Shown: positions 1 through 64,000 of the stretch, in pieces
How the letters are laid out: each line of letters opens with the position of its first letter
How positions within the stretch are numbered: position 1 is the stretch's first letter
NCBI RefSeq assembly: GCF_024355225.1
Contig: NZ_VCNH01000008.1
Span: forward strand, 806,001-870,000
Reading direction: 5' to 3'
Origin: Roseovarius sp. M141
Lineage (GTDB): Bacteria; Pseudomonadota; Alphaproteobacteria; Rhodobacterales; Rhodobacteraceae
DNA length: 64,000 nt
Translations under genes and position numbers: made by a program
Notes under the pieces: generated by a model
The model's database searches: none
Told to the model about the DNA's origin: nothing
Seen by the model: only the letters and a program-made list of their open reading frames with translations

Positions 1-1
1 A

Positions 2-940
2 CTGCGCCGCGCTGGAATTCAGGTCACGGTCTATGACCGATATGACCGGGGTGGCGGGCTGCTGACCTATGGCATCCCTGGTTTCAAGCTGGAAAAGGAC
101 GTCGTGATGCGCCGTATGCAGCAGTTGGAGGAGGGCGGCGTCACCTTCCGGCTGAATTGCACCATCGGGCAGGACGTCAGCTTTGCCGATCTTCGGCGCG
201 ACCATGACGCTGTCATCATCGCCACCGGCGTCTACAAATCCCGCGATCTGGCCGGGCCGGGGTCGGGCGCCAAGGGGATCGTGCGCGCCATCGACTACCT
301 GACTGCCAGCAACCGGCGGTCCTTTGGCGATGACGTGCCCGATTTCGACAGCGGCGAACTGAATGCCAGCGGCAAGCGGGTCGTCGTGATCGGCGGCGGC
401 GATACGGCGATGGATTGCGTGCGTACCGCCATCCGGCAGGGTGCCACATCGGTCAAATGCCTCTATCGCCGCGACCGCGCCAACATGCCGGGCAGCCTGC
501 GCGAGGTCGCCAACGCCGAGGAAGAAGGCGTGATCTTTGACTGGCTCAGCCTGCCCAAGGGGTTCGGCGGCGATCCGGTCAGTTCCGTGCGGGTACAGCA
601 AATGCGGCTTGGTGCGGCCGACGTCACCGGGCGGCGTGCCCCCGAGGAAATCGACGGCGCCGTCCATGATGAGCCCGCCGATCTGGTGATCAAGGCGCTG
701 GGCTTCGAGGCCGAGGCGCTGCCGACACTCTGGGATCAGCCCGAACTGGAAGTGACCCGCTGGGGCACGATCAAGGCCGAATTTACGACAGGGCGCACGT
801 CGCTGCCTGGCGTTTATGCGGTGGGCGATATCGTGCGGGGCGCCAGCCTCGTGGTCTGGGCCATCCGCGACGGGCGCGACTGCGCGGCCGCGCTGCTGGA
901 TGATCTGACCACCGCCGCACAGCCGGTCGCCGCCGAATGA
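2..940 (+). CDS. gltD: Glutamate synthase small subunit, 5' truncated by window edge
   Basis: Electron-input subunit of NADPH-dependent glutamate synthase. It passes electrons from NADPH through FAD and Fe-S clusters to the large subunit. The reading frame is open from base 2, so the start and the N-terminal Fe-S region lie outside the window. Visible are the end of the first dinucleotide fold (YDRYDRGGGLLTYGIPGFKL) and a second fold with VVVIGGGDTAMDCVRTAI near 370-430. The C-terminal GVYAVGDIVRGASLVVWAI segment is the FAD-contacting end of this flavoprotein family. The large subunit follows after 43 bases on the same strand, so the two are probably co-transcribed in the order small-large, the reverse of E. 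coli. Confidence 0.96.
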   Translation: MRRAGIQVTVYDRYDRGGGLLTYGIPGFKLEKDVVMRRMQQLEEGGVTFRLNCTIGQDVSFADLRRDHDAVIIATGVYKSRDLAGPGSGAKGIVRAIDYLTASNRRSFGDDVPDFDSGELNASGKRVVVIGGGDTAMDCVRTAIRQGATSVKCLYRRDRANMPGSLREVANAEEEGVIFDWLSLPKGFGGDPVSSVRVQQMRLGAADVTGRRAPEEIDGAVHDEPADLVIKALGFEAEALPTLWDQPELEVTRWGTIKAEFTTGRTSLPGVYAVGDIVRGASLVVWAIRDGRDCAAALLDDLTTAAQPVAAE

Positions 941-983
941 AAACAGCCCGGCACCATAGCTGCCAAGCCAAGGGGATTTCCGA

Positions 984-3900
984 ATGACACAGTATGATGA
1001 TGCATGGGCCGCCGCCGAAGCAGCCAAGCGCGACTGGATGGCCGACAACGGCATGTATGCCCACGCGGAGGAACATTCCTCCTGCGGGGTCGGCCTTGTC
1101 GTCGCGGTCAATGGCAAACGCTCGCGCCGGGTGGTGCAGGCGGGCATCGACGCGCTCAAGGCGATCTGGCATCGCGGCGCGGTAGATGCCGATGGCAAGA
1201 CCGGCGATGGCGCCGGCATCCATGTGCAGATCCCGGTCAGCTTTATCTACGACCAGATCCGCCGCACCGGCCACGAGCCGCGTCAGGATCAGCTGGTCGC
1301 GGTCGGTCAGGTGTTCCTGCCGCGCACCGATTTCGGCGCCCAAGAGGCCTGCCGCACGATTGTCGAAACCGAAGTGCTGCGCATGGGCCACACGATCTAT
1401 GGCTGGCGGCATGTGCCGGTGAACGTCTCCTGCCTGGGGGAAAAGGCGAACGCGACCCGCCCCGAGATCGAGCAGATCCTGATCTCGAACGCCAAAGGCA
1501 TCGACGAGGAGGATTTCGAGCGCGAACTGTACGTGATTCGCCGTCGCATCGAAAAGGCGGTGATCGCCGCCGGAATCAATCATTTCTACATCGCGTCGCT
1601 GTCGTGCCGCAGCATCATCTACAAGGGCATGATGCTGGCCGAGGAGGTCGCGGTATTCTACCCTGACCTGATGGACGAGCGGTTCAAATCCGCCTTTGCC
1701 ATCTATCACCAGCGCTATTCGACCAACACGTTCCCGCAATGGTGGCTGGCGCAGCCCTTCCGCATGCTGGCCCATAACGGTGAGGTCAACACGCTCAAGG
1801 GCAACGTCAACTGGATGAAAAGCCACGAGATTCGCATGGCTTCCTCGGCTTTTGGCGATCTGGCCGAGGATATCAAACCCATCGTGCCGGCCGGGGCGTC
1901 CGATAGCGCCGCGCTGGATTCGGTGTTCGAGGTGCTGGTGCGCGCGGGCCGCTCTGCCCCGATGGCGAAAACCATGCTGATACCGGAATCATGGTCCAAT
2001 CAGGCGCAGGAATTGCCGCAGGCGTGGTGCGATATGTATTCCTATTGCAACTCCGTGATGGAGCCGTGGGACGGCCCCGCCGCACTGGCCATGACCGATG
2101 GCCGCTGGGTTTGCGCCGGGCTTGACCGCAATGGACTGCGCCCGATGCGCTATGTGGTGACCGGCGACGGTCTGGTGATCGCCGGAAGCGAGGCCGGAAT
2201 GGTCCCGATCGACGAGGCGACCGTGCGCGAAAAAGGCGCGCTGGGGCCGGGCCAGATGCTGGCTGTCGATATGCAGGACGGCAAGCTGTACCACGACGTC
2301 GAGATCAAGGACCGTCTGGCCGCCGCGCGCCCGTTCGGCGAATGGGTCGGCAAGATCAAGGAACTGGATGACACGTTGACCGTGGTCAGCGAGGCGCCGA
2401 TGTACACCGCGGGCGATCTGCGCCGCCGCCAGATCGCGGCAGGCTACACGATCGAGGAACTGGAGCAGATCCTTGCCCCCATGGGCGAGGACGGCAAAGA
2501 GGCCATCGCGTCGATGGGTGACGACACGCCCAGTGCCGTGCTGTCGAACCAGTACCGCCCGCTTAGCCATTTTTTCCGGCAGAATTTCTCGCAGGTGACA
2601 AACCCGCCTATCGACAGCCTGCGCGAATACCGGGTGATGAGCCTGAAGACACGTTTCGGCAATCTCAAGAACGTGCTGGACGAGAGCGGCGCGCAGACCC
2701 AGATCATCGTGCTGGACAGCCCGTTTGTGGGCAATAGCGAGTGGGACGTGCTGATGCAGCAGTTCAGCTCGGACGTGGGGCATATCGACTGCACCTTTAC
2801 CCCCGGCCCGAATGCGCTGCAAAATAGCCTGACGCGTATCCGCGCCGAGGCCGAGGATGCGGTGCGCAGCGGCGCGGGCCATCTGGTGCTGAGCGATCAG
2901 GCGGTGGGCGAGGGGCGTATCGGGATGCCGATGATCCTGGCCACCTCTGCCGTGCACAGCCACCTGACGCGCAAGGGCCTGCGCACCTTCTGTTCGCTCA
3001 ACGTGCGCTCTGCCGAGTGCATTGATCCGCATTATTTCGCCGTGCTGATCGGCGCGGGCGCGACCATCGTCAACGCCTATCTGGCGCAGGATTCACTGGC
3101 CGACCGGATCGACCGGAACCTGCTGGACGGCAGCCTGACCGAGGTGGTCGCGCGCTATCGCAAGGCCATCGATTCGGGCCTGCTGAAGATCATGTCCAAG
3201 ATGGGGATCTCCGTCATCTCGTCCTATCGCGGCGGTCTGAATTTCGAGGCCATCGGGCTGTCGCGCGCGATGTGCGCCGAATATTTCCCCGGCCTTGTCA
3301 GCCGCATCAGCGGCATCGGCGTCAGCGGCATCCAGACCAAGCTGGAGGAGGTCCACGCCCGGGCGTTCAGCACGCCCGACAATGTCCTGCCGATCGGCGG
3401 GTTCTACAAATCGCGCAAGACGGGCGAGACCCACGCATGGGGCGCCCAGAACATGCACATGCTGCAAACGGCGTGCAATACCGCCAGTTTCGATCTGTGG
3501 AAACGCTATTCGGCGGCCATGCAATCGGCCCCGCCGATCCACCTGCGCGATCTGATGGCGATCAAGCCGATGGGCAAGGCGATCTCGCTGGACGAGGTGG
3601 AGTCCGTCACTGCGATCCGCAAGCGGTTCGTCACCCCTGGCATGTCACTGGGCGCGCTGTCCCCCGAGGCGCACAAGACCCTCAATGTGGCGATGAACCG
3701 TATCGGCGCGCGCAGCGATTCAGGTGAGGGCGGCGAAGATCCGGCGCATTTCACGCCCGAGCCGAACGGTGACAACCCCTCGGCCAAGATCAAGCAGGTT
3801 GCATCAGGCCGCTTCGGTGTCACCGCCGAATACCTCAACCAATGCGAAGAGCTGGAGATCAAGGTCGCCCAAGGCGCCAAGCCCGGCGAGGGCGGCCAGC

Positions 3901-5513
3901 TGCCCGGCATGAAGGTGACCGAGCTGATCGCGCGCCTGCGCCTGTCGACGCCGGGCGTGACGCTGATCTCGCCCCCGCCGCATCACGATATCTACAGCAT
4001 CGAGGATCTTGCGCAGCTGATCTATGACCTCAAGCAGATCAACCCCCATGCCAAGGTCACGGTGAAACTGGTCGCCCAATCGGGCGTCGGCACCATCGCC
4101 GCCGGCGTGGCCAAGGCCAAGGCCGACGTCATCCTGATTTCGGGTCATAACGGCGGCACCGGCGCCAGCCCGGCAACGTCGATCAAATACGCGGGGCTGC
4201 CGTGGGAAATGGGCCTGACCGAAGCGCATCAGGTGCTGTCGATGAACAACCTGCGCGACCGCGTGACGCTGCGCACCGATGGCGGGCTGCGCACCGGGCG
4301 CGATATCGTCATGGCCGCGATGATGGGGGCCGAGGAATACGGCATCGGCACAGCCGCCCTGATCGCCATGGGCTGCATCATGGTGCGTCAGTGCCAGTCC
4401 AACACTTGTCCCGTGGGGGTTTGCACGCAGGACCATGCGCTGCGCGCCAAGTTCACCGGCAACGCCGAAAAAGTCGTGAACCTCATCACCTTCTACGCCC
4501 AGGAGGTCCGCGAAGTGCTGGCCGGTATCGGCGCACGCAGCCTGGATGAGGTGATTGGCCGCGCGGATCTGTTGACGCAGGTCAGCCGGGGCAGCGCGCA
4601 TCTGGACGATCTGGACCTGAACCCCATGTTGATCACGGTCGCCAGCCAAAGCGCCCCGCTGAACCGCACGCGCGACCGCAACGCCGTGCCCGATACGCTG
4701 GACGCTGAAATCGTGCGCGACGCCGCCCGCTTCCTGAATGACGGTGAAAAGATGCAGCTGCACTATGCCGTGCAGAACACGCATCGCACGGTGGGCACGC
4801 GGCTGAGTAGCCATATCGTGCGCAAATTCGGGATGCGCAACAATCTGCAACCCGATCACCTGACGGTCAAACTGTCGGGCAGCGCGGGCCAAAGCCTTGG
4901 CGCGTTTGCCGCGCCGGGACTGAAGCTGGAAGTGTCGGGCGATGCGAACGATTATGTCGGCAAGGGCCTGTCGGGCGGCATCATCGTGGTGCGCCCGCCG
5001 ATGTCCAGTCCGCTGGACGCCAGTCGGAACACGATCATCGGCAACACGGTGCTGTATGGTGCGACCGCTGGCCACCTCTTTGCCGCCGGGCGCGCGGGCG
5101 AGCGGTTTGCCGTGCGCAATTCGGGCGCGCATGTGGTGATCGAGGGCTGCGGCAGCAACGGGTGCGAATATATGACTGGCGGCACTGCCGTTATTCTGGG
5201 CCGCATCGGCGCCAATTTCGGTGCGGGAATGACGGGGGGCATGGCGTATCTCTATGACCCCGAAGGGCAGACCGACCCCCTGATGAACCGCGAAACCATC
5301 GTCACCGGCCCCGTTCAGCATCCCCATTGGGAGGCGCAGTTGCAGGACCTGATCCAGCGCCACGCGGATGAGACGGGCAGCCTCAAGGCGCTGGATATCT
5401 TGCGACACTGGGACGTCGAAAAAGTGCATTTCCTGCAAGTTTGCCCGCGTGAAATGCTGGACAAGCTGCCCCATCCGCTGAGCGACGCGCAGATGGCCGT
5501 GCCTGCCGAATAA
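984..5513 (+). CDS. gltB: Glutamate synthase large subunit
   Basis: Converts glutamine plus 2-oxoglutarate to two glutamates, the second half of the GS-GOGAT ammonia assimilation cycle. At 1509 residues it has the usual family length. Cys34 (HSSCGVG) is the expected N-terminal nucleophile of the glutaminase domain after removal of a short propeptide. The FMN/synthase domain holds SGEGGEDPAHF and the 3Fe-4S cysteines in CIMVRQCQSNTCPVGVC. The C-terminal GXGXG beta-helix is seen in GHLFAAGRAGERFAVRNSG. The ATG at 984 is preceded by an AGGGG-type ribosome site. Downstream is a hairpin shared with the convergent operon. Confidence 0.98.
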   Translation: MTQYDDAWAAAEAAKRDWMADNGMYAHAEEHSSCGVGLVVAVNGKRSRRVVQAGIDALKAIWHRGAVDADGKTGDGAGIHVQIPVSFIYDQIRRTGHEPRQDQLVAVGQVFLPRTDFGAQEACRTIVETEVLRMGHTIYGWRHVPVNVSCLGEKANATRPEIEQILISNAKGIDEEDFERELYVIRRRIEKAVIAAGINHFYIASLSCRSIIYKGMMLAEEVAVFYPDLMDERFKSAFAIYHQRYSTNTFPQWWLAQPFRMLAHNGEVNTLKGNVNWMKSHEIRMASSAFGDLAEDIKPIVPAGASDSAALDSVFEVLVRAGRSAPMAKTMLIPESWSNQAQELPQAWCDMYSYCNSVMEPWDGPAALAMTDGRWVCAGLDRNGLRPMRYVVTGDGLVIAGSEAGMVPIDEATVREKGALGPGQMLAVDMQDGKLYHDVEIKDRLAAARPFGEWVGKIKELDDTLTVVSEAPMYTAGDLRRRQIAAGYTIEELEQILAPMGEDGKEAIASMGDDTPSAVLSNQYRPLSHFFRQNFSQVTNPPIDSLREYRVMSLKTRFGNLKNVLDESGAQTQIIVLDSPFVGNSEWDVLMQQFSSDVGHIDCTFTPGPNALQNSLTRIRAEAEDAVRSGAGHLVLSDQAVGEGRIGMPMILATSAVHSHLTRKGLRTFCSLNVRSAECIDPHYFAVLIGAGATIVNAYLAQDSLADRIDRNLLDGSLTEVVARYRKAIDSGLLKIMSKMGISVISSYRGGLNFEAIGLSRAMCAEYFPGLVSRISGIGVSGIQTKLEEVHARAFSTPDNVLPIGGFYKSRKTGETHAWGAQNMHMLQTACNTASFDLWKRYSAAMQSAPPIHLRDLMAIKPMGKAISLDEVESVTAIRKRFVTPGMSLGALSPEAHKTLNVAMNRIGARSDSGEGGEDPAHFTPEPNGDNPSAKIKQVASGRFGVTAEYLNQCEELEIKVAQGAKPGEGGQLPGMKVTELIARLRLSTPGVTLISPPPHHDIYSIEDLAQLIYDLKQINPHAKVTVKLVAQSGVGTIAAGVAKAKADVILISGHNGGTGASPATSIKYAGLPWEMGLTEAHQVLSMNNLRDRVTLRTDGGLRTGRDIVMAAMMGAEEYGIGTAALIAMGCIMVRQCQSNTCPVGVCTQDHALRAKFTGNAEKVVNLITFYAQEVREVLAGIGARSLDEVIGRADLLTQVSRGSAHLDDLDLNPMLITVASQSAPLNRTRDRNAVPDTLDAEIVRDAARFLNDGEKMQLHYAVQNTHRTVGTRLSSHIVRKFGMRNNLQPDHLTVKLSGSAGQSLGAFAAPGLKLEVSGDANDYVGKGLSGGIIVVRPPMSSPLDASRNTIIGNTVLYGATAGHLFAAGRAGERFAVRNSGAHVVIEGCGSNGCEYMTGGTAVILGRIGANFGAGMTGGMAYLYDPEGQTDPLMNRETIVTGPVQHPHWEAQLQDLIQRHADETGSLKALDILRHWDVEKVHFLQVCPREMLDKLPHPLSDAQMAVPAE

Positions 5514-5529
5514 GAGCTGCGATAGAAAA

Positions 5530-5578
5530 ATCCCCGGGCGCGTGCTTGGCGTCCGGGGATCTTGAGTATTTTTAGAAC
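5530..5578. terminator. Bidirectional intrinsic terminator between gltB and the adh operon
   Basis: ATCCCCGG (5530-5537) pairs with CCGGGGAT (5553-5560), with a further CGC/GCG inside. A run of five A on the left gives a U tract for minus-strand transcripts, and ATTTTT at 5568-5573 follows the hairpin on the plus strand. It sits between two convergent genes and probably stops both. Confidence 0.7.
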
Positions 5579-5586
5579 ATTGAAAG
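5561..5586 (+). repeat. Dispersed intergenic repeat A, copy 1
   Basis: CTTGAGTATTTTTAGAACATTGAAAG. The same short sequence recurs at 28861, 28900 (inverted), 53335 and 62448 (inverted), always between genes and usually next to a terminator. Confidence 0.75.
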
Positions 5587-5589
5587 CTC

Positions 5590-5702
5590 AAAGCGTTTCG
5601 CCTTAAACTTGAGACACTCACTTGAGGCGAAACGCGCGCAACGCCAACATGTTGCGCTGCGTTTCGCGAAGAGCTGTGAGTCAGGTTTTTCGCGAAACGC
5701 TT
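5590..5702. repeat. Dispersed palindromic repeat B, tandem copies
   Basis: Two inverted repeats built on GCGTTTCGC. The first has arms GCGTTTCGCCT (5593-5603) and AGGCGAAACGC (5625-5635). The second has GCGTTTCGCG (5659-5668) and CGCGAAACGC (5691-5700). They fill the gap up to the alcohol dehydrogenase stop codon. Related sequence occurs at 14585, 22557 and 61745. Confidence 0.7.
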
Positions 5703-6847
5703 TAGATGCTGGCCTCGTAAAGCGCGCGCAGGTTTGCCTCGGTCAGCTTGACGGGATTGCCGCCGCAACTGGGATCCTTGATCGCCTCGTTCACCAGATC
5801 GTCGATGCGGGCGGCGTCCACGCCCATATCGCTCAGCTTGCGGGGGATGCCGAGCGCGTCGTTGAATTCCTGAACGAAGCTGCAAAAGCCGTCAAAGCCG
5901 CCTTCGATATCCAAGTATGCGGCCGCTGTGCGAAAGCGGTCCTTGATCTGGGGCGCGTTCAGTTTCAGCACGGCGGGCATGCAGACGGCGTTGGTGGTGC
6001 CGTGATGCGTGCCAAAGACCGCGCCGACTGGGTGGCTCATCGCGTGGATCGCGCCAAGGCCCTTCTGGAATGCGGTCGCGCCCATCATCGCGGCGCTCAT
6101 CATGTGCGCGCGCGCCTCAAGGTCGTTGCCATTGGCATAGGCGCGGGGCAGGTAATCCTTGACCAGACGCATCCCTTCCAGCGCCATGCCCTGGCTCATC
6201 GGGTGGTAATGCGGGCTGCTGAACGCCTCGACGCAATGGGCAAAGGCATCGAGGCCGGTGCCGGCGGTGATGAATTTCGGCATGCCTGCGGTCAGTTCGG
6301 GATCGCAGATCACGACCGTCGGCAGCACTTTGGGGTGGAAGATGATCTTCTTCACATGCGTTTCGGAATTGGTGATGACGCTGGCGCGCCCCACTTCCGA
6401 GCCTGTTCCGGCGGTTGTCGGCACCGCGATGATCGGCGCGATGGCGTCCGCATCGGCGCGCGTCCACCAGTCGTCCACGTCCTCATAGTCCCAGACGGGG
6501 CGCGTCTGGTCGACCATGAAGGCGACCATCTTGCCCAGATCCAGACCCGAGCCGCCGCCAAAGGCGATCACGCCGTCATGGCCACCCGATTTGTAGGCGG
6601 CGACGCCAGCATCAAGGTTCTTTTCGTTCGGGTTGGGATCAACCTCCGAGAAGATGCCCCGCCCCAGCCCTGCGCCTTCCATGATGTCCAGCACCTGCGC
6701 GGTAATCGGCAGATCGGCCAGCCCCTTGTCTGTGACCAGCAGGGGGCGTTTCATTCCAGCCTGCGCGCAGGCGGCGGGCAGTTCGGCAATGCGGCCAGCG
6801 CCGAATTTCACGGAGGTCGGGTAGGACCAGTTTCCAATGAGGTTCAT
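5702..6847 (-). CDS. Iron-containing alcohol dehydrogenase
   Basis: Group III (Fe-dependent) alcohol dehydrogenase of 381 residues, the normal length. It should oxidise an alcohol to an aldehyde with NAD(P). Nucleotide-binding GGGSGLDLGK, the TTAGTGSEV segment, and metal ligands in HCVEAFSSPHYHP, HAMSHPVGA and THHGTTNAV are all visible. The start overlaps the stop of the upstream aldehyde dehydrogenase by four bases (ATGA), so the two are translationally coupled. It is the last gene of the seven-gene unit that begins at 13576. The substrate cannot be read from sequence. The context suggests an amino alcohol or its gamma-glutamyl derivative. Confidence 0.93.
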   Translation of the reverse strand: MNLIGNWSYPTSVKFGAGRIAELPAACAQAGMKRPLLVTDKGLADLPITAQVLDIMEGAGLGRGIFSEVDPNPNEKNLDAGVAAYKSGGHDGVIAFGGGSGLDLGKMVAFMVDQTRPVWDYEDVDDWWTRADADAIAPIIAVPTTAGTGSEVGRASVITNSETHVKKIIFHPKVLPTVVICDPELTAGMPKFITAGTGLDAFAHCVEAFSSPHYHPMSQGMALEGMRLVKDYLPRAYANGNDLEARAHMMSAAMMGATAFQKGLGAIHAMSHPVGAVFGTHHGTTNAVCMPAVLKLNAPQIKDRFRTAAAYLDIEGGFDGFCSFVQEFNDALGIPRKLSDMGVDAARIDDLVNEAIKDPSCGGNPVKLTEANLRALYEASI

Positions 6848-8226
6848 TTTGTCACCTTCTTGAGATGGTAGGATTTGGGGCGCGTCAGATTGTGATAGCC
6901 GATGACCGACAGTCCGCCGCCGCTACCTGTATCCTTGCAGCCTGTCCAGCATAGACCGGGGTCCAGATAATCGGCCCGGTTCATGAAAACGGTGCCGGTT
7001 TCGATCCGGTCGCCAACGGCCTGCGCACGGTCCAGATCGGCGGTCCAGAGGCTGGCGGTCAGGCCAAAATTGCTGTCGTTCATCAGCTCGATCGCCTCGT
7101 CATCCGACGCCACCTTCATGATGCCGACCACGGGGCCGAAGCTTTCGTCGCGCATGACGCGCATGTCATGGGTCACGTCGGTCAGGATTTGCGGCGTCAG
7201 GTAGGCGCCGCCGTCATCTGCCGCCATCGGCGCGATATGCGCCGTCGCGCCTGCCTGCACGGCCTCGTCGATCTGGGCGCGTACTTCCTTGGCAAAGCGA
7301 ACATGCGCCATCGGGCCGATGCTGGTGGCGGGGTCCAGCGGATTGCCCAGGGTATAGCCCTGTACGATCTTCACGGCCTTTTCGACGAAAGCGTCATACA
7401 GGCTCTCATGCACATAGATCCGCTCGATCCCGCAGCAGCACTGGCCCGAGTTGAACATCGCCCCGTCGATCAGCGTATCGACGGCGGCATCCAGATCGGC
7501 GTCCTCCATGACATAGCCGGGATCCTTGCCGCCCAGTTCGGTCGCTACCGATGTGAATGTGCCGGCTGCCGCCTGCTCCATCGCGCGCCCGCCACCGACC
7601 GAGCCGGTGAAGTTCACGAAATCCACCGCGCGATCCGCGATCAGCCGTGATGTTGTGTCATGACCTAGGAACACGTTCTGAAACACATCCTCTGGCACGC
7701 CCGCGCCGTGAAACGCCTGCGCCATCCGCTCGCCCACCAGCAGCGTCTGGGTGGCGTGCTTGAGCAGCACGGTATTGCCGGCGATCAGCGCCGGCGCGAC
7801 CGTGTTGATTGCCGTCATGTAAGGATAGTTCCACGGCGCCACGACCAGAACCACGCCATGCGGCAGGCGCTTGATATACCGCGTGAAGGTCGCGTCTTCG
7901 CCCACCTCGATATCGGCCAGCGCATCCGCCGCGATCTTCGCCATATGCGACGCCCGCTCGTCAAAGCCGCCGAATTCGCCACCATAGCGCACGGGGCGTC
8001 CCATCATATGGGCCAGTTCCGGCACGACCTCGTCGTTCATCGCGCCCACGGCGGCGACGCCTGCCATCACCAAACGGATACGGTCATCCAGTGGGCGCGC
8101 GGCCCAGTTGACTTGGGCAGCCCGCGCCCGATCAGCGGCAGCGCGCGCGGCGTCGGCATCCAGCGCCGCGCGCGTGGCGAAAACCGATCCGTCGATCGGT
8201 GAAATGCAGGTAAGTGTCTCGCTCAT
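6844..8226 (-). CDS. NAD(P)-dependent aldehyde dehydrogenase
   Basis: Oxidises an aldehyde to the acid. The ALDH fold is clear: APWNYPY (catalytic Asn), NFTGSVGGG (nucleotide binding), ELGGKDPGYV (general-base Glu) and FNSGQCCCGIERIYV (nucleophilic Cys). About 460 residues, slightly shorter than the 480-500 common in the family. I chose the ATG at 8226; a TTG two codons upstream is possible. It pairs with the downstream alcohol dehydrogenase, which would supply its substrate, and follows the glutamine-synthetase-like gene after about 100 bases. PuuC-like enzymes, which act on gamma-glutamyl aldehydes, are the functional analogy, but substrate choice is inference. Confidence 0.93.
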   Translation of the reverse strand: MSETLTCISPIDGSVFATRAALDADAARAAADRARAAQVNWAARPLDDRIRLVMAGVAAVGAMNDEVVPELAHMMGRPVRYGGEFGGFDERASHMAKIAADALADIEVGEDATFTRYIKRLPHGVVLVVAPWNYPYMTAINTVAPALIAGNTVLLKHATQTLLVGERMAQAFHGAGVPEDVFQNVFLGHDTTSRLIADRAVDFVNFTGSVGGGRAMEQAAAGTFTSVATELGGKDPGYVMEDADLDAAVDTLIDGAMFNSGQCCCGIERIYVHESLYDAFVEKAVKIVQGYTLGNPLDPATSIGPMAHVRFAKEVRAQIDEAVQAGATAHIAPMAADDGGAYLTPQILTDVTHDMRVMRDESFGPVVGIMKVASDDEAIELMNDSNFGLTASLWTADLDRAQAVGDRIETGTVFMNRADYLDPGLCWTGCKDTGSGGGLSVIGYHNLTRPKSYHLKKVTK

Positions 8227-8261
8227 TGGCAAACCTATCTAGTTTTTAGCAGGGCCAGTCA

Positions 8262-8294
8262 TTCTTCTTGCCCAAAATATCCCCGCCGGAGGCT
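8262..8294 (+). repeat. Dispersed intergenic repeat C, copy 1
   Basis: TTCTTCTTGCCCAAAATATC followed by CCCGCCGGAGGC. A near-identical stretch lies at 25287-25319. Here it sits inside an operon, between the aldehyde dehydrogenase and glutamine-synthetase-like genes. Confidence 0.6.
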
Positions 8295-8327
8295 CCGGCG
8301 ATCTCAGCCAGCGCAAACGTCAGCGGC

Positions 8328-9698
8328 TTAGCACCGCTCAAAGCCACGCGCGATTTCGTAGTCGGTGACGACGGCCTCGAAATCTTCGATTTCGATCTCG
8401 GCGGCGCGGGCGTAGTGATCGATAACGTCATCGCCCAGCGCAGCACGCAGCATGTCCGACCCCTTGAGCGACGCGTAGGCGCCTTGCAGGTTGGTCGGTA
8501 TCATGCCCTCGTCGCCGGAATACGCATCTCCCTTGAACGGCGGCGCCAGTTCCAGCCCCTCCTCGATGCCCGCAATCCCGGCGGCCAGTTGCACGGCCAT
8601 GGCAAGGTAGGGGTTGATGTCCGACCCGCCGACGCGGCATTCCACGCGCACCGCCTTGGTGCCGTCACCGCAGAGGCGAAAACCGGCGGTGCGGTTGTCC
8701 ACGGACCAGATCGTGCGTGTGGGCGCGAACGTACCCTTTTGGAACCGCTTGTAGCTGTTGATATAGGGCGCGAGGAAATAGGTGTAATCGGGTGCGTATT
8801 TCAGCATCCCGGCCATGTAGTTCTTCATCAGCGCGGACATGCCCAGATCGTCGCTCTTGTCAAAGAACACGTTCTCACCATCTTTCCACAGCGATTGATG
8901 CACATGGGACGAGCTGCCGACGCGGTCCTTGTGCCATTTCGGGAGGAAGGAGGCGGCATGGCCCTGTTGCCATGCAATCTCTTTCACCGCGTGCTTGGCA
9001 ATCGTGTGGTAATCTGCCGTGTCGAGCGCGGCGGCATATTTGATGTTCAGCTCTTCTTGGCCCACCTCGGCCTCGCCCTTGGTGCATTCGATGGGCAGCC
9101 CGGCGTTCCACAGGTGGTTGCGCAAGGGGCGCATCACATGTTCTTCCTTGGTGGTCTGGAAGATGTTGTAATCCTCGTTAAAGCCCGAAATCGGGGCGAG
9201 GTCGCGGTAGCCACCCTTGCGGATCTCATCAAAGCTTTTCTCGAACAGGAAAAACTCCAGTTCGGTCGCCATCATGGCGGTGAAACCCATCGTCTCCAGC
9301 CGCGCCAGTTGCTTTTTCAGCATCGCACGCGGCGAATGGGGGACGGGTTCGTGGGTGCGGTGATCCAGCACGTCGCACAGCACCATGACGGTGCCCTCCA
9401 GCCACGGCATCGGGCGCAGCGTGTCCAGATCAGGCGCCATGATGTAATCGCCATAGCCCGTTTCCCAGCTGGTGCTGGCATAGCCGTCAGGCGTGGACAT
9501 TTCCAGATCTGTGGCCAGCAGATAATTACAGCAATGCGTTTCCTTGTAGGCGCCATTGATGAAATGCTGCGCGTGGAACCGCTTGCCCATCAGGCGCCCC
9601 TGCATGTCCACAAAGCAGACCAGTACGGTGTCGGTGGTGCCGTCCTTCACCTGTTTTTTCAGCGCGTCGAATGTCAGGGCGGGGGTCTGTGCAGACAT
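8328..9698 (-). CDS. Glutamine synthetase family ligase (gamma-glutamyl amine ligase type)
   Basis: ATP-dependent ligase of the glutamine synthetase superfamily, 456 residues. Metal and substrate motifs are intact: ATELEFFLF, GEAEVGQEELN, SSSHVHQSLW, NRTAGFRL and VECRVGGSDINPYLAMA. The protein is closer in layout to PuuA/GlnT-type enzymes, which join glutamate to an organic amine, than to housekeeping GlnA, and I do not see the GlnA adenylylation tyrosine region. The ATG at 9698 has a GAGG ribosome site six bases upstream; a TTG at 9710 is the alternative. Its place among an amine-type transporter, an alcohol dehydrogenase, an aldehyde dehydrogenase and an amidohydrolase argues for a catabolic gamma-glutamylation step rather than ammonia assimilation. 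Confidence 0.88.
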   Translation of the reverse strand: MSAQTPALTFDALKKQVKDGTTDTVLVCFVDMQGRLMGKRFHAQHFINGAYKETHCCNYLLATDLEMSTPDGYASTSWETGYGDYIMAPDLDTLRPMPWLEGTVMVLCDVLDHRTHEPVPHSPRAMLKKQLARLETMGFTAMMATELEFFLFEKSFDEIRKGGYRDLAPISGFNEDYNIFQTTKEEHVMRPLRNHLWNAGLPIECTKGEAEVGQEELNIKYAAALDTADYHTIAKHAVKEIAWQQGHAASFLPKWHKDRVGSSSHVHQSLWKDGENVFFDKSDDLGMSALMKNYMAGMLKYAPDYTYFLAPYINSYKRFQKGTFAPTRTIWSVDNRTAGFRLCGDGTKAVRVECRVGGSDINPYLAMAVQLAAGIAGIEEGLELAPPFKGDAYSGDEGMIPTNLQGAYASLKGSDMLRAALGDDVIDHYARAAEIEIEDFEAVVTDYEIARGFERC

Positions 9699-9740
9699 GG
9701 GGAACCTCAAAGTAGCGGTTGGTGAATTCAGGGGGGGGCC

Positions 9741-9763
9741 AGCCCCGGCAGGATGCCGGGGCT
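9741..9763 (-). other. Perfect RNA hairpin between dctP and the ligase gene
   Basis: AGCCCCGGCA (9741-9750), three-base loop, TGCCGGGGCT (9754-9763). No U tract follows on either strand. Such GC-rich hairpins often protect the 3' end of the highly expressed binding-protein mRNA inside transporter operons. Confidence 0.6.
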
Positions 9764-9781
9764 ACCAGTTGCCACAAGCGA

Positions 9782-10822
9782 TCAGTCGAAGGAGTAGGGC
9801 ACGCCCGCCTTGCCGATCACATCGTTATAGTCGCGGAAGATCTGCACGACCTGCTGGTGAACCTCGCCTTCCTGAGCGATCTCGTCCCAGAATATGACGG
9901 CAGCGTCTTCGACGGTTTTCCACTCTTTTTGCGGGATCGAGCGCAGCTTCAGCTTGTCGCCCTGCGCACGCAGACGCGCCTCGCCGCCCCAATACCACTG
10001 GTTGCGGTAGGTGTGGCTGGCCTCGATTCCGGCCATGACGATCTGCTTCAGATGCTCGGGCAGGTCCGCCCACTGTTTGGGATTGACGAAGAACGATCCG
10101 ATCCACGCGCCCGAGATGTTGTTGGTCAGGAAATAATCGGTGACGTTCGCCCAGCCGACCGTGTAATCCTCGGTGATGCCCGACCATGCCATGCCGTCCA
10201 GCTCGCCGGTTTGCACGGCGACCTCGGCATCCTCGTAGGGGATGCTGACCGGTACGACGCCGAACTGCGACAGGAACCGCCCGGCGGTGGGGAAGGTGTA
10301 CAGCTTGAGACCGTCCAGATCCGCCAGCGACGTGATCTCGCGGGTGGTGTTGAAGTTGCAGGGGTCCTGACCCGCGGCCGACAACCATTTGACGCCGACC
10401 TTGTCGTATTCGGCTGTCCAGATATCGGCCAGCCCGTACTGGTTGAACAGGACGGGCACGTCCAGAATATGCTTGGTCGCCAGCGGGAAATATCCGCCGA
10501 ACTGTTGCAGCGGCGTTGGCGAGGCCATCGAATCGTCGTCCGAATGGACGCCGTCGATGGTGCCGCGCTGAAGGGCCTGAAACATCTCGCCGGTGGGCAC
10601 GATCTGATCGGCGTAGAACAGTTCGATCTCCATCTCGCCATTGGCGGCGGCGTTGATGTAGTCGATGGCGGGTTTCGTCACATGTTCGCCCAGTGCGGCG
10701 CCGGCATAGGTCTGAAACCGCCATTTGATCGGCGCTTGCGCACGAACGATGGACGGTGCGCCCAGCGCGGTGGCCGCCGTACCGATACCGGCGGAGGCCA
10801 GAAACTTTCTGCGTGTCGTCAT
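9782..10822 (-). CDS. dctP: TRAP transporter periplasmic solute-binding protein
   Basis: Binds the transported solute in the periplasm and delivers it to the DctQM membrane unit. 346 residues. The N-terminus has a twin-arginine export signal (TRRKFLASAG followed by a hydrophobic stretch and an Ala-Gln-Ala cleavage region), so the protein is probably exported folded. The TRAP signature is present: FQALQRGTIDG, the conserved arginine in TAGRFLSQFG, and WSGITEDYTVGW. This subgroup, with TAT signal and paired DctQ of about 200 residues, is often annotated for mannitol, keto-acid or other organic solutes, so family membership does not fix the ligand. It lies 60 bases after dctM in the same operon. 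Confidence 0.93.
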   Translation of the reverse strand: MTTRRKFLASAGIGTAATALGAPSIVRAQAPIKWRFQTYAGAALGEHVTKPAIDYINAAANGEMEIELFYADQIVPTGEMFQALQRGTIDGVHSDDDSMASPTPLQQFGGYFPLATKHILDVPVLFNQYGLADIWTAEYDKVGVKWLSAAGQDPCNFNTTREITSLADLDGLKLYTFPTAGRFLSQFGVVPVSIPYEDAEVAVQTGELDGMAWSGITEDYTVGWANVTDYFLTNNISGAWIGSFFVNPKQWADLPEHLKQIVMAGIEASHTYRNQWYWGGEARLRAQGDKLKLRSIPQKEWKTVEDAAVIFWDEIAQEGEVHQQVVQIFRDYNDVIGKAGVPYSFD

Positions 10823-10882
10823 CTTTTCTCTCCTTGTTGGTTCACGTTGGCTCGAATGCTCCTTGGCGGAGTTCTTATGTTG

Positions 10883-12202
10883 TCAGTTATACACCAGATT
10901 CGGCAGCCACAGGGCGATCTGCGGGAAGGCCATGACAGCCGCGAGCGCGACGACCATCACCGCCACGAACGGAATGATCGACCGATAGATATCGCGGATC
11001 GAGATTTCGGGCGGCGCCATCGCGCGCATCAGGAACAGGTTATAGCCGAAGGGCGGCGTCATATAGGCGATCTGGCAGGTGATCGTATAGAGCACGCCGT
11101 ACCAGATCAGATCAAACCCCAGCTCGCCCACGAGCGGAACGTAGAGCGGCGCGACGATGACCAGCATGGCCGTATCGTCCAGAAACGTGCCCATCACGAT
11201 AAAGCTGAGCTGCATCAGGATCAGGATGATCCACGGGTCCAGCCCCCATTGCGCGGTGAACAGATCCGAAATCGCCTTGACCGCGCCCAGCCCGTCAAAG
11301 ATCGCGCCAAAGCCAAGTGCGGCGAGGATGATCCACATGAACATGCACGAGATGCCCAGCGTGTTGCGCACCGAATTCTCGAAAACCTCGCGCGTCATCC
11401 GCCCCTTGAGGACGGCGGCGAGGAAGGCCGCCATCGCGCCGATCGCACTGCTTTCCACCAGCGAGGTCCAGCCCTTGACGAAGGGCACCATCATCACCGC
11501 AAAGATGACCAGCGGCAGGATGCCCGCCGATAGCAGGCGCAGCTTTTCGCGGGTGCCGACATTGCGTTCCTCGACCGGCAGGGGCGGGCCCAGATCGGGC
11601 TGCATCCGGCAGCGCACATAGATGTAGATGATGAACATCGTCGCCATCATCAGGCCGGGAATGACCCCCGCCAGCCACAATTGCCCGACCGGCTGACGTG
11701 CGATCATCGCATACAGCACCAGCACCACCGAGGGCGGCACGAGAATGCCCAGGGATGACCCCGCCTGAATGACCCCCGTCACCATGATCTTGTCATAGCC
11801 GCGCTTCAGCAGTTCGGGCAGCGCGATGGTCGCGCCGATGGCCATGCCGGCGACCGACAGGCCGTTCATGGCCGAAATCAGCACCATCAACAGGATCGTG
11901 CCAATCGCCAGACCGCCGCGCACAGGCCCCATCCAGACGTGGAACATGCGGTAGAGATCATCGGCAATGCGGCTCTCGCTCAGCACATAGCCCATGAAAA
12001 TGAACATCGGCAGCGTCAGCAGCGGATACCACTTCATCAGCTTCATCGCGGCGGAAAACGGCATATCCGCCCCGCCCGTGCCCCACAGCAGCATGCCACC
12101 AGCGGCGGCCACAAAGCCGATGGCGCCGAACACCCGCTGACCCGTCAGCAGCATCAGCATCATCGAGCTGAACATCAGGATCGCAATCATCTCGTATGGC
12201 AT
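10883..12202 (-). CDS. dctM: TRAP transporter large permease subunit
   Basis: Large membrane component that performs ion-driven solute uptake. 439 residues with about twelve hydrophobic segments spread over the whole length. Family landmarks include SLGILVPPSVVLVLYAMI and the C-terminal MTPPFGYNLFLM. The start codon overlaps the dctQ stop by one base (TGATG), a coupling arrangement expected for subunits of one complex. Confidence 0.95.
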   Translation of the reverse strand: MPYEMIAILMFSSMMLMLLTGQRVFGAIGFVAAAGGMLLWGTGGADMPFSAAMKLMKWYPLLTLPMFIFMGYVLSESRIADDLYRMFHVWMGPVRGGLAIGTILLMVLISAMNGLSVAGMAIGATIALPELLKRGYDKIMVTGVIQAGSSLGILVPPSVVLVLYAMIARQPVGQLWLAGVIPGLMMATMFIIYIYVRCRMQPDLGPPLPVEERNVGTREKLRLLSAGILPLVIFAVMMVPFVKGWTSLVESSAIGAMAAFLAAVLKGRMTREVFENSVRNTLGISCMFMWIILAALGFGAIFDGLGAVKAISDLFTAQWGLDPWIILILMQLSFIVMGTFLDDTAMLVIVAPLYVPLVGELGFDLIWYGVLYTITCQIAYMTPPFGYNLFLMRAMAPPEISIRDIYRSIIPFVAVMVVALAAVMAFPQIALWLPNLVYN

Positions 12203-12798
12203 CAGATTTCTTCCCCGCGAATGCGGCCAATATCGCGAAAAAATTCAGCGGTGACTTGCAGCAGCATCAGCGTGACGCCGATGATCATTATGGTCTTGAC
12301 CGGCCAGATATAGGGCCGCCACGCGGTCGGGCTGCGCTCCATGAAACCCATCTGCTCCTTGGCCGCTGACGGGCCTTCGGTGAGGAGCGTCTTGAACAGA
12401 TCCCAGAAAAAGCTGAACGGTTCGCCGGTGAAATGCCCCAGCGAATAGGCGGTTGACCCGATGGCGCCGTAGAGCAGTACGCCGAGGTAGAACATCAGGA
12501 ACAGCACGGTAATGGCGTCCATCCACGCCTTTTGCCGCACGGTCCAGTTGCCGTAGAACAGATCCATCCGCACGTTCGACCCCATCTGAATCGCATAGGG
12601 CCCGCCCAGAACGTAAAAGGCGACCATGACGAACTGCGCCATTTCCAGCGTCCACAGCGTCGGCTCGAAAAACGTCTTGGACACGGACGACCACATCAGC
12701 ACGCCGATCAGCGCAAAGATCAGATACATCGCGATGCGGCCGATGAAATAATTCATCGCATCGACGCCGCGCACGAAACCCCGGATGACCTTAGGCAT
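12202..12798 (-). CDS. dctQ: TRAP transporter small permease subunit
   Basis: Small membrane subunit that joins DctM and receives the binding protein. 198 residues, four predicted membrane segments: about 15-37, 50-72, 94-120 and 160-182. The stretch between the third and fourth segments, with GHFTGEPFSFFWDLFKTLL, is typical of the larger DctQ type. It begins inside the end of the upstream amidohydrolase gene (8-base overlap), and its stop overlaps the dctM start, so the amidohydrolase and transporter are made from one message. Confidence 0.92.
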   Translation of the reverse strand: MPKVIRGFVRGVDAMNYFIGRIAMYLIFALIGVLMWSSVSKTFFEPTLWTLEMAQFVMVAFYVLGGPYAIQMGSNVRMDLFYGNWTVRQKAWMDAITVLFLMFYLGVLLYGAIGSTAYSLGHFTGEPFSFFWDLFKTLLTEGPSAAKEQMGFMERSPTAWRPYIWPVKTIMIIGVTLMLLQVTAEFFRDIGRIRGEEI

Positions 12799-13576
12799 GT
12801 CTGGCTCCTTGCGTTTGAAGGCCCAGATGGATCAGCGCGGGGGCGATCATCGCGCACAGCTCGTCGCCCATCCGGGCGACATCCTCGGGCGTTTTCAGCA
12901 GATCGTTGCGCACTTCGATCATCACATTCGCCAGGCCATGCGCCATTCCGTGAATTCGCAGCGAATGGGTGACGCCGTCCTCGGGACCATAGGGCTGGTT
13001 GCGGTGAATCGTGCGGTGCGCCACCTTTGCCGCGCTGTGCAATATGGCATCGGCCAGCGCGGTGTCGGTATCGTGCAGCACGCCGATTTCAGTCTCGCGC
13101 GTTTCGCCATAGTAAACCGGGGTAAAGCTGTGAACCGTAATGATTGCCGTGGGCTGCGAGCGATGCTGCCGCGCGGCGATGGCGCCTGCCACGGCAGCGC
13201 AGAACGGGCGATACACCGTTTCGGTCCGCTCGGCGCGCTGGGCATCTGTCAGGTTGGCATTGCCGGGCACGTCGATCAGTTCGGATTTTTCCGGCATGGC
13301 CGATGCGGCCTCTGGCGGGCGGTTGCAGTCGTAAACCAGCCGCGAAACCGTGGCGGCAATCAGCGTGCCATCGAGGTAACCGGCCAGATACTGCGCCAGA
13401 TCGCGCGCGCCGGGATCCCATGCCGCATGGCTCGTCGCCGCCTCGGGCGTCAAGCCCAGCCCGCCGTAGCGCGCGGGAATATCATGCGCGGCATGTTCGC
13501 ACAGGATCAGCGCCGCGCCGGTGGCATCGGCGCCGATAATTTCGACTACTGCGTTTTCCTGCGGCTCGCCTGACAT
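12791..13576 (-). CDS. N-formylglutamate amidohydrolase family protein
   Basis: Zinc-dependent amide hydrolase of the FGase family, 261 residues. Seen are ILCEHAAHDIPARYGGLGL near residue 25, HAAWDPGARDLA, VYDCNRPP, TVHSFTPVY and VMIEVRNDL near the end. Classical FGases hydrolyse N-formylglutamate in histidine degradation, but no hut gene is nearby. As first gene of a transporter-ligase-dehydrogenase operon it more likely cleaves the gamma-glutamyl or N-acyl product of that pathway. This assignment is inference. A distinct paralogue lies at 23116. The ATG at 13576 faces the divergent RpiR regulator. Confidence 0.88.
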   Translation of the reverse strand: MSGEPQENAVVEIIGADATGAALILCEHAAHDIPARYGGLGLTPEAATSHAAWDPGARDLAQYLAGYLDGTLIAATVSRLVYDCNRPPEAASAMPEKSELIDVPGNANLTDAQRAERTETVYRPFCAAVAGAIAARQHRSQPTAIITVHSFTPVYYGETRETEIGVLHDTDTALADAILHSAAKVAHRTIHRNQPYGPEDGVTHSLRIHGMAHGLANVMIEVRNDLLKTPEDVARMGDELCAMIAPALIHLGLQTQGARHA

Positions 13577-13662
13577 GACGCCCCCTCGTTGCTTGGAAAA
13601 ATCTTTCCACGCCGCAGAAATTCTGTCAATATCTTTCCAGACCTTTTCGGAGAAACCTTGCG
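13577..13662. promoter_or_regulatory. Divergent control region with repeated ATCTTTCCA boxes
   Basis: The 86 bases between the amidohydrolase and RpiR genes hold an inverted repeat TGGAAA-AATC-TTTCCA (13594-13609). A second ATCTTTCCA lies exactly 30 bases further (13631-13639). The spacing places both boxes on nearly the same face of the helix, as for a dimer-of-dimers regulator. RpiR is the obvious candidate to bind here. Confidence 0.55.
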
Positions 13663-14553
13663 ATGAGCCAGACTTCCCGACCTACAGGCCATGCCACAGG
13701 CCAAACGGTGCGCGAGGCGATCCGCACGCATTATGCCGCGTTGACCCAGTCCGAACGCAAATTCGCGCAGGCGCTGCTGGATAATTACCCGGCGGCGGGT
13801 CTTGCCTCGATCACCATCGCCGCGGCCAATGCGCAGGTTTCGACGCCGACACTGGCGCGGCTGGTGCAAAAGCTGGGGTTCAAGGGCTATCCACAGTTCC
13901 AGCAGGCCCTGCTGGCCGAGCTTGAGGCCAAGGCCTCCGGCCCCACCCAGCGCCGCGACCAATGGGCCAGCGAGGTGCCGGAATCGCACCTGCTGAACCG
14001 CTTTGCCACGGCGGTGGGCGACAACATCCAGCAGACGCTGGCCAATCTGGACAGCGCGCAGTTCGACAGCGCGACGCGGCTGCTGGCCGATACCGACAGG
14101 CGGCTTTATGTCGTCGGCGGGCGGATCAGTCGCGCGCTGGCCGACTATGCCTTTACCCATTTTCAGGCGATGCGCAGGCGCATCACGCATATGACTTCCA
14201 GCTCGGCCACATGGCCGCATTACGTGCTGGACATGACCGAGGGCGACGTGCTGCTGCTGTTCGACATGCGCCGGTACGAGACGAACCTGCTGCGCCTTGC
14301 CCAGCTGGCGACCGAGCGCGGCGTTGCCGTGATCCTGATCACCGATCAATGGGCCAGCCCGGCCGCCGCCCATGCCGCGCACACGTTTCATTGCTGGACG
14401 CAGATCCCGTCGGCATGGGACAGCAACACCTCGACCATGATGCTGCTGGAGGCGCTGATTGCCGCCACTCAAGAGGCGAACTGGCCCGAAACGCGCGAAC
14501 GCTATGAGCGGCTGGACAGTATCTTCGACGCCGCGCGCCTGTTCGAGAAGTGA
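13663..14553 (+). CDS. RpiR family transcriptional regulator (HTH plus SIS domain)
   Basis: Likely controls the divergent transporter/catabolic operon. 296 residues: an N-terminal RpiR helix-turn-helix (about 15-85, with LASITIAAANAQVSTPTLAR as the recognition part) and a C-terminal SIS domain (about 115-260, with LYVVGGRISRALADYAF) that senses a ligand, usually a phosphosugar or pathway intermediate. The start ATG lies 24 bases after the second ATCTTTCCA box. RpiR proteins in this bacterial group often sit beside amine or amino-acid catabolic operons. Whether it represses or activates cannot be read. Confidence 0.9.
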   Translation: MSQTSRPTGHATGQTVREAIRTHYAALTQSERKFAQALLDNYPAAGLASITIAAANAQVSTPTLARLVQKLGFKGYPQFQQALLAELEAKASGPTQRRDQWASEVPESHLLNRFATAVGDNIQQTLANLDSAQFDSATRLLADTDRRLYVVGGRISRALADYAFTHFQAMRRRITHMTSSSATWPHYVLDMTEGDVLLLFDMRRYETNLLRLAQLATERGVAVILITDQWASPAAAHAAHTFHCWTQIPSAWDSNTSTMMLLEALIAATQEANWPETRERYERLDSIFDAARLFEK

Positions 14554-14584
14554 CGCACAGGTATCGCCGTCGCCAGCAGCGCGG

Positions 14585-14989
<405 letters not shown>

Positions 14990-15093
14990 TAAAACAGATC
15001 TGACTTTGGCCGGGGCGCGGCGTCTGCCGCTGCGCCCGTGGCCCTGCTGCGCACGCCGCACGCTGCCGGTGTCGCGCGTGTGGCGGTCGCAGG

Positions 15094-15975
15094 TCAGCTC
15101 AGATAGAAACGGTCTGCCTTCATCGGTGCAGGCACGGGCATATCCAGATGCGGCGCAAGGCTGATTTCGATGGTGCGGCACATCGCGTCAAGCGGCAGGC
15201 CGTTCACCGTCTCGCCGAAAGGGTGGGCCAACTCCTCGGTCACTTCGGCGAGGCCGATAAAGATATAGGCCATCATCCCCACGAAGACCGGCGACAGCCA
15301 GCCGGCCGTTTCGATCAGGCCGAACGGGATGAGGCCGCAATAGACATAGGTCGTCCGAAAGATCAGCAGCGAATAGACATAAGGCAGTGGCGTCGTCGCG
15401 ATCCTTTCGCAGCCGCATTGCGACTGTACGATTGCTGCCAGGCGTTCAGCCAGGGCGCGGCGGGCAAAGCCATCGGGCGCGGCGCGCACGATCACCTCGG
15501 TCATCTGGTTCAGTTTGGTGCAGGGCGGGTGCGGGGTGGCCAGATCTTCGGCGCTCAGCCAATTCAGGGGCGCCGATTTCGACGACAGCTGCCGCAGGTT
15601 CAGCCTGTGCGCGTGGATGAACCCCAGCGCAAGGGTCAGCACGCGGTGCCGGTCGGCGCGTTCGGGCAGGAAAATCTCGACCTCGCGCGACAGGGAGCGC
15701 ATGTCGGCGATCAGGCGGCCCCACAGCTTGCGCCCCTCCCACCACCGGTCATGCGCGGCGTTGTTGCGAAAGCCGAGGAACAGCGACAGCGCGATACCGA
15801 ACACCGCGAAGGGGGCGGCGCTGGTATGGGGCAACTGCATGTAATTCTTGTCGATCCAGACCAGCCCGGTGGCGAAAAGCGTCACGACGAAAATACGCGG
15901 CAGAATTCGGGGCAGGACCGAGCCGCGCACTGAAAAGAGCAGTTGCAGCAGCCCCGGCTTGTCGCGGATGATCAC
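15094..15975 (-). CDS. Bestrophin-like membrane channel protein
   Basis: Bestrophin/UPF0187 family anion (or cation) channel, about 293 residues with four hydrophobic regions. Family marks are RDKPGLLQLLF at the start, FLGFRNNAAHDRWWEGRKLWG, LIPFGLIETAGWLSPVF and EVTEELAHPFGETVNGLPLD. I start it at the GTG at 15975, which overlaps the purD stop by four bases (GTGA) and begins exactly at the family-typical N-terminus. An ATG at 16020 would add 15 residues inside purD. Physiological role is unknown. Confidence 0.88.
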   Translation of the reverse strand: MIIRDKPGLLQLLFSVRGSVLPRILPRIFVVTLFATGLVWIDKNYMQLPHTSAAPFAVFGIALSLFLGFRNNAAHDRWWEGRKLWGRLIADMRSLSREVEIFLPERADRHRVLTLALGFIHAHRLNLRQLSSKSAPLNWLSAEDLATPHPPCTKLNQMTEVIVRAAPDGFARRALAERLAAIVQSQCGCERIATTPLPYVYSLLIFRTTYVYCGLIPFGLIETAGWLSPVFVGMMAYIFIGLAEVTEELAHPFGETVNGLPLDAMCRTIEISLAPHLDMPVPAPMKADRFYLS

Positions 15976-17234
15976 AGCGCGCGCCAGCCGATGTCGCGAC
16001 GGCAGAACCCTTCGGGCCAATCGATCCGGTCGACGGTATCGTAAGCGCGATCCGCCGCCTCGCGCAGGGTGGCGCCCCGCGCGGTGACGCCCAAAACGCG
16101 CCCGCCCGCTGCTGTGGTCTTACCATCCTTGGCCGCAGTGCCGGCGTGGAACACCATGTTGAAGCTGTCGGCCGGGCAGTCCTCCAGCCCGCCGATGACG
16201 CTGCCCTTGGCATAGTCGCCGGGATAGCCATCTGCGGCCATGACGACGCAGAGCGCGTGATCCTCGCCCCATGTCACATCCGACTGATCCAGCCGCCCCT
16301 CGGCCGCGGCGTGCATCAGGTCCATCGCCTGCGCGCCAAGGCGCATCATCAGCACCTGGCATTCGGGATCGCCAAAGCGCACGTTGTATTCCACCAGACG
16401 CGGCTGACCATCCTGGATCATCAGCCCGACATAGAGCACGCCCTGAAACGGCATCCCGCGTTTCGCCATTTCGGCCATGGTGGGGCGCACGATTTCATCC
16501 ATCGCGCGCGCTTCGATCCGGGGCGTGAGGACCGGCGCGGGGGAATAGGCGCCCATGCCGCCGGTGTTGGGGCCGGTATCGCCCTCACCCACGCGCTTGT
16601 GATCCTGCGCGGTGCCGATGGACAGGATGTTTTCCCCGTCACACAGGACAAACAGCGATGCTTCCTCGCCCTCCATGAATTCCTCGATCACCACCTCGGC
16701 GCCGGCCCCGCCAAAGGCCCCGCCAAACATGTCGTCGATGGCGGCATGCGCTTCCTCGACCGTTTCGGCGATGATGACGCCCTTGCCTGCCGCCAGCCCA
16801 TCGGCCTTGACCACGATGGGGGCGCCTTGGGCGGCGACATAATCTCGCGCGGCGGCGGCATCGGTGAAATGGCCATAGGCGGCGGTGGGTGCGCCGCAAG
16901 CGTCGCAGATTTCCTTGGTGAAGCTTTTCGACGCTTCCAGCAGCGCCGCCGCCTTCGACGGTCCGAAGGTCAGCACGCCGGCCTCGCGCAGGCGGTCGGC
17001 GACACCGGCGGCCAGGGGCGCCTCGGGGCCGATGATGACGAAATCAATCGCCTCCTGCTCCGCAAATGTCACGACGGCGCCGGGGTTCATGATATCCAGC
17101 GTCGCGCAATCGGCGATGGCCGCGATCCCGGCATTTCCCGGCGCCACTATCAGGCGGTCGCATTTGGGATTTTGCAGCACGGCCCATGCCAGCGCATGTT
17201 CGCGCCCGCCGCTGCCGAGGATCAAGATGTTCAT
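15972..17234 (-). CDS. purD: Phosphoribosylamine-glycine ligase
   Basis: Joins glycine to phosphoribosylamine with ATP, the second step of de novo purine synthesis. 420 residues. N-terminal ILGSGGREHALAW, ATP-grasp glycine loop KADGLAAGKGVI, VVIEEFMEGEEASLF, and VEYNVRFGDPECQ are all family signatures. The ATG at 17234 has GGAGA six bases upstream and matches the family start. An upstream in-frame extension to 17558 is non-homologous sequence and was discarded. The downstream bestrophin gene is translationally coupled. Confidence 0.97.
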   Translation of the reverse strand: MNILILGSGGREHALAWAVLQNPKCDRLIVAPGNAGIAAIADCATLDIMNPGAVVTFAEQEAIDFVIIGPEAPLAAGVADRLREAGVLTFGPSKAAALLEASKSFTKEICDACGAPTAAYGHFTDAAAARDYVAAQGAPIVVKADGLAAGKGVIIAETVEEAHAAIDDMFGGAFGGAGAEVVIEEFMEGEEASLFVLCDGENILSIGTAQDHKRVGEGDTGPNTGGMGAYSPAPVLTPRIEARAMDEIVRPTMAEMAKRGMPFQGVLYVGLMIQDGQPRLVEYNVRFGDPECQVLMMRLGAQAMDLMHAAAEGRLDQSDVTWGEDHALCVVMAADGYPGDYAKGSVIGGLEDCPADSFNMVFHAGTAAKDGKTTAAGGRVLGVTARGATLREAADRAYDTVDRIDWPEGFCRRDIGWRAL

Positions 17235-17370
17235 GCCGCTCTCCTGCTGTTTTCGCCTGCGCGCACTGAATAGGGCCAAGGTGCCGCGCAGGCAAGCGGC
17301 AGGGGATGGAACGCAGCCGCGCGGCGCGCGTTGGGCCGACAGAAGACACCAAGACACGGAAGGAAAGACA

Positions 17371-17931
17371 ATGGCTGATATTTCAGGACGCAAGGTCGCA
17401 ATTCTGTCAACGCACGGCTTCGAGCAATCCGAACTTGAGCATCCGCTCAAGGCGCTGAGGGAGGCAGGCGCGACCGTGCATGTCATCGCCCCCGAGGGCG
17501 GCGAGATTCGCGGCTGGGACGGCGGCGACTGGGGCCAGAGCGTCAAGGTCGACCACACGCTGGATCAGGTCAAGCAGGCCGACTACGACGCGCTGATGCT
17601 GCCAGGAGGCCAGATGAACCCCGATATCCTGCGCGCCAACCCCGACGCCGTCGCCTTCGTGCGGGCCTTCTGGGATGCGAAAAAACCCATCGGCGCGATC
17701 TGCCACGCCCCGTGGCTGTTGATCGAGGCGGATATCGCCAAGGGCCGCGACATGACCTCCTACCATTCGATCCGCAAGGATGTGGAGAATGCGGGCGCCA
17801 ACTGGCACGACAAGGATGTGGTCTGCGACAAGGCGCTGGTGACCAGCCGCAACCCCGACGATCTGCCCGCGTTCTGCGCCAAGCTGATCGAGGAAATCGG
17901 CGAGGGCAAACATACCTCGCGCGCTGCCTGA
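17371..17931 (+). CDS. DJ-1/PfpI family type 1 glutamine amidotransferase-like protein
   Basis: 186-residue single-domain protein of the PfpI/DJ-1 superfamily, known as intracellular peptidases, glyoxalases or chaperone-like stress proteins. The nucleophile elbow is AICHAPW with Cys near residue 113, preceded by LMLPGG and the acidic EQSELEHPL near residue 20. The start at 17371 has GGAAAG upstream. It is divergent from purD and stands alone. Confidence 0.9.
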   Translation: MADISGRKVAILSTHGFEQSELEHPLKALREAGATVHVIAPEGGEIRGWDGGDWGQSVKVDHTLDQVKQADYDALMLPGGQMNPDILRANPDAVAFVRAFWDAKKPIGAICHAPWLLIEADIAKGRDMTSYHSIRKDVENAGANWHDKDVVCDKALVTSRNPDDLPAFCAKLIEEIGEGKHTSRAA

Positions 17932-17975
17932 CGGCACGTCTTTTCAAGCGCGCCGGGATGGGGCATTGATGGGGC

Positions 17976-19532
17976 ATGTCTGACCTTATCGATGATCCCC
18001 ATCCCGGCGAAAACGCGCCCGAATTCTCCGTCTCGGACCTGTCGGGCGCGATCAAGCGGCTGATCGAGGGCGAATTTGGTCATGTCCGGGTGCGCGGAGA
18101 GGTGGGGCGCGTGTCCCGCCCAAAGTCCGGCCATATCTATATGGATCTCAAGGATGATCGCGCCGTGATCAACGGCATCATCTGGAAGGGCGTCGCAGGC
18201 CGTCTGCCCGTCCAGCCCGAGGAGGGGATGGAGGTGGTCGCAACGGGCCGCCTGACCACCTTCCCCGGCCAATCGCGCTATCAGATCGTCATCGAGGATA
18301 TCAAACCGGCAGGCGCAGGTGCGCTGATGGCGATGCTGGAGAAACGCAAGGCGGCGCTGGCCGCCGAGGGGCTGTTCGCGTCCGAACGCAAGCGCCCCTT
18401 GCCCTACCTTCCTGAAATCATCGGCGTCGTCACCTCGCCCTCGGGCGCAGTGATTCGCGACATCCTGCATCGTCTGCGCGACCGTTTCCCGCGCAAGGTG
18501 CTGATCTGGCCCGTCGCCGTTCAGGGCGAACGTTGCGCCGGGGAGGTCACGCGCGCCATTGAGGGATTCAACGCCATGACGCCCGGTGGCGCGCTGCCCC
18601 GGCCCGATCTGATCATCGTCGCGCGCGGCGGCGGCTCGATCGAGGATCTCTGGGGCTTCAACGAAGAATCAGTCGTGCGCGCTGCGGCGGCCAGCGACAT
18701 TCCCCTGATCTCTGCCGTGGGCCATGAGACGGACACGACCCTGATCGATTATGCCTCGGACAAGCGCGCGCCGACCCCCACCGCCGCCGCCGAACTGGCC
18801 GTGCCGGTGCGGCTGGAACTGCTGACATGGCTGGACGGGCAGGAGGGGCGGCTGATCCGCGCGCTGACCACGGGGGTGGCGCAGCGCGGCCAGCGCCTGC
18901 GCGATCTGGCGCGCGCCCTGCCCCGGGTGGAGGCGCTGCTGGATACCCCGCGCCAGCGACTGGACGTCTGGGGCGACCGCCTGCCTGCCGCGCTGATCCG
19001 GGGCGTGCAGATGCGCCGCGTCGCCCTGTCCGAGGCTGGCGGCGCCCTGCGCCCCGGCGTGCTGCGCCGGATGATCGACAGTGACACCCGCCGTCTGAAT
19101 GCGGCGTCCGAGCGGCTGGGCGGCACGCTGCTGCGCCGCACCCGCGACGATGCCAAGCGTCTGGAGGGGCTGGCCGCGCGGCTGACCGCCCGTGCGCCGG
19201 GCGATGGCATTGCCACGCGGCGCGCGGATCTGGACCGTAGTGTGCAACGCCTGTCCGCTGCTGGCCAGCGGCAGACCGTCACATGGCGTCAGCGTATCGA
19301 CGCGCTGGATCGCTTGCGCGAAACGCTGGGATACAAGGCCACGCTGGAGCGCGGCTATGCCGTGGTGCGCGCGAGCGGTGCATTGGTCACGACACGCAAG
19401 GCGGCAAAAAAGGCCGGAACGCTGGAGATCGAATTCGCCGATGGCCGTCTGGAGACCGGCGCGGCGCCTGCGGCCAAAAAACCGGCGCCCAAGTCGGCCG
19501 GACGCAAGCCCGATCAGGGCAGTCTGTTCTGA
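17976..19532 (+). CDS. xseA: Exodeoxyribonuclease VII large subunit
   Basis: Catalytic subunit of the single-strand-specific exonuclease VII involved in mismatch repair and recombination. 518 residues, longer than the E. coli protein mainly by an Ala/Lys-rich C-terminal tail. Domains in order: N-terminal OB fold (about 15-115, GHVRVRGEV and GHIYMDLKDD), catalytic core (about 135-320, with VVTSPSGAVIRDI, IVARGGGSIEDLW, AVGHETDTTLID) and a coiled-coil region (about 280-440) rich in Arg and Leu. The small subunit xseB is not in the window. Confidence 0.96.
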   Translation: MSDLIDDPHPGENAPEFSVSDLSGAIKRLIEGEFGHVRVRGEVGRVSRPKSGHIYMDLKDDRAVINGIIWKGVAGRLPVQPEEGMEVVATGRLTTFPGQSRYQIVIEDIKPAGAGALMAMLEKRKAALAAEGLFASERKRPLPYLPEIIGVVTSPSGAVIRDILHRLRDRFPRKVLIWPVAVQGERCAGEVTRAIEGFNAMTPGGALPRPDLIIVARGGGSIEDLWGFNEESVVRAAAASDIPLISAVGHETDTTLIDYASDKRAPTPTAAAELAVPVRLELLTWLDGQEGRLIRALTTGVAQRGQRLRDLARALPRVEALLDTPRQRLDVWGDRLPAALIRGVQMRRVALSEAGGALRPGVLRRMIDSDTRRLNAASERLGGTLLRRTRDDAKRLEGLAARLTARAPGDGIATRRADLDRSVQRLSAAGQRQTVTWRQRIDALDRLRETLGYKATLERGYAVVRASGALVTTRKAAKKAGTLEIEFADGRLETGAAPAAKKPAPKSAGRKPDQGSLF

Positions 19533-19552
19533 CATCCCGCGATGAGACGTCC

Positions 19553-19577
19553 CGGAAACGGGTGTTTCCGTGTTTCC
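19553..19577 (+). terminator. Possible terminator after xseA
   Basis: CGGAAAC, loop GGGT, GTTTCCG, then TGTTTCC. The stem is short and the U tract is interrupted, so this is tentative. Confidence 0.4.
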
Positions 19578-19688
19578 ATAGCGTGAACGATTTCCGGCAA
19601 TACCCCGAGATTGTCGAAACCGCGCCGCTATTGCGCCTGAATTGCCGGGCATACCCGAGGCTGACAGACAGTCGCAAGGATGCGTTAA

Positions 19689-20594
19689 ATGGATCGCCTG
19701 ACAGAAATGGAAGCCTTCGCCACGGTTGTGGATCAGGGCGGCTTTACCGACGCAGCGCGCAAGCTGGGCATGTCCAAATCGGCGGTGTCCAAGCATGTCT
19801 CGTCCCTCGAGGCGCGGCTGGGCGCGCGGCTGCTGAACCGCACGACGCGCCGCGTCAGTCCGACCGAAATCGGGCTGGCCTATTATGACCGCGCCCTGCG
19901 GGTTCTGAACGACGCAGGCGAGGCAGACGCGCTGGTCAGCTCGATGCAGAGTGATCCGTCGGGCCTGCTGCGGATCAGCGTCCCCACGGATTTCGGCGTC
20001 AATCACATCAGTCCGGTTTTGGGCACGTTTCTGGATGAGTTCCCTGAAATCACGGTGAACATGGTGCTGAACAACAGCTACGTCGAATTGATTTCAGAAG
20101 GCTTCGACATGGCCGTGCGGATCGGCGATCTGGAGGATAGCAGCCTGCGCGCCCGCAAGCTGACCGACACGACCCGACGGATGATCGCCGCGCCCGGCTA
20201 TATCGCCAAATACGGCCGTCCCAGGAAAATCGACGATCTGAACGCGCACAAGCTGTTGCATTATTCCAGTCAGGCGGGCGGATCGGTGTGGAAACTGACC
20301 GCGCCCTCGGGCGAGAAACGTCAGGTGCGTACCGCCGGGGGTCTGTCGGTCAATGACGGCCAATCGCTGCTGAATGCCGCGATATCGGGGCTCGGCATCG
20401 CGTATCTGCCCAGCTTCCTCTATGCGGCCGCCATGAAACAGGGGCTGGTCGAGGATGTGATCCCCGATCTGCCGGATGAGACCCAAGGCATCTATGCACT
20501 CTATCCGCCGGGCCGGTTTACCCAGCCCAAGGTGCGGGCCTTCATCGATTTTCTGGTAAACGCCTTCGCCGACAAGGGGCCGACCGAATGGTAG
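19689..20594 (+). CDS. LysR family transcriptional regulator
   Basis: 301 residues. The N-terminal winged helix spans about 1-60 (FTDAARKLGMSKSAVSKHVS). The C-terminal periplasmic-binding-like effector domain begins near residue 90 (GLLRISVPTDFGVNHISPVL). The CrgA-like subgroup to which it resembles often controls an adjacent oxidoreductase. The next gene in the same direction is an NADPH-dependent FMN reductase after about 115 bases, a plausible target. Confidence 0.94.
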   Translation: MDRLTEMEAFATVVDQGGFTDAARKLGMSKSAVSKHVSSLEARLGARLLNRTTRRVSPTEIGLAYYDRALRVLNDAGEADALVSSMQSDPSGLLRISVPTDFGVNHISPVLGTFLDEFPEITVNMVLNNSYVELISEGFDMAVRIGDLEDSSLRARKLTDTTRRMIAAPGYIAKYGRPRKIDDLNAHKLLHYSSQAGGSVWKLTAPSGEKRQVRTAGGLSVNDGQSLLNAAISGLGIAYLPSFLYAAAMKQGLVEDVIPDLPDETQGIYALYPPGRFTQPKVRAFIDFLVNAFADKGPTEW

Positions 20595-20708
20595 GCCCGC
20601 CGTCCCGGGATGCGCGGCTGCCGCGCTGTTCCGTCTGGCACTGCCTGCTTGCTTTTGACGTGCGGCAGCACAGATAAGGGGGCAACGCCAACCGAAAAGG
20701 AATATTTG

Positions 20709-21245
20709 ATGAGCGCCCCCGTCCTTCTGACCATGTCCGGATCCCTGCGCAAGGGGTCCTACAACCGTATGTTGATCGCCGAAGCCGTGCGCGCCTTTGG
20801 CGAGGCCGAGGTGATCGAGGGCGATCTGAACCTGCCGCTATATGATGGCGATGTCGAGGATGCAGGCACGCCGCCCGCCGTTCAGACCCTGATGGATCAG
20901 GTCGTGCGCGCCGATGCGCTGGTGATCGGTGCGCCGGAATATAACAAGGGTATTTCCGGTGTCCTGAAAAACGCGATCGACTGGCTCAGCCGCGCCAATC
21001 CGCCGGTGCTGAAGAACAAGGTTGCCGTGATCCTGTCCGCCGCCGGTGGCCGCACCGGGGGAGAAACGGGGCATTTCATGACCCATTCGATCCTGACGCA
21101 GCTACAGGTCAACGTGGTGCACGGCCCGCTGATTCTGGTTGCGGCAGCGCAGAATGAATTTGGCGAGGATGGCACGCTGAACAACGATTTCCTGAAAGGT
21201 CAGGTTGAGGATCGAATGGCGCGGCTGCGCGATATGATCGCCTGA
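20709..21245 (+). CDS. NADPH-dependent FMN reductase family protein
   Basis: Flavodoxin-like quinone/chromate-type reductase of 178 residues. MSGSLRKGSYNR binds the FMN phosphate, APEYNKGISGVLKNAIDWLSR is the family signature near the middle, and AAGGRTGG contacts the flavin. The ATG at 20709 matches the family N-terminus; an in-frame upstream extension overlaps the LysR intergenic region and was rejected. Expected to make a soluble dimer that reduces quinones or azo compounds. Confidence 0.92.
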   Translation: MSAPVLLTMSGSLRKGSYNRMLIAEAVRAFGEAEVIEGDLNLPLYDGDVEDAGTPPAVQTLMDQVVRADALVIGAPEYNKGISGVLKNAIDWLSRANPPVLKNKVAVILSAAGGRTGGETGHFMTHSILTQLQVNVVHGPLILVAAAQNEFGEDGTLNNDFLKGQVEDRMARLRDMIA

Positions 21246-21253
21246 CGTCCAAA

Positions 21254-21284
21254 GACGTGCCGGACGATTTTTGCCCGGCACGTC
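21254..21284. terminator. Hairpin between two convergent genes
   Basis: GACGTGCCGG (21254-21263) and CCGGCACGTC (21275-21284) form a perfect ten-base stem with an 11-base loop. It fills the whole gap between the FMN reductase stop and the DadA-like stop. It lacks a clear U tract. Confidence 0.55.
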
Positions 21285-22529
21285 CTAGGACCACCTGAAC
21301 CTGTTGGCGTCGAACGGCTGCAAATCTGCATTGCCGCGCCCGCCGATCATGTCGGCCACCCAGCGCCCGGTCTTTGGCCCACCTGTCAGCCCGATATGCT
21401 GATGGCCAAAGGCCGCAAACACGCCGCTGACGCCCATTTCCCCGATCAGCGGCAGGCTGTCCGGGGTCGACGGGCGATAGCCCATCCATTCCTCGACGCT
21501 GTCATAGCGCAGACCCGGGAACACCCGTGCGACGTTACGCGCCAGCAGGTTCAGCGGCCCGCGCGACATTTTGGCCGACGTTCCGCCCAGCTCGACCATG
21601 CCGGCGCAGCGCAGTCCCTGCTCCATCGGGTTCACTGCGAATTTGCCGCCGGTCATCATCAGCGGCATTTTTGGCACCTGCGACGGGCCTTTGAATTCCA
21701 GATGGAATCCCCGCTCGGCCACCAGCGGCACGCGCACGCCCAGCTTGCGCGCCAGCGGCTCGGACCAGATGCCGGCGGCCAGAACGGCAGTGTCGCAGGG
21801 CAGGGGGCCTTGGTCGGTCAGCACCTCGGTGATGCGCCCGTCCACCATCGCCACATCGCGCATTTCGGCGCGGCGCAGGGTGCCGCCCTCATCCTCCAGC
21901 ACCTGCGCCAGATCGGCCATATAGGCGCCGGGATTGACGATATGACCATGCCCCTTCAGCCGCACGAGGCAATTGGTGGCGGGGCCCAGCATCGGCACGA
22001 CCTCGCGCACGGCGGGGCCGTCGATCACGTCGGGCACATAGCCCGCAAGGCGCCGCAGCTCCCACGTGTAAGCGTCCTTTTCAAACGCGGCGCGATCGGC
22101 GTAGGCCCAGCCGAAATCGCTGGAGGCGATCCATCGCTCGGCCCGGGTGCCGCGTGTCAGCGCGCGGTGCTGATCGACGCTGTCATGTAGCAGATGCGAC
22201 AGCGCGGCTGAGATCCGGCGCGTGCGCGTGTCGGTGGAATTGCGCAGAAACTGCGCCAGCCAAGGCGCCAGTCGCGGCATCTGTGACCATTGCAGCGACA
22301 GCGGCGCATCGCGCGACATCAAGTATTTGAGGCCCATCCACGCAATCCCCGGCCCGCTGACCGGCACGACGGCCCATTCGGCCAGCAGCCCGGCATTGCC
22401 ATAGGACGCGCCCGCGCCCGGCCCGTCCTTGTCGATCAGGGTGACGTCATGGCCCGCGCGGCGCAGCCAGATCGCGGCGGACAACCCGCAGATTCCGGCC
22501 CCGACGACAATGATGTTCTGCGTCTTCAT
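21285..22529 (-). CDS. FAD-dependent D-amino acid dehydrogenase-like oxidoreductase
   Basis: DAO/DadA superfamily flavoprotein, 414 residues, probably oxidising an amine or D-amino acid and feeding electrons to the respiratory chain. N-terminal FAD fold IIVVGAGICGLSAAIWLRRA, then GAGASYGNAGLLAEWAVVP as in DadA. The C-terminal MGYRPSTPDSLPLIGEM and FGHQHIGLTGGPKTGR close the FAD site. Its exact substrate is not recognisable. It is monocistronic as far as I can see. Confidence 0.9.
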   Translation of the reverse strand: MKTQNIIVVGAGICGLSAAIWLRRAGHDVTLIDKDGPGAGASYGNAGLLAEWAVVPVSGPGIAWMGLKYLMSRDAPLSLQWSQMPRLAPWLAQFLRNSTDTRTRRISAALSHLLHDSVDQHRALTRGTRAERWIASSDFGWAYADRAAFEKDAYTWELRRLAGYVPDVIDGPAVREVVPMLGPATNCLVRLKGHGHIVNPGAYMADLAQVLEDEGGTLRRAEMRDVAMVDGRITEVLTDQGPLPCDTAVLAAGIWSEPLARKLGVRVPLVAERGFHLEFKGPSQVPKMPLMMTGGKFAVNPMEQGLRCAGMVELGGTSAKMSRGPLNLLARNVARVFPGLRYDSVEEWMGYRPSTPDSLPLIGEMGVSGVFAAFGHQHIGLTGGPKTGRWVADMIGGRGNADLQPFDANRFRWS

Positions 22530-22556
22530 GTCCTGCCTCCCGCTGCACAGTCACAG

Positions 22557-22572
22557 CTAAAGCGTTTCGCCT
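22557..22572. repeat. Dispersed repeat B, half copy
   Basis: CTAAAGCGTTTCGCCT, identical to the left arm at 5589-5603 apart from its flank, but without the inverted partner. It lies in the leader of the DadA-like gene. Confidence 0.55.
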
Positions 22573-22612
22573 GCCATGGGCAAGAGAGCGGTTTGCAAGC
22601 GCGCGCGGGTCA

Positions 22613-22646
22613 AACAAAAACCCCGCCTCGGCTGAGACGGGGTTCT
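22613..22646 (-). terminator. rpmJ: Intrinsic terminator of rpmJ
   Basis: On the minus strand AACCCCGTCTC, loop AGCC, GAGGCGGGGT followed by TTTTGTTTG. A strong stem with U tract directly downstream of rpmJ. Confidence 0.85.
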
Positions 22647-22679
22647 CGAAATCATCCATCCCGTAGGAGGATTGCCAGC

Positions 22680-22805
22680 TTAGCCCTGACGGGCCTTGAA
22701 ACGGCGCTGGGTCTTGTTGATCACGTAAACGCGGCCTTTGCGGCGCACGACGCGGCAATCCCGGTGCCGGTTCTTGAGCGAGCGGAGCGAGTTGCGAACT
22801 TTCAT
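22680..22805 (-). CDS. rpmJ: 50S ribosomal protein L36 (zinc-free type)
   Basis: 41-residue ribosomal protein L36, starting [14 protein letters not shown] and ending [10 protein letters not shown]. This is the longer alphaproteobacterial form. Only one cysteine remains (HRDCRVV), so the CxxC zinc ribbon of the short C+ form is absent. An AGGAGATG site precedes the ATG at 22805 and a strong terminator follows. It is a single-gene unit next to a tRNA. Confidence 0.96.
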
Positions 22806-22884
22806 CGTTCATCTCCTGATCTGTCGCGGCGCGGGCCAGCGCCTGAGGTTGCGGGCGGTGCCGAATTCGGCGCCAGTGAATTCA

Positions 22885-22959
22885 TGGTGGGCGATACAAG
22901 GTTCGAACTTGTGACCCCTTCGATGTCAACGAAGTGCTCTACCACTGAGCTAATCGCCC
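22885..22959 (-). tRNA. tRNA-Val (anticodon GAC)
   Basis: 75 bases including encoded CCA. The acceptor stem GGGCGAT pairs fully with ATCGCCC. The D arm has GCTCAGTGGTAGAGC. The anticodon arm is CTTCG-TTGACAT-CGAAG with GAC anticodon, and the T arm contains GTTCGAACC. Transcribed towards rpmJ. Confidence 0.97.
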
Positions 22960-23115
22960 ATGAATACCGCCGCCATCGCCGTGCCCCTCACAAGAAAGGG
23001 GCGCGAAAATACGCGCCGGTCCGCTGGTCTATAAAAGGAGTCGCACGGGGGATCAAGGGGCTTTTGCATAACGTAAACTTCGGACTATCATATCACGTCG
23101 CAAGCCGGAGATATC

Positions 23116-23979
23116 ATGCCCAGGGCCGCCTTTCATCTGCACGTTCCCGACCGGCGCGATACCTGTATCGTATTCGCATCGCCGCATAGCGCGCGTGACT
23201 ACCCGGCGTGGTTCCTGCGTAGCTCGCTGCTTGATTCGCTGACCCTGCGCAGTTCGGAGGATGCGTTTGTCGATCACCTGTTCGCCGCAGCGCCGCGCCA
23301 TGGCGCGCCGTTGCTGCTGGCCGGGGCGCCGCGTGCGTTCGTCGACCTCAACCGCAGTGCGGACGAACTGGACCCGGCCCTGATCGAGGGTTTGCGCCAT
23401 GCGGGTCACAATCCGCGCGTCGCCGCCGGACTGGGGGTGATCCCCCGCGTCGTCGCAGGTGGGCGCGCGATCTATCGTGGCAAGCTGCCCCTGGCAGAGG
23501 CGCAGCGGCGCATCGACGACATCTGGCGGCCCTACCATGCCGCGCTGGCGACCGAGATGGACCGCGCATATGCGATGTTCGGGCGCGCGATCCTGGTCGA
23601 CTGCCATTCGATGCCGCACGAGGCGATGGACGGAATGGCGCGCACCGGCGCGCGGCGGCCCGACGTGGTACTGGGCGACCGCTTTGGCGCGTCGGCGGCC
23701 GGCGATATTACCGACCGGATCGAAGAGGCGTTCACCGCCGCCGGGCTGACGGTCGTGCGCAACACACCCTTTGCCGGGGCCTATGTCACGCAAACCTACG
23801 GGCGCCCGGCGCGGGGGCGTCACGCCATCCAGATTGAAATCGACCGCGCGCTCTATATGGACGAAAAGACGGTGCGCCCGGCGCCCGGCTTCGCGGCATT
23901 TCAGACGTTGCTGGATCAGATCGTCGCCGGGATTACCGATATCGGGCGCGCCGCCAGCATGCCGCTGGCCGCCGAATAG
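23116..23979 (+). CDS. N-formylglutamate amidohydrolase
   Basis: FGase family amide hydrolase, 287 residues. ASPHSARDYP supplies the first metal ligand, SSEDAFVDHLF and FVDLNRSADELDP follow, then IYRGKLPLAEAQRRI, LVDCHSMPHE (second metal and catalytic His), PFAGAYVTQTYGRP and IQIEIDRALYMDE. Every position expected of a true FGase looks intact, so this is a better candidate for hydrolysing N-formylglutamate than the diverged paralogue at 12791. No histidine-utilisation genes are adjacent. The plus-strand ATG at 23116 follows a CCGGAGATATC site. Confidence 0.92.
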   Translation: MPRAAFHLHVPDRRDTCIVFASPHSARDYPAWFLRSSLLDSLTLRSSEDAFVDHLFAAAPRHGAPLLLAGAPRAFVDLNRSADELDPALIEGLRHAGHNPRVAAGLGVIPRVVAGGRAIYRGKLPLAEAQRRIDDIWRPYHAALATEMDRAYAMFGRAILVDCHSMPHEAMDGMARTGARRPDVVLGDRFGASAAGDITDRIEEAFTAAGLTVVRNTPFAGAYVTQTYGRPARGRHAIQIEIDRALYMDEKTVRPAPGFAAFQTLLDQIVAGITDIGRAASMPLAAE

Positions 23980-23985
23980 CGCCCG

Positions 23986-25242
23986 TCACCGCAGCGCGCG
24001 CCCCTTCAGGATCGCGCCGTCGCCGAACCTGCGCCTGATTTCGTCGCTGGCGCGCTCGGCCTCACTGCGCCGGGTGGCGCCGGGGTCCAGCAGATCGCCC
24101 GACAGGTCGGCGGCGCTGTCCGGCACCAGATCCGACAGGCCCACCCCGATCAGGCGAAACGGCGCCTCGCCCGCCGCGCCGTCCATCAGCGCGCGTGCGG
24201 TGCGATAGATCGTGTCGGCCATCTGGCTGGCATCGCGCAGGGACTGTCGCCGTGTCAGGCTGGAATGATTGCTGCGCTTCAGCTTCAGCGTCACGACGCG
24301 TCCCGCCAATTGCCGCGCCTTGGCCCGGCCGGATACCTTTTCGGCCAGCCGCCAGATATGGCCGTCCAGTACATCCAGATCGCCGGTGTCGTCGTTGAAT
24401 GTGGTCTCGTTCGAGATCGACTTGACCGGCGCGCGCGCATCGACGCGACGGTGGTCCTGCCCGCGCGCCAGATGCCACAGGCGGTCCCCCATCGCACCGA
24501 ACCGCGCATGCAGGTCCGTGCGCTCCCAGCGCAGCAGATCGGAAAAGGTGCGAATGCCCGCCGCTTCCAGCGACAGCTGCGCCGCCCGCCCGACGCCCCA
24601 GATCAGGCGCACGGGCTTGCTGTGCAGAAACTCCGCCGTATCGGCGGCGCCGATCACAGAAAACCCGCGCGGCTTGTCCAGATCCGATGCGATCTTGGCC
24701 AGAAACTTATTGTGGCTCAACCCGATGGAGCCTGTCACGCCCAGTTCGCCGTGCATCCGCTGCACCAGCCGCGCCAGCATCACGGCCGGCGGCGCGCCGT
24801 GCAAACGTGCCGTGCCGCGCAGATCCATGAAGGCCTCGTCCAGCGACAGCGGCTCGATCGCGGGGGTCAGATCCTCCATCATCGCGCGGATCTGGCGCGA
24901 CACGGCGGCATAGACCTCCATCCGCGGCTTGATGACCACGGCATCCGGGCACAGCTTGAGCGCCTGAAACATCGGCATGGCCGAGCGCACACCGCGTATC
25001 CGTGCGATATAGCACGCGGTCGACACAACCCCGCGCCGCCCGCCGCCGATGATGACCGGCTTGCCCTCCAACTCGGGGTTGTCGCGCTTTTCGACGCTGG
25101 CATAGAAGGCGTCGCAATCCATGTGGGCGATGGCCAGATCAAACAGCTCAGGATGCGAGACCACGCGCGGACGCCCGCAAACGGCGCAGCGGCGCTGCTC
25201 AGGCTCGTTGGCGCTCAGGCAATCTCGGCAAAATGCGGGCAT
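23986..25242 (-). CDS. dinB: DNA polymerase IV with N-terminal zinc ribbon
   Basis: Y-family translesion polymerase, 418 residues. An N-terminal extension carries four cysteines (Cys5, Cys8, Cys19, Cys22: FCRDC and RCAVCGRPR), a probable zinc ribbon not found in E. coli DinB. The catalytic core starts near residue 36 with AHMDCDAFYASVEKRDNP. PLSLDEAFMDL gives the second pair of acidic metal ligands. The palm/thumb SIGLSHNKFLAKIASDLDKP and the little finger follow. The start at 25242 was chosen because it begins directly at the zinc ribbon; the longer frame to 25362 covers a dispersed repeat. I do not see an obvious SOS box. Confidence 0.93.
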   Translation of the reverse strand: MPAFCRDCLSANEPEQRRCAVCGRPRVVSHPELFDLAIAHMDCDAFYASVEKRDNPELEGKPVIIGGGRRGVVSTACYIARIRGVRSAMPMFQALKLCPDAVVIKPRMEVYAAVSRQIRAMMEDLTPAIEPLSLDEAFMDLRGTARLHGAPPAVMLARLVQRMHGELGVTGSIGLSHNKFLAKIASDLDKPRGFSVIGAADTAEFLHSKPVRLIWGVGRAAQLSLEAAGIRTFSDLLRWERTDLHARFGAMGDRLWHLARGQDHRRVDARAPVKSISNETTFNDDTGDLDVLDGHIWRLAEKVSGRAKARQLAGRVVTLKLKRSNHSSLTRRQSLRDASQMADTIYRTARALMDGAAGEAPFRLIGVGLSDLVPDSAADLSGDLLDPGATRRSEAERASDEIRRRFGDGAILKGRALR

Positions 25243-25286
25243 GGGCCAATCATACACACCGCCCGGACCCGCTTCCAGACCGCTCG

Positions 25287-25319
25287 TTCTTCTTGCTGAA
25301 AATATCCCCGCGCGGAGCG
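25287..25319 (+). repeat. Dispersed intergenic repeat C, copy 2
   Basis: TTCTTCTTGCTGAAAATATC followed by CCCGCGCGGAGCG. Matches 8262-8294 with only a few changes. It occupies the gap between dinB and the membrane winged-helix gene. Confidence 0.6.
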
Positions 25320-25342
25320 CATATTTCTCTTTTGGCGATGCC

Positions 25343-26059
25343 TCAGATAACGCGAATGACATCCTTGTCTATCGCCAGAACATAGCCCTGCCGCGCGATG
25401 TTGCGTACCAGCAATTCGCTGACCATCTGGTTGCCCAGTGTATCGCGCAAACGCTTGATCCGCGTGGCGCCGGCGGCCTCGTCGCAATCGCTGGCATCGC
25501 GGCCCGAAATCATGCCCTCGATCTGCGCGCCGGTGAGGATGTCGCCATCCATGCGCGCCTCGGCCAGTATCGATAGGGTCTCCATTGCGGCTTCGGTCAA
25601 TTTGAACCCCATGTTGTTCAGATACACCGATTTCTCCGCGCGGCTGATCAGCAGGGAATTCACCTCGATCCCCGACCTCTCTATCTGGGCCATGCGGCGG
25701 TTCAGAGTGACCAGCATCACCAGAAACACCAGCGCCGATATCAGCAGCGCGGCGCTGAACACCAGCAGCACAAAGATCACCATGCGGTAACTGACCAGCG
25801 TTTCGCTGAACGCTGTTCCCGACAGCGCAAGGATCTCCAGCAGCTTGATCTCGGCGTCGCTGGTCAGCGCGTCGTTCTCGACAAAGATCCGCTCGACCCG
25901 CGCGTTGAAGGCGCCCGCATCTGGCAGCGACAGGAACAGCAGGATCGCGGCCAGCGACAGGATTGCCACGATGGCGGCAACGCCAAACACCACCACCCGG
26001 TTGCCGGATCGGCGCGCATCTGCCGCGATGGGGCGACCCATCGTGCCCGGCCCGCTCAC
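25343..26059 (-). CDS. Membrane-anchored winged-helix protein
   Basis: About 238 residues, family not confidently recognised. Two membrane segments are clear: VVVFGVAAIVAILSLAAILL (about residues 17-40) and MVIFVLLVFSAALLISALVF (about 87-112). They enclose a short periplasmic loop of about 45 residues. The C-terminal 90 residues (from KSVYLNNMGFKLTEAAMETL to QGYVLAIDKDVIRVI) have the layout of an OmpR/PhoB-type winged helix, including IKRLRDTLG as a recognition-helix-like segment and a final beta hairpin. This would be a membrane-bound transcription factor. The GTG at 26059 overlaps the stop of the upstream small exported protein by four bases (GTGA); ATG at 26041 is the alternative start. 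Confidence 0.75.
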   Translation of the reverse strand: MSGPGTMGRPIAADARRSGNRVVVFGVAAIVAILSLAAILLFLSLPDAGAFNARVERIFVENDALTSDAEIKLLEILALSGTAFSETLVSYRMVIFVLLVFSAALLISALVFLVMLVTLNRRMAQIERSGIEVNSLLISRAEKSVYLNNMGFKLTEAAMETLSILAEARMDGDILTGAQIEGMISGRDASDCDEAAGATRIKRLRDTLGNQMVSELLVRNIARQGYVLAIDKDVIRVI

Positions 26060-26286
26060 TCCTGCGTCACCGACAGCACCTTGAGCAGGGTCATTCCCTG
26101 CGCCGACAGCTGATTCTTCAATTGCGCGGTCGCGGCGGCGACTGTGCAGGCACCGCTGACCTCGATCGTGCCGTAGAACAGGCGCAGCGGGTCGTCCCGC
26201 TTGGCCTTGTATTCGGCGATGCAGGCGGCACTGGCAGGACCGGCGATCAGCGCGGCGAGAGTGAGGGAGGCAATCATTTTCATCAT
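26056..26286 (-). CDS. Small exported protein coupled to the membrane winged-helix gene
   Basis: 76 residues, no recognised family. Signal peptide MIASLTLAALIAGPASA ends at an Ala-Ser-Ala cleavage site. The mature part has two cysteines about 26 residues apart (AACIAEY and SGACTVA), enough for one disulfide. The gene overlaps the membrane winged-helix gene by four bases, so the two products are made together. An attractive guess is that it is the periplasmic partner or signal for that regulator. Start could be 26286 or 26283 (two consecutive Met codons). Confidence 0.75.
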   Translation of the reverse strand: MMKMIASLTLAALIAGPASAACIAEYKAKRDDPLRLFYGTIEVSGACTVAAATAQLKNQLSAQGMTLLKVLSVTQE

Positions 26287-26438
26287 GCACCGAACATGAC
26301 CTGCACCGCGCTGCTATTCAATATCCAAAGCGGTAGCGCAGCACTGCTATCGGATAACAGCGCCGCGTTATTGCATGCGCAGCGCCGGGCGGGCCAGCGT
26401 GGTGGCACAACTCGGAATTGATATGAAAGGACCACAAA

Positions 26439-26834
26439 ATGGCTGGCAAGTTCATTACCCTCATTCTCGCTGCATCGGTCGCCGTGACCGGTATGACAGT
26501 TACCCCCGCCCGTGCGGCTGACCGGGATCTCGCCCTGGGGCTGGCCGCGCTGGCCGGTATCGCCGTTCTCGGCGCTGCAATCCACGACGCAAAGAGGGAC
26601 AAGCGGTACGTCGCGCCCCAGCGCCATGTGCAGCCCATTTTCGGCGCCCGTCGTCCGCACAAGGCCCACAAGCGTCACAAACGCCATAACTCCAAGGCAG
26701 ACCGCGCGTATCGGCAGGGATATAATGACCACCGCCGCGAGGTGCGTGACCGCCGGGCCGAGCGCCGCCAGTATCGCCGCGACCAGCGTCCGCAATATGG
26801 CTACAGCGCGCGTCCCTATCGCTACGGAAAATAG
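26439..26834 (+). CDS. Secreted, highly basic protein of unknown function
   Basis: 131 residues. A Sec signal peptide (about 1-26, ending TPARAADRD), a hydrophobic glycine/alanine stretch (LALGLAALAGIAVLGAAIHD) that may insert in a membrane, and a long C-terminal part rich in Arg, His, Lys and Tyr (KAHKRHKRHNSK, RDRRAERRQYRRD). Such Arg/Tyr-rich exported proteins are common in alphaproteobacteria with no known role. AAAGGAC precedes the ATG, and an intrinsic terminator follows. Confidence 0.8.
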   Translation: MAGKFITLILAASVAVTGMTVTPARAADRDLALGLAALAGIAVLGAAIHDAKRDKRYVAPQRHVQPIFGARRPHKAHKRHKRHNSKADRAYRQGYNDHRREVRDRRAERRQYRRDQRPQYGYSARPYRYGK

Positions 26835-26868
26835 GCGCGCATCACTGCCGTGCCGGCTGGCATGGTTG

Positions 26869-26898
26869 GAAAAGTGCCCCGCGTGGGGCCTTTTCTTT
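26869..26898 (+). terminator. Intrinsic terminator after the basic secreted protein
   Basis: GGAAAAGTGCCCC, loop GCGT, GGGGCCTTTTC followed by TTT. Stem plus U tract, just upstream of rnhB. Confidence 0.75.
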
Positions 26899-26927
26899 GG
26901 CCGCGCCCTGTGGTCTGAGCCTTGGCT

Positions 26928-27548
26928 ATGACCGGCCCCGATTATTCATATGAGACCGAGGCGCTGATGCAGGGCGCGCACCTCGTCGCCGGCGTTGACG
27001 AGGTCGGGCGCGGTCCGCTCGCCGGCCCTGTCACCGCTGCCGCCGTCGTGCTGGACGCGACGCGCATCCCCGAGGGGCTGAACGATTCCAAGAAACTGAC
27101 CGAACGTCGGCGCCTTGCGCTTTATGATGCGATCGCCGCCAGCGCCGAATTCAGCATCGCCCATGCCAGCGTGGAAGAGATTGATCAGCTGAACATTCTG
27201 CGCGCGTCGCATCTGGCGATGGAACGCGCGGTCGCCGGGCTGCCGCGCCGCCCCTGCATCGCGCTAATCGACGGCAACATGATTCCGCGTGGCCTGACCA
27301 TCCCCGCGCGCGCGATCATCAAGGGCGACGCGCTGTCGGTGTCGATTTCGGCGGCCTCAATCATGGCCAAAATATGTCGAGATTATGTCATGCGGGATTT
27401 GGCGCAACACTATCCCGGATATGGCTGGGAGACGAATGCAGGATATCCGTCGAAAAGCCACAAAGAGGCCCTTCAAAATCTGGGGGTAACTCCACACCAT
27501 AGACGTTCATTCAAACCGGTACACAATATCTTGTATCAAGATAAATAA
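26928..27548 (+). CDS. rnhB: Ribonuclease HII
   Basis: Removes RNA from RNA/DNA hybrids and single ribonucleotides from DNA. 206 residues. The catalytic signature AGVDEVGRGPLAGPV is near residue 25, with LNDSKKLTERRR, IDGN and SISAASIMAKICRDYVM supplying the remaining acidic residues and fold. ATG at 26928 preferred to the TTG two codons earlier. The last 200 bases are clearly more AT-rich than the first part, continuing into the ccrM promoter region. Confidence 0.96.
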   Translation: MTGPDYSYETEALMQGAHLVAGVDEVGRGPLAGPVTAAAVVLDATRIPEGLNDSKKLTERRRLALYDAIAASAEFSIAHASVEEIDQLNILRASHLAMERAVAGLPRRPCIALIDGNMIPRGLTIPARAIIKGDALSVSISAASIMAKICRDYVMRDLAQHYPGYGWETNAGYPSKSHKEALQNLGVTPHHRRSFKPVHNILYQDK

Positions 27549-28766
<1,218 letters not shown>

Positions 28767-28831
28767 GAGTTCCCCAAGTTTTGCAAGAACACCGCCGGTG
28801 CCTGTGGTCTGACGCTAGGCACCATCAACTG

Positions 28832-28863
28832 CGCCCTGCCGTTTGTCGGTAGGGCGTTTTTTT
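28832..28863 (+). terminator. ccrM: Intrinsic terminator of ccrM
   Basis: CGCCCTGCCG ... CGGTAGGGCG followed by seven T. Directly joined to the palindromic pair of repeat A. Confidence 0.85.
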
Positions 28864-28926
28864 GAGTATTTTCAGAACATTGAAAATGCGCCATGACAGG
28901 CTTTCAATGTTCCAAAAATACTCAAA
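28861..28926. repeat. Dispersed repeat A, inverted pair
   Basis: TTTGAGTATTTTCAGAACAT continuing TGAAA (28861-28885) faces its own reverse complement CTTTCAATGTTCCAAAAATA continuing CTCAAA (28901-28926). The two arms lie between convergent genes ccrM and the OYE enzyme and could fold into a long hairpin in either transcript. Confidence 0.75.
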
Positions 28927-28940
28927 TCCGGAATTGGCCA

Positions 28941-30911
28941 TCACAATGCCCACGCGGCCTTGAGTCCGTCCAGCACAGCCTCTTCCGCGGTCCTTGGCGC
29001 CATGCAGTCCCCGATGCCGATGATCTCGCCCGCATAGTCATCGAGCGCGGTCAGCAGGGCATCCGACACTTCGGTACCTTGCGCCAGTACCAGCGTATCG
29101 GTGCCCTCGACCAGCATCGGCTCGTTATTGGCGGCGTTGATGAAATAGGCGGTGTCGTCATCGGCACCAAAAAGCTGAGCGTAGGGGATGATCTCGACCC
29201 CCAGTTTTTGCACGCGCCCGACCATTGTGTCGCGTACGTAACTTTGCAGCATTTCGCCCGCATGGGTGCCGTTCACGCAGAGCCGCACCCGGCGGCCCGC
29301 GCTGGCCAGCAGTTCAGCGACGCCAAGGCCCACCCAGTCGGCGCGCCAGTCGGCAATTGTGACGGAGCCGCCGACATTGGCGTGGCTGCGCAGCACGTCC
29401 CAGGCGGTGACGATATGCGCGTCGTCGCTGAATTCCATCCCTTGCGGTATGCGCGCAGTGCCGCCGGTGGCGACGATGACGGCATCGGGGGCGGCTTTGG
29501 CAACCGCGTCTGCTGTGATCCCGCTATTCAGACATACGGTGACGCCTGCCAGCTCCATCTCGCGGCTGAGATTCGTGATGATACCGCCGAATTCGGTGCG
29601 CCCCGGCAGCATCTGGGCCAGCAATGCCTGACCGCCCAGTTGCGCGGCAGCCTCGTGAAGCGTCACGTCATGCCCCAATGCGGCGGCGGTCGCGGCGGCC
29701 TTCATACCTGCGGGGCCGCCGCCGATCACCATGACGGTTTTGGGCATAGTGGTCTGGCGGCGCGTGCCATAGGTCAGTTCGCGGCCCGATTCGGGGAACT
29801 GGATGCAGGAGATCGGCACGCCCTTGTGGAAATGGCCGATGCAGGCCTGATTGCAGCCGATACAGGCGCGGATGTCGTCGGGGCGGTCCGCCTTGGCCTT
29901 GAGCGGCATCATCGGGTCGCAGATCAGCGCGCGAGTCATGCCGCACATGTCGGCCTGCCCGGTGGCGATGATGCCCTCGGCCTCCTGCGGCTGGTTGATG
30001 CGCCCGGCGACCATCACGGGGATATCGACCGCCTGTTTCACCATGTGGGCGAAGGGGGCCAGATAGGCGGCGTCCTGAAACATCGGAGGCACGATGTGGA
30101 TCGCCCCGCCAAGGCTGGCAGAGGTGCCAGCGATCACGCTGACGTAATCGAGCCTGGATGCCAGCGCGCGGATCACCTCAAGGCTATCGGCGTCCTCCAT
30201 CCCGCCCTGAATATGTTCGTCGCCCGAAATGCGCAGGCCAATGACAAAGCCGGGTCCGGTCGAGGCCGCGCGCACTGCCTCGACCAGCTCGCGTACGAAA
30301 CGCAGGCGATTGTCGAAGTTTCTGCCATAGTCATCCTCGCGCCGGTTCACCTGCGGGCTGAGGAACTGCGCGGGCAGGTAGCCGTGACTGGCGACAATCT
30401 CGACCCCGTCGAGGCCCGCTTGCTGCATGCGCCGGGCGGCGGCGGCGTAGCCAGCGACGACCTCGCGGATCATGCGCAGGGTCATCGCGCGGGGGATGAC
30501 GTGAAAACGATCCGACGGCGTGGCCGACGCGGAGTAGGCAACTGGTGCGGTGCCGTCCGCGACCTCCATGATCTCGCGGCCCGGATGAAATAGCTGGGCA
30601 AAGATGCGGGTGCCGTGGGCGTGGACCACCTGTGCCAGCCGCTCAAACCCCGGCAGGCAGCCGTCATCGGTGCCCATCAACACATGCGAGGTATAGCGTG
30701 CCGTTTCATGCACGCCGACGACTTGGGACACGATCAGCCCTGCACCGCCGCGTGCCCGCGCCTCGTGATAGGCGATCATTGCGTCCGTCACGCGGCCCTC
30801 GTGCGCCATTGACGTGTCGTGGCCTGTCGACAGGATACGGTTCGCCACCTCGACACCGCCGATTTTCAGCGGCATGAACAGATGTGCAAACAGCTGTGAT
30901 CCATCTGGCAT
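28941..30911 (-). CDS. FMN/FAD iron-sulfur oxidoreductase (OYE-2,4-dienoyl-CoA reductase type)
   Basis: 656-residue multi-cofactor enzyme. Residues about 8-340 form an Old Yellow Enzyme FMN barrel (NRILSTGHDTS, GLDGVEIVASHGYLPAQFLS). A 4Fe-4S cluster follows at CIGCNQACIGHFHKGVPISC. The C-terminal half is an FAD/NAD(P) module beginning VMVIGGGPAGMKAAA. The group contains trimethylamine dehydrogenase, dienoyl-CoA reductase, and N-methylproline/glycine-betaine-related demethylases; the TGHDTSMA and CIGCNQACI context is closest to the demethylase-like branch, but substrate remains open. It is a single gene, convergent with ccrM. Confidence 0.9.
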   Translation of the reverse strand: MPDGSQLFAHLFMPLKIGGVEVANRILSTGHDTSMAHEGRVTDAMIAYHEARARGGAGLIVSQVVGVHETARYTSHVLMGTDDGCLPGFERLAQVVHAHGTRIFAQLFHPGREIMEVADGTAPVAYSASATPSDRFHVIPRAMTLRMIREVVAGYAAAARRMQQAGLDGVEIVASHGYLPAQFLSPQVNRREDDYGRNFDNRLRFVRELVEAVRAASTGPGFVIGLRISGDEHIQGGMEDADSLEVIRALASRLDYVSVIAGTSASLGGAIHIVPPMFQDAAYLAPFAHMVKQAVDIPVMVAGRINQPQEAEGIIATGQADMCGMTRALICDPMMPLKAKADRPDDIRACIGCNQACIGHFHKGVPISCIQFPESGRELTYGTRRQTTMPKTVMVIGGGPAGMKAAATAAALGHDVTLHEAAAQLGGQALLAQMLPGRTEFGGIITNLSREMELAGVTVCLNSGITADAVAKAAPDAVIVATGGTARIPQGMEFSDDAHIVTAWDVLRSHANVGGSVTIADWRADWVGLGVAELLASAGRRVRLCVNGTHAGEMLQSYVRDTMVGRVQKLGVEIIPYAQLFGADDDTAYFINAANNEPMLVEGTDTLVLAQGTEVSDALLTALDDYAGEIIGIGDCMAPRTAEEAVLDGLKAAWAL

Positions 30912-30966
30912 GAGGCGGCCCCCCGGCTGGCATTGGCTGCTACGCTAGCCCTCTGCCCCGGCACCT

Positions 30967-32082
30967 TCAAGCGGGGGGCGGATTGGTCGCCTTGTTATAG
31001 GGTTTCCAGTCGGTGGTCTGGGGGTAATTTGCCTTGCGCCACGCGCGCACGCGGGGGTTCATTACGCGCCGCCAGAGGGGCGGGACCATCGCGGCCATCG
31101 TCATGACGGGATAGCCATAGGGCAGCTGCGGGGCCTCATCCTCGGCATAGTTTTGCAGCAAGGGAAACCGGCGGTCGGGTTTGTAGTGGTGGTCCGAATG
31201 GCGCTGGAGGTTGATCAGCAGCCAGTTCGTCGCCTTGTGCGCAGCGTTCCAGCTGTGGCGCGGCTTGATATGCTCATACGCGCCATTTCCCAGATGTTCG
31301 CGCGTCAGGCCGTAATGTTCGACGTAATTGACCAGAGCCAGCTGCCAGACCGCGACCAGCGCCTGCCACAGAAACAACGCGAGGCCCACCCAGCCGCCCA
31401 AGGCCAGCGCCAGCGCCAGCATCGCGCCTTGTAGCGCCCAGTAGCGGAAAAACGGATTGCCGGGATGCGTCCACTTGCGCCCGCGGCGCGCCTGCATCGC
31501 CGCCTCGGCGCGAAACGCCGATGTGACTTCGCCCGGTAGGACGCGGGCAAAGAAGCGGTGAAACCCCTCGTTATAGCGCGCCGTGACCGTATCGCGCGGG
31601 GTGCCGACATGGCGGTGATGCACCAGCAGATGTTCGGATCGGAAATGTGAATAGAGCACCATGGCCAGCAGGATATCGGCCATCCAGCGCTCGACGCGCG
31701 GTTTTTGATGCATCAGTTCGTGCGCGTAGTTGATGCCGATGGTGCCGGTGATGACGCCGACGCCGAAGAACAGGACGATTTTTTCCAGCGCGCCCAGATG
31801 CGCCGCCTGCGGCACATACCAGATCATCCACAGCAGCAGCGCGCATTGTACCGGCGCCCAGATCAGCGTGATGGCGCGATACCATGTGACGTCATCCTCG
31901 GGGTCCAGATTGTTCAGGTTGAGGCCCAGGAACGCATCCAGCAGCGAAAAGAAGTACCAGGTAAAGACCGGCAGCAGGATCACCGTCCAGCCGCCGTGAA
32001 GCGCGCCGATCACCGCGATGGGAACCAGCAGCAGGGACATCCAGAATGGGATGGCGTGCCTGATATGGGGGGCGGTGGACAT
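30967..32082 (-). CDS. alkB: Alkane 1-monooxygenase
   Basis: Integral-membrane diiron hydroxylase that starts medium-chain alkane degradation, 371 residues. About six membrane segments and the eight-histidine signature: HELMH, EHLLVHHRHVG, NYVEHYGL, and LQRHSDHHYKPDRRF. I start it at 32082 (MSTAPHIRH); an in-frame extension upstream would overlap the mutY end. No rubredoxin or rubredoxin reductase gene is adjacent, so electron donors must come from elsewhere. It follows mutY in the same direction with a gap of about 30 bases. Confidence 0.95.
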   Translation of the reverse strand: MSTAPHIRHAIPFWMSLLLVPIAVIGALHGGWTVILLPVFTWYFFSLLDAFLGLNLNNLDPEDDVTWYRAITLIWAPVQCALLLWMIWYVPQAAHLGALEKIVLFFGVGVITGTIGINYAHELMHQKPRVERWMADILLAMVLYSHFRSEHLLVHHRHVGTPRDTVTARYNEGFHRFFARVLPGEVTSAFRAEAAMQARRGRKWTHPGNPFFRYWALQGAMLALALALGGWVGLALFLWQALVAVWQLALVNYVEHYGLTREHLGNGAYEHIKPRHSWNAAHKATNWLLINLQRHSDHHYKPDRRFPLLQNYAEDEAPQLPYGYPVMTMAAMVPPLWRRVMNPRVRAWRKANYPQTTDWKPYNKATNPPPA

Positions 32083-32110
32083 GGAGCGGCTCCGTAACAT
32101 TGCGCGCAGT

Positions 32111-33175
32111 TTAGCCGGGATCTCGCAGGATTCCACGCGCCAGATCAAAGACCTTGCGCATCACGGTCGGCAGTTGCGTCGGCTGGAACCGGGCAATCGG
32201 GACGAAGTCGCCCGTATGTGGATCTGCATCCATGCCAACCTGCGCCACTTCGACGCGCAGGCGCAGATGGAAATGGGTAAATGTGTGGCGCGCCTCCTCG
32301 TTCATTGTCTGCCAATCGGTGTCTACGGGCGGGGCGGGCAGGGCCGCGTCCTCGGTCCAGTCGCTGCCGGGCCAGCCCAGCATGCCGCCCAGCAGGCCAC
32401 GATCCTCGCGCCGCTCCAGCAATATTGCGCCGTCGCTGCGCTGGGCGACATAGGCGATGCCATGGCGGATCGGTTTGGCCTTTTTGGGGGTCTTTTTCGG
32501 CAGATCCGGCGCGGTGCCCGCGATGCGCGCGGCGCAAGGATCGCGCCACGGGCAGATGCCACAGGCCGGGCTGCGCGGGGTGCAGATGGTCGCGCCCAGA
32601 TCCATCACCGCCTGCGCATAGTCGCCGGGGCGCTGCATTGGCGTCAGGGCGGCGGCGGCGGCGGTCAGGTCGGGCTTGGCGGCAGGCAGGGGCGTGTGGA
32701 TGTCGTGCAGACGGGCCATCACACGCTCGACATTGCCATCGACCACCGTTTCGGGCGCGTCAAACGCGATGGCTGAAATGGCAGCAGCAGTATATGGCCC
32801 GATGCCCGGTAGTTTCAGCAGCGCCGCGTGATCGGAGGGAAAGCACCCGCCATGATCCGCCACCACCACCCGCGCGCATTTCAGCAGGTTTCGCGCGCGA
32901 GCGTAGTAGCCAAGACCCGCCCATTCGCCCATGACATCGCCATCCTCGGCCCCGGCCAGATCGGTGACGGTGGGCCAGCGCAGGGTGAACCGCTGAAAAT
33001 AGGCGGTGACGGCGGCGACGGTGGTCTGTTGCAGCATGACTTCGGACAGCCAGATTCGGTAGGGGTCGGGCAATTCGCCCGCGCCGCGCCGCGCCGGGCC
33101 GACGCGCCATGGCATGTCGCGGGCATGGCGATCATACCATTCCAGCAAATCGGCCGCTCTCGCCATCTCACGCAT
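32111..33175 (-). CDS. mutY: A/G-specific adenine DNA glycosylase
   Basis: Removes adenine mispaired with 8-oxoguanine. 354 residues. Helix-hairpin-helix LPGIGPYTAAAISAIAF, catalytic acid region VDGNVERVMARL, iron-sulfur cluster CTPRSPACGICPWRDPC, and a C-terminal NUDIX-like 8-oxoG recognition domain from about residue 235 (GILLERREDRGLLGGMLGWP-like). ATG at 33175; MARAAD two codons in is also possible. Divergent from the DciA-like gene. Confidence 0.96.
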   Translation of the reverse strand: MREMARAADLLEWYDRHARDMPWRVGPARRGAGELPDPYRIWLSEVMLQQTTVAAVTAYFQRFTLRWPTVTDLAGAEDGDVMGEWAGLGYYARARNLLKCARVVVADHGGCFPSDHAALLKLPGIGPYTAAAISAIAFDAPETVVDGNVERVMARLHDIHTPLPAAKPDLTAAAAALTPMQRPGDYAQAVMDLGATICTPRSPACGICPWRDPCAARIAGTAPDLPKKTPKKAKPIRHGIAYVAQRSDGAILLERREDRGLLGGMLGWPGSDWTEDAALPAPPVDTDWQTMNEEARHTFTHFHLRLRVEVAQVGMDADPHTGDFVPIARFQPTQLPTVMRKVFDLARGILRDPG

Positions 33176-33256
33176 TCTTTATGTTCCATTCGTGCTATCT
33201 GCTGGCCTCGCCCGCCCCATGCCCTAAAATGGCGCCGGACGACAGGAGATCAACCG

Positions 33257-33766
33257 ATGCCGCCCCGCCGCCCCACAACCAAGGGTTTCGCCCGCTCCAG
33301 TACCCTGCTGCAAGAGCGGATTCGCAAGGCATCCGAAAGCCGGGGCTTTGCCGAATCGCGCCTGCTGACCCAATGGGCCGAAATTGTCGGCACTGATGTC
33401 GCCGCCATCGCCCGCCCGGTCAAGGTCGGGTACGGGCGTGGTGGCATGGGCGCGACGCTGACGTTGCTGACCACCGGCGCGCAGGCGCCGATGCTGGAGA
33501 TGCAGAAGGAAACGCTGCGCGCCCGCGTCAACAGCGTCTATGGCTACAACGCCATTTCGCGCATCACCATCACCCAGACCGCGCCGACGGGCTTTGCCGA
33601 TGGGCAGGCCAGCTTCCAGCATCGCGCGCCTGCGAAGGCCCCGCGCGGGCCGGACCCCGCAAAAGCCGAGGAGGCGCGCCATATCGCCGCGCCGGTGGCC
33701 GACACCGGGCTGCGTGCCGCGCTTGAAGCCCTTGCGCAAAATGTTCTATCCAGACCCAAACGCTGA
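33257..33766 (+). CDS. DciA/DUF721 family protein
   Basis: 169 residues. The DUF721 domain covers about 10-110: LLQERIRKASESRGFAESRL and LTQWAEIVGTDVAAIARPVK. DciA proteins with this domain load the replicative helicase in bacteria without DnaC. The rest (about 120-169) is Ala/Pro-rich and probably disordered. Start at 33257 was chosen for its AGGAG site and homologous N-terminus. It precedes a DsbA-like gene by 18 bases, an arrangement shared with other roseobacters. Confidence 0.85.
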   Translation: MPPRRPTTKGFARSSTLLQERIRKASESRGFAESRLLTQWAEIVGTDVAAIARPVKVGYGRGGMGATLTLLTTGAQAPMLEMQKETLRARVNSVYGYNAISRITITQTAPTGFADGQASFQHRAPAKAPRGPDPAKAEEARHIAAPVADTGLRAALEALAQNVLSRPKR

Positions 33767-33784
33767 CCCGAAAGGAATATCCCC

Positions 33785-34444
33785 ATGAATCGCAGACTGT
33801 TGCTTGGCGCTGCTGCGCTGGCCCTCCTTGGCGGTGTAGGCTGGTCCCAACTGGGCGGTAATCAGACCGCCGGGGCCGCAAATGCCGACGCGTCCGACTA
33901 TGCCGATATCGACACGTCTTCCATCGTCGAAATGACGATGGGTCCCGAGGATGCGGCGGTGACGGTCACCGAATACGCCTCGCTGACCTGTCCGCATTGC
34001 GCCGAGTTCCACAAGACGACGTTTCAGGAGCTCAAGCGCGACTATATCGACACCGGCAAGGTGCGCTACATCTACCGTGACGTGTTCTTTGACGGGGCTG
34101 GTCTGCGCGGATCGCTTCTGGCGCGCTGCGCCGGGCCGACGCGGTTCTTCGGCATCAACGATCTGCTCTATACCCGCCAAAAGGAATGGCTGGACGCCAA
34201 GACGATGGGCGATGTGATGGATAATCTGGTCCGCATCGGCAAGGTCGCGGGCCTTGGCGAAGATCAGATCGTCGCCTGCATCGAGGATCAGAACAAGGCC
34301 GAGACGCTGGAGGCATGGTTCCGTCAGCACGCGGCCGCGGACGAGATCACGTCGACGCCGACCGTCGTCATCGACGGTCAGTCCTATGGCAATCCATCCT
34401 ATGCCGAGTTGAAGGCGCTCTTGGACGAAAAGTTGGCGCAATGA
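33785..34444 (+). CDS. DsbA family thiol:disulfide oxidoreductase
   Basis: Periplasmic thioredoxin-fold protein, 219 residues. N-terminal signal or anchor (LLLGAAALALLGGVGWSQL), active site SLTCPHCAEFHKTTF with CPHC, inserted helical domain, and cis-proline loop STPTVVIDG. Probably introduces or shuffles disulfides in exported proteins. The stop overlaps the start of the CoA transferase by four bases (ATGA), although no functional link is obvious. Confidence 0.93.
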   Translation: MNRRLLLGAAALALLGGVGWSQLGGNQTAGAANADASDYADIDTSSIVEMTMGPEDAAVTVTEYASLTCPHCAEFHKTTFQELKRDYIDTGKVRYIYRDVFFDGAGLRGSLLARCAGPTRFFGINDLLYTRQKEWLDAKTMGDVMDNLVRIGKVAGLGEDQIVACIEDQNKAETLEAWFRQHAAADEITSTPTVVIDGQSYGNPSYAELKALLDEKLAQ

Positions 34445-35556
34445 CGACCGCGCCCCTTGCCGGCCTGAAAATCGTCGAATTGGCGCGCATCCTGGCCGGC
34501 CCATGGGCCGGTCAGACGCTGGCCGATCTGGGCGCCGAAGTCATCAAGGTCGAAAGCCCCGAGGGTGACGACACCCGCCGCTGGGGCCCTCCCTTCGTCG
34601 AGCGTGAGGGCGACCGCACGGCGGCCTATTTCCACGGCTGCAACCGGGGCAAGATCAGCGTCACCGCTGATTTCCGCACGCCCGAAGGGCAGGCCAAGGT
34701 GCGCGACCTGATCGCGGATGCCGATATCGTCATCGAGAATTTCAAGGTCGGCGGTCTGGTCAAATACGGGCTGGATTACGCGTCGCTGGCGCAGGAGCAT
34801 CCGGGGCTGATCTATTGCTCGATCACCGGGTTCGGGCAGGACGGCCCCTATGCGCACCGCGCGGGGTATGATTACATCATTCAGGGCATGTCGGGCCTGA
34901 TGTCGATCACCGGCGCCCCCGAGGGGCAGCCGCAGCGTGTGGGCGTGGCCGTGACGGACATCTTCACCGGCGTCTATGCAACCACTGCCATCCTCGCGGC
35001 GCTGCACCAGCGCAGCGTGACCGGCAAGGGCCAGCAAATCGACATGGCGCTGCTGGACGTGGCGGTGGCCGTGACGGCGAACCAGTCGATGAACTACCTG
35101 ACCACCGGCGAGGCGCCGGGCCGGATAGGCAACTTCCACCCCAACCTGGCACCCTATCAGGTGTTCGATTGCTCGGACGGCTACATCATCATCGCTGTCG
35201 GCAATGACGCGCAATATCAGCGGCTGTGCGGCCTGCTGGGCGTGCCGGAATTGGCAGTTTCGCCAGATTATGCAACCAATTCCGACCGCGTGGCGCGCCG
35301 CGACCAACTGAGCGCGCTGCTGACCGAGCGGACGCGGACATTCACCAAGGACGGGCTGCTGACCGCCTGCGAGGGCGCGGGCGTGCCCGCCGGTCCGATC
35401 AACAATATGGACGAGGTCTACGCCGATCCGCAGATCATCGCGCGCGGTATGCGGATCAATCCCGATGGCGTGCCCGGCGTGCGCACGCCGATCCGGTTTT
35501 CGGATGCGGAATTGTCGCTGGATACCGCGTCTCCGAAGCTGGGCGACGGCGGCTGA
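34441..35556 (+). CDS. Class III acyl-CoA transferase (CaiB/BaiF family)
   Basis: Transfers CoA between carboxylic acids. 371 residues. N-terminal GLKIVELARILAGPWAGQTL and VESPEGDDTRRWGPPF are family hallmarks. The nucleophilic aspartate falls in IDMALLDVAVAV, around residue 205 here by count or in the preceding NFKVGGL-region alignment; the exact residue needs alignment. Translation start at 34441 is coupled to dsbA. The donor and acceptor are not predictable. Confidence 0.92.
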   Translation: MTTAPLAGLKIVELARILAGPWAGQTLADLGAEVIKVESPEGDDTRRWGPPFVEREGDRTAAYFHGCNRGKISVTADFRTPEGQAKVRDLIADADIVIENFKVGGLVKYGLDYASLAQEHPGLIYCSITGFGQDGPYAHRAGYDYIIQGMSGLMSITGAPEGQPQRVGVAVTDIFTGVYATTAILAALHQRSVTGKGQQIDMALLDVAVAVTANQSMNYLTTGEAPGRIGNFHPNLAPYQVFDCSDGYIIIAVGNDAQYQRLCGLLGVPELAVSPDYATNSDRVARRDQLSALLTERTRTFTKDGLLTACEGAGVPAGPINNMDEVYADPQIIARGMRINPDGVPGVRTPIRFSDAELSLDTASPKLGDGG

Positions 35557-35582
35557 GCCAAGGCCGCCCGCCGCGCGCCTTG

Positions 35583-36575
35583 CTACAGGCCGAGCGTCTC
35601 CAGTCGCGTGTCCAGTTCCGACCAATCTGCCACTTCCAGCCTGACCGGCAGCGTCAGCACCTTGGGCCGGAACGACGGGGGCAGGCGCACGGCGTCCTTT
35701 TCGGTCGTCACCAGTTGCGCGCCCAGGCGTCCCGCCTCGGCCTCGAGCCGCGTCAGCAGCGCGGTGGTAAAGGGCTGATGATCGTCCAGCGCCTCGAACC
35801 CGGCCAGCACGGCGCCCATGCTGCGCAAGGTTGCAAAGAACTTCTCCGGGTGGCCGATTCCGGCAAAGGCCAGACAGCGCGTGCCAGTCCAGTCCATGCC
35901 GGTCTGCAACGGCGCCAGCGCGCCGCGCAGATGGGGCAGGCGCACCGCAGCCCCCCATGCCGCATCAAACGCGGACTGCGCCGATGCGCCGCCGATCGAC
36001 AGCAGCAGATCGGCCCGCGCCAGCCCTACGTCCACTGGCTCGCGCAGCGGCCCTGCCGGCAGGCAGCGGCCATTGCCAAAGCCGATGACGGCATCGACCA
36101 CCAACAGCGAGATATCCTTGTGCAGGGCCGGGTTCTGGAACCCGTCATCCAGCACGATCACCTCGGCGCCGGCCTGCACTGCCGCCTGCGCCCCGGCGGC
36201 GCGGTCCTTGGCCACCCATGCAGGGGCGAAGGCGGCAATCAGCAGCGGCTCGTCACCCACATCAGCGGCCTCATGCGTGCGTGGGTCCACCCGAACCGGG
36301 CCGTCCAGCCGCCCGCCATGGCCGCGGCTGACCACATGCACGGCGCGCCCGCGCGCGGCCAGATGCTGCACCAGCGCGATCACCGTCGGCGTCTTGCCTG
36401 TGCCGCCGGCGTTCAGGTTCCCGACGCAGATCACCGCCGCAGCAGCGCGGGCAGGCACGCCCTTTGCCAGGCGCCGCGCCGTGGCGCGCGCATAGAGCGC
36501 GCCCAGCGGTGCCAGCAGCCGCGCGCGCAGACCGGGCGCCGAGGCGGGGCGGTGCCAGAAGTCCGGCGCGCGCAT
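35583..36575 (-). CDS. lpxK: Tetraacyldisaccharide 4'-kinase
   Basis: Phosphorylates the lipid A precursor at the 4' position. 330 residues with the P-loop [18 protein letters not shown] near residue 50, [28 protein letters not shown] and TTEKDAVRL. Membrane-associated enzyme of the inner leaflet. The ATG overlaps the waaA stop by one base, so Kdo transfer and 4'-phosphorylation are made from one message. An in-frame extension to 37001 is waaA shadow and was dropped. Confidence 0.96.
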
Positions 36576-37825
36576 CAGCGCAGCTCCAGATCGTCGAGCA
36601 TGTCGTGCAGGATTTCCAGAATATGGTCCGTTACCTGCGCGCCGGCCGTCGCCACCTCCCACGCGGCATGGGCCATGGTGGCGCTGCGATCGGCGGCGAT
36701 CAGATGCGCCAGCGCCCCGGCCAACGTCTCGGCGTCGCGCACGATGCGCGCCCCGCCGGCGCCGGCATAGCGTTTGTAGCTGGGCAGATAGCGGCCCACA
36801 TTGGGGCCGTAAATGATGGCCGAGCCGTGGGCCGCCGGCCCGTTCGGGTCGCTGCCGCTCATGCCGGGCATCAGCGATCTGCCCATCAGCGATATCGTGG
36901 ACAGCCGATACCACAGCCCCATCTCGCCGGGCGTGTCGGCCAGCAGAACCTGCGTCGCTTCCTCGGGCATGCCGCCTTGGGACCAGATGGCGTGGCGCCA
37001 TTTGCCGTGTCTCAGGGTATCGCGGAAGGCGTCCGTTTCGGACATATCGTTGGGTACCACGATCAGGAACAGCCGGTGCGCCAGACGGCTGGCCTGCCGG
37101 TGGGCGCTCAGCACGATGTCCAGCTCGCTATGGGTGATCATCGCGGCCAGCCATATCGGGCGCCCGCGCAGAGCGCCTGCCATCTCGTCGCGCAGCGGTT
37201 CGTCATAGGGCAGGGCGATGGCACCCTCCTGAAAGAGGCCGGTGACGCTCAGCCGGTCCTCGGCCACGCTGTGGCGGCGCAGGATGCGCGCGGTCGCCTC
37301 GGACCGGGCCATGATCTTCTGGAACCGGCCCAGCAGCGCGCCGGTGGTGTCAGGCAGCCAGCGCCAGTTGGACGGCTCCAGCAGGGCCGCATCGGCATCG
37401 ACCAGGATCAGTGGCACCCCGGCGCCGTCTGCGGCCTTCAGCAGGACAGGGCGCAGATCGCCCCCGGTCCACAGGCAGACATCGGGGTGCCAATGCGCCA
37501 GAAACGCTGCGGCGGTCGCGGCGGTGTCGCCCTCCAGCGGCTGGTGGATCGTCAGCGCGCGGGCGTGGCCGGGCAGTTGCACGCCATCCCCGGTGGTCAG
37601 CAGCAGATGCAGCCCGCCGCCGGCCATGTCGGGCGTATTGCCGCGCTGCGCCGACAGGCGTTCGACCAGTTGCACCAGCGCATTGGCATGTTCAAGACTG
37701 GTGGCATGGCCCCAGACCACCGCGCCGCCCGGCCGCTCGCAGGTGGGCACGAAACCCGCGCCCGCGCTTGCGCCGCCGCGCCGAACCCAGGCCAGATAGG
37801 CGGCCAGGCTGAGCGGGGCCGCCAT
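36575..37825 (-). CDS. waaA: 3-deoxy-D-manno-octulosonic acid (Kdo) transferase
   Basis: Adds Kdo to lipid A, a GT30 enzyme of 416 residues. The family is recognised from [35 protein letters not shown], the SEATARIL and [19 protein letters not shown] middle, and C-terminal [20 protein letters not shown]. The N-terminal part is shorter and more diverged than in E. coli WaaA, as usual in Rhodobacteraceae. Neighbours are lpxK downstream and DUF4170 plus an MsbA-type exporter upstream. Confidence 0.9.
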
Positions 37826-37828
37826 TGT

Positions 37829-38071
37829 TCAGCCCAGCTCTTCGGTGGGCGAGGCGGGGGTTTCCTCATCCCGCAGGCGGTGCAGATGGGCGATGAAATA
37901 GCGCATATGCGCATTGTCGACGGTGCGCTGCGCTTCGGCCTTCCAGGCGTGATGGGCGGCCTCGTAATTGGGAAAGATGCCGACGATGTGCAGGTCGTCC
38001 ACGTTCTTGAACACGTTTTTCGACGGATCGGTCAGCTCGCCGCCGAAGACAAGGTGAAGGCGTTGGGTCAT
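37829..38071 (-). CDS. DUF4170 family small protein
   Basis: 80 residues, cytosolic, acidic. RLHLVFGGELTDPSKNVFKN and LHIVGIFPNYEAAHHAWKAE match the conserved DUF4170 domain. It stops three bases before waaA. Its fixed place between the lipid A exporter and the Kdo transferase suggests a helper in lipopolysaccharide synthesis, but no biochemical role is known to me. Confidence 0.88.
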   Translation of the reverse strand: MTQRLHLVFGGELTDPSKNVFKNVDDLHIVGIFPNYEAAHHAWKAEAQRTVDNAHMRYFIAHLHRLRDEETPASPTEELG

Positions 38072-38167
38072 GGAGGGCTCCTTGCGGGTATGGTCGCGCT
38101 GAAACTATGGGCTGGGGCAGGTGGGGGCAAGGGTCCAGCGGTTCATCGCCGCGCTGCGCCGCGCGCC

Positions 38168-39952
38168 CTACTGTTTGTCATAGCCCTGCTTTTGCGCCTG
38201 ATACAGTTGCGCATACAGCCGGTTCTGGCGCAGCAGATCCTCGTGCCGCCCGTCCTCGACCAGTTGGCCGGCCTCCAGAACAAAAATGCGGCTCGCGTCC
38301 GCGATGGACGACAGGCGGTGTGCGACAACGATGGTCGTCTTGCCGCGTGTCAGCCGGTCCAGCGCGCTTTTGATCCGCGCCTCGGTCGCCTGATCCAGCG
38401 CCGATGTCGCCTCGTCCAGCAGAAGAATCGGCGCGTCGGTCAGGAAGGCGCGCGCGATGGCGATGCGCTGTTTCTGCCCGCCCGACAGTTGCGCGCCCTT
38501 GGGGCCGACGGGCGCGCTGCCGCGCGCGCGGATCAGATCTGCAATCTCGGCGTTCTCGGCGGCCTGCCAGACCTCTTCATCGGTCGCGTCGGGGTTGACG
38601 TAGCGGATATTTTCCCAGATCGAATTGTTGAAAATCACGATATCCTGCGCGACCACCGAATAGGCCCCGCGCAGCGCGCCGACCTTCAGCTGGTCAATCG
38701 GCTGGCCGCCGATGGTGATGCGCCCGCCCTTGGTGTCATAAAGCCGTGTCAGCAGCGACAGGATCGTCGTTTTGCCCGACCCGGTCGAGCCGACGATGGC
38801 CGATACTTCGCCGCCCTTGAACGTCATGTCCAGCCCGTGAAACAGCGGATGATCGGGGCTGTAGGAGAAATGCACATCCTCCAGCACGATATCGCCGCCG
38901 GTGTCGAATTCGGCCACTGCGCCGTCCTTGTCGGTGATGCTGGGCACCTCGTCATAGATGCGGCGAATACGCTCCAGCAGGACCAGATTCGACGGCAGGC
39001 TGCCAAAGAACAGCGCCAGCAGGCGGGCCGGATCGAACACCATGACCATGCCCAGAAGGAAGGTGATGATGCCCGCGCCGTCCATGTCAAAGCTGGGCGA
39101 CAGCACCATGTAACCGCCCCCGCCGATCACCAGAACATAGACAAAAGCCGAGCTGAGGTCGATCGACGGCATCACCAGCGCCTGCGTGATCTGCACGTGG
39201 TTCATCAGGTCGCGGATCGCGCCGGTGCCCTTCATCAGGCGGTTGGTCTCGACGCCTTCCTGACTGGCAATCTTGACGGTGCGCATGCCATTCACGGTCT
39301 CTTCGATGCCGTTCATGTAATCGCCCATCGCCGTTTCGGCCTCGCCCTGTGCGATCTTTACCCGGTCCGAGACGTAATTCATGATCCAGATGATGAACGG
39401 CAGCACTATGACGGCGGTGGTGAACAGGATCGGGTTTTTCCAGATCAGGTAGCCCGAAACGATGATGACAGTGACAGCGTCGCGCACGGCGTTCGCCACA
39501 GCCTGCCCGACGAATACGCCCAGAGCCTGCGTCTGCGTGACCAGCCGCTGAATGATCTCGCCCGATTTTGTCCGCTCGAAATAGGCCAGATCCAGCGACA
39601 TCATATGTGCGATCAGGTCGCGTCGCATCTGGAATATCGCGTCGTTGCTGATCCAGATCGTCACGCGCGGCACCAGATAGGACATCAGGCCACGCACGGC
39701 GAACAGGATGAAAACGACGATACATACCATCACCAGATCAGCCACGCTGCCGCTGTCGAAAATGACGCGCAGGCCGCTTTCGGTCATCGACAGGAACTGC
39801 TGATAGACGACACCCTGCACCAGGATCATGCCCAGTACAACAAACAGCCAAGGCGCCTTTTTCTGTAGGTAACGCGACCAGAGCCAGCGCAGGTTTTCGC
39901 GGTCACGCTCGGTATAGAGCGCCGTGCGTTTCGTCTTTGGGGGCTTTGTCAT
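38168..39952 (-). CDS. MsbA-type ABC transporter (permease-ATPase fusion)
   Basis: Half-size ABC exporter of 594 residues, probably flipping lipid A across the inner membrane. The membrane domain spans about 30-330 with six hydrophobic segments. The ATPase domain has Walker A GSTGSGKTTILSLL, signature LSGGQKQRIAIARAF, Walker B ILLLDEATSALD and the H-loop VVAHRLS. First gene of the lipid A block, 96 bases upstream of the DUF4170 gene. Lipid A as substrate is inferred from the neighbours. Confidence 0.92.
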   Translation of the reverse strand: MTKPPKTKRTALYTERDRENLRWLWSRYLQKKAPWLFVVLGMILVQGVVYQQFLSMTESGLRVIFDSGSVADLVMVCIVVFILFAVRGLMSYLVPRVTIWISNDAIFQMRRDLIAHMMSLDLAYFERTKSGEIIQRLVTQTQALGVFVGQAVANAVRDAVTVIIVSGYLIWKNPILFTTAVIVLPFIIWIMNYVSDRVKIAQGEAETAMGDYMNGIEETVNGMRTVKIASQEGVETNRLMKGTGAIRDLMNHVQITQALVMPSIDLSSAFVYVLVIGGGGYMVLSPSFDMDGAGIITFLLGMVMVFDPARLLALFFGSLPSNLVLLERIRRIYDEVPSITDKDGAVAEFDTGGDIVLEDVHFSYSPDHPLFHGLDMTFKGGEVSAIVGSTGSGKTTILSLLTRLYDTKGGRITIGGQPIDQLKVGALRGAYSVVAQDIVIFNNSIWENIRYVNPDATDEEVWQAAENAEIADLIRARGSAPVGPKGAQLSGGQKQRIAIARAFLTDAPILLLDEATSALDQATEARIKSALDRLTRGKTTIVVAHRLSSIADASRIFVLEAGQLVEDGRHEDLLRQNRLYAQLYQAQKQGYDKQ

Positions 39953-40040
39953 AGGGGGCCACGCCTCGGGATCATGTATCAGGCCCGGTCTTAGCGGGTT
40001 CCGGCGGCGGCGTCACGCGTCGTCGTCGCCGGTCATTTCG

Positions 40041-41858
40041 TTACTCCCAGCAACTGACCAGCACGGTCATGCCGATGGCGCGCTCTGACATTTGCGCGGG
40101 GGTCAGCGCCCCGCCAGACCGGTTTGCAGTTGCGGGCGTTGCGCCGGCATCGGCCAGCACGCGCGCCAGCGCGCCGGCGCCAGCGGCAAACGCGACATCG
40201 TCGGGCAGGGTGCGCGCGCCGCCAGCGCGCGGCAGCAACATGCCCAGCACCGCCCCGCCCGCGTCCATCACCGGCCCGCCGGCATCGCCTTCCAGCGCGG
40301 CCAGGGTCAGGCGATTGATGCCCTGCTCGCCGTTGAGGCCGCGAATGTCGGACACCGTGCCGAAGGTCAGCGAGGGCGCGCCCAGAACGCCGCCATAGGA
40401 ATATCCCGCCAGCGTCACTTCGGACTGGATGCGCGGCGCGCCCTGGCTCAGCGCGGCGACACCGATAGGGGCCACGGTGCCGCGCGGGCGCAGAACCGAC
40501 ACGCCCAACGCCTTGTCGGTCGCGGCAATGTCGACCTCCTGACCGTCCTCGATGGTGACGTGGCCGCAGCCATTGGCCAATTCGGCAGTGGTGACAACCG
40601 TGCCACGCCCGTCGACGTAAAAGCCCGAGCGCGAGAATTTCGGCTTGCGGATCTCCAGCCCCGAAATCAAATCGATGCTCTGCGCGTCGTTATGTCCGGC
40701 GCTGGGGTCCAGCACCCCGGCCGTGCGGGTGAAACTGTCCTGCATGACGCGCAGAAGGCGCGTGCGCCGCTGTTCGTCGCCTGCAGGCCATATCAGGGTA
40801 AAGCCCTTGATCCGCCCATTCTCAAGCCGCGCCTCGGTATGCGACACGATGCTGGCGTTTTCGCCAGTCAGGGTAAAGCTGTCGCGCCCCCGTTCGCGCG
40901 GCCCGTCCCGCGGGACGATTTCCAGCGTCTGCATGATGTCATATAGACCATAGAGCGTGTCCTTTGTGCCCTCTTGGCTGATCATCAGAACGCGCGCGGG
41001 GCTGTCGCCGGTGGCGTCGAAATGCGCAAAGGGCGGCTCGTATTTGGTGAATTTCACCACCCCCAGCGGGATCTGCATTTCGATCCCGGCCTTGGGATCG
41101 GCGACGCGCGTCAACTCCAGACCGTCGAGTACGGCGTTATATTGGCCCAGCAATTCGGCCCGCTGAAGCGTTGTCAGAATACCGGTGCCCTCATGGCCGT
41201 TGGCGGACTGCCATCTGGCCATCGACCGGCGCGTGCCTGCGCCGAACTGCGCATCGATGCGCCCCGCGTAATGCCCGGCCCATTCCAGCGCGCGCTGAAG
41301 ATTGGCCCGCTGTTCGCGGCTGAGCGTCGCCTCGCTGGCGCGCGCCTGACGCGGGGTTTCGTCGACGAATTCGGGCGCGGGCTGATTGGTTTCGGGCTGC
41401 GCACCTGATTGAGGCGTGTCGATCCGGTCCAGTGCGGTGGCTAGATCGGTGTCGCGTGCCGGATTTTCCGTCGCGGCCCCTGCGCCCTGCGTCAGATAAT
41501 CGGCGCCGACCGGCCAGATCTGGCGCGCGTAATCCGTGCTTTGGGTGATGTAACTGTCGCGGGGGATGCTGCCGTCGCTGCGCAGCACGCGCAGGACTTC
41601 GGCTGCCGTATCGGGGTCATAAGGCCCCAGCGCCACGACGTACCATCCCGATCCGTCCAGATCGAACCCGTTCACGTTGATCAGCGACGCGGCGCGGCGG
41701 CGCAATGCGGCGTTGATCGCGGCCAGACTCGGCTGTGCCTCGATCTGGACCCAGACCAGATCCCGGCTGCTGCCTGTTTGCTGCGCCTGCGCCATGCCGA
41801 GTCCTGCGACAATCACGAAAACCGTCGCCAGAAATGTCCGTATCATTCTCTTCGTCAC
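40041..41858 (-). CDS. Exported SPOR-like/peptidoglycan-binding/trypsin-fold protein, probably inactive as a protease
   Basis: 605 residues. Signal peptide (TFLATVFVIVAGLGMAQAQ), an N-terminal repeat-like SPOR-type region (about 30-110, GSGWYVVALGPYDPDTA), a peptidoglycan-binding domain (about 175-240, REQRANLQRALEWAGHYAGR and GAGTRRSMARWQSA), and a trypsin-like fold (about 410-570). The usual GDSGGP motif reads GDAGGPV, so the nucleophile serine is alanine. The first triad position reads TTAELANGCGHV where a trypsin has an alanine-histidine pair. A binding or scaffold role in the envelope seems more likely than proteolysis. The cysteine in GCGHV and the C-terminal SCWE are the only visible disulfide candidates. 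Confidence 0.82.
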   Translation of the reverse strand: MTKRMIRTFLATVFVIVAGLGMAQAQQTGSSRDLVWVQIEAQPSLAAINAALRRRAASLINVNGFDLDGSGWYVVALGPYDPDTAAEVLRVLRSDGSIPRDSYITQSTDYARQIWPVGADYLTQGAGAATENPARDTDLATALDRIDTPQSGAQPETNQPAPEFVDETPRQARASEATLSREQRANLQRALEWAGHYAGRIDAQFGAGTRRSMARWQSANGHEGTGILTTLQRAELLGQYNAVLDGLELTRVADPKAGIEMQIPLGVVKFTKYEPPFAHFDATGDSPARVLMISQEGTKDTLYGLYDIMQTLEIVPRDGPRERGRDSFTLTGENASIVSHTEARLENGRIKGFTLIWPAGDEQRRTRLLRVMQDSFTRTAGVLDPSAGHNDAQSIDLISGLEIRKPKFSRSGFYVDGRGTVVTTAELANGCGHVTIEDGQEVDIAATDKALGVSVLRPRGTVAPIGVAALSQGAPRIQSEVTLAGYSYGGVLGAPSLTFGTVSDIRGLNGEQGINRLTLAALEGDAGGPVMDAGGAVLGMLLPRAGGARTLPDDVAFAAGAGALARVLADAGATPATANRSGGALTPAQMSERAIGMTVLVSCWE

Positions 41859-42091
41859 CCTTGAAACTCAGCGCAATTTCCGTTGCATTTAACGTGTTCT
41901 AACAAAAAGGCCATGGTATGCACCCGAAATATGCCTATTCAGAACGCTGACAGGGCCGGATGGGCGTGACGATCCGACTGAGATGCGTCAAATTATGCCC
42001 GCCCGCCTGATTGACCCTTTCTGCGCCCCGCCGTAGGTAGGGGGCGCGATTTCAGGGGCGCAGGCCCGATGACATCCTCAAGGGGCCCCGC

Positions 42092-43021
42092 ATGACCGAA
42101 ACCACCGCCAAACCGCGCAGCTTTCAGGACATTATCCTGCGATTGCAAAGCTATTGGGCCGCGCAGGGCTGCGCCATCATGCAGCCCTATGATATGGAGG
42201 TCGGCGCCGGCACGTTCCACCCCGCGACCACGCTGCGCAGCCTCGGACCGCGCCCATGGGCCGCCGCCTATGTGCAGCCCTCGCGCCGCCCCACCGACGG
42301 TCGCTATGGCGAGAACCCGAACCGTTTGCAGCATTATTACCAGTATCAGGTGCTGATCAAACCCAGCCCGCCGGAATTGCAGGCGCTCTATCTGGGCTCG
42401 CTTGGGGCCATCGGCATCGACATGACCCTCCACGATATCCGCTTTGTCGAGGATGACTGGGAATCGCCCACCCTCGGCGCATGGGGTCTGGGCTGGGAGG
42501 TCTGGTGCGACGGCATGGAAGTCAGCCAATTCACCTATTTTCAGCAGGTCGGCGGGCATGATTGCGCGCCCGTCTCGGGTGAGTTGACCTACGGGCTGGA
42601 GCGTCTGGCGATGTATGTGCTGGGCGTCGATCACGTCATGGACATGCCCTATAACGACCCGTCCGCGCCCATCCCGCTGACCTATGGCGACGTGTTCCGC
42701 CAGACCGAAGAAGAATTCAGCCGCTGGAATTTCGACATCGCCAATACCGAGGTGCTGCTGCGCCACTTCGAGGAGGCCGAGGCCGAGTGCCGCGCCAGTC
42801 TGGACGCGCCCGACACCGACCAAAAGACCGGCAAGCGCATCGTCATGGCGCACCCGGCCTATGATCAATGCATCAAGGCCAGCCACATCTTTAACCTGCT
42901 GGATGCGCGCGGCGTCATCTCGGTCACTGAACGCCAGGCCTATATCGGCCGCGTGCGCGCGCTGGCGAAACAATGCGCCGATGCATTCGTGCAGACCTCC
43001 GCAGGGGGCTGGACGGCGTAG
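42092..43021 (+). CDS. glyQ: Glycyl-tRNA synthetase alpha subunit
   Basis: Class II aminoacyl-tRNA synthetase subunit holding the catalytic site, 309 residues. [62 protein letters not shown] and [14 protein letters not shown] are family signatures. AAGGGG precedes the ATG. First gene of a glyQ-small membrane gene-glyS unit. Confidence 0.98.
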
Positions 43022-43546
43022 ATGGGAAAGGTCCTCACCGTGTTATTGCTTGTCTGCGGCATCGGCGGCGGCGCCCTGATGTATTACCAGCAGGTCTATG
43101 CCTATTATTACGAGGTGGCGCCCAACGGCGACACCGATGTGCAGATCACGTCGCTGATCACGGACACGCCCGAACCGGCGCTGTATGATGGCTTTCGCGC
43201 CATCGACGCCGACAGCTCGCCCATCCGCTATCGCGCCTGTTTCACCACGTCGATGAGCCTGCCGATGCTGACCGAAACCTATATTCTGGACGAGGACGCC
43301 GTGCCGCTGACCGCGCCCAAATGGTTCGACTGTTTCGATGCCAAGGAGATCGGCGCAGCGATCGAGGCAGGCAGCGCGCTGGCCTTTCTCGGCACTGAAA
43401 ATGTCAAATACGGCATCGACCGCATGGTTGCCATTCACGACGACGGGCGCGGCTGGGCGTGGGACCAGATCAACCGCTGCGGCGAGATCGTGTTTGACGG
43501 CAAGCCCGCCCCCGACGATTGCCCGCCAGCCCCCGAAGGATACTAA
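43022..43546 (+). CDS. Small membrane-anchored protein between glyQ and glyS (DUF6446-like)
   Basis: 174 residues. One N-terminal membrane anchor (VLTVLLLVCGIGGGALMYY) followed by a periplasmic domain with YEVAPNGDTDVQITSLI and IRYRACFTTSMSLPML, plus four cysteines (ACFTTS, WFDCFD, NRCGEI, DDCPPAP) that may form two disulfides. Its ATG directly follows the glyQ stop and glyS starts four bases after its own stop, so it is fully embedded in the glycyl-tRNA synthetase operon. I believe it is the DUF6446 family of Rhodobacterales; function unknown. Confidence 0.85.
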   Translation: MGKVLTVLLLVCGIGGGALMYYQQVYAYYYEVAPNGDTDVQITSLITDTPEPALYDGFRAIDADSSPIRYRACFTTSMSLPMLTETYILDEDAVPLTAPKWFDCFDAKEIGAAIEAGSALAFLGTENVKYGIDRMVAIHDDGRGWAWDQINRCGEIVFDGKPAPDDCPPAPEGY

Positions 43547-43549
43547 GCC

Positions 43550-45682
43550 ATGCCCGATCTGCTGATCGAACTCTTCTCCGAGGAAATCCCGGCCCGGATG
43601 CAGACCCGCGCGGCGGAGGATCTGAAATCGCGCATCACCGATGGGCTGGTCGAGGCCGGTCTGACCTACGCGGGCGCCGCCGCGTTTTCCACGCCCCGCC
43701 GTCTGACGCTGGCGATCGAGGGGCTGACCGCGTCCTCGCCCACGATAAAGGAAAAGCGCAAAGGCCCCCGCACAGATGCGCCGGAAAAGGCTATCGAAGG
43801 CTTCCTGCGCGGCGCCGGTGTCACCCGCGACGATCTGGAAATCCGGGACGAGAAGAAGGGGCAGGTCTACTACGCCACCATCACCAAACCGGGCCGCGAT
43901 GCCGATGTGATCGTCGCCGAAGTGCTGGAAGGTGTCATTCGCGGGTTTCCGTGGCCGAAATCCATGCGCTGGGGCACTGGCAGCCTGCGCTGGGTGCGCC
44001 CGCTGCACTCGATCCTGTGCATCCTTAGCGATGAGGCGGGCGAGGCCAGCATCGTCGATCTGGACGTGGACGGCATCAGTACCGGGAACACGACCGAGGG
44101 GCACCGCTTCATGGCGCCGGGGCGGTTTGCTGTCACCGGTTTTGACGATTACGCGGCCAAACTGAAGAAGCGCCACGTCGTTCTGGACGCCGCCGAGCGG
44201 GCCGATGCGATCTGGCAGGACGCCACCAATCAGGCCTTCGCCGCCGGGCTGGAGGTCGCCGAGGGCCGCGCCCTGCTGGCCGAGGTCGCCGGGCTGGTCG
44301 AATGGCCGGTTGTCCTGATGGGCACGATTGATCAGACGTTTTTGGGCCTGCCGCCCGAGGTGCTGCAAACCAGCATGAAGGAGCATCAGAAGTTCTTTTC
44401 CGTGCGCAACCCCAAGACGGGCCGGATCGAGCGGTTCATCACAGTCGCCAACCGCGAGACGGCGGACAATGGCGCGACCATTCTGGCTGGCAATCAGAAG
44501 GTGCTGTTCGCGCGCCTGTCGGACGCGAAATTCTTCTGGGAGAATGACCTGCGCATCGCCGAGGCGGGCGGACAGGCGTGGCAGGACGCGCTGGCCAATG
44601 TCACCTTCCACAACAAGCTGGGCAGTCAGGCCAACCGGGTGAACCGCATCGCCGCCCTCGCGCGCGAGATCGCGCCGGTGGTGGGCGCCGATCCCGATCT
44701 GGCCGAGCAGGCCGCGCGCTGGGCCAAGTCCGACCTGCCCTCGGAAATGGTCTATGAATTCCCCGAATTGCAGGGGCTGATGGGGCGGTATTACGCAGAG
44801 GCCGCTGGCCTGCCTGCCGAAGTCGCAGCGGCCGCGCAAGAGCATTACGCGCCGCTGGGGCCGTCCGATGATGTGCCGACCGCGCCGGTATCCGTGGCCG
44901 TGGCGCTGGCGGACAAGCTGGATATCCTGACCGGGTTCTGGGCGATCGACGAGAAGCCGACCGGGAGCAAGGACCCGTTCGCGTTGCGTAGGGCGGCGCT
45001 GGGGGTTATTCGGTTGGTTTTGGAGAATGATTTGCGGTTACCGCTTTCAGCCACCTTGGATAAACACAGTGATTATATTGATAAGCACACGAGTATTATC
45101 TGGAGCCGTTTTACCGATGATAGAGTTGATGGTCTCTCGATAATTGAACAGACTCGGGCAGAACTCCTCTCCTTCTTCCACGACCGCCTCAAAGTCTACC
45201 TCAAGGACCAAGGCATCCGCCATGACGTCATCGACGCCTGCATCGCCATGGAAGGCAATGACGACCTCGCCCTTCTGGTCAAACGCGCCACGGCACTCAG
45301 TGATTTCCTGAAAACCGAGGACGGGGGAAACCTGTTGCAAGGCTTCAAGCGGGCCAACAATATCCTCAGCCAAGCCGAGGAAAACGACGGCGTCGAATAC
45401 TCCTTTGGCGCCGATGCCAAATTTGCCGAGACGGACGAGGAACGCGCGCTGTTCGCCGCGCTGACCCGCGCCGAGCCGCAGGTAGCCACCGCCCTCAAAT
45501 CCGAGGATTTCGCCGCCGTCATGTCCGCGCTGGCGGGCCTGCGCGCGCCGATCGATGCGTTTTTCGAGGCGGTGCAGGTGAATTCCGACAATCAGATCGT
45601 GCGGCGCAACCGGCTGAACATGCTGGGCCAGATCCGCAAGATCGGGCTGGCCGCAGTGGATCTGACGCGCATCGAGGGCTAG
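43550..45682 (+). CDS. glyS: Glycyl-tRNA synthetase beta subunit
   Basis: tRNA-recognition subunit of the heterotetrameric synthetase, 710 residues. LLIELFSEEIPARMQTRAAE at the start, TEGHRFMAPG, MKEHQKFFSVRN, LADKLDILTGFWAIDEKPTGSKDPFALRRAALG and the C-terminal anticodon-binding region from about 570 (RLNMLGQIRKIGLAAVDLTRI). A patch at 45010-45170 has markedly low GC (22 of 60 bases at 45061-45120) and different codon choice. It encodes the variable linker just after the ALRRAALGVIRL core. Confidence 0.97.
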   Translation: MPDLLIELFSEEIPARMQTRAAEDLKSRITDGLVEAGLTYAGAAAFSTPRRLTLAIEGLTASSPTIKEKRKGPRTDAPEKAIEGFLRGAGVTRDDLEIRDEKKGQVYYATITKPGRDADVIVAEVLEGVIRGFPWPKSMRWGTGSLRWVRPLHSILCILSDEAGEASIVDLDVDGISTGNTTEGHRFMAPGRFAVTGFDDYAAKLKKRHVVLDAAERADAIWQDATNQAFAAGLEVAEGRALLAEVAGLVEWPVVLMGTIDQTFLGLPPEVLQTSMKEHQKFFSVRNPKTGRIERFITVANRETADNGATILAGNQKVLFARLSDAKFFWENDLRIAEAGGQAWQDALANVTFHNKLGSQANRVNRIAALAREIAPVVGADPDLAEQAARWAKSDLPSEMVYEFPELQGLMGRYYAEAAGLPAEVAAAAQEHYAPLGPSDDVPTAPVSVAVALADKLDILTGFWAIDEKPTGSKDPFALRRAALGVIRLVLENDLRLPLSATLDKHSDYIDKHTSIIWSRFTDDRVDGLSIIEQTRAELLSFFHDRLKVYLKDQGIRHDVIDACIAMEGNDDLALLVKRATALSDFLKTEDGGNLLQGFKRANNILSQAEENDGVEYSFGADAKFAETDEERALFAALTRAEPQVATALKSEDFAAVMSALAGLRAPIDAFFEAVQVNSDNQIVRRNRLNMLGQIRKIGLAAVDLTRIEG

Positions 45683-45809
45683 GCAGCGCCCCTTTGGCCC
45701 GGAATCAAGCGCGTAGCGCGCCCAGCTTACGTTGCGCCCCTCACCCGCAGTTTCCCTTGCCATGCGCGCGATCACGCCTATGCTGCACCCACACATGAAA
45801 GGCGCCGCA

Positions 45810-48353
45810 GTGCAGCATCGCGATACCGACATCACGCTTGTCACCCCCGGGGCGCCGATTGGCGCAAACACGCATGGCGGGCGGGCGAAATGCCTGCAAC
45901 GCCTTGCCCGGCTGAAGATGCCGGTGCCGCCGACTGTCGCGCTGTCCTTCAAGGTGGTTCACGGCATTGCGGCGGGCGGCATGCCGGACCTGCGCGCGCT
46001 GCTGTCGATGCTGGACGGCTCGGCGCTGCTTTGCGTGCGGCCCTCGTCGGAAGACGGCGATTGGGGTGGTCCGCGCGCGGTGCTGAATATCGGCATGTCG
46101 GATGCGATGCGCGATGCGCTGGCAGACCGGATCGGCCTCGCTGCCGCGACGCGGCTGTACCTGCGGTTTATCGAAAGCTACGCGATCCACGTGGCGCGGC
46201 TGGACCCCGACATGCTGGACGACATGCCCGACGATCCGGATGATGCAGTGGCCTTTGCGCTGCGGGTCTACCTTGAAGAAACAGAAGAGCCGTTTCCGCA
46301 GGACATCGCCGTGCAACTGGCCGAGGTCCTGCGCTCCATGGCGCGCGCGTGGGAGGGAACGACCGCCCGCCTTCTGCGGCAGGCCAAGGGCGCGCCGGCG
46401 GATGCGGGGCTGGGCCTTGTGGTGCAGGAAATGGCCATCGGCCTTGGCCATGGCGAGAGCGGCAGCGGCGTGATGCAGCTGGTCAACAGCAAATCGGGCG
46501 CGCGCCAGATCACCGGGCGCTACCTCAGCCAAAGCCAGGGCCGCGATGCGCTGAGCGGCACAAACGGCACGATCTATCTGGAGCGCGATGCGCGCGGCCC
46601 GTCACTGGAAGACCTCGCGCCCGAGGCGTTCGCACAGCTGAAATCGCATCTGGTGCTTATGCGCGAAAAGCTGCGCGAGGAAATGCAGGCCGAATTCACC
46701 ATTGAAAACGGCAAGCTTCACCTTTTGGATGGTATGCGCGTGGCGCGCAACGCGCGCGCCGCCGTCAGCATCGCCGTGGCGCTGGCCGAGGATCGCATCA
46801 TCACCCGCGAAGAGGCGCTGATGCGGATCGAGCCGCGCGCGCTGAACGAATTGTTGCACCGGCAGGTCGATCCCGAGGCCCGCCGCGACGTTCTGGCGCG
46901 CGGTGTTGCCGCCAGCCCCGGCGCGGCCACCGGCAAGATCGTGTTCACCGCCGAGGCGTCGCAAGCCGCCGCTGCGCGCAGCGAGGCCTGCGTGCTGGTG
47001 CGGCGCGAAACCAGCCCCGAGGATATCCGCGGCATGCATGCCGCCGTCGCGGTCCTGACCGAACGCGGGGGGATGACCAGCCACGCGGCCGTGATCGGGC
47101 GCGGCATCGGCCTGCCTTGCGTGGTCGGCGCGTCCTCGATGCGGTTTCAGACGGCGGCGCGCAAGCTGACGGCGCCCGATGGCCGGGTGTTGAAGGAAGG
47201 CGATGAAATCACCATCGATGGCACCAATGGCGAGGTGCTGTTCGGGCAGGCGCCGCTGCTGGACGCGGGCCATGATGACAGTTTTCAGGTGCTGATGGCA
47301 TGGGCCGACGACGTGCGCGACATCGCCGTGCGCGCCAATGCCGACACGCCCATGGACGCCAAGATGGCCCGAAATTTCAACGCGCACGGCATCGGCCTGT
47401 GCCGGACCGAGCACATGTTTTTCGAGGAAGGCCGCCTGCGCGTCATGCGCGAGATGATCTTTGCCGGCACCAGCCCCGACCGCGCGGCGGCGCTGGAGCG
47501 GCTTTTGCCCATGCAGCGCGGCGATTTTGCCGATCTGTTCCGTATCATGCAGGATCAACCGGTCTGCATCCGCCTGCTCGACCCGCCGCTGCACGAATTC
47601 CTGCCCAGCGACCGCGCCGGGCATCGCGCGCTGGCCGAGGCGCTGGATCTGCCGCTGAGCACGGTTATTCGCCGGGTCGAGGCGCTGTCGGAATACAACC
47701 CCATGCTGGGCATGCGCGGCGTTCGGCTGGGCATCACGGTGCCTGAAATCTACGAAATGCAGGTGCGCGCCATTTTTGAGGCGACGATCAAGGTCGCGAG
47801 CGAGGGCGTGCAGATCGTGCCCGAAGTCATGATCCCTCTGGTATCCGCCAGTCGCGAGGTCGAACTGGTCAAGGCGCGCGTCGATGCTGTGGCCGCCGCC
47901 GTGCGCAGCGAGACGGGACAGGATTTTGCCTACCGCCTGGGCGTCATGGTCGAAACGCCACGCGCCGCGCTGCGGGCGGGCGATATCGCGCCGCAGGTGT
48001 CGTTCCTCAGCTTTGGCACGAACGATCTGACACAGATGACCTACGGTCTCAGCCGTGACGACGCCGGACGCTTCATGTCCGACTATGTCAAGCAGGGTGT
48101 CTACGCTGAGGATCCGTTTCATACACTGGATCTGGACGGCGTGGCCGAACTGCTGAGCATCGGGGCCGAGCGCGCGCGCGCGGCCAAACCGGGAATCACG
48201 CTGTCGATTTGCGGCGAACATGGCGGCAATCCCGAATCGATTGCCTTTTGCCGGGCGGCGGGATTCGATTATGTGTCCTGTTCGCCCTTCCGCGTGCCGG
48301 TGGCGCGGCTGGCTGCCGCCCAATTGGCGGTGCGGGACAAGATCGGGGAGTAA
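45810..48353 (+). CDS. ppdK: Pyruvate phosphate dikinase-like PEP enzyme
   Basis: PEP-utilising enzyme of about 847 residues. The swivelling phosphohistidine domain has TERGGMTSHAAVIGRGIGLPCVV (catalytic His in TSHA). The PEP/pyruvate barrel has GLCRTEHMFFEEGRL, LGVMVETPRAALRAGDIA, FLSFGTNDLTQMTYGLSRDD and CGEHGGNP, all as in PPDK. The N-terminal nucleotide-binding domain is short and diverged: canonical RSGARASMPGMMDTVLNLG is replaced by CVRPSSEDGDWGGPRAVLNI. I chose the GTG at 45810, with AAAGG seven bases upstream; ATGs at 45762, 45780 and 45795 are alternatives. It follows glyS, an order common in this family. Confidence 0.88.
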   Translation: MQHRDTDITLVTPGAPIGANTHGGRAKCLQRLARLKMPVPPTVALSFKVVHGIAAGGMPDLRALLSMLDGSALLCVRPSSEDGDWGGPRAVLNIGMSDAMRDALADRIGLAAATRLYLRFIESYAIHVARLDPDMLDDMPDDPDDAVAFALRVYLEETEEPFPQDIAVQLAEVLRSMARAWEGTTARLLRQAKGAPADAGLGLVVQEMAIGLGHGESGSGVMQLVNSKSGARQITGRYLSQSQGRDALSGTNGTIYLERDARGPSLEDLAPEAFAQLKSHLVLMREKLREEMQAEFTIENGKLHLLDGMRVARNARAAVSIAVALAEDRIITREEALMRIEPRALNELLHRQVDPEARRDVLARGVAASPGAATGKIVFTAEASQAAAARSEACVLVRRETSPEDIRGMHAAVAVLTERGGMTSHAAVIGRGIGLPCVVGASSMRFQTAARKLTAPDGRVLKEGDEITIDGTNGEVLFGQAPLLDAGHDDSFQVLMAWADDVRDIAVRANADTPMDAKMARNFNAHGIGLCRTEHMFFEEGRLRVMREMIFAGTSPDRAAALERLLPMQRGDFADLFRIMQDQPVCIRLLDPPLHEFLPSDRAGHRALAEALDLPLSTVIRRVEALSEYNPMLGMRGVRLGITVPEIYEMQVRAIFEATIKVASEGVQIVPEVMIPLVSASREVELVKARVDAVAAAVRSETGQDFAYRLGVMVETPRAALRAGDIAPQVSFLSFGTNDLTQMTYGLSRDDAGRFMSDYVKQGVYAEDPFHTLDLDGVAELLSIGAERARAAKPGITLSICGEHGGNPESIAFCRAAGFDYVSCSPFRVPVARLAAAQLAVRDKIGE

Positions 48354-48528
48354 CGCCCTTGATATCCCACTATATAATGGGTAAAGGGCCGGTGTTTACA
48401 CCACCGCCCATCGGCGGAATACGGCACGAAACCGCCCAAAATCGGCGCGGACTGGACGGGTGCGGCCAAAATCGGTAGGTCGCCCTGATCCTGGGGGGCG
48501 TGGCCTCTCGTTATTCGCAGGTTGACCC
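48354..48528 (+). promoter_or_regulatory. Intergenic region with TATAAT-centred palindrome and 30-base-spaced repeats
   Basis: CCCACTATATAATGGG (48366-48381) is an inverted repeat with TATAAT at its centre. CCAAAATCGG occurs at 48436-48445 and again at 48466-48475, exactly 30 bases apart. No -35 match lies at the correct distance from TATAAT, so this is a candidate operator/promoter zone only. Confidence 0.4.
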
Positions 48529-49155
48529 ATGTCACCGAGTCTCAGATATATTGCCGTCGCGCTGGCCCTTGCGCTGACATCCGTCCTGCCCGCCGGGGCG
48601 GATACCGCTATCGCAAAACTGCTGGGGCAGGAACGTCGCGGCCTCAGTGCCATGTCCCAGACCCGTGTCGCCAGCTACCTCAAGGCGCCGGCCGCTACCT
48701 CGGGCTATACCCGTGAGTGGCTGGATTCCCAGCGCCCGGTCAAGGGCGGCGAGGATTGGCGCTGCCTGTCCGAGGCGCTGTATTTCGAGGCGCGCGGCGA
48801 GACGGTCAAAGGCCAGTTTGCCGTTGCCGAAGTGATCCTGAACCGCGTCGACAGCCCGCGCTATCCGGGCACCGTCTGCGGTGTCGTCAAGCAGGGCACC
48901 GGCCAGCTATATGCCTGCCAGTTCACCTATACCTGCGATGGCCGCGCCGAAGTCATCGCCGAGCCGCGCGCGTTCGAGCGCGTCGGCAAGATCGCGGAGA
49001 TCATGGTCAGCGGCGCGGAACGCCCGCTGACGGGCGGCGCAACGCATTATCACACCAGATCGGTCAGCCCCGGCTGGGCCCGCGTTTTCCCGCGTACCGC
49101 GTCCATCGGAACCCATTATTTTTACAAGCAACCGACGCGGCTGTCGCAGAACTGA
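48529..49155 (+). CDS. Cell wall hydrolase, SleB/CwlJ family
   Basis: 208 residues. Signal peptide (about 1-24, IAVALALALTSVLPAGADT) then a Hydrolase_2 domain (about 85-200). CLSEALYFEARGETVKGQFA contains the expected catalytic glutamate, followed by VAEVILNRVDSPRYPGTVCG, CQFTYTCDG and a C-terminal THYHTRSVSPGWAR. Lytic transglycosylase-like hydrolases of this group act on peptidoglycan; in non-sporeformers they serve wall turnover. Confidence 0.93.
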   Translation: MSPSLRYIAVALALALTSVLPAGADTAIAKLLGQERRGLSAMSQTRVASYLKAPAATSGYTREWLDSQRPVKGGEDWRCLSEALYFEARGETVKGQFAVAEVILNRVDSPRYPGTVCGVVKQGTGQLYACQFTYTCDGRAEVIAEPRAFERVGKIAEIMVSGAERPLTGGATHYHTRSVSPGWARVFPRTASIGTHYFYKQPTRLSQN

Positions 49156-49254
49156 CCCTGTGCACCGCTTTGCGGATTTGTGCGCGGTCCGGCGCCATGC
49201 TAAGTCGCGATCAGCGCGGATGTTCTCGCGCCGCGCAACCAGCAGGAATACGCG

Positions 49255-50187
49255 ATGAGCGATGAGATTTCACTGGCCTTCGGGCATCCGGACGCCCGTG
49301 CCGAGGCGACGGCGCCCGATGGCCCGCTTGACCGCATTTCCCTGCGCGATCACATGGTCGAGGTCGAAATAGGCGCCTTTCAGGCGGAGCGGGGCATCAC
49401 CCAGCGCATTTGCTTCAATGTCGTGGTCGAAGTGCGCCCGGCGGGCGAGGATCTGGAGGATGACGTCGATCGCATCCTCAGCTATGACCGCGTGACCGAG
49501 GCGATTGCCGCCGAACTGGCCGAAGAGCGGTTGAACCTGCTGGAAACCTTGGCCGAGAATGTGGCCGAGCGTATTTTGGCCGAACCGCAGGCCGTGCGCA
49601 CCTTTGTGCGTATCGAAAAGCTGGATCGAGGGCCGGGCGCGCTGGGCGTTGAAATCGTCCGCTCGGTCAGCGATCTGGCGACCAAGCCGGTCGGCGCACA
49701 TGATCAGACCGCACCGCGCCCGCATGTCGTATTTCTCAGCAATGGCGCCGTGAAATCCCCCAACCTGATCCGTTGGCTGGACCAGCTGGAGCAGCGCGCC
49801 GAGCCAGTGATTCTATGCGTTGGACGTGCCGATGTGATGCCGCCCCAGACCGGTCACCGCATGACCCAGCGCCGGGTGGACCTGTTGGCGATCGAGCAGA
49901 ACGCATGGGTGCTGGCCGGGCGCGACGATCGCTTTGTCGTGGTCGACACGCGGACCGAGCTGGACTGGGCCATGCGTCACGGCCGGATCAGCGTCTGGGC
50001 GCCGTCCAAGATTGTGCTGGACGCTGTCGACGGGCCGACCGTCGGCCCCGACAAGCCCGTCGCACTGGCCGCGTGGTTCGCAGGGCATATGGACGCCTCC
50101 GACCTATTGCTGATCGGTGAAGATCCGCCCGAAAATGGTGCCAAGGTACCCGTTCTGGTGCAGGACATCGCGCAATCGGGGCTGTGA
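49255..50187 (+). CDS. folB: Dihydroneopterin aldolase fused to an amino-acid-kinase-like domain
   Basis: 310 residues, about 2.5 times the usual FolB length. Residues about 25-140 are a complete FolB tunnel-fold domain: SLRDHMVEVEIGAFQAERGI, the tyrosine in LSYDRV, NLLETLAENVAERIL and the catalytic lysine region RIEKLDRGPGALGVEI. Residues about 155-305 resemble an amino-acid/uridylate-kinase fold in order and pattern: VVFLSNGAVKSPNLIRWLDQ, LLAIEQNAWVLAGRDDRFVV, ISVWAPSKIVLDAVDGP, then ALAAWFAGHMDASDLLLIGE. The kinase half lacks an obvious complete phosphate loop. Produces 6-hydroxymethyl-dihydropterin for folate. Its stop is one base before the folP start, so the folate role is firm; the extra domain's role is unknown. 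Confidence 0.9.
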   Translation: MSDEISLAFGHPDARAEATAPDGPLDRISLRDHMVEVEIGAFQAERGITQRICFNVVVEVRPAGEDLEDDVDRILSYDRVTEAIAAELAEERLNLLETLAENVAERILAEPQAVRTFVRIEKLDRGPGALGVEIVRSVSDLATKPVGAHDQTAPRPHVVFLSNGAVKSPNLIRWLDQLEQRAEPVILCVGRADVMPPQTGHRMTQRRVDLLAIEQNAWVLAGRDDRFVVVDTRTELDWAMRHGRISVWAPSKIVLDAVDGPTVGPDKPVALAAWFAGHMDASDLLLIGEDPPENGAKVPVLVQDIAQSGL

Positions 50188-50188
50188 G

Positions 50189-51202
50189 ATGAGCCGCGTC
50201 TACTACCGCCCTATCGCGCAGACCGATCCCTGCCGCCCGGCGGGCGCATTGCCGCTGGCGGGGGGCTGGACATGGTTTGACCGCGCCGAGCGTCTGACCC
50301 GCGATGGCGGCAGTGATCTGATCGCAGCCCACGATATTCCGGGCGACGTGCGTGACCGCCTGATCGCGCCGCGCGCGCCGGTTGCGCGGCTGGGGTTCGA
50401 TGCGCCGCGCCTTATGGGTATCCTCAACGTGACGCCTGACAGCTTTTCCGATGGCGGCCAGTTCAATGGTTCCGAGGCTGCACTGGCGCAGGCCCATGCC
50501 ATGGCCGAGGTGGGCGCGGACATGATCGATGTGGGGGGCGAATCGACTCGCCCCGGCTCTCTTCCGGTGCCGCCCGAGGAAGAGATCGCGCGCACAGCGC
50601 CCGTCATCGCCGCCATCCGTGCAGGGCTGCAAACGCCGATCTCCATCGACACGCGCAAGGCGTCCGTCGCCAGCGCGGCAATCGCGGCAGGGGCAGATCT
50701 GGTCAATGACGTGTCGGGATTTACCTACGATTCGGCGCTTGCGCCATGGTGCGCCGAGGCCGGCCTGCCGGTTTGCGTGATGCATGCGCAAGGCGATCCG
50801 CAGACGATGCAGGACAATCCGGTCTACGATCATGTGACGCTGGATGTCTTTGATTTCCTGTCGGGCCGGATCGACGCGCTGGTGGTGCAGGGTGTCGCCC
50901 GGTCGCAGATCATTGTCGATCCCGGTATCGGATTCGGCAAGACACAGGCGCATAACCTGACCTTGCTCAGCCAGCTCAGCCTCTTTCACGGTCTTGGCTG
51001 TCCCGTCCTTCTGGGCGCCTCGCGCAAGAAATTCATCGCCACCATCGGCGCCGCCCCGGATACTGCGGCGCGCATGCCCGGTTCGGTCGCCGTGGCGCTG
51101 GCGGGGGTCGCGCAGGGCGTGCAGATCATCCGTGTGCATGACGTGGCGGCGACGCGGTCTGCCATTGCGTTGTGGCGGGCGACGACATCCGGACGCCACT
51201 GA
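50189..51202 (+). CDS. folP: Dihydropteroate synthase
   Basis: Joins pteridine diphosphate with p-aminobenzoate, the sulfonamide target. 337 residues, of which the first about 70 are an N-terminal extension with a Trp/Arg-rich segment (GGWTWFDRAERLTRDGG). The TIM barrel starts at RLMGILNVTPDSFSDGG, then DMIDVGGESTRPGS, ISIDTRKASVA, LVNDVSGF, IIVDPGIGFGKTQAHN and PVLLGASRKKFI. The ATG at 50189 follows the folB stop by one base. Downstream is a convergent transporter gene; glmM, the usual next gene, is absent. Confidence 0.96.
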   Translation: MSRVYYRPIAQTDPCRPAGALPLAGGWTWFDRAERLTRDGGSDLIAAHDIPGDVRDRLIAPRAPVARLGFDAPRLMGILNVTPDSFSDGGQFNGSEAALAQAHAMAEVGADMIDVGGESTRPGSLPVPPEEEIARTAPVIAAIRAGLQTPISIDTRKASVASAAIAAGADLVNDVSGFTYDSALAPWCAEAGLPVCVMHAQGDPQTMQDNPVYDHVTLDVFDFLSGRIDALVVQGVARSQIIVDPGIGFGKTQAHNLTLLSQLSLFHGLGCPVLLGASRKKFIATIGAAPDTAARMPGSVAVALAGVAQGVQIIRVHDVAATRSAIALWRATTSGRH

Positions 51203-51220
51203 GATTATTCGCGAATACTC

Positions 51221-52147
51221 TCAGGCCCGGCGGCGAGCGGTGAACAGGCGTCGCAGCGCCCCCGCCTGGCTGAGGCCGAGGCCGAACAGGATCAGCAGTA
51301 ATGCCCAATAGATGTTGGTCGGCAGCTCCTCGCCCAGAAAAACGATGCCCAGCATCATCGACCACAGCGGCACCTGATAATTCAGCAATGACATGAACAC
51401 TGGCCCGGCGCTGCGGATCACTTGCACCAGCAGCAATTGCGCCGTGCCGGTCGGCAGCGTGCCCAGGTACAGCAGCGCCAGAAGGCTGGTGGTCGGAACG
51501 CTGTCGGGGATGCCTTCGACCATCAGGGCATAGGGCACGAACAGCGCCGCTGCGATGGTCAGCGCTGCTGCGGACAGCGATATCATGTCCACATCCGGGC
51601 ATAGCCGCGTGAGGATTGCGCCGATCGCATAGCTGAGCGCAGCCGCAACGCAGGCAATCCGCGCCGTCAGTTCGAACTCGGTGCCCGTCGCCGCAAAGGC
51701 AGCGGGGCCGATCAGCACGACCACCCCACAGGTGCCGATCATGAACCCGATGAAGCGGCGCAGGTTCATCCGGTCGCCCGGCACCAGAAAATGCGCCAGC
51801 GGCAGAATCAGCAATGGCACTATCGCCATGCAGACCCCGGCAAAGCCCGAGGCGACGAATTGCTGGCTCCAGCTGAGCAGGAAGAACGGCAATGCGTTGG
51901 TGAAAATGCCCATGCCGAGGGCAAAGCTCCAGACAATCCCGGCGCCCTTGCCGCGGATGGGTGGCAGGCCGGTGCCACGCGCGTAGGCGATGGTCAGCAG
52001 CAAGATCGCCCCGAGGCCCAGACGCGATGCAACCACCAGACGCGGGCCGACGCCCTCGAGGGCGAGCTTGGTAAACATGAACGCGGCGCCGAACATGGCA
52101 CCGAGAATCACAAGGCGCAGCCAATTGATCGGACTGATGGGTGTCAT
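51221..52147 (-). CDS. EamA/DMT family transporter
   Basis: Ten-helix drug/metabolite transporter superfamily member, about 308 residues with two EamA repeats (about 1-135 and 150-295). Start ATG at 52147 (MTPISPINWLRLV) preferred because the ATG at 52183 lies inside the ilvC terminator hairpin. Substrate unknown; the group includes amino-acid and metabolite exporters. It is close behind ilvC, so limited read-through could express it. Confidence 0.9.
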   Translation of the reverse strand: MTPISPINWLRLVILGAMFGAAFMFTKLALEGVGPRLVVASRLGLGAILLLTIAYARGTGLPPIRGKGAGIVWSFALGMGIFTNALPFFLLSWSQQFVASGFAGVCMAIVPLLILPLAHFLVPGDRMNLRRFIGFMIGTCGVVVLIGPAAFAATGTEFELTARIACVAAALSYAIGAILTRLCPDVDMISLSAAALTIAAALFVPYALMVEGIPDSVPTTSLLALLYLGTLPTGTAQLLLVQVIRSAGPVFMSLLNYQVPLWSMMLGIVFLGEELPTNIYWALLLILFGLGLSQAGALRRLFTARRRA

Positions 52148-52170
52148 GGCCTCGGCCCCGCGTTTGGACG

Positions 52171-52200
52171 TTAAAAAGGGCACCCGGCGACCGGATGCCC
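52171..52200 (-). terminator. ilvC: Intrinsic terminator of ilvC
   Basis: On the minus strand GGGCATCCGG, loop TCG, CCGGGTGCCC, then TTTTTAA. One mismatch-free ten-base stem apart from a single wobble. Confidence 0.85.
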
Positions 52201-52223
52201 CTTCGATGGTAATGTCGGTGCGA

Positions 52224-53828
<1,605 letters not shown>

Positions 53829-53832
<4 letters not shown>

Positions 53833-54287
53833 TTGATCTGGATGAGACGGACCGCCGGATCTTGCGTGCGCTGGTGGCGGACGCCACGCAGAACGCCAGC
53901 GCGCTGGGGCGCAAGCTGGGCCTGTCGCAGCCCGCAACGTGGCGGCGGGTGAAGCGGCTGTATGATACGGGCGTGATCAAGGGGCAGCGTCTGGATCTGG
54001 ACCGCGAGCGGCTGGGATTCGGCGTCGCCGTGTTTCTGGGGATCAAGCTGGCGACCAAGGGGCGCGTCAGCCTTGATGATTTCGAGCGGGCGGTCAGCGC
54101 CATTCCCGAAGTGCAGAGTGTCGAGCATATTCTGGGCGTCTATGATTATCGCCTGCGGGTTGTCGCGCGGGATATCAGCGATTTCGAGCGCGTCCTGCGG
54201 CGCCGGATCATGACGCTGCCCGGCGTCGGCGATGTCGAGGCCAACGTTTTGCTGAGCGAGGAGCGCAGGCCCGGCCCTATCGGGTAA
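53829..54287 (+). CDS. Lrp/AsnC family transcriptional regulator (2)
   Basis: 152 residues with GTG start overlapping the previous stop by four bases. Same layout as its neighbour: HTH (DETDRRILRALVADATQNAS, SQPATWRRVKRLYDTGVIKG), RAM domain (PEVQSVEHILGVYDYRLRVV). The two are clearly diverged duplicates. Translational coupling suggests they act together, perhaps as hetero-oligomers. The class V aminotransferase 79 bases downstream is a plausible target. Confidence 0.93.
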
Positions 54288-54366
54288 TATTAGTATGCCG
54301 ATGTATCCGTTGCCATTGCGATTGTTGCGCGCTAACAGTTGGCAAACCTAATCCCGGAGATGCAAT

Positions 54367-55494
54367 ATGACTGCCCTTCTCGATACTGTCGATCCCGATG
54401 GCCTGCTGGAATATTCGGTGGTGTTCACCGACCGGTCGCTGAACCATATGTCGGCCGCCTTTCAGGGCGTAATGCGCGATATTTCAGGAATGCTGAAAGA
54501 TGTGTATAACGCCGATGCCGTGGCGCTGATCCCCGGCGGCGGCAGCTATGCGATGGAGGCGGTCGCGCGCCAGTTTGGCAGCGATGCGCATGCGCTGATC
54601 GTGCGCAACGGCTGGTTTTCCTATCGCTGGACGCAAATTTTCGACGCGGGCAAGTTTACGTCCGAGGAAACCGTTTGCATGGCGCGCCAGTCGGGCAATG
54701 ATGCCACCGCGCCATTTGCTCCGGCTCCGATCGAAGAGGTAACGGCGCGTATCCGCGAGGCCAAGCCGGACGTGGTGTTCGCGCCGCATGTGGAAACTTC
54801 GGCGGGGATCATCCTGCCCGATGACTACCTCAAGGCGCTTGCGGATGCGGCGCATGACGTGGGCGCGCTGTTGGTGTTGGATAGCATCGCGTCGGGCTGT
54901 GCCTGGGTCGATATGAAGGCCACCGGCGTCGATGTACTGATCTCGGCCCCGCAAAAGGGCTGGTCGGCCTCACCCTCGGCGGGGATGGTGATGATGTCGC
55001 AACGTGCGGTGGACCGGATGGAAGGCACGCAGTCCAACAGTTTTGCGATTGACCTCAAGAAGTGGCACCAGATCATGCTGGCCTATGAGAATGGCGGCCA
55101 TGCCTATCACGCCACCATGCCGACCGACGCGCTGCGCGCGTTCCGCGATACCATGCTGGAAACCAAGGAATACGGCTTTGAAAAGCTGCGCGCCGCGCAA
55201 TGGGCGCTGGGTGATGGCGTGCGCGCGATGCTGAAGGAGCGCGGCGTGAAGTCGGTCGCTGCCGAGGGTTTCGGCGCGCCGGGCGTCGTGGTCAGCTACA
55301 CCGACGATCCCGACATCCAGAACGGCAAGAAGTTCGCGGCCGAAGGCCTGCAGATCGCCGCAGGCGTGCCGCTACAGGTGGGTGAACCCGAGGGGTTCCG
55401 TACCTTCCGGTTGGGCCTGTTTGGCCTGGACAAGCTGTACGATGTGGACGGTGCGCTGTCGCGGTTGCGGGCTGCGTTGGACAAGGTGCTTTAG
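54367..55494 (+). CDS. Class V (PLP-dependent) aminotransferase
   Basis: 375 residues, alanine/serine-glyoxylate aminotransferase-like fold. PLP lysine at about residue 197 in SAPQKGWSASPSAG, the aspartate in LLVLDSIASG, and IPGGGSYAMEAVARQF near the N-terminus. Homologues transfer amino groups between amino acids and keto-acids such as glyoxylate or pyruvate; exact substrates unclear. The stop overlaps the convergent monooxygenase stop by four bases. Lies downstream of an Lrp/AsnC pair. Confidence 0.9.
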   Translation: MTALLDTVDPDGLLEYSVVFTDRSLNHMSAAFQGVMRDISGMLKDVYNADAVALIPGGGSYAMEAVARQFGSDAHALIVRNGWFSYRWTQIFDAGKFTSEETVCMARQSGNDATAPFAPAPIEEVTARIREAKPDVVFAPHVETSAGIILPDDYLKALADAAHDVGALLVLDSIASGCAWVDMKATGVDVLISAPQKGWSASPSAGMVMMSQRAVDRMEGTQSNSFAIDLKKWHQIMLAYENGGHAYHATMPTDALRAFRDTMLETKEYGFEKLRAAQWALGDGVRAMLKERGVKSVAAEGFGAPGVVVSYTDDPDIQNGKKFAAEGLQIAAGVPLQVGEPEGFRTFRLGLFGLDKLYDVDGALSRLRAALDKVL

Positions 55495-56702
55495 TCAGCC
55501 GCCTTGTGTCCACGTGCGCCGAGGCCCAGACGCATCAGGCCCCGGCGCACCGGCGCCAACGCATAGAGCGCGTTCAGCCCCATTGCGCGTGCATCGCGCA
55601 GGGGCTGCGCGTCCACCATCGACGCGCGGTTCAGCAGGTCAATGCCGACCGTGCGTGCGACGATATCGGCGTGGCGGGCGCGGTGATAGGCGTCCAGCAT
55701 GGCGGTATCGCCTAAGGTTTCGGGTGACTTTTCCGCCAGATCCAATAGCGCAGCGACATCGGCAAGGCTCATGTTCAGGCCTTGCGCACCGATGGGCGGC
55801 ACGACATGCGCGGCCTCGGCGATCAGCGCGACGCGCTGGGCGCTCATCCGATCCGCGCGCTGGGTGATGATCGGCCACACTGTGCGGCGGCTGGCCAAGG
55901 TTAGCGGGCCGAGGATGTGGCAGGAGCGGATGTTCATCTCGGCCTCGAACGCCGCCTCATTCAGCGCGGCAAGGCGCTGCGCCTCGGCGCCGCGCTCCAT
56001 CCAGACGATGGCTGAAGACGGCATGCCCTCGTGATCGGGCAGCGGGACCAGCGTGAAGGGGCCGCCGCTACGGTGGATTTCGGTCGATACATTTTCGTGC
56101 GGGATCGGGTGCGTGACGGCAAAGGCCAGCGCCTTTTGTCCGTAGCGCGTGGTGCATACGTCGATGCCCGCCGCGCGCCGAATGGGCGAATTGCGCCCGT
56201 CGGCGGCCAGAACCAGCCGCGCGGTGACGCGGGCGCCGTCCGACAGGGTGACGATCGCCTCGTCATCGCGGGTCAGCAGATCGCCGGTGCCGGTGCCGGG
56301 GCGGAACTGGACGCTGGACAATTCACCGATTCGGGCCAGCATTTCGCGGCGCAACAGCCAGTTGGGCAGGTTCCAGCCAAAGGGCAGGTCTGACAGCTCG
56401 TCCGCCGCAAAGGCGCGCACAAGGCGCGGTGTGGCCTCAACCCCGCCCGCGTCGACGATGCGCATGGTCTCAAGTGGCGTGGCATGGGCGGCGAGGCGAT
56501 CCCAGATTCCCGCGCGCGTCAGTAGCGCCTGCGCAGGCTGCAAGAAGGCCGTGCTGCGCAAATCCGAACCTTCCGCTTCGCGGTCGGTGATGGGCGCAGC
56601 GGGATCGACGCATAGCACGGTGAACCCGGCATTGCCGAAAATGCAGGCTGCAGTCAGTCCGGCCACGCCGCCGCCGGAAATCAGAATGTCGAAATCAGCC
56701 AT
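55491..56702 (-). CDS. UbiH/UbiF/COQ6 family FAD-dependent monooxygenase
   Basis: 403-residue aromatic-ring hydroxylase of ubiquinone biosynthesis. FAD fold DILISGGGVAGLTAACIFG, the second FAD motif LVLAADGRNSPIRRAAGI, and VALIAEAAHVVPPIGAQGLN near residue 285. The normal GDAAH motif reads AEAAH here. In Rhodobacterales one or a few UbiH-like enzymes cover all ring positions, so position specificity cannot be inferred. Shares its end with the convergent aminotransferase. Confidence 0.93.
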   Translation of the reverse strand: MADFDILISGGGVAGLTAACIFGNAGFTVLCVDPAAPITDREAEGSDLRSTAFLQPAQALLTRAGIWDRLAAHATPLETMRIVDAGGVEATPRLVRAFAADELSDLPFGWNLPNWLLRREMLARIGELSSVQFRPGTGTGDLLTRDDEAIVTLSDGARVTARLVLAADGRNSPIRRAAGIDVCTTRYGQKALAFAVTHPIPHENVSTEIHRSGGPFTLVPLPDHEGMPSSAIVWMERGAEAQRLAALNEAAFEAEMNIRSCHILGPLTLASRRTVWPIITQRADRMSAQRVALIAEAAHVVPPIGAQGLNMSLADVAALLDLAEKSPETLGDTAMLDAYHRARHADIVARTVGIDLLNRASMVDAQPLRDARAMGLNALYALAPVRRGLMRLGLGARGHKAAD

Positions 56703-56781
56703 ATCGCCCTCTTGCCGTTGATCATTCCGCGCGCGGATACCTTACGGCCGCGCGCGCGCGGACGCCAGTTGGGCGCAGGCC

Positions 56782-57006
56782 CTATTTCCCCAAGGTTATG
56801 GCAATGAGCGCGATCCAGATCACCGGAACCATCGCCAGTGCGGGCAGGTACAAGCCGGGTACGCCCCAGATGAACACGCACAGCCCCCATGCCACCAGCG
56901 CAACAAGAACCGTCAGCAGGATTTTTGCGGCGACAACGTTCTCGGATGATTCGGTGCGGCGGCCGGTTGGGGCGGCGTCGGTTTGGGTCATGGGGGCATT
57001 GGGCAT
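56782..57006 (-). CDS. Small two-helix membrane protein (DUF5337-like)
   Basis: 74 residues. Soluble N-terminus of about 25 residues then two membrane segments, KILLTVLVALVAWGLCVFIW and YLPALAMVPVIWIALIAITL, joined by a short GVPG turn. I think it belongs to DUF5337 of Rhodobacteraceae but am not certain. ATG at 57006 or six codons in (MTQTDAAP). Function unknown. Confidence 0.75.
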   Translation of the reverse strand: MPNAPMTQTDAAPTGRRTESSENVVAAKILLTVLVALVAWGLCVFIWGVPGLYLPALAMVPVIWIALIAITLGK

Positions 57007-57100
57007 CTGGCGGCCTTCCTTCTTTGTTCGGATGAATAGACAGATACCGCATTTGCCTGATCATTTCATCTGGCGAATGCGCGCGCTAATTGCCGCAGCC

Positions 57101-57745
57101 CTAAATGATCTGCGCCAGAAAACCGTTGAGATCGTCGGTGTGGTGATGGATATGCGCGGCCTGTTGCGGATACGGCGCGACATGTACCGTGCGCAGGCCC
57201 ATGGCGTGCGGCACGGCCAGATTGCGCGGGTCGTCCTCGAACATGGCCGCCCGGCTGGCGGTCAGGCCATCGGCATCGAACACGGCGCGGAACGCTTCGG
57301 CGTCCGGTTTGGGCGAATAGCCGGCATGTTCGACGCCATAGATTGCGTCGAACACACCGTCCAGTCCGCGCGCGGCGGCGACGCGGGTGGCATAGGGCGC
57401 GGTGCCGTTGGTGTAGATGATCTTGCGCCCCGGCAGCGCCGTGATGCGGTCGCGCAGGGTGGCATCGGGGGTAAGGGGGGCCATGTCGATGTCATGTACC
57501 GCGATCAGGTAGTCATCCGGCGCCATGCCATGCACGCGCATCAGCCCGGCCAGTGTGGTGCCGTGTTCGTGCCAGTACAGGGCACGCAGGCGATCCGCCT
57601 CGGCGCGGTCCACGTCCAGCGTGTCCATGACGAACTGCGTCATCCGCACCTCGATCTGATCGAACAGGCGGATGTCGGGGGAATAAAGCGTGTTATCCAG
57701 ATCGAACACCCAGGTGTCGACATGGCTGAAATCATGTTTCGGCAT
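57101..57745 (-). CDS. HAD-family pyrimidine 5'-nucleotidase-like phosphatase
   Basis: 214 residues. DLDNTLYSPDIRLF holds the nucleophile Asp in motif I, YTNGTAPYA is motif II, KPDAEAF carries the lysine of motif III, and EDDPRNL motif IV. The SDT1/pyrimidine-5'-nucleotidase branch, which removes phosphate from UMP, CMP or damaged nucleotides. Single-gene unit. Divergent GntR regulator upstream. Confidence 0.93.
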   Translation of the reverse strand: MPKHDFSHVDTWVFDLDNTLYSPDIRLFDQIEVRMTQFVMDTLDVDRAEADRLRALYWHEHGTTLAGLMRVHGMAPDDYLIAVHDIDMAPLTPDATLRDRITALPGRKIIYTNGTAPYATRVAAARGLDGVFDAIYGVEHAGYSPKPDAEAFRAVFDADGLTASRAAMFEDDPRNLAVPHAMGLRTVHVAPYPQQAAHIHHHTDDLNGFLAQII

Positions 57746-57854
57746 GGCGCTAGAGGTAAGCGCAATTCAGGCGTTGTCAACATGCGCGGGCTTGATTGGC
57801 CCGCCCGGCGCCCCTAGGGTCTGGCGACCCTTTCAGATGACCGGAAACCTCGCC

Positions 57855-58499
57855 ATGAAACCCGCCCCGACCGACGCCTATGCCCTGATCCTCGAGGCGA
57901 TCGACATGGGCATGTTCAAGCCCGGCGACCGTCTGGTCGAAAGCGATCTGGCCGAGCGGTTCGGCGTGTCGCGCACACCGATTCGCGAGGCGCTGCAACG
58001 GCTTGAGACGCAGTCTTTGGTGGCGCGCGACGGGCGCAGCCTGATCGTGGCATCACTGGATCACAACCAGCGCGCCGAGCTATACGTCGTGCGCGCCGAG
58101 CTTGAGGGGCTGGCCGCCAGCCTTGCCGCGCGCCATGCCACCCCCGAAGAGGTGACGGTGCTGCGCGGCATGGTCGAACATGACCGCGCCCTGATTGGCC
58201 GGCCCGATCTGATGGCGCGCGCCAACCGGCGGTTTCACAAGCAGATCCATCTGGCCTCGCATAACCGGTTTTTGGTGCAGCAACTGGACCTTGTCCATCG
58301 GTCGATGGCGCTGATGGCGACGACGTCGCTGGCCGCCGAGGGCCGGGGCGAGGTGGCGATTGCCGAACACGAGGCCATCGTCGCCGCGATCGAGGCGGGC
58401 GATGCCCGCGCCGCGCATGACGCGCTCAAGGCGCATATATCAAAGGCGTTCATGACGCGGCTGCGGCTGGAATCGGGTGAGGTTGAGTCGATCCTGTGA
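57855..58499 (+). CDS. GntR family regulator, FadR-type C-terminal domain
   Basis: About 215 residues. The GntR winged helix (about 5-70, LVESDLAERFGVSRTPIREA) and an all-helical FCD effector domain (about 80-205) with metal ligands in RFHKQIHLASHN and EHEAIVAAIEAGD. FCD proteins respond to small organic acids. Start ATG at 57855 or 57837 (MTGNLAMKP). Its operon partner, if any, is not within the window on this strand. Confidence 0.92.
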   Translation: MKPAPTDAYALILEAIDMGMFKPGDRLVESDLAERFGVSRTPIREALQRLETQSLVARDGRSLIVASLDHNQRAELYVVRAELEGLAASLAARHATPEEVTVLRGMVEHDRALIGRPDLMARANRRFHKQIHLASHNRFLVQQLDLVHRSMALMATTSLAAEGRGEVAIAEHEAIVAAIEAGDARAAHDALKAHISKAFMTRLRLESGEVESIL

Positions 58500-58508
58500 T
58501 GCTCCGGG

Positions 58509-60434
58509 CTAAGGTGTGCGGATCGGCGCCCCCGCCTTTTTCGCCGACCTCGTTAGCGAATGGCCATGGCTGGTCTTGTCCCAATAGAACGGCGCGACGA
58601 TCATCTCATACAGCGCCTTGATTGCCGCAATGGTGCCCAGCGGCGTGTACAGATGCATCGTCGGTGCCCATAGCAGCAAATGCCGGTGCTGACGTCCCGA
58701 CACGCCCAGCATGTAAAAGCCGATATTCAGGAACTCGACCGCCAGAAACAGCTGGCCGAACCGCGCCAGCGTTGTCTGGGGCAGAATCGAGTCCAGCGGA
58801 TGCGGTAGCCCGAACACCACCAGCCAGAACGACCACAGGAACGGCGCCAGCAGGAATTGCGACAGCGCCGCCACGAAATGCGCCTGAAATCCGCAGAATT
58901 GCCACGTGCCAAGCTGGCGATGCAGCGTCAGGGGCCGGCGCATATGCACCAGGTACGTCGTCATATAGCCCTTGAGCCAGCGCGATCGCTGCTTGACCCA
59001 CGGCCAGGGACGGCAATTCGCTTCTTCCCCGGTGACGGTGCCGATCATTTCGGTGCGATAGCCGTGCCGGGCGAGACGAAAGCCCAGATCGGCATCCTCG
59101 GTGACGTTATGCGCGTCCCAGCCGCCGAGGGCCTCCAGCGCGTCGCGCCGGAAATACAGTGTTGTGCCGCCCAGCGGAATGGCAAAGCCCAGTCGTGCCA
59201 TACCGGGCAGCATGACGCGGAACCATGTCGCGTATTCGATGGTGAAACAGCGCGCCAGCCAGTTCTGGCGCGGGTTGTAGTAATCGAGGACGCCCTGAAG
59301 GCAGGCCACGTCGGGCGGGGCGGCCTGAAACCGGCGGGCGATCTGGGTGATCTGGTCGGGGTCCGGCGCGTCTTCGGCATCGAAAATGCCGACGATGTCG
59401 CCCTCGCAAAAATCCAGCGCATAGTTCATCGCCCGCGGTTTGGTGCGGGGTTGGCCATCGGGGACGACGACGGCGCGCATCCAGGGCGGCAGGTCGATCT
59501 CGGCCAGAGTCTGCCGTGTGGTGTCGTCCTTTTCCTCAAGCACCAGAATGACGTCGAGCAAGCATTTGGGGTAGGTCAACCGGGTCAGCCGGGTAATCAG
59601 CGCATGGGCGATCTCGGTCTCGCGGAACAGCGGCACGAGGATCGAAACCTTGGGCAGTCTGGCGCCGGACGGGAGCGGAGGTTGTACCCCTTCGAGCGGG
59701 CCCATGGCGACACGCGCGCAGACCGCCGCCATTTTCAGCGTGGCCGACAGAATCAACGTCAGCGTGGCCCAGCCGACCAAGCCGACAAAGACCGTGGCCG
59801 GATACAGCGCGGTCAGCGCAATGCAGACCACCATCGCGGCCAGCGCCAGCAAAATGCGCCGCGCGGGCGAGGCGCTCCAGGTGCGGCAGCTTTCCTGCTC
59901 GGGGGTGCGGGTCTGTGCATCGATGGTCAGGCGGCTGCGGGCGCTTTGGGCGACTGAGGTCTGGATGGCGCGGCGCGGCGCGATGATGCGCGGCAGATCG
60001 TGCAGGCCGCCGGGCAGATTGTCATTGGCTGCACGTGTATCGGGGCTGTCCACCGCCAGCCGCAGCTGACCATCCGCGCCTCGCAGCGGCGCTTGCGTGG
60101 TTTTGATCAGATGGCGGGCATCCACGCCATCCGGCAATTCGGCACCGTGCGCCAATTCCTGGGGCGTCGCCAGACGCAGGTTTGCGCGCGTGGCTTGAGC
60201 GTTCAGGATGTCGGGCGCATCCACCAGCCCTTCGGCCAGCAGCACGCGATGCAGCGGCGCATCGCAATGGGCCTGAACGATCTGTGCCAGCTCGGCGTCC
60301 GAACGGGAAATCACCCCGGTCCGCACCAGATAGCGGCCCAGATCACACAGATCACTGCCCTGCGGCCCGGTGCCCCGTCTGCGGACGCCATGCCAGGACT
60401 GCGTGTCCAGCTCTCGCAGTTCCGAGATGCCCAT
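58509..60434 (-). CDS. Membrane family 2 glycosyltransferase with MshEN-like N-terminus
   Basis: 641 residues. An N-terminal MshEN-type segment (about 25-95: DLGRYLVRTGVISRSDAELA, then PLHRVLLAEGLVDAPDILNA). Two membrane segments follow (about 195-240), then a GT2 domain (about 260-490): SILVPLFRETEIAHALITRL, FDAEDAPDPDQ (DxD), TEDADLGFRL and QRSRWLKGY (QxxRW). C-terminal membrane helices complete the polysaccharide synthase layout (cellulose/poly-GlcNAc/chitin synthase group). MshEN domains bind c-di-GMP; the usual leading arginine of the motif is aspartate here. Product unknown. Confidence 0.88.
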   Translation of the reverse strand: MGISELRELDTQSWHGVRRRGTGPQGSDLCDLGRYLVRTGVISRSDAELAQIVQAHCDAPLHRVLLAEGLVDAPDILNAQATRANLRLATPQELAHGAELPDGVDARHLIKTTQAPLRGADGQLRLAVDSPDTRAANDNLPGGLHDLPRIIAPRRAIQTSVAQSARSRLTIDAQTRTPEQESCRTWSASPARRILLALAAMVVCIALTALYPATVFVGLVGWATLTLILSATLKMAAVCARVAMGPLEGVQPPLPSGARLPKVSILVPLFRETEIAHALITRLTRLTYPKCLLDVILVLEEKDDTTRQTLAEIDLPPWMRAVVVPDGQPRTKPRAMNYALDFCEGDIVGIFDAEDAPDPDQITQIARRFQAAPPDVACLQGVLDYYNPRQNWLARCFTIEYATWFRVMLPGMARLGFAIPLGGTTLYFRRDALEALGGWDAHNVTEDADLGFRLARHGYRTEMIGTVTGEEANCRPWPWVKQRSRWLKGYMTTYLVHMRRPLTLHRQLGTWQFCGFQAHFVAALSQFLLAPFLWSFWLVVFGLPHPLDSILPQTTLARFGQLFLAVEFLNIGFYMLGVSGRQHRHLLLWAPTMHLYTPLGTIAAIKALYEMIVAPFYWDKTSHGHSLTRSAKKAGAPIRTP

Positions 60435-60514
60435 AAGATACCTTCCGCCCTCACTCTTGGCGTAAAGGTTCGTCCATTGGTGTTAATGGAACGTGAAGAT
60501 TTCCTTAACGGGCG

Positions 60515-61678
60515 TCAGGAAACGGCTGTTTTCAGGGACATCGACGTTGCAAACCGTTCGAACAGGTAAAAGCTGTCCTGCGGTCCCGGGCTGGCCTCGG
60601 GGTGGTGCTGCACCGAAAAGACCGGGCGATTCTTGACCGCGATGCCACAGTTCGACCCATCGAACAGCGAAACATGCGTCTCTTCCACGCCGTCGGGCAG
60701 GCTTTGGCCGTCTACGGCAAAGCCGTGGTTCATCGACGTGATCTCGACCTTGCCGGTGGTGTAATCCTTGACCGGATGGTTGGCGCCATGGTGGCCGTGC
60801 CCCATCTTGACGGTCTGGGCGCCCAGCGCCAACGCCAGCATCTGATGGCCGAGGCAGATGCCAAAGATCGGGATATCGGCGTTCAGCAGATCCTTGATCA
60901 CCGGCACGGCGTAGACGCCCGTCGCCGCGGGATCGCCGGGGCCGTTCGACAGGAATACGCCGTCAGGCTTGTGCGCCAGCACGTCTTCTGCCGTCGCGGT
61001 TGCGGGCAAAACGGTGATGTCACAGCCCGCCGAGGCGAGGCAGCGCAGGATATTGCGCTTGGCGCCGTAGTCGATGGCGACGACCTTGTACTTGGCATCG
61101 GTCTGGCGCGGATACCCATCCGGCCAGGCCCAGCGCATTTCGTCCCAGCGGTAGGATTGCGCGCAGGTGACGTCCTTGGCCAGATCCAGCCCCTTCAGCC
61201 CGGCGAACCCGCGCGCCCTGGCGATCAACGCATCGGTGTCGAAATTGCCGTCCGGATCATGCGCCAGCGCAACGTGCGGTGCACCCTGCTGGCGAATTGC
61301 GCGGGTCAGGCGCCGCGTGTCGACGCCCCCAATCGCGATGCGCCCGCGCTGGGCCAGCCAATCCTGTAACCGCTGGGTGCTGCGCCAGTTGCTGGGCTCG
61401 GTCGGGTCCCACTTGACGACCATGCCGGCGGCGACGGGGTCTGCGGTTTCGTCATCCTCGGGGCAGGTGCCGGTGTTGCCGATATGGGGAAAGGTAAACG
61501 TCACGACCTGGCCCGCATAGCTGGGGTCGGTCATGATTTCCTGATAGCCGGTCATCGCGGTGTTAAAGCAGAGCTCTGCCACGACTTCACCGGTGGCGCC
61601 GAAACCGCGTCCATAAAGCAACGTGCCATCGGCCAGCGCAAGGCAGGCGGTGGGGCGGGGCTGGGGCGCATGGGGCAT
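60515..61678 (-). CDS. carA: Carbamoyl-phosphate synthase small subunit
   Basis: Glutamine amidotransferase subunit that feeds ammonia to CarB for arginine and pyrimidine synthesis. 387 residues. N-terminal ALADGTLLYGRGFGATGEVV, FPHIGNTGTCPEDDE, then class I amidotransferase KYKVVAIDYGAKRNILRCLA, nucleophile IFGICLGHQMLALALG and catalytic His in SVQHHPEASPGPQD. ATG at 61678 matches the family start; the longer frame to 61774 reads through a dispersed repeat. carB is not in the window. Confidence 0.97.
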   Translation of the reverse strand: MPHAPQPRPTACLALADGTLLYGRGFGATGEVVAELCFNTAMTGYQEIMTDPSYAGQVVTFTFPHIGNTGTCPEDDETADPVAAGMVVKWDPTEPSNWRSTQRLQDWLAQRGRIAIGGVDTRRLTRAIRQQGAPHVALAHDPDGNFDTDALIARARGFAGLKGLDLAKDVTCAQSYRWDEMRWAWPDGYPRQTDAKYKVVAIDYGAKRNILRCLASAGCDITVLPATATAEDVLAHKPDGVFLSNGPGDPAATGVYAVPVIKDLLNADIPIFGICLGHQMLALALGAQTVKMGHGHHGANHPVKDYTTGKVEITSMNHGFAVDGQSLPDGVEETHVSLFDGSNCGIAVKNRPVFSVQHHPEASPGPQDSFYLFERFATSMSLKTAVS

Positions 61679-61744
61679 GGCGGCTCTCCGGTGATCTGGA
61701 ATGACGGGATATCTGGAAGGTGGGGGCAAAATCTGCGCGAACCT

Positions 61745-61786
61745 AAAGCGTTTCGAGTATAAGTTGAAGCGCAAATTGACCTCGAC
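61745..61786. repeat. Dispersed repeat B, copy in the carA-yqeY gap
   Basis: AAAGCGTTTCGAGTATAAGT followed by TGAAGCGCAAATTGACCTCG. Strongly similar to the reverse complement of 14585-14623 and decayed in the right arm. Confidence 0.6.
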
Positions 61787-61949
61787 CTGCGCGCGGGAAC
61801 GGTCAAGTGTCAGGCGCCGTCAGGGTAGTCGCACATGACGCGGGGGCATCCGGCTACCCTTGGTTGCCAGCGACGCCCCATTTGTATAGGGATCGAAGGT
61901 TGTGACAGGGGCCGGATCATCGGCCGGGGTCACGACTGTGAGGATGGAC

Positions 61950-62414
61950 ATGGATACGACATTGCGCGAACGGGTCGATGCGGCCCTGAAACAGGCCATG
62001 CGTGACCGGGATGCCCCGCGTCTGGCAACCCTGCGGCTGATCAACGCCGCCATCAAGGATCAGGAAATCGCCGAGCGCGCCAAGGGCGGCGAAGTCGCGC
62101 TGAACGACGATGACGTTCTCGCCATTCTGGGCAAGATGACCAAGCAGCGACGGGAATCCGTGCGCGCCTACGAGGAGGGCGGCCGCATCGATCTGGCCGA
62201 GCGCGAAGAGGCCGAGGTCGCCATCATCGCCGAATTCCTGCCCCGTCAATTAAAGGAGGCCGAAGTCGACGCCGCCATCGAACAGGCCGTCGCGGAAACC
62301 GGCGCGACGTCGATTCGCGACATGGGCAAGATCATGGGTACGCTCAAGGCGAAATACGCCGGCCAGATGGATTTCGGCGCCGTCGGTCCCCGTATCAAGG
62401 ACCGTCTTTGCTAA
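61950..62414 (+). CDS. GatB/YqeY domain protein
   Basis: 154 residues, two-domain helical protein of the YqeY/GatB-tail family. LRERVDAALKQAMRDRDAPR, ATLRLINAAIKDQEIAERA and the C-terminal SIRDMGKIMGTLKAKYAGQM. Often adjacent to carA or rpsU and probably acts in tRNA-related amidation or unknown process. Start chosen at 61950 with AGGA five bases upstream; 61944 is equally in frame. Divergent from carA. Confidence 0.9.
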   Translation: MDTTLRERVDAALKQAMRDRDAPRLATLRLINAAIKDQEIAERAKGGEVALNDDDVLAILGKMTKQRRESVRAYEEGGRIDLAEREEAEVAIIAEFLPRQLKEAEVDAAIEQAVAETGATSIRDMGKIMGTLKAKYAGQMDFGAVGPRIKDRLC

Positions 62415-62447
62415 AGCGCTGCTGACTGTCGGCTGCCTATTGCCCGG

Positions 62448-62475
62448 CTTTCATCGTTCTGAAAATACTCAAAAA
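62448..62475 (-). repeat. Dispersed repeat A, copy after yqeY
   Basis: CTTTCATCGTTCTGAAAATA followed by CTCAAAAA, the reverse complement of the 28861 copy with one changed position. It separates yqeY from the convergent DUF2244 gene. Confidence 0.7.
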
Positions 62476-62501
62476 TCCACCGCCGACCCGTATCGTTCCG
62501 G

Positions 62502-63011
62502 TCAGCACTTGGCGCGCGCGCGACCAAGAGCGCCGCGCAACTCTCCATACAAGGTCTTGCGCTCGTCCTCGGACAGAAACGCGCCCAGCTCCACCTCGCG
62601 GCCTGCGCCGCGCAGGGTGATGTAATGCGCCACCGGCCCACCCGATGGATAGATCTGCGCCTGCGCCCAATAGCAGTTGCAATCCCAGGTCTTCACATCG
62701 CCCTGCGGGCTCGTCCGTGTCAGATGCACTTCGCAATCGTCTATGATCAGCGCCTCGTGCAGTCTGCCTGCGCGATAGCTGTGCTCCAGCGCCCACCATA
62801 AAAGGACAACGGTCCCTGCCAGAAATGGCAAAAGCCCCCACAGCACGGCCGTGCCGAGCAGCGCAAACAGCGGGATCGAGATCATCACCGACGTTGCCAG
62901 CATGAACCACGCAAAGCCGCGCCGCGGCAGTGACTGATGGGGCCACAAATCCAGCCGTTGAGCGCCCTGATCAGAGGCGGGAAGGGACCATTCGTAGGGC
63001 ATGACAGTCAA
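62502..63011 (-). CDS. DUF2244 family membrane protein
   Basis: 169 residues. Two adjacent membrane segments (FAWFMLATSVMISIPLFALL and AVLWGLLPFLAGTVVLLWWA, about 33-75) then a cytosolic beta-rich domain with CEVHLTRTSPQGDVKTWDCN and ITLRGAGREVELGAFLSEDE. Conserved DUF2244 proteins occur near cytochrome oxidase and other genes in alphaproteobacteria. Function unknown. MPYEWS three codons in is an alternative start. Confidence 0.9.
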   Translation of the reverse strand: MTVMPYEWSLPASDQGAQRLDLWPHQSLPRRGFAWFMLATSVMISIPLFALLGTAVLWGLLPFLAGTVVLLWWALEHSYRAGRLHEALIIDDCEVHLTRTSPQGDVKTWDCNCYWAQAQIYPSGGPVAHYITLRGAGREVELGAFLSEDERKTLYGELRGALGRARAKC

Positions 63012-63306
63012 TCTAAGTTGGTTGGCGGTGATGAAAAGTGTCCCGGCGCGTCGCAGCGGTCAAGGAGTGCGGTTAGTCAACTGATGTCCGGCAGCATGAA
63101 CACTCCATTCCGGCCCCCTGTCATCACGCATGACACCGGCATCTTTGCCCGCCAACTACAGTGCCAGCCCAAGAAATGCTATCTGGATATGTGGCGTCGC
63201 AAGGTACGGTAACTGTTGGTGCAGGCAGACAGCATACCGGATCAACGCCGCATCCTCGCGCCCGCGCCGCATGATGCCCCCCCGTAAACTTATACGACGG
63301 ATGCGC
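63012..63306. other. Gene-free stretch before the stress-gene promoter
   Basis: About 295 bases between DUF2244 and the GGAAC element. It has short frames on both strands, all without ribosome sites or recognisable protein families, and lower coding character than the neighbourhood. I see no tRNA fold. It may be a remnant. Confidence 0.5.
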
Positions 63307-63332
63307 GGAACCAGCGCCTTGTTTGCGTCGTT
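63307..63332 (+). promoter_or_regulatory. EcfG-like promoter (GGAAC-N17-CGTT)
   Basis: GGAAC at 63307-63311, 17 bases, CGTT at 63329-63332. This matches the general-stress sigma factor consensus of alphaproteobacteria exactly and sits about 115 bases before the GlsB-like gene, a classical stress target. Confidence 0.6.
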
Positions 63333-63387
63333 AGGCTGTAGCGAACGGGCACTATAGCTGCATACGCGAATGTTTGATTTGCATGTT

Positions 63388-63414
63388 GACCGCAGGGGGC
63401 GCCACCCTGCGGTC
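63388..63414 (+). other. Leader hairpin in front of the GlsB-like gene
   Basis: GACCGCAGGG (63388-63397), seven-base loop, CCCTGCGGTC (63405-63414). Perfect ten-base stem in the predicted 5' untranslated region, 32 bases before the ATG. Confidence 0.6.
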
Positions 63415-63446
63415 GCCCCGCAGTCCGCGCAATCAAGGAGATCCCA

Positions 63447-63704
63447 ATGGGAATTATCTGGACCATCATCATCGGCTTTGTCGCCGGCATCATCGCAAAG
63501 TTTATCACTCCGGGAGGCAATGAACCCTCCGGTTTCATTTTGACCACCATTCTCGGCATTGTGGGGGCTTTCGTCGCGACTTGGTTGGGTCAGGCCGTGG
63601 GATGGTACAGTGCAGGTGAGGGCGCGGGATTTATCGGCGCCATTGTCGGCGCGGTGATCGTGCTGCTGGTCTGGGGTGCTTTCTTGCGCAGCCGCGACTC
63701 CTGA
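63447..63704 (+). CDS. GlsB/YeaQ/YmgE family stress-response membrane protein
   Basis: 85 residues, three membrane segments: WTIIIGFVAGIIAKFI, GFILTTILGIVGAFVATWLG and GAGFIGAIVGAVIVLLVWGA. Family hallmarks are the glycines and the TPGGNEPSGFILT loop. Small glycine-rich transglycosylase-associated proteins of this type are induced by general stress. AAGGAGA precedes the ATG. Followed after 39 bases by a YidB-like gene, the common pairing. Confidence 0.94.
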   Translation: MGIIWTIIIGFVAGIIAKFITPGGNEPSGFILTTILGIVGAFVATWLGQAVGWYSAGEGAGFIGAIVGAVIVLLVWGAFLRSRDS

Positions 63705-63743
63705 CGAACCTGGAAAATTCACAACCCACAGAAAGGATTCATC

Positions 63744-64000
63744 ATGGCACGAGGCGGCTTTCCCTCTATGACCGCGCTCCTTGGCCTTCTGGCCGTGGCG
63801 GGCTACCAGAACCGTGACAAGATATCGCAGATGCTCGCGAACCGTGGAGGTGGCGCTGGCGGCGAACGTCTCGCCGACGCGCCCGGCGGCGCGACAGAGC
63901 GCAGTCCGGAACCCCCATCGGGCCTTGAAGGTCTGCTGGGCAAATTCTTTGGCGACGCAGGCAGTGACGGCCTTCTCGGAGGTGCGCTGGCAGAACTGTC
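63744..64000 (+). CDS. YidB/DUF937-like protein, 3' truncated by window edge
   Basis: At least 85 residues; the frame is open to the end of the window. MARGGFPSMTALLGLLAVAG at the start, a Gly-rich linker, then GLEGLLGKFFGDAGSDGLLG, resembling the YidB-type region. Start ATG at 63744 with GAAAGGA upstream. Probably co-transcribed with the GlsB-like gene as a stress unit. Function unknown. Confidence 0.8.
   Translation, partial: MARGGFPSMTALLGLLAVAGYQNRDKISQMLANRGGGAGGERLADAPGGATERSPEPPSGLEGLLGKFFGDAGSDGLLGGALAEL

Follow-up and report, generated by a model that had tools for sequence, protein, structure and literature searches.

A predicted ethanolamine uptake and catabolism operon in Roseovarius sp. 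M141 with a putative second sub-type of TRAP binding protein

The locus and its conservation

The DNA analysed here is a window of 64,000 nt from Roseovarius sp. M141 (assembly GCF_024355225.1, contig NZ_VCNH01000008.1, positions 806,001-870,000), and all coordinates are those of the window. Seven genes lie on the minus strand from 13576 to 5702 and an RpiR-family regulator gene is divergent from them (Table 1); the families, the spacing and the facing regulator described in an earlier note on this DNA are all borne out by the coordinates and by Pfam. From the listed starts the intergenic gaps, FGase to Fe-ADH, are -8, -1, 60, 71, 95 and -4 bases. The fifth had been given as 101 and the two figures agree, because the aldehyde dehydrogenase gene has an alternative ATG start at 8226, six bases inside the listed TTG, which yields 101; an alternative ATG start is also possible for the ligase gene, at 9698.

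Table 1. Features of the predicted eto operon, in window coordinates
Feature	Position	Strand	Evidence
Fe-dependent alcohol dehydrogenase, predicted gamma-glutamylethanolamide dehydrogenase (GETADH)	5702..6847	-	Pfam Fe-ADH 167 + ADH_Fe_C 148 bits
Aldehyde dehydrogenase, predicted gamma-glutamylacetaldehyde-amide dehydrogenase (GAADDH)	6844..8232	-	Pfam Aldedh 389 bits
Glutamine-synthetase-like ligase, predicted ethanolamine gamma-glutamylase (ETAGA)	8328..9710	-	Pfam Gln-synt_C 317 bits
TRAP solute-binding protein, predicted ethanolamine-binding EtoX, putative second sub-type	9782..10822	-	Pfam DctP 83 bits
TRAP large permease, EtoW	10883..12202	-	Pfam DctM 226 bits
TRAP small permease, EtoV	12202..12798	-	Pfam DctQ 54 bits
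FGase-family amidohydrolase, predicted gamma-glutamylglycine amidohydrolase (GGAH)	12791..13576	-	Pfam FGase 133 bits
Candidate RpiR operator, inverted repeat TGGAAA-N4-TTTCCA	13594..13609	.	repeat counts in RpiR/FGase gaps
RpiR-family regulator, divergent	13663..14553	+	Pfam HTH_6 55 + SIS 85 bits

The grouping of these genes is not due to chance, as 56 of 80 related loci keep the full order RpiR(divergent)-FGase-DctQ-DctM-DctP-ligase-ALDH-FeADH, five of which have an additional Na/Pi gene ahead of the ligase, and some of the remaining 24 end early at contig ends. Taking the best match per locus at an identity of at least 35%, an ALDH match was found in 75/82 loci and an FeADH match in 71/82, so that the ligase does co-occur with both dehydrogenases; a lack of conserved co-occurrence was to have counted against the proposal. 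The FGase-type hydrolase and the TRAP importer had been thought to make the assembly unusual, a view that does not hold: the arrangement has been published, and it is common in the order, with a DctP gene within 3 kb and on the same strand at 112 of 142 close ligase genes from 196 Rhodobacterales genomes. The gltB gene that adjoins the operon is treated as a mere neighbour with no shown link, because a gltB match occurs in the fetched stretch of just 3/80 loci (L012, L018 and L066).

The glutamylating, oxidising and hydrolysing enzymes

The best match of the ligase in the PDB is 5dm3, which is Csal_0679 of Chromohalobacter salexigens (802 bits); PDB titles from this search served only to name 5dm3, 11zs, 9qur and 7cql, and the predicted structure of the ligase was poor (pLDDT 49.5, pTM 0.48) and was not used. 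A type I glutamine synthetase carries the GlnA motifs FDGSS and G(Y/F)EAP, both of which are absent: where the GlnA-like protein of the same genome (L005) has MFDGSS the ligase has a different sequence or a gap, and it reads QKGTFAP in place of VPGFEAP. Its TIGR00653 score is likewise 241.6 against a cut-off of 429.15, and GlnA was rejected. In the putrescine (Puu) and isopropylamine (Ipu) pathways an amine is gamma-glutamylated ahead of oxidation, as here, with a transporter and a hydrolase that differ from those of the window operon. It might be asked whether a plain amine or polyamine is glutamylated in a Puu-, isopropylamine- or methylamine-like manner, as the ligase belongs to a broad glutamine-synthetase-like family and does match gamma-glutamylputrescine synthetase (GGputSyn, the PuuA type, NF045547) at 196.3 bits and type III glutamine synthetase at 228 bits. 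These scores are, however, far under the respective cut-offs of 650 and 469.6, the solved GmaS-type structures 9qur and 7cql reach only 133 and 116 bits against the 802 of Csal_0679, and an alcohol dehydrogenase would be superfluous for a plain amine, all of which makes such a substrate very improbable. The ligase is instead predicted from its relatives to yield gamma-glutamylethanolamide.

Residues D200, H204, H268, H272 and H282 of the Fe-ADH are invariant in 71 aligned rows, and C265-C267 and E232 of the ALDH in 73 rows, with at most one exception in each case. None of the 16 NCBIfam matches of the Fe-ADH reaches its cut-off, nor does any among those listed for the ALDH, and for this reason NCBIfam names have not been adopted for either enzyme. 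For the FGase-family hydrolase the sole PDB sequence at E <=0.001 is 2odf (257 bits).

The DctP binding protein

The window DctP has as its best PDB match 4uab/4xf5, both of which are Csal_0678 (478 bits), the next solved protein scoring 66 bits, and the two proteins are 60% identical over 269 residues of a structural alignment. The second of these entries, 4xf5, presumably holds another amino alcohol, and a broader amino-alcohol range is therefore possible. In the 4UAB structure ethanolamine is held by Glu220 (PMC12410723). Residues 28-345 of the window DctP align in sequence to 4UAB without gaps, and therefore with a single numbering offset; the structural alignment begins at 31/33 and finishes at 343/347, an offset of +2 to +4, within which only +2 places a Glu at 220, namely Glu218 of the window protein. 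Glu218 is invariant in 23/23 aligned DctPs and the surrounding stretch, 212-225, is mostly invariant in the same 23 with little variation, which does not extend to position 226 onwards. Both the homology to EtoX and Csal_0678 and the ethanolamine-binding Glu are thus found in the window DctP, for which the predicted structure is of middling quality (pLDDT 64.7, pTM 0.67).

The DctPs fall into two sub-types. That of the window comprises 31 of 125 DctP matches, at 78% identity or more, the remaining 94 lying at 53-67%, and carries Q152, Y175 and Y196 in place of the W, F and W of the others (8 vs 15 rows). At all three positions Csal_0678 agrees with the other sub-type, as does the DctP of a Phaeobacter locus (L057), which is 64% identical to that of the window; the EtoX of Phaeobacter sp. 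MED193 was absent from the comparison set, and that it differs in sub-type from the window DctP appears likely from L057 rather than from MED193 itself. On these residues and identities the window DctP is a second sub-type, not met in the papers cited here, and we know of no measured ligand for it. The one ethanolamine-site residue of 4UAB mapped onto the window protein is Glu220, and the lining of the site may include residues 152, 175 and 196. Tyr175 is aligned opposite an Arg of 4yzz that is probably the carboxylate-binding arginine of TRAP proteins, an Arg that Csal_0678 lacks, its absence having been tied to the unusual ligand of that protein (PMC4646407).

The two sub-types and the aromatic substitutions between them would fit a DctP tuned to L-alaninol, serinol or 3-aminopropanol, the same pathway then giving a product such as alanine, and it is in keeping with this that the sub-type label, which changes once on its own tree, tracks the DctM tree only partly (five changes over 66 rows, at least two of them forced by well-supported branches), as an occasional cassette swap might. 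The invariance around Glu218 argues against such a change of substrate, as does the lack of any corresponding split in the identities of the ligase, ADH and ALDH, and swapping among otherwise alike operons favours a common substrate. Furthermore, exchange of the sub-types is at most occasional, because the label clusters on the DctM tree, the five changes comparing with a mean of 12 after shuffling and none of 500 shuffles being as low. It would seem unlikely, therefore, that another amino alcohol is the substrate, and the window sub-type probably shares the ligand ethanolamine.

An ethanolamine pathway and its published counterparts

Ethanolamine is a headgroup of membrane lipids. The operon very probably serves its uptake and catabolism and corresponds to eto, the ethanolamine operon of marine alphaproteobacteria. 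Import of ethanolamine would fall to the DctP/DctQ/DctM transporter, the ligase would couple it to the gamma-carboxyl of glutamate using ATP, the Fe-ADH and then the ALDH would take the terminal OH through the aldehyde to the acid, gamma-glutamylglycine, and the FGase-family hydrolase would split this into glycine and glutamate, the latter being recycled; each enzyme step is assigned to Roseovarius sp. M141 by likeness to its relatives. The cobalamin-dependent (B12) Eut pathway was rejected, as EutB (PF06751) has no match in the genome whilst E. coli is matched among 14 control genomes. The earlier proposal of amino-alcohol gamma-glutamylation is well supported, with ethanolamine the most likely substrate, the nearest solved relatives of DctP and ligase being Csal_0678 and Csal_0679; and its sequence of TRAP import, glutamylation, ADH, ALDH and FGase-type release of glutamate turns out to be a published pathway for ethanolamine (PMC10132767; for Streptomyces as a proposal, PMC6529630).

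The assembly is already known, since Westermann et al. 2023 (PMC10132767) describe all eight genes, identically ordered (RpiR, GGAH, TRAP small, large and binding subunits, glutamylase, ALDH, ADH), as the ethanolamine operon MED193_10021-10056 of Phaeobacter sp. MED193, with GGAH, ALDH and ADH at the positions seen here. According to the same text the MED193 EtoX binds ethanolamine with a Kd of 7.9 uM, the operon proteins are induced on phosphorylethanolamine, as judged by proteomics, and related genes of C. salexigens and A. tumefaciens were demonstrated as an ethanolamine pathway (citing Vetting et al.); no enzyme assays were found in the sections consulted. By analogy with L057, the MED193 GGAH would belong to the FGase family and its last enzyme would be an Fe-ADH. 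Csal_0678/Csal_0679 (4uab, 4xf5, 5dm3; EFI), from a gammaproteobacterium, are the closest solved relatives of the DctP and ligase and keep the ethanolamine Glu. A pathway proposed for Streptomyces coelicolor around GlnA4 is alike in chemistry, including an FGase-family gamma-glutamylglycine hydrolase, but unlike the window it has a short-chain dehydrogenase, another transporter and another regulator (PMC6529630).

A second operon type

The same genome holds a paralogous ligase (78%) in a different operon context, in which the glutamylation enzymes accompany a phosphoester hydrolase, a phosphatase, a Na/Pi transporter and ABC importers. This copy looks broken, with an IS256 element between FGase and ligase and a shortened ALDH, and an Fe-ADH was not found in the stretches searched; in other Rhodobacterales the second operon type is apparently complete. 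Tentatively, and at slightly less than an even chance, it may be a route in which phosphoethanolamine or glycerophosphoethanolamine is imported and broken down in the cytoplasm: ABC transporters of several families would import the entire headgroup ester, a PehA-like phosphoester hydrolase and/or an inositol-monophosphatase-family phosphatase would hydrolyse it, the ethanolamine released would be oxidised to glycine, the Na/Pi transporter would remove excess phosphate and a DeoR/GlpR-like regulator would exert control. This reading is weakened by the finding that, among 20 regions centred on the phosphatase, just six have ethanolamine enzymes adjoining it, and one of the six, L142, duplicates the record of L061; by a Na/Pi gene within 12 kb of only 7/142 ligase genes, where the own-genome one alone is without DctP; and by NCBIfam scores that fall short of the cut-offs, at 570 and 451 against 900 for the PehA-like and at 239 and 238 against 275 for the HisN-like proteins. 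Westermann et al. (PMC10132767) leave open a Pho-independent route for the uptake of entire phospholipid headgroups, for which the second operon type is a candidate; no paper on this operon type was found among the open-access titles and abstract openings listed. The second operon type matters more than the eto operon, as, if the reading is true, it supplies named genes for the headgroup route.

The regulator and a candidate operator

The RpiR protein presumably responds to an intermediate and would act on the inverted repeat that lies within the divergent promoter region. The pattern TGGAAA-N3..5-TTTCCA was derived from the window and then counted in 67 RpiR/FGase gaps that include it; 34 of these have it only with three or more mismatches, and with at most one mismatch it is present in 22, the window among them, where 0.2 would be expected.

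Gene content and published counterparts

The seven minus-strand genes and the facing RpiR gene that an earlier note described are present in the window, and the gene gaps it claimed agree when the start of the aldehyde dehydrogenase (ALDH) is taken as its ATG; their positions are collected in the table. The gene order is that of the eto operon of Phaeobacter sp. MED193 where, in the relevant passages of Westermann et al. (PMC10132767), RpiR is followed by gamma-glutamylglycine amidohydrolase, EtoV, EtoW and EtoX, and then by ethanolamine gamma-glutamylase, gamma-glutamylacetylaldehydeamide dehydrogenase and gamma-glutamylethanolamide dehydrogenase. In that strain phosphorylethanolamine raises five of the operon proteins, the hydrolase, EtoX, the glutamylase and both dehydrogenases (Table 2 of PMC10132767), and EtoX has a Kd of 7.9 uM for ethanolamine (PMC10132767). 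The same paper credits Vetting et al. with related genes being a working ethanolamine pathway in Chromohalobacter salexigens and Agrobacterium, the same chemistry has been proposed in Streptomyces with an FGase-family hydrolase as its last step (PMC6529630), and TRAP ligands include ethanolamine (PMC5812351). As both operon and pathway are already in print, the gamma-glutamylation chemistry that had been inferred from the sequence is right and matches the published ethanolamine pathway (PMC10132767, PMC6529630), whereas the suggestion that the assembly is unusual is not borne out, the arrangement having been published (PMC10132767). The finding is correct, ordinary within its group and already known.

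Coordinates of features in the Roseovarius sp. M141 genome (G000; 4.5 Mb, 9 contigs). Plain positions lie within the window, G000:C8:806001-870000; C8 is the contig that carries it
Feature	Position	Strand	Remark
FGase-family hydrolase, TRAP DctQ, DctM, DctP, glutamine-synthetase-like ligase, ALDH, Fe-alcohol dehydrogenase (Fe-ADH)	13576 down to 5702	minus	operon
DctP	9782-10822
RpiR gene	13663-14553		divergent from operon
Inverted repeat	13594-13609		FGase/RpiR gap
gltB (glutamate synthase large subunit)	984-5513		just past operon end
tRNA	22885-22959
Second ligase operon	G000:C8:38000-64000 (L008, L009)		ABC importer in place of TRAP
Ligase paralogue	C8:44658-46010		78% identity
FGase/RpiR/glutamine-synthetase-like cluster	G000:C8:2999400-3002600 (L157:6408-9549)		outside window

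ARAGORN and Rfam (gathering scores) found the tRNA as their sole gene in the window, with no match from either inside the operon. Of the 80 loci described below, the top-ranking ones among at least 584 relatives, only L012, L018 and L066 have a gltB match within the fetched stretch.

Conservation and a candidate operator

Within the order, a close ligase gene was found in 139 of 196 genomes (142 matches, E up to 1e-150) and a close DctP in 124 (125 matches, E up to 1e-80); 112 of the 142 ligase genes have a same-strand DctP no more than 3 kb away and 30 do not, and 13 of the 125 DctP matches have no such ligase inside 3 kb. A further set of 80 named loci, the best matches out of 584 or more relatives, was found with the second-locus ligase paralogue and not the window's ligase as query; by name most are Rhodobacterales (Ruegeria, Leisingera, Roseovarius, Aliiroseovarius and others), with a few Granulosicoccaceae, Halomonas or alphaproteobacterial MAGs. 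The complete order of the seven genes and RpiR is seen in 56 of these best 80, five of the 56 having a Na/Pi transporter gene before the ligase. When L098 and L102 are added, contig ends included, and a best match of at least 35% identity is required, the 82 loci contain ligase (80), ALDH (75), FGase (72), Fe-ADH (71), DctP (68), DctM (66), RpiR (66) and DctQ (65). A Na/Pi gene 50-53% identical to that of L008 was observed between DctP and ligase in L025, L034, L048, L060 and L064, TRAP-type ethanolamine operons all named Ruegeria.

The gap between FGase and RpiR carries a perfect inverted repeat, TGGAAA-N4-TTTCCA, a candidate operator. Across 67 gaps including the window's, from which the pattern was taken, and with spacers of 3-5, TGGAAA/TTTCCA occurs with at most one mismatch in 22 (0.2 expected from a two-base block shuffle) and with two in 11 (2.3 expected); the other 34, about half, have three or more mismatches, near relatives L012 and L018 among them.

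Two types of DctP

By identity to the window's protein the DctP matches split into 31 at 78% or more and 94 at 53-67%. In an alignment of 23 DctPs the eight of window type have Q152, Y175 and Y196 (window numbering); at these positions W, F and W are found in the remaining 15, and likewise in Csal_0678, the ethanolamine-binding DctP of C. salexigens. This label changes once on the DctP tree. A DctM tree, built by a quick method from 66 rows of which 13 are of window type, has good support for 15 of its 62 inner branches; the label changes five times on it, at least two of these changes being forced by the well-supported branches. It is still clustered there, shuffling having given a mean of 12 changes and in none of 500 rounds as few as five. 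L012, L018 and L066 are near the window in other genes, with gltB adjoining, yet have the other DctP type. Together, these changes and loci suggest that the binding-protein gene is occasionally exchanged between otherwise similar, stable operons.

Phosphatase-linked operons

The second ligase locus of this genome reads, in transcription order, Pot-like ABC transporter, PehA-like sulfatase/phosphoester hydrolase, DeoR remnant, IMPase/HisN-like phosphatase, Na/Pi transporter, FGase (57% to the window's), IS256 transposase, ligase and ALDH (83%), the last stopping at residue 391 of the 462 of the window ALDH. Fe-ADH, TRAP and RpiR have no match in the stretches searched (L008, L009, L010), and with its IS256 element and shortened ALDH the operon looks broken.

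Comparable loci occur in other genomes. Of the 80 named loci, the best among 584 or more relatives, 66 have DctP, eight have the phosphatase and/or the Na/Pi gene without DctP (L014, L017, L023, L033, L047, L054, L061, L080), and six, some on short contigs, have neither adjoining the ligase (L026, L036, L067, L068, L077 and L083, the last with a 31% phosphatase match ~8 kb off). Parts vary among the eight, with Na/Pi matches in L014, L017, L023 and L061, PehA-like matches in L014, L023, L047 and L061, FGase in all except L023, and an ABC transporter adjoining the enzymes that is Pot-like (L014, L023), Opp-like (L017, L047) or of SBP_bac_6 type (L080). When 390 genomes were surveyed for the phosphatase gene itself, 43 had it (45 matches); ethanolamine enzymes adjoin it in six of 20 regions fetched from the 45 and not in 14. 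The six are L133 and L134, which end at a contig end, L138, without an FGase match, L140, L142, which is the same record as L061, and L145. The PehA, Na/Pi and ABC set also occurs without ethanolamine enzymes in the 16 kb fetched for L091, L093 and L096.

Our reading, from gene neighbourhood only, is of a general cassette that imports and hydrolyses an organophosphate and has repeatedly been joined to ethanolamine enzymes; this joining points to phosphoethanolamine or glycerophosphoethanolamine as substrate, which would make the second operon type a candidate route for intact phospholipid headgroups. Since the N-termini of the hydrolases have no signal peptide, judged by eye, we infer that they would act in the cytoplasm.

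Elsewhere in this genome an FGase, a divergent RpiR and a glutamine-synthetase-like gene (38%, 37% and 26% identity to the window proteins) adjoin ABC ATPase genes in L157, possibly another gamma-glutamylation pathway for some amine.
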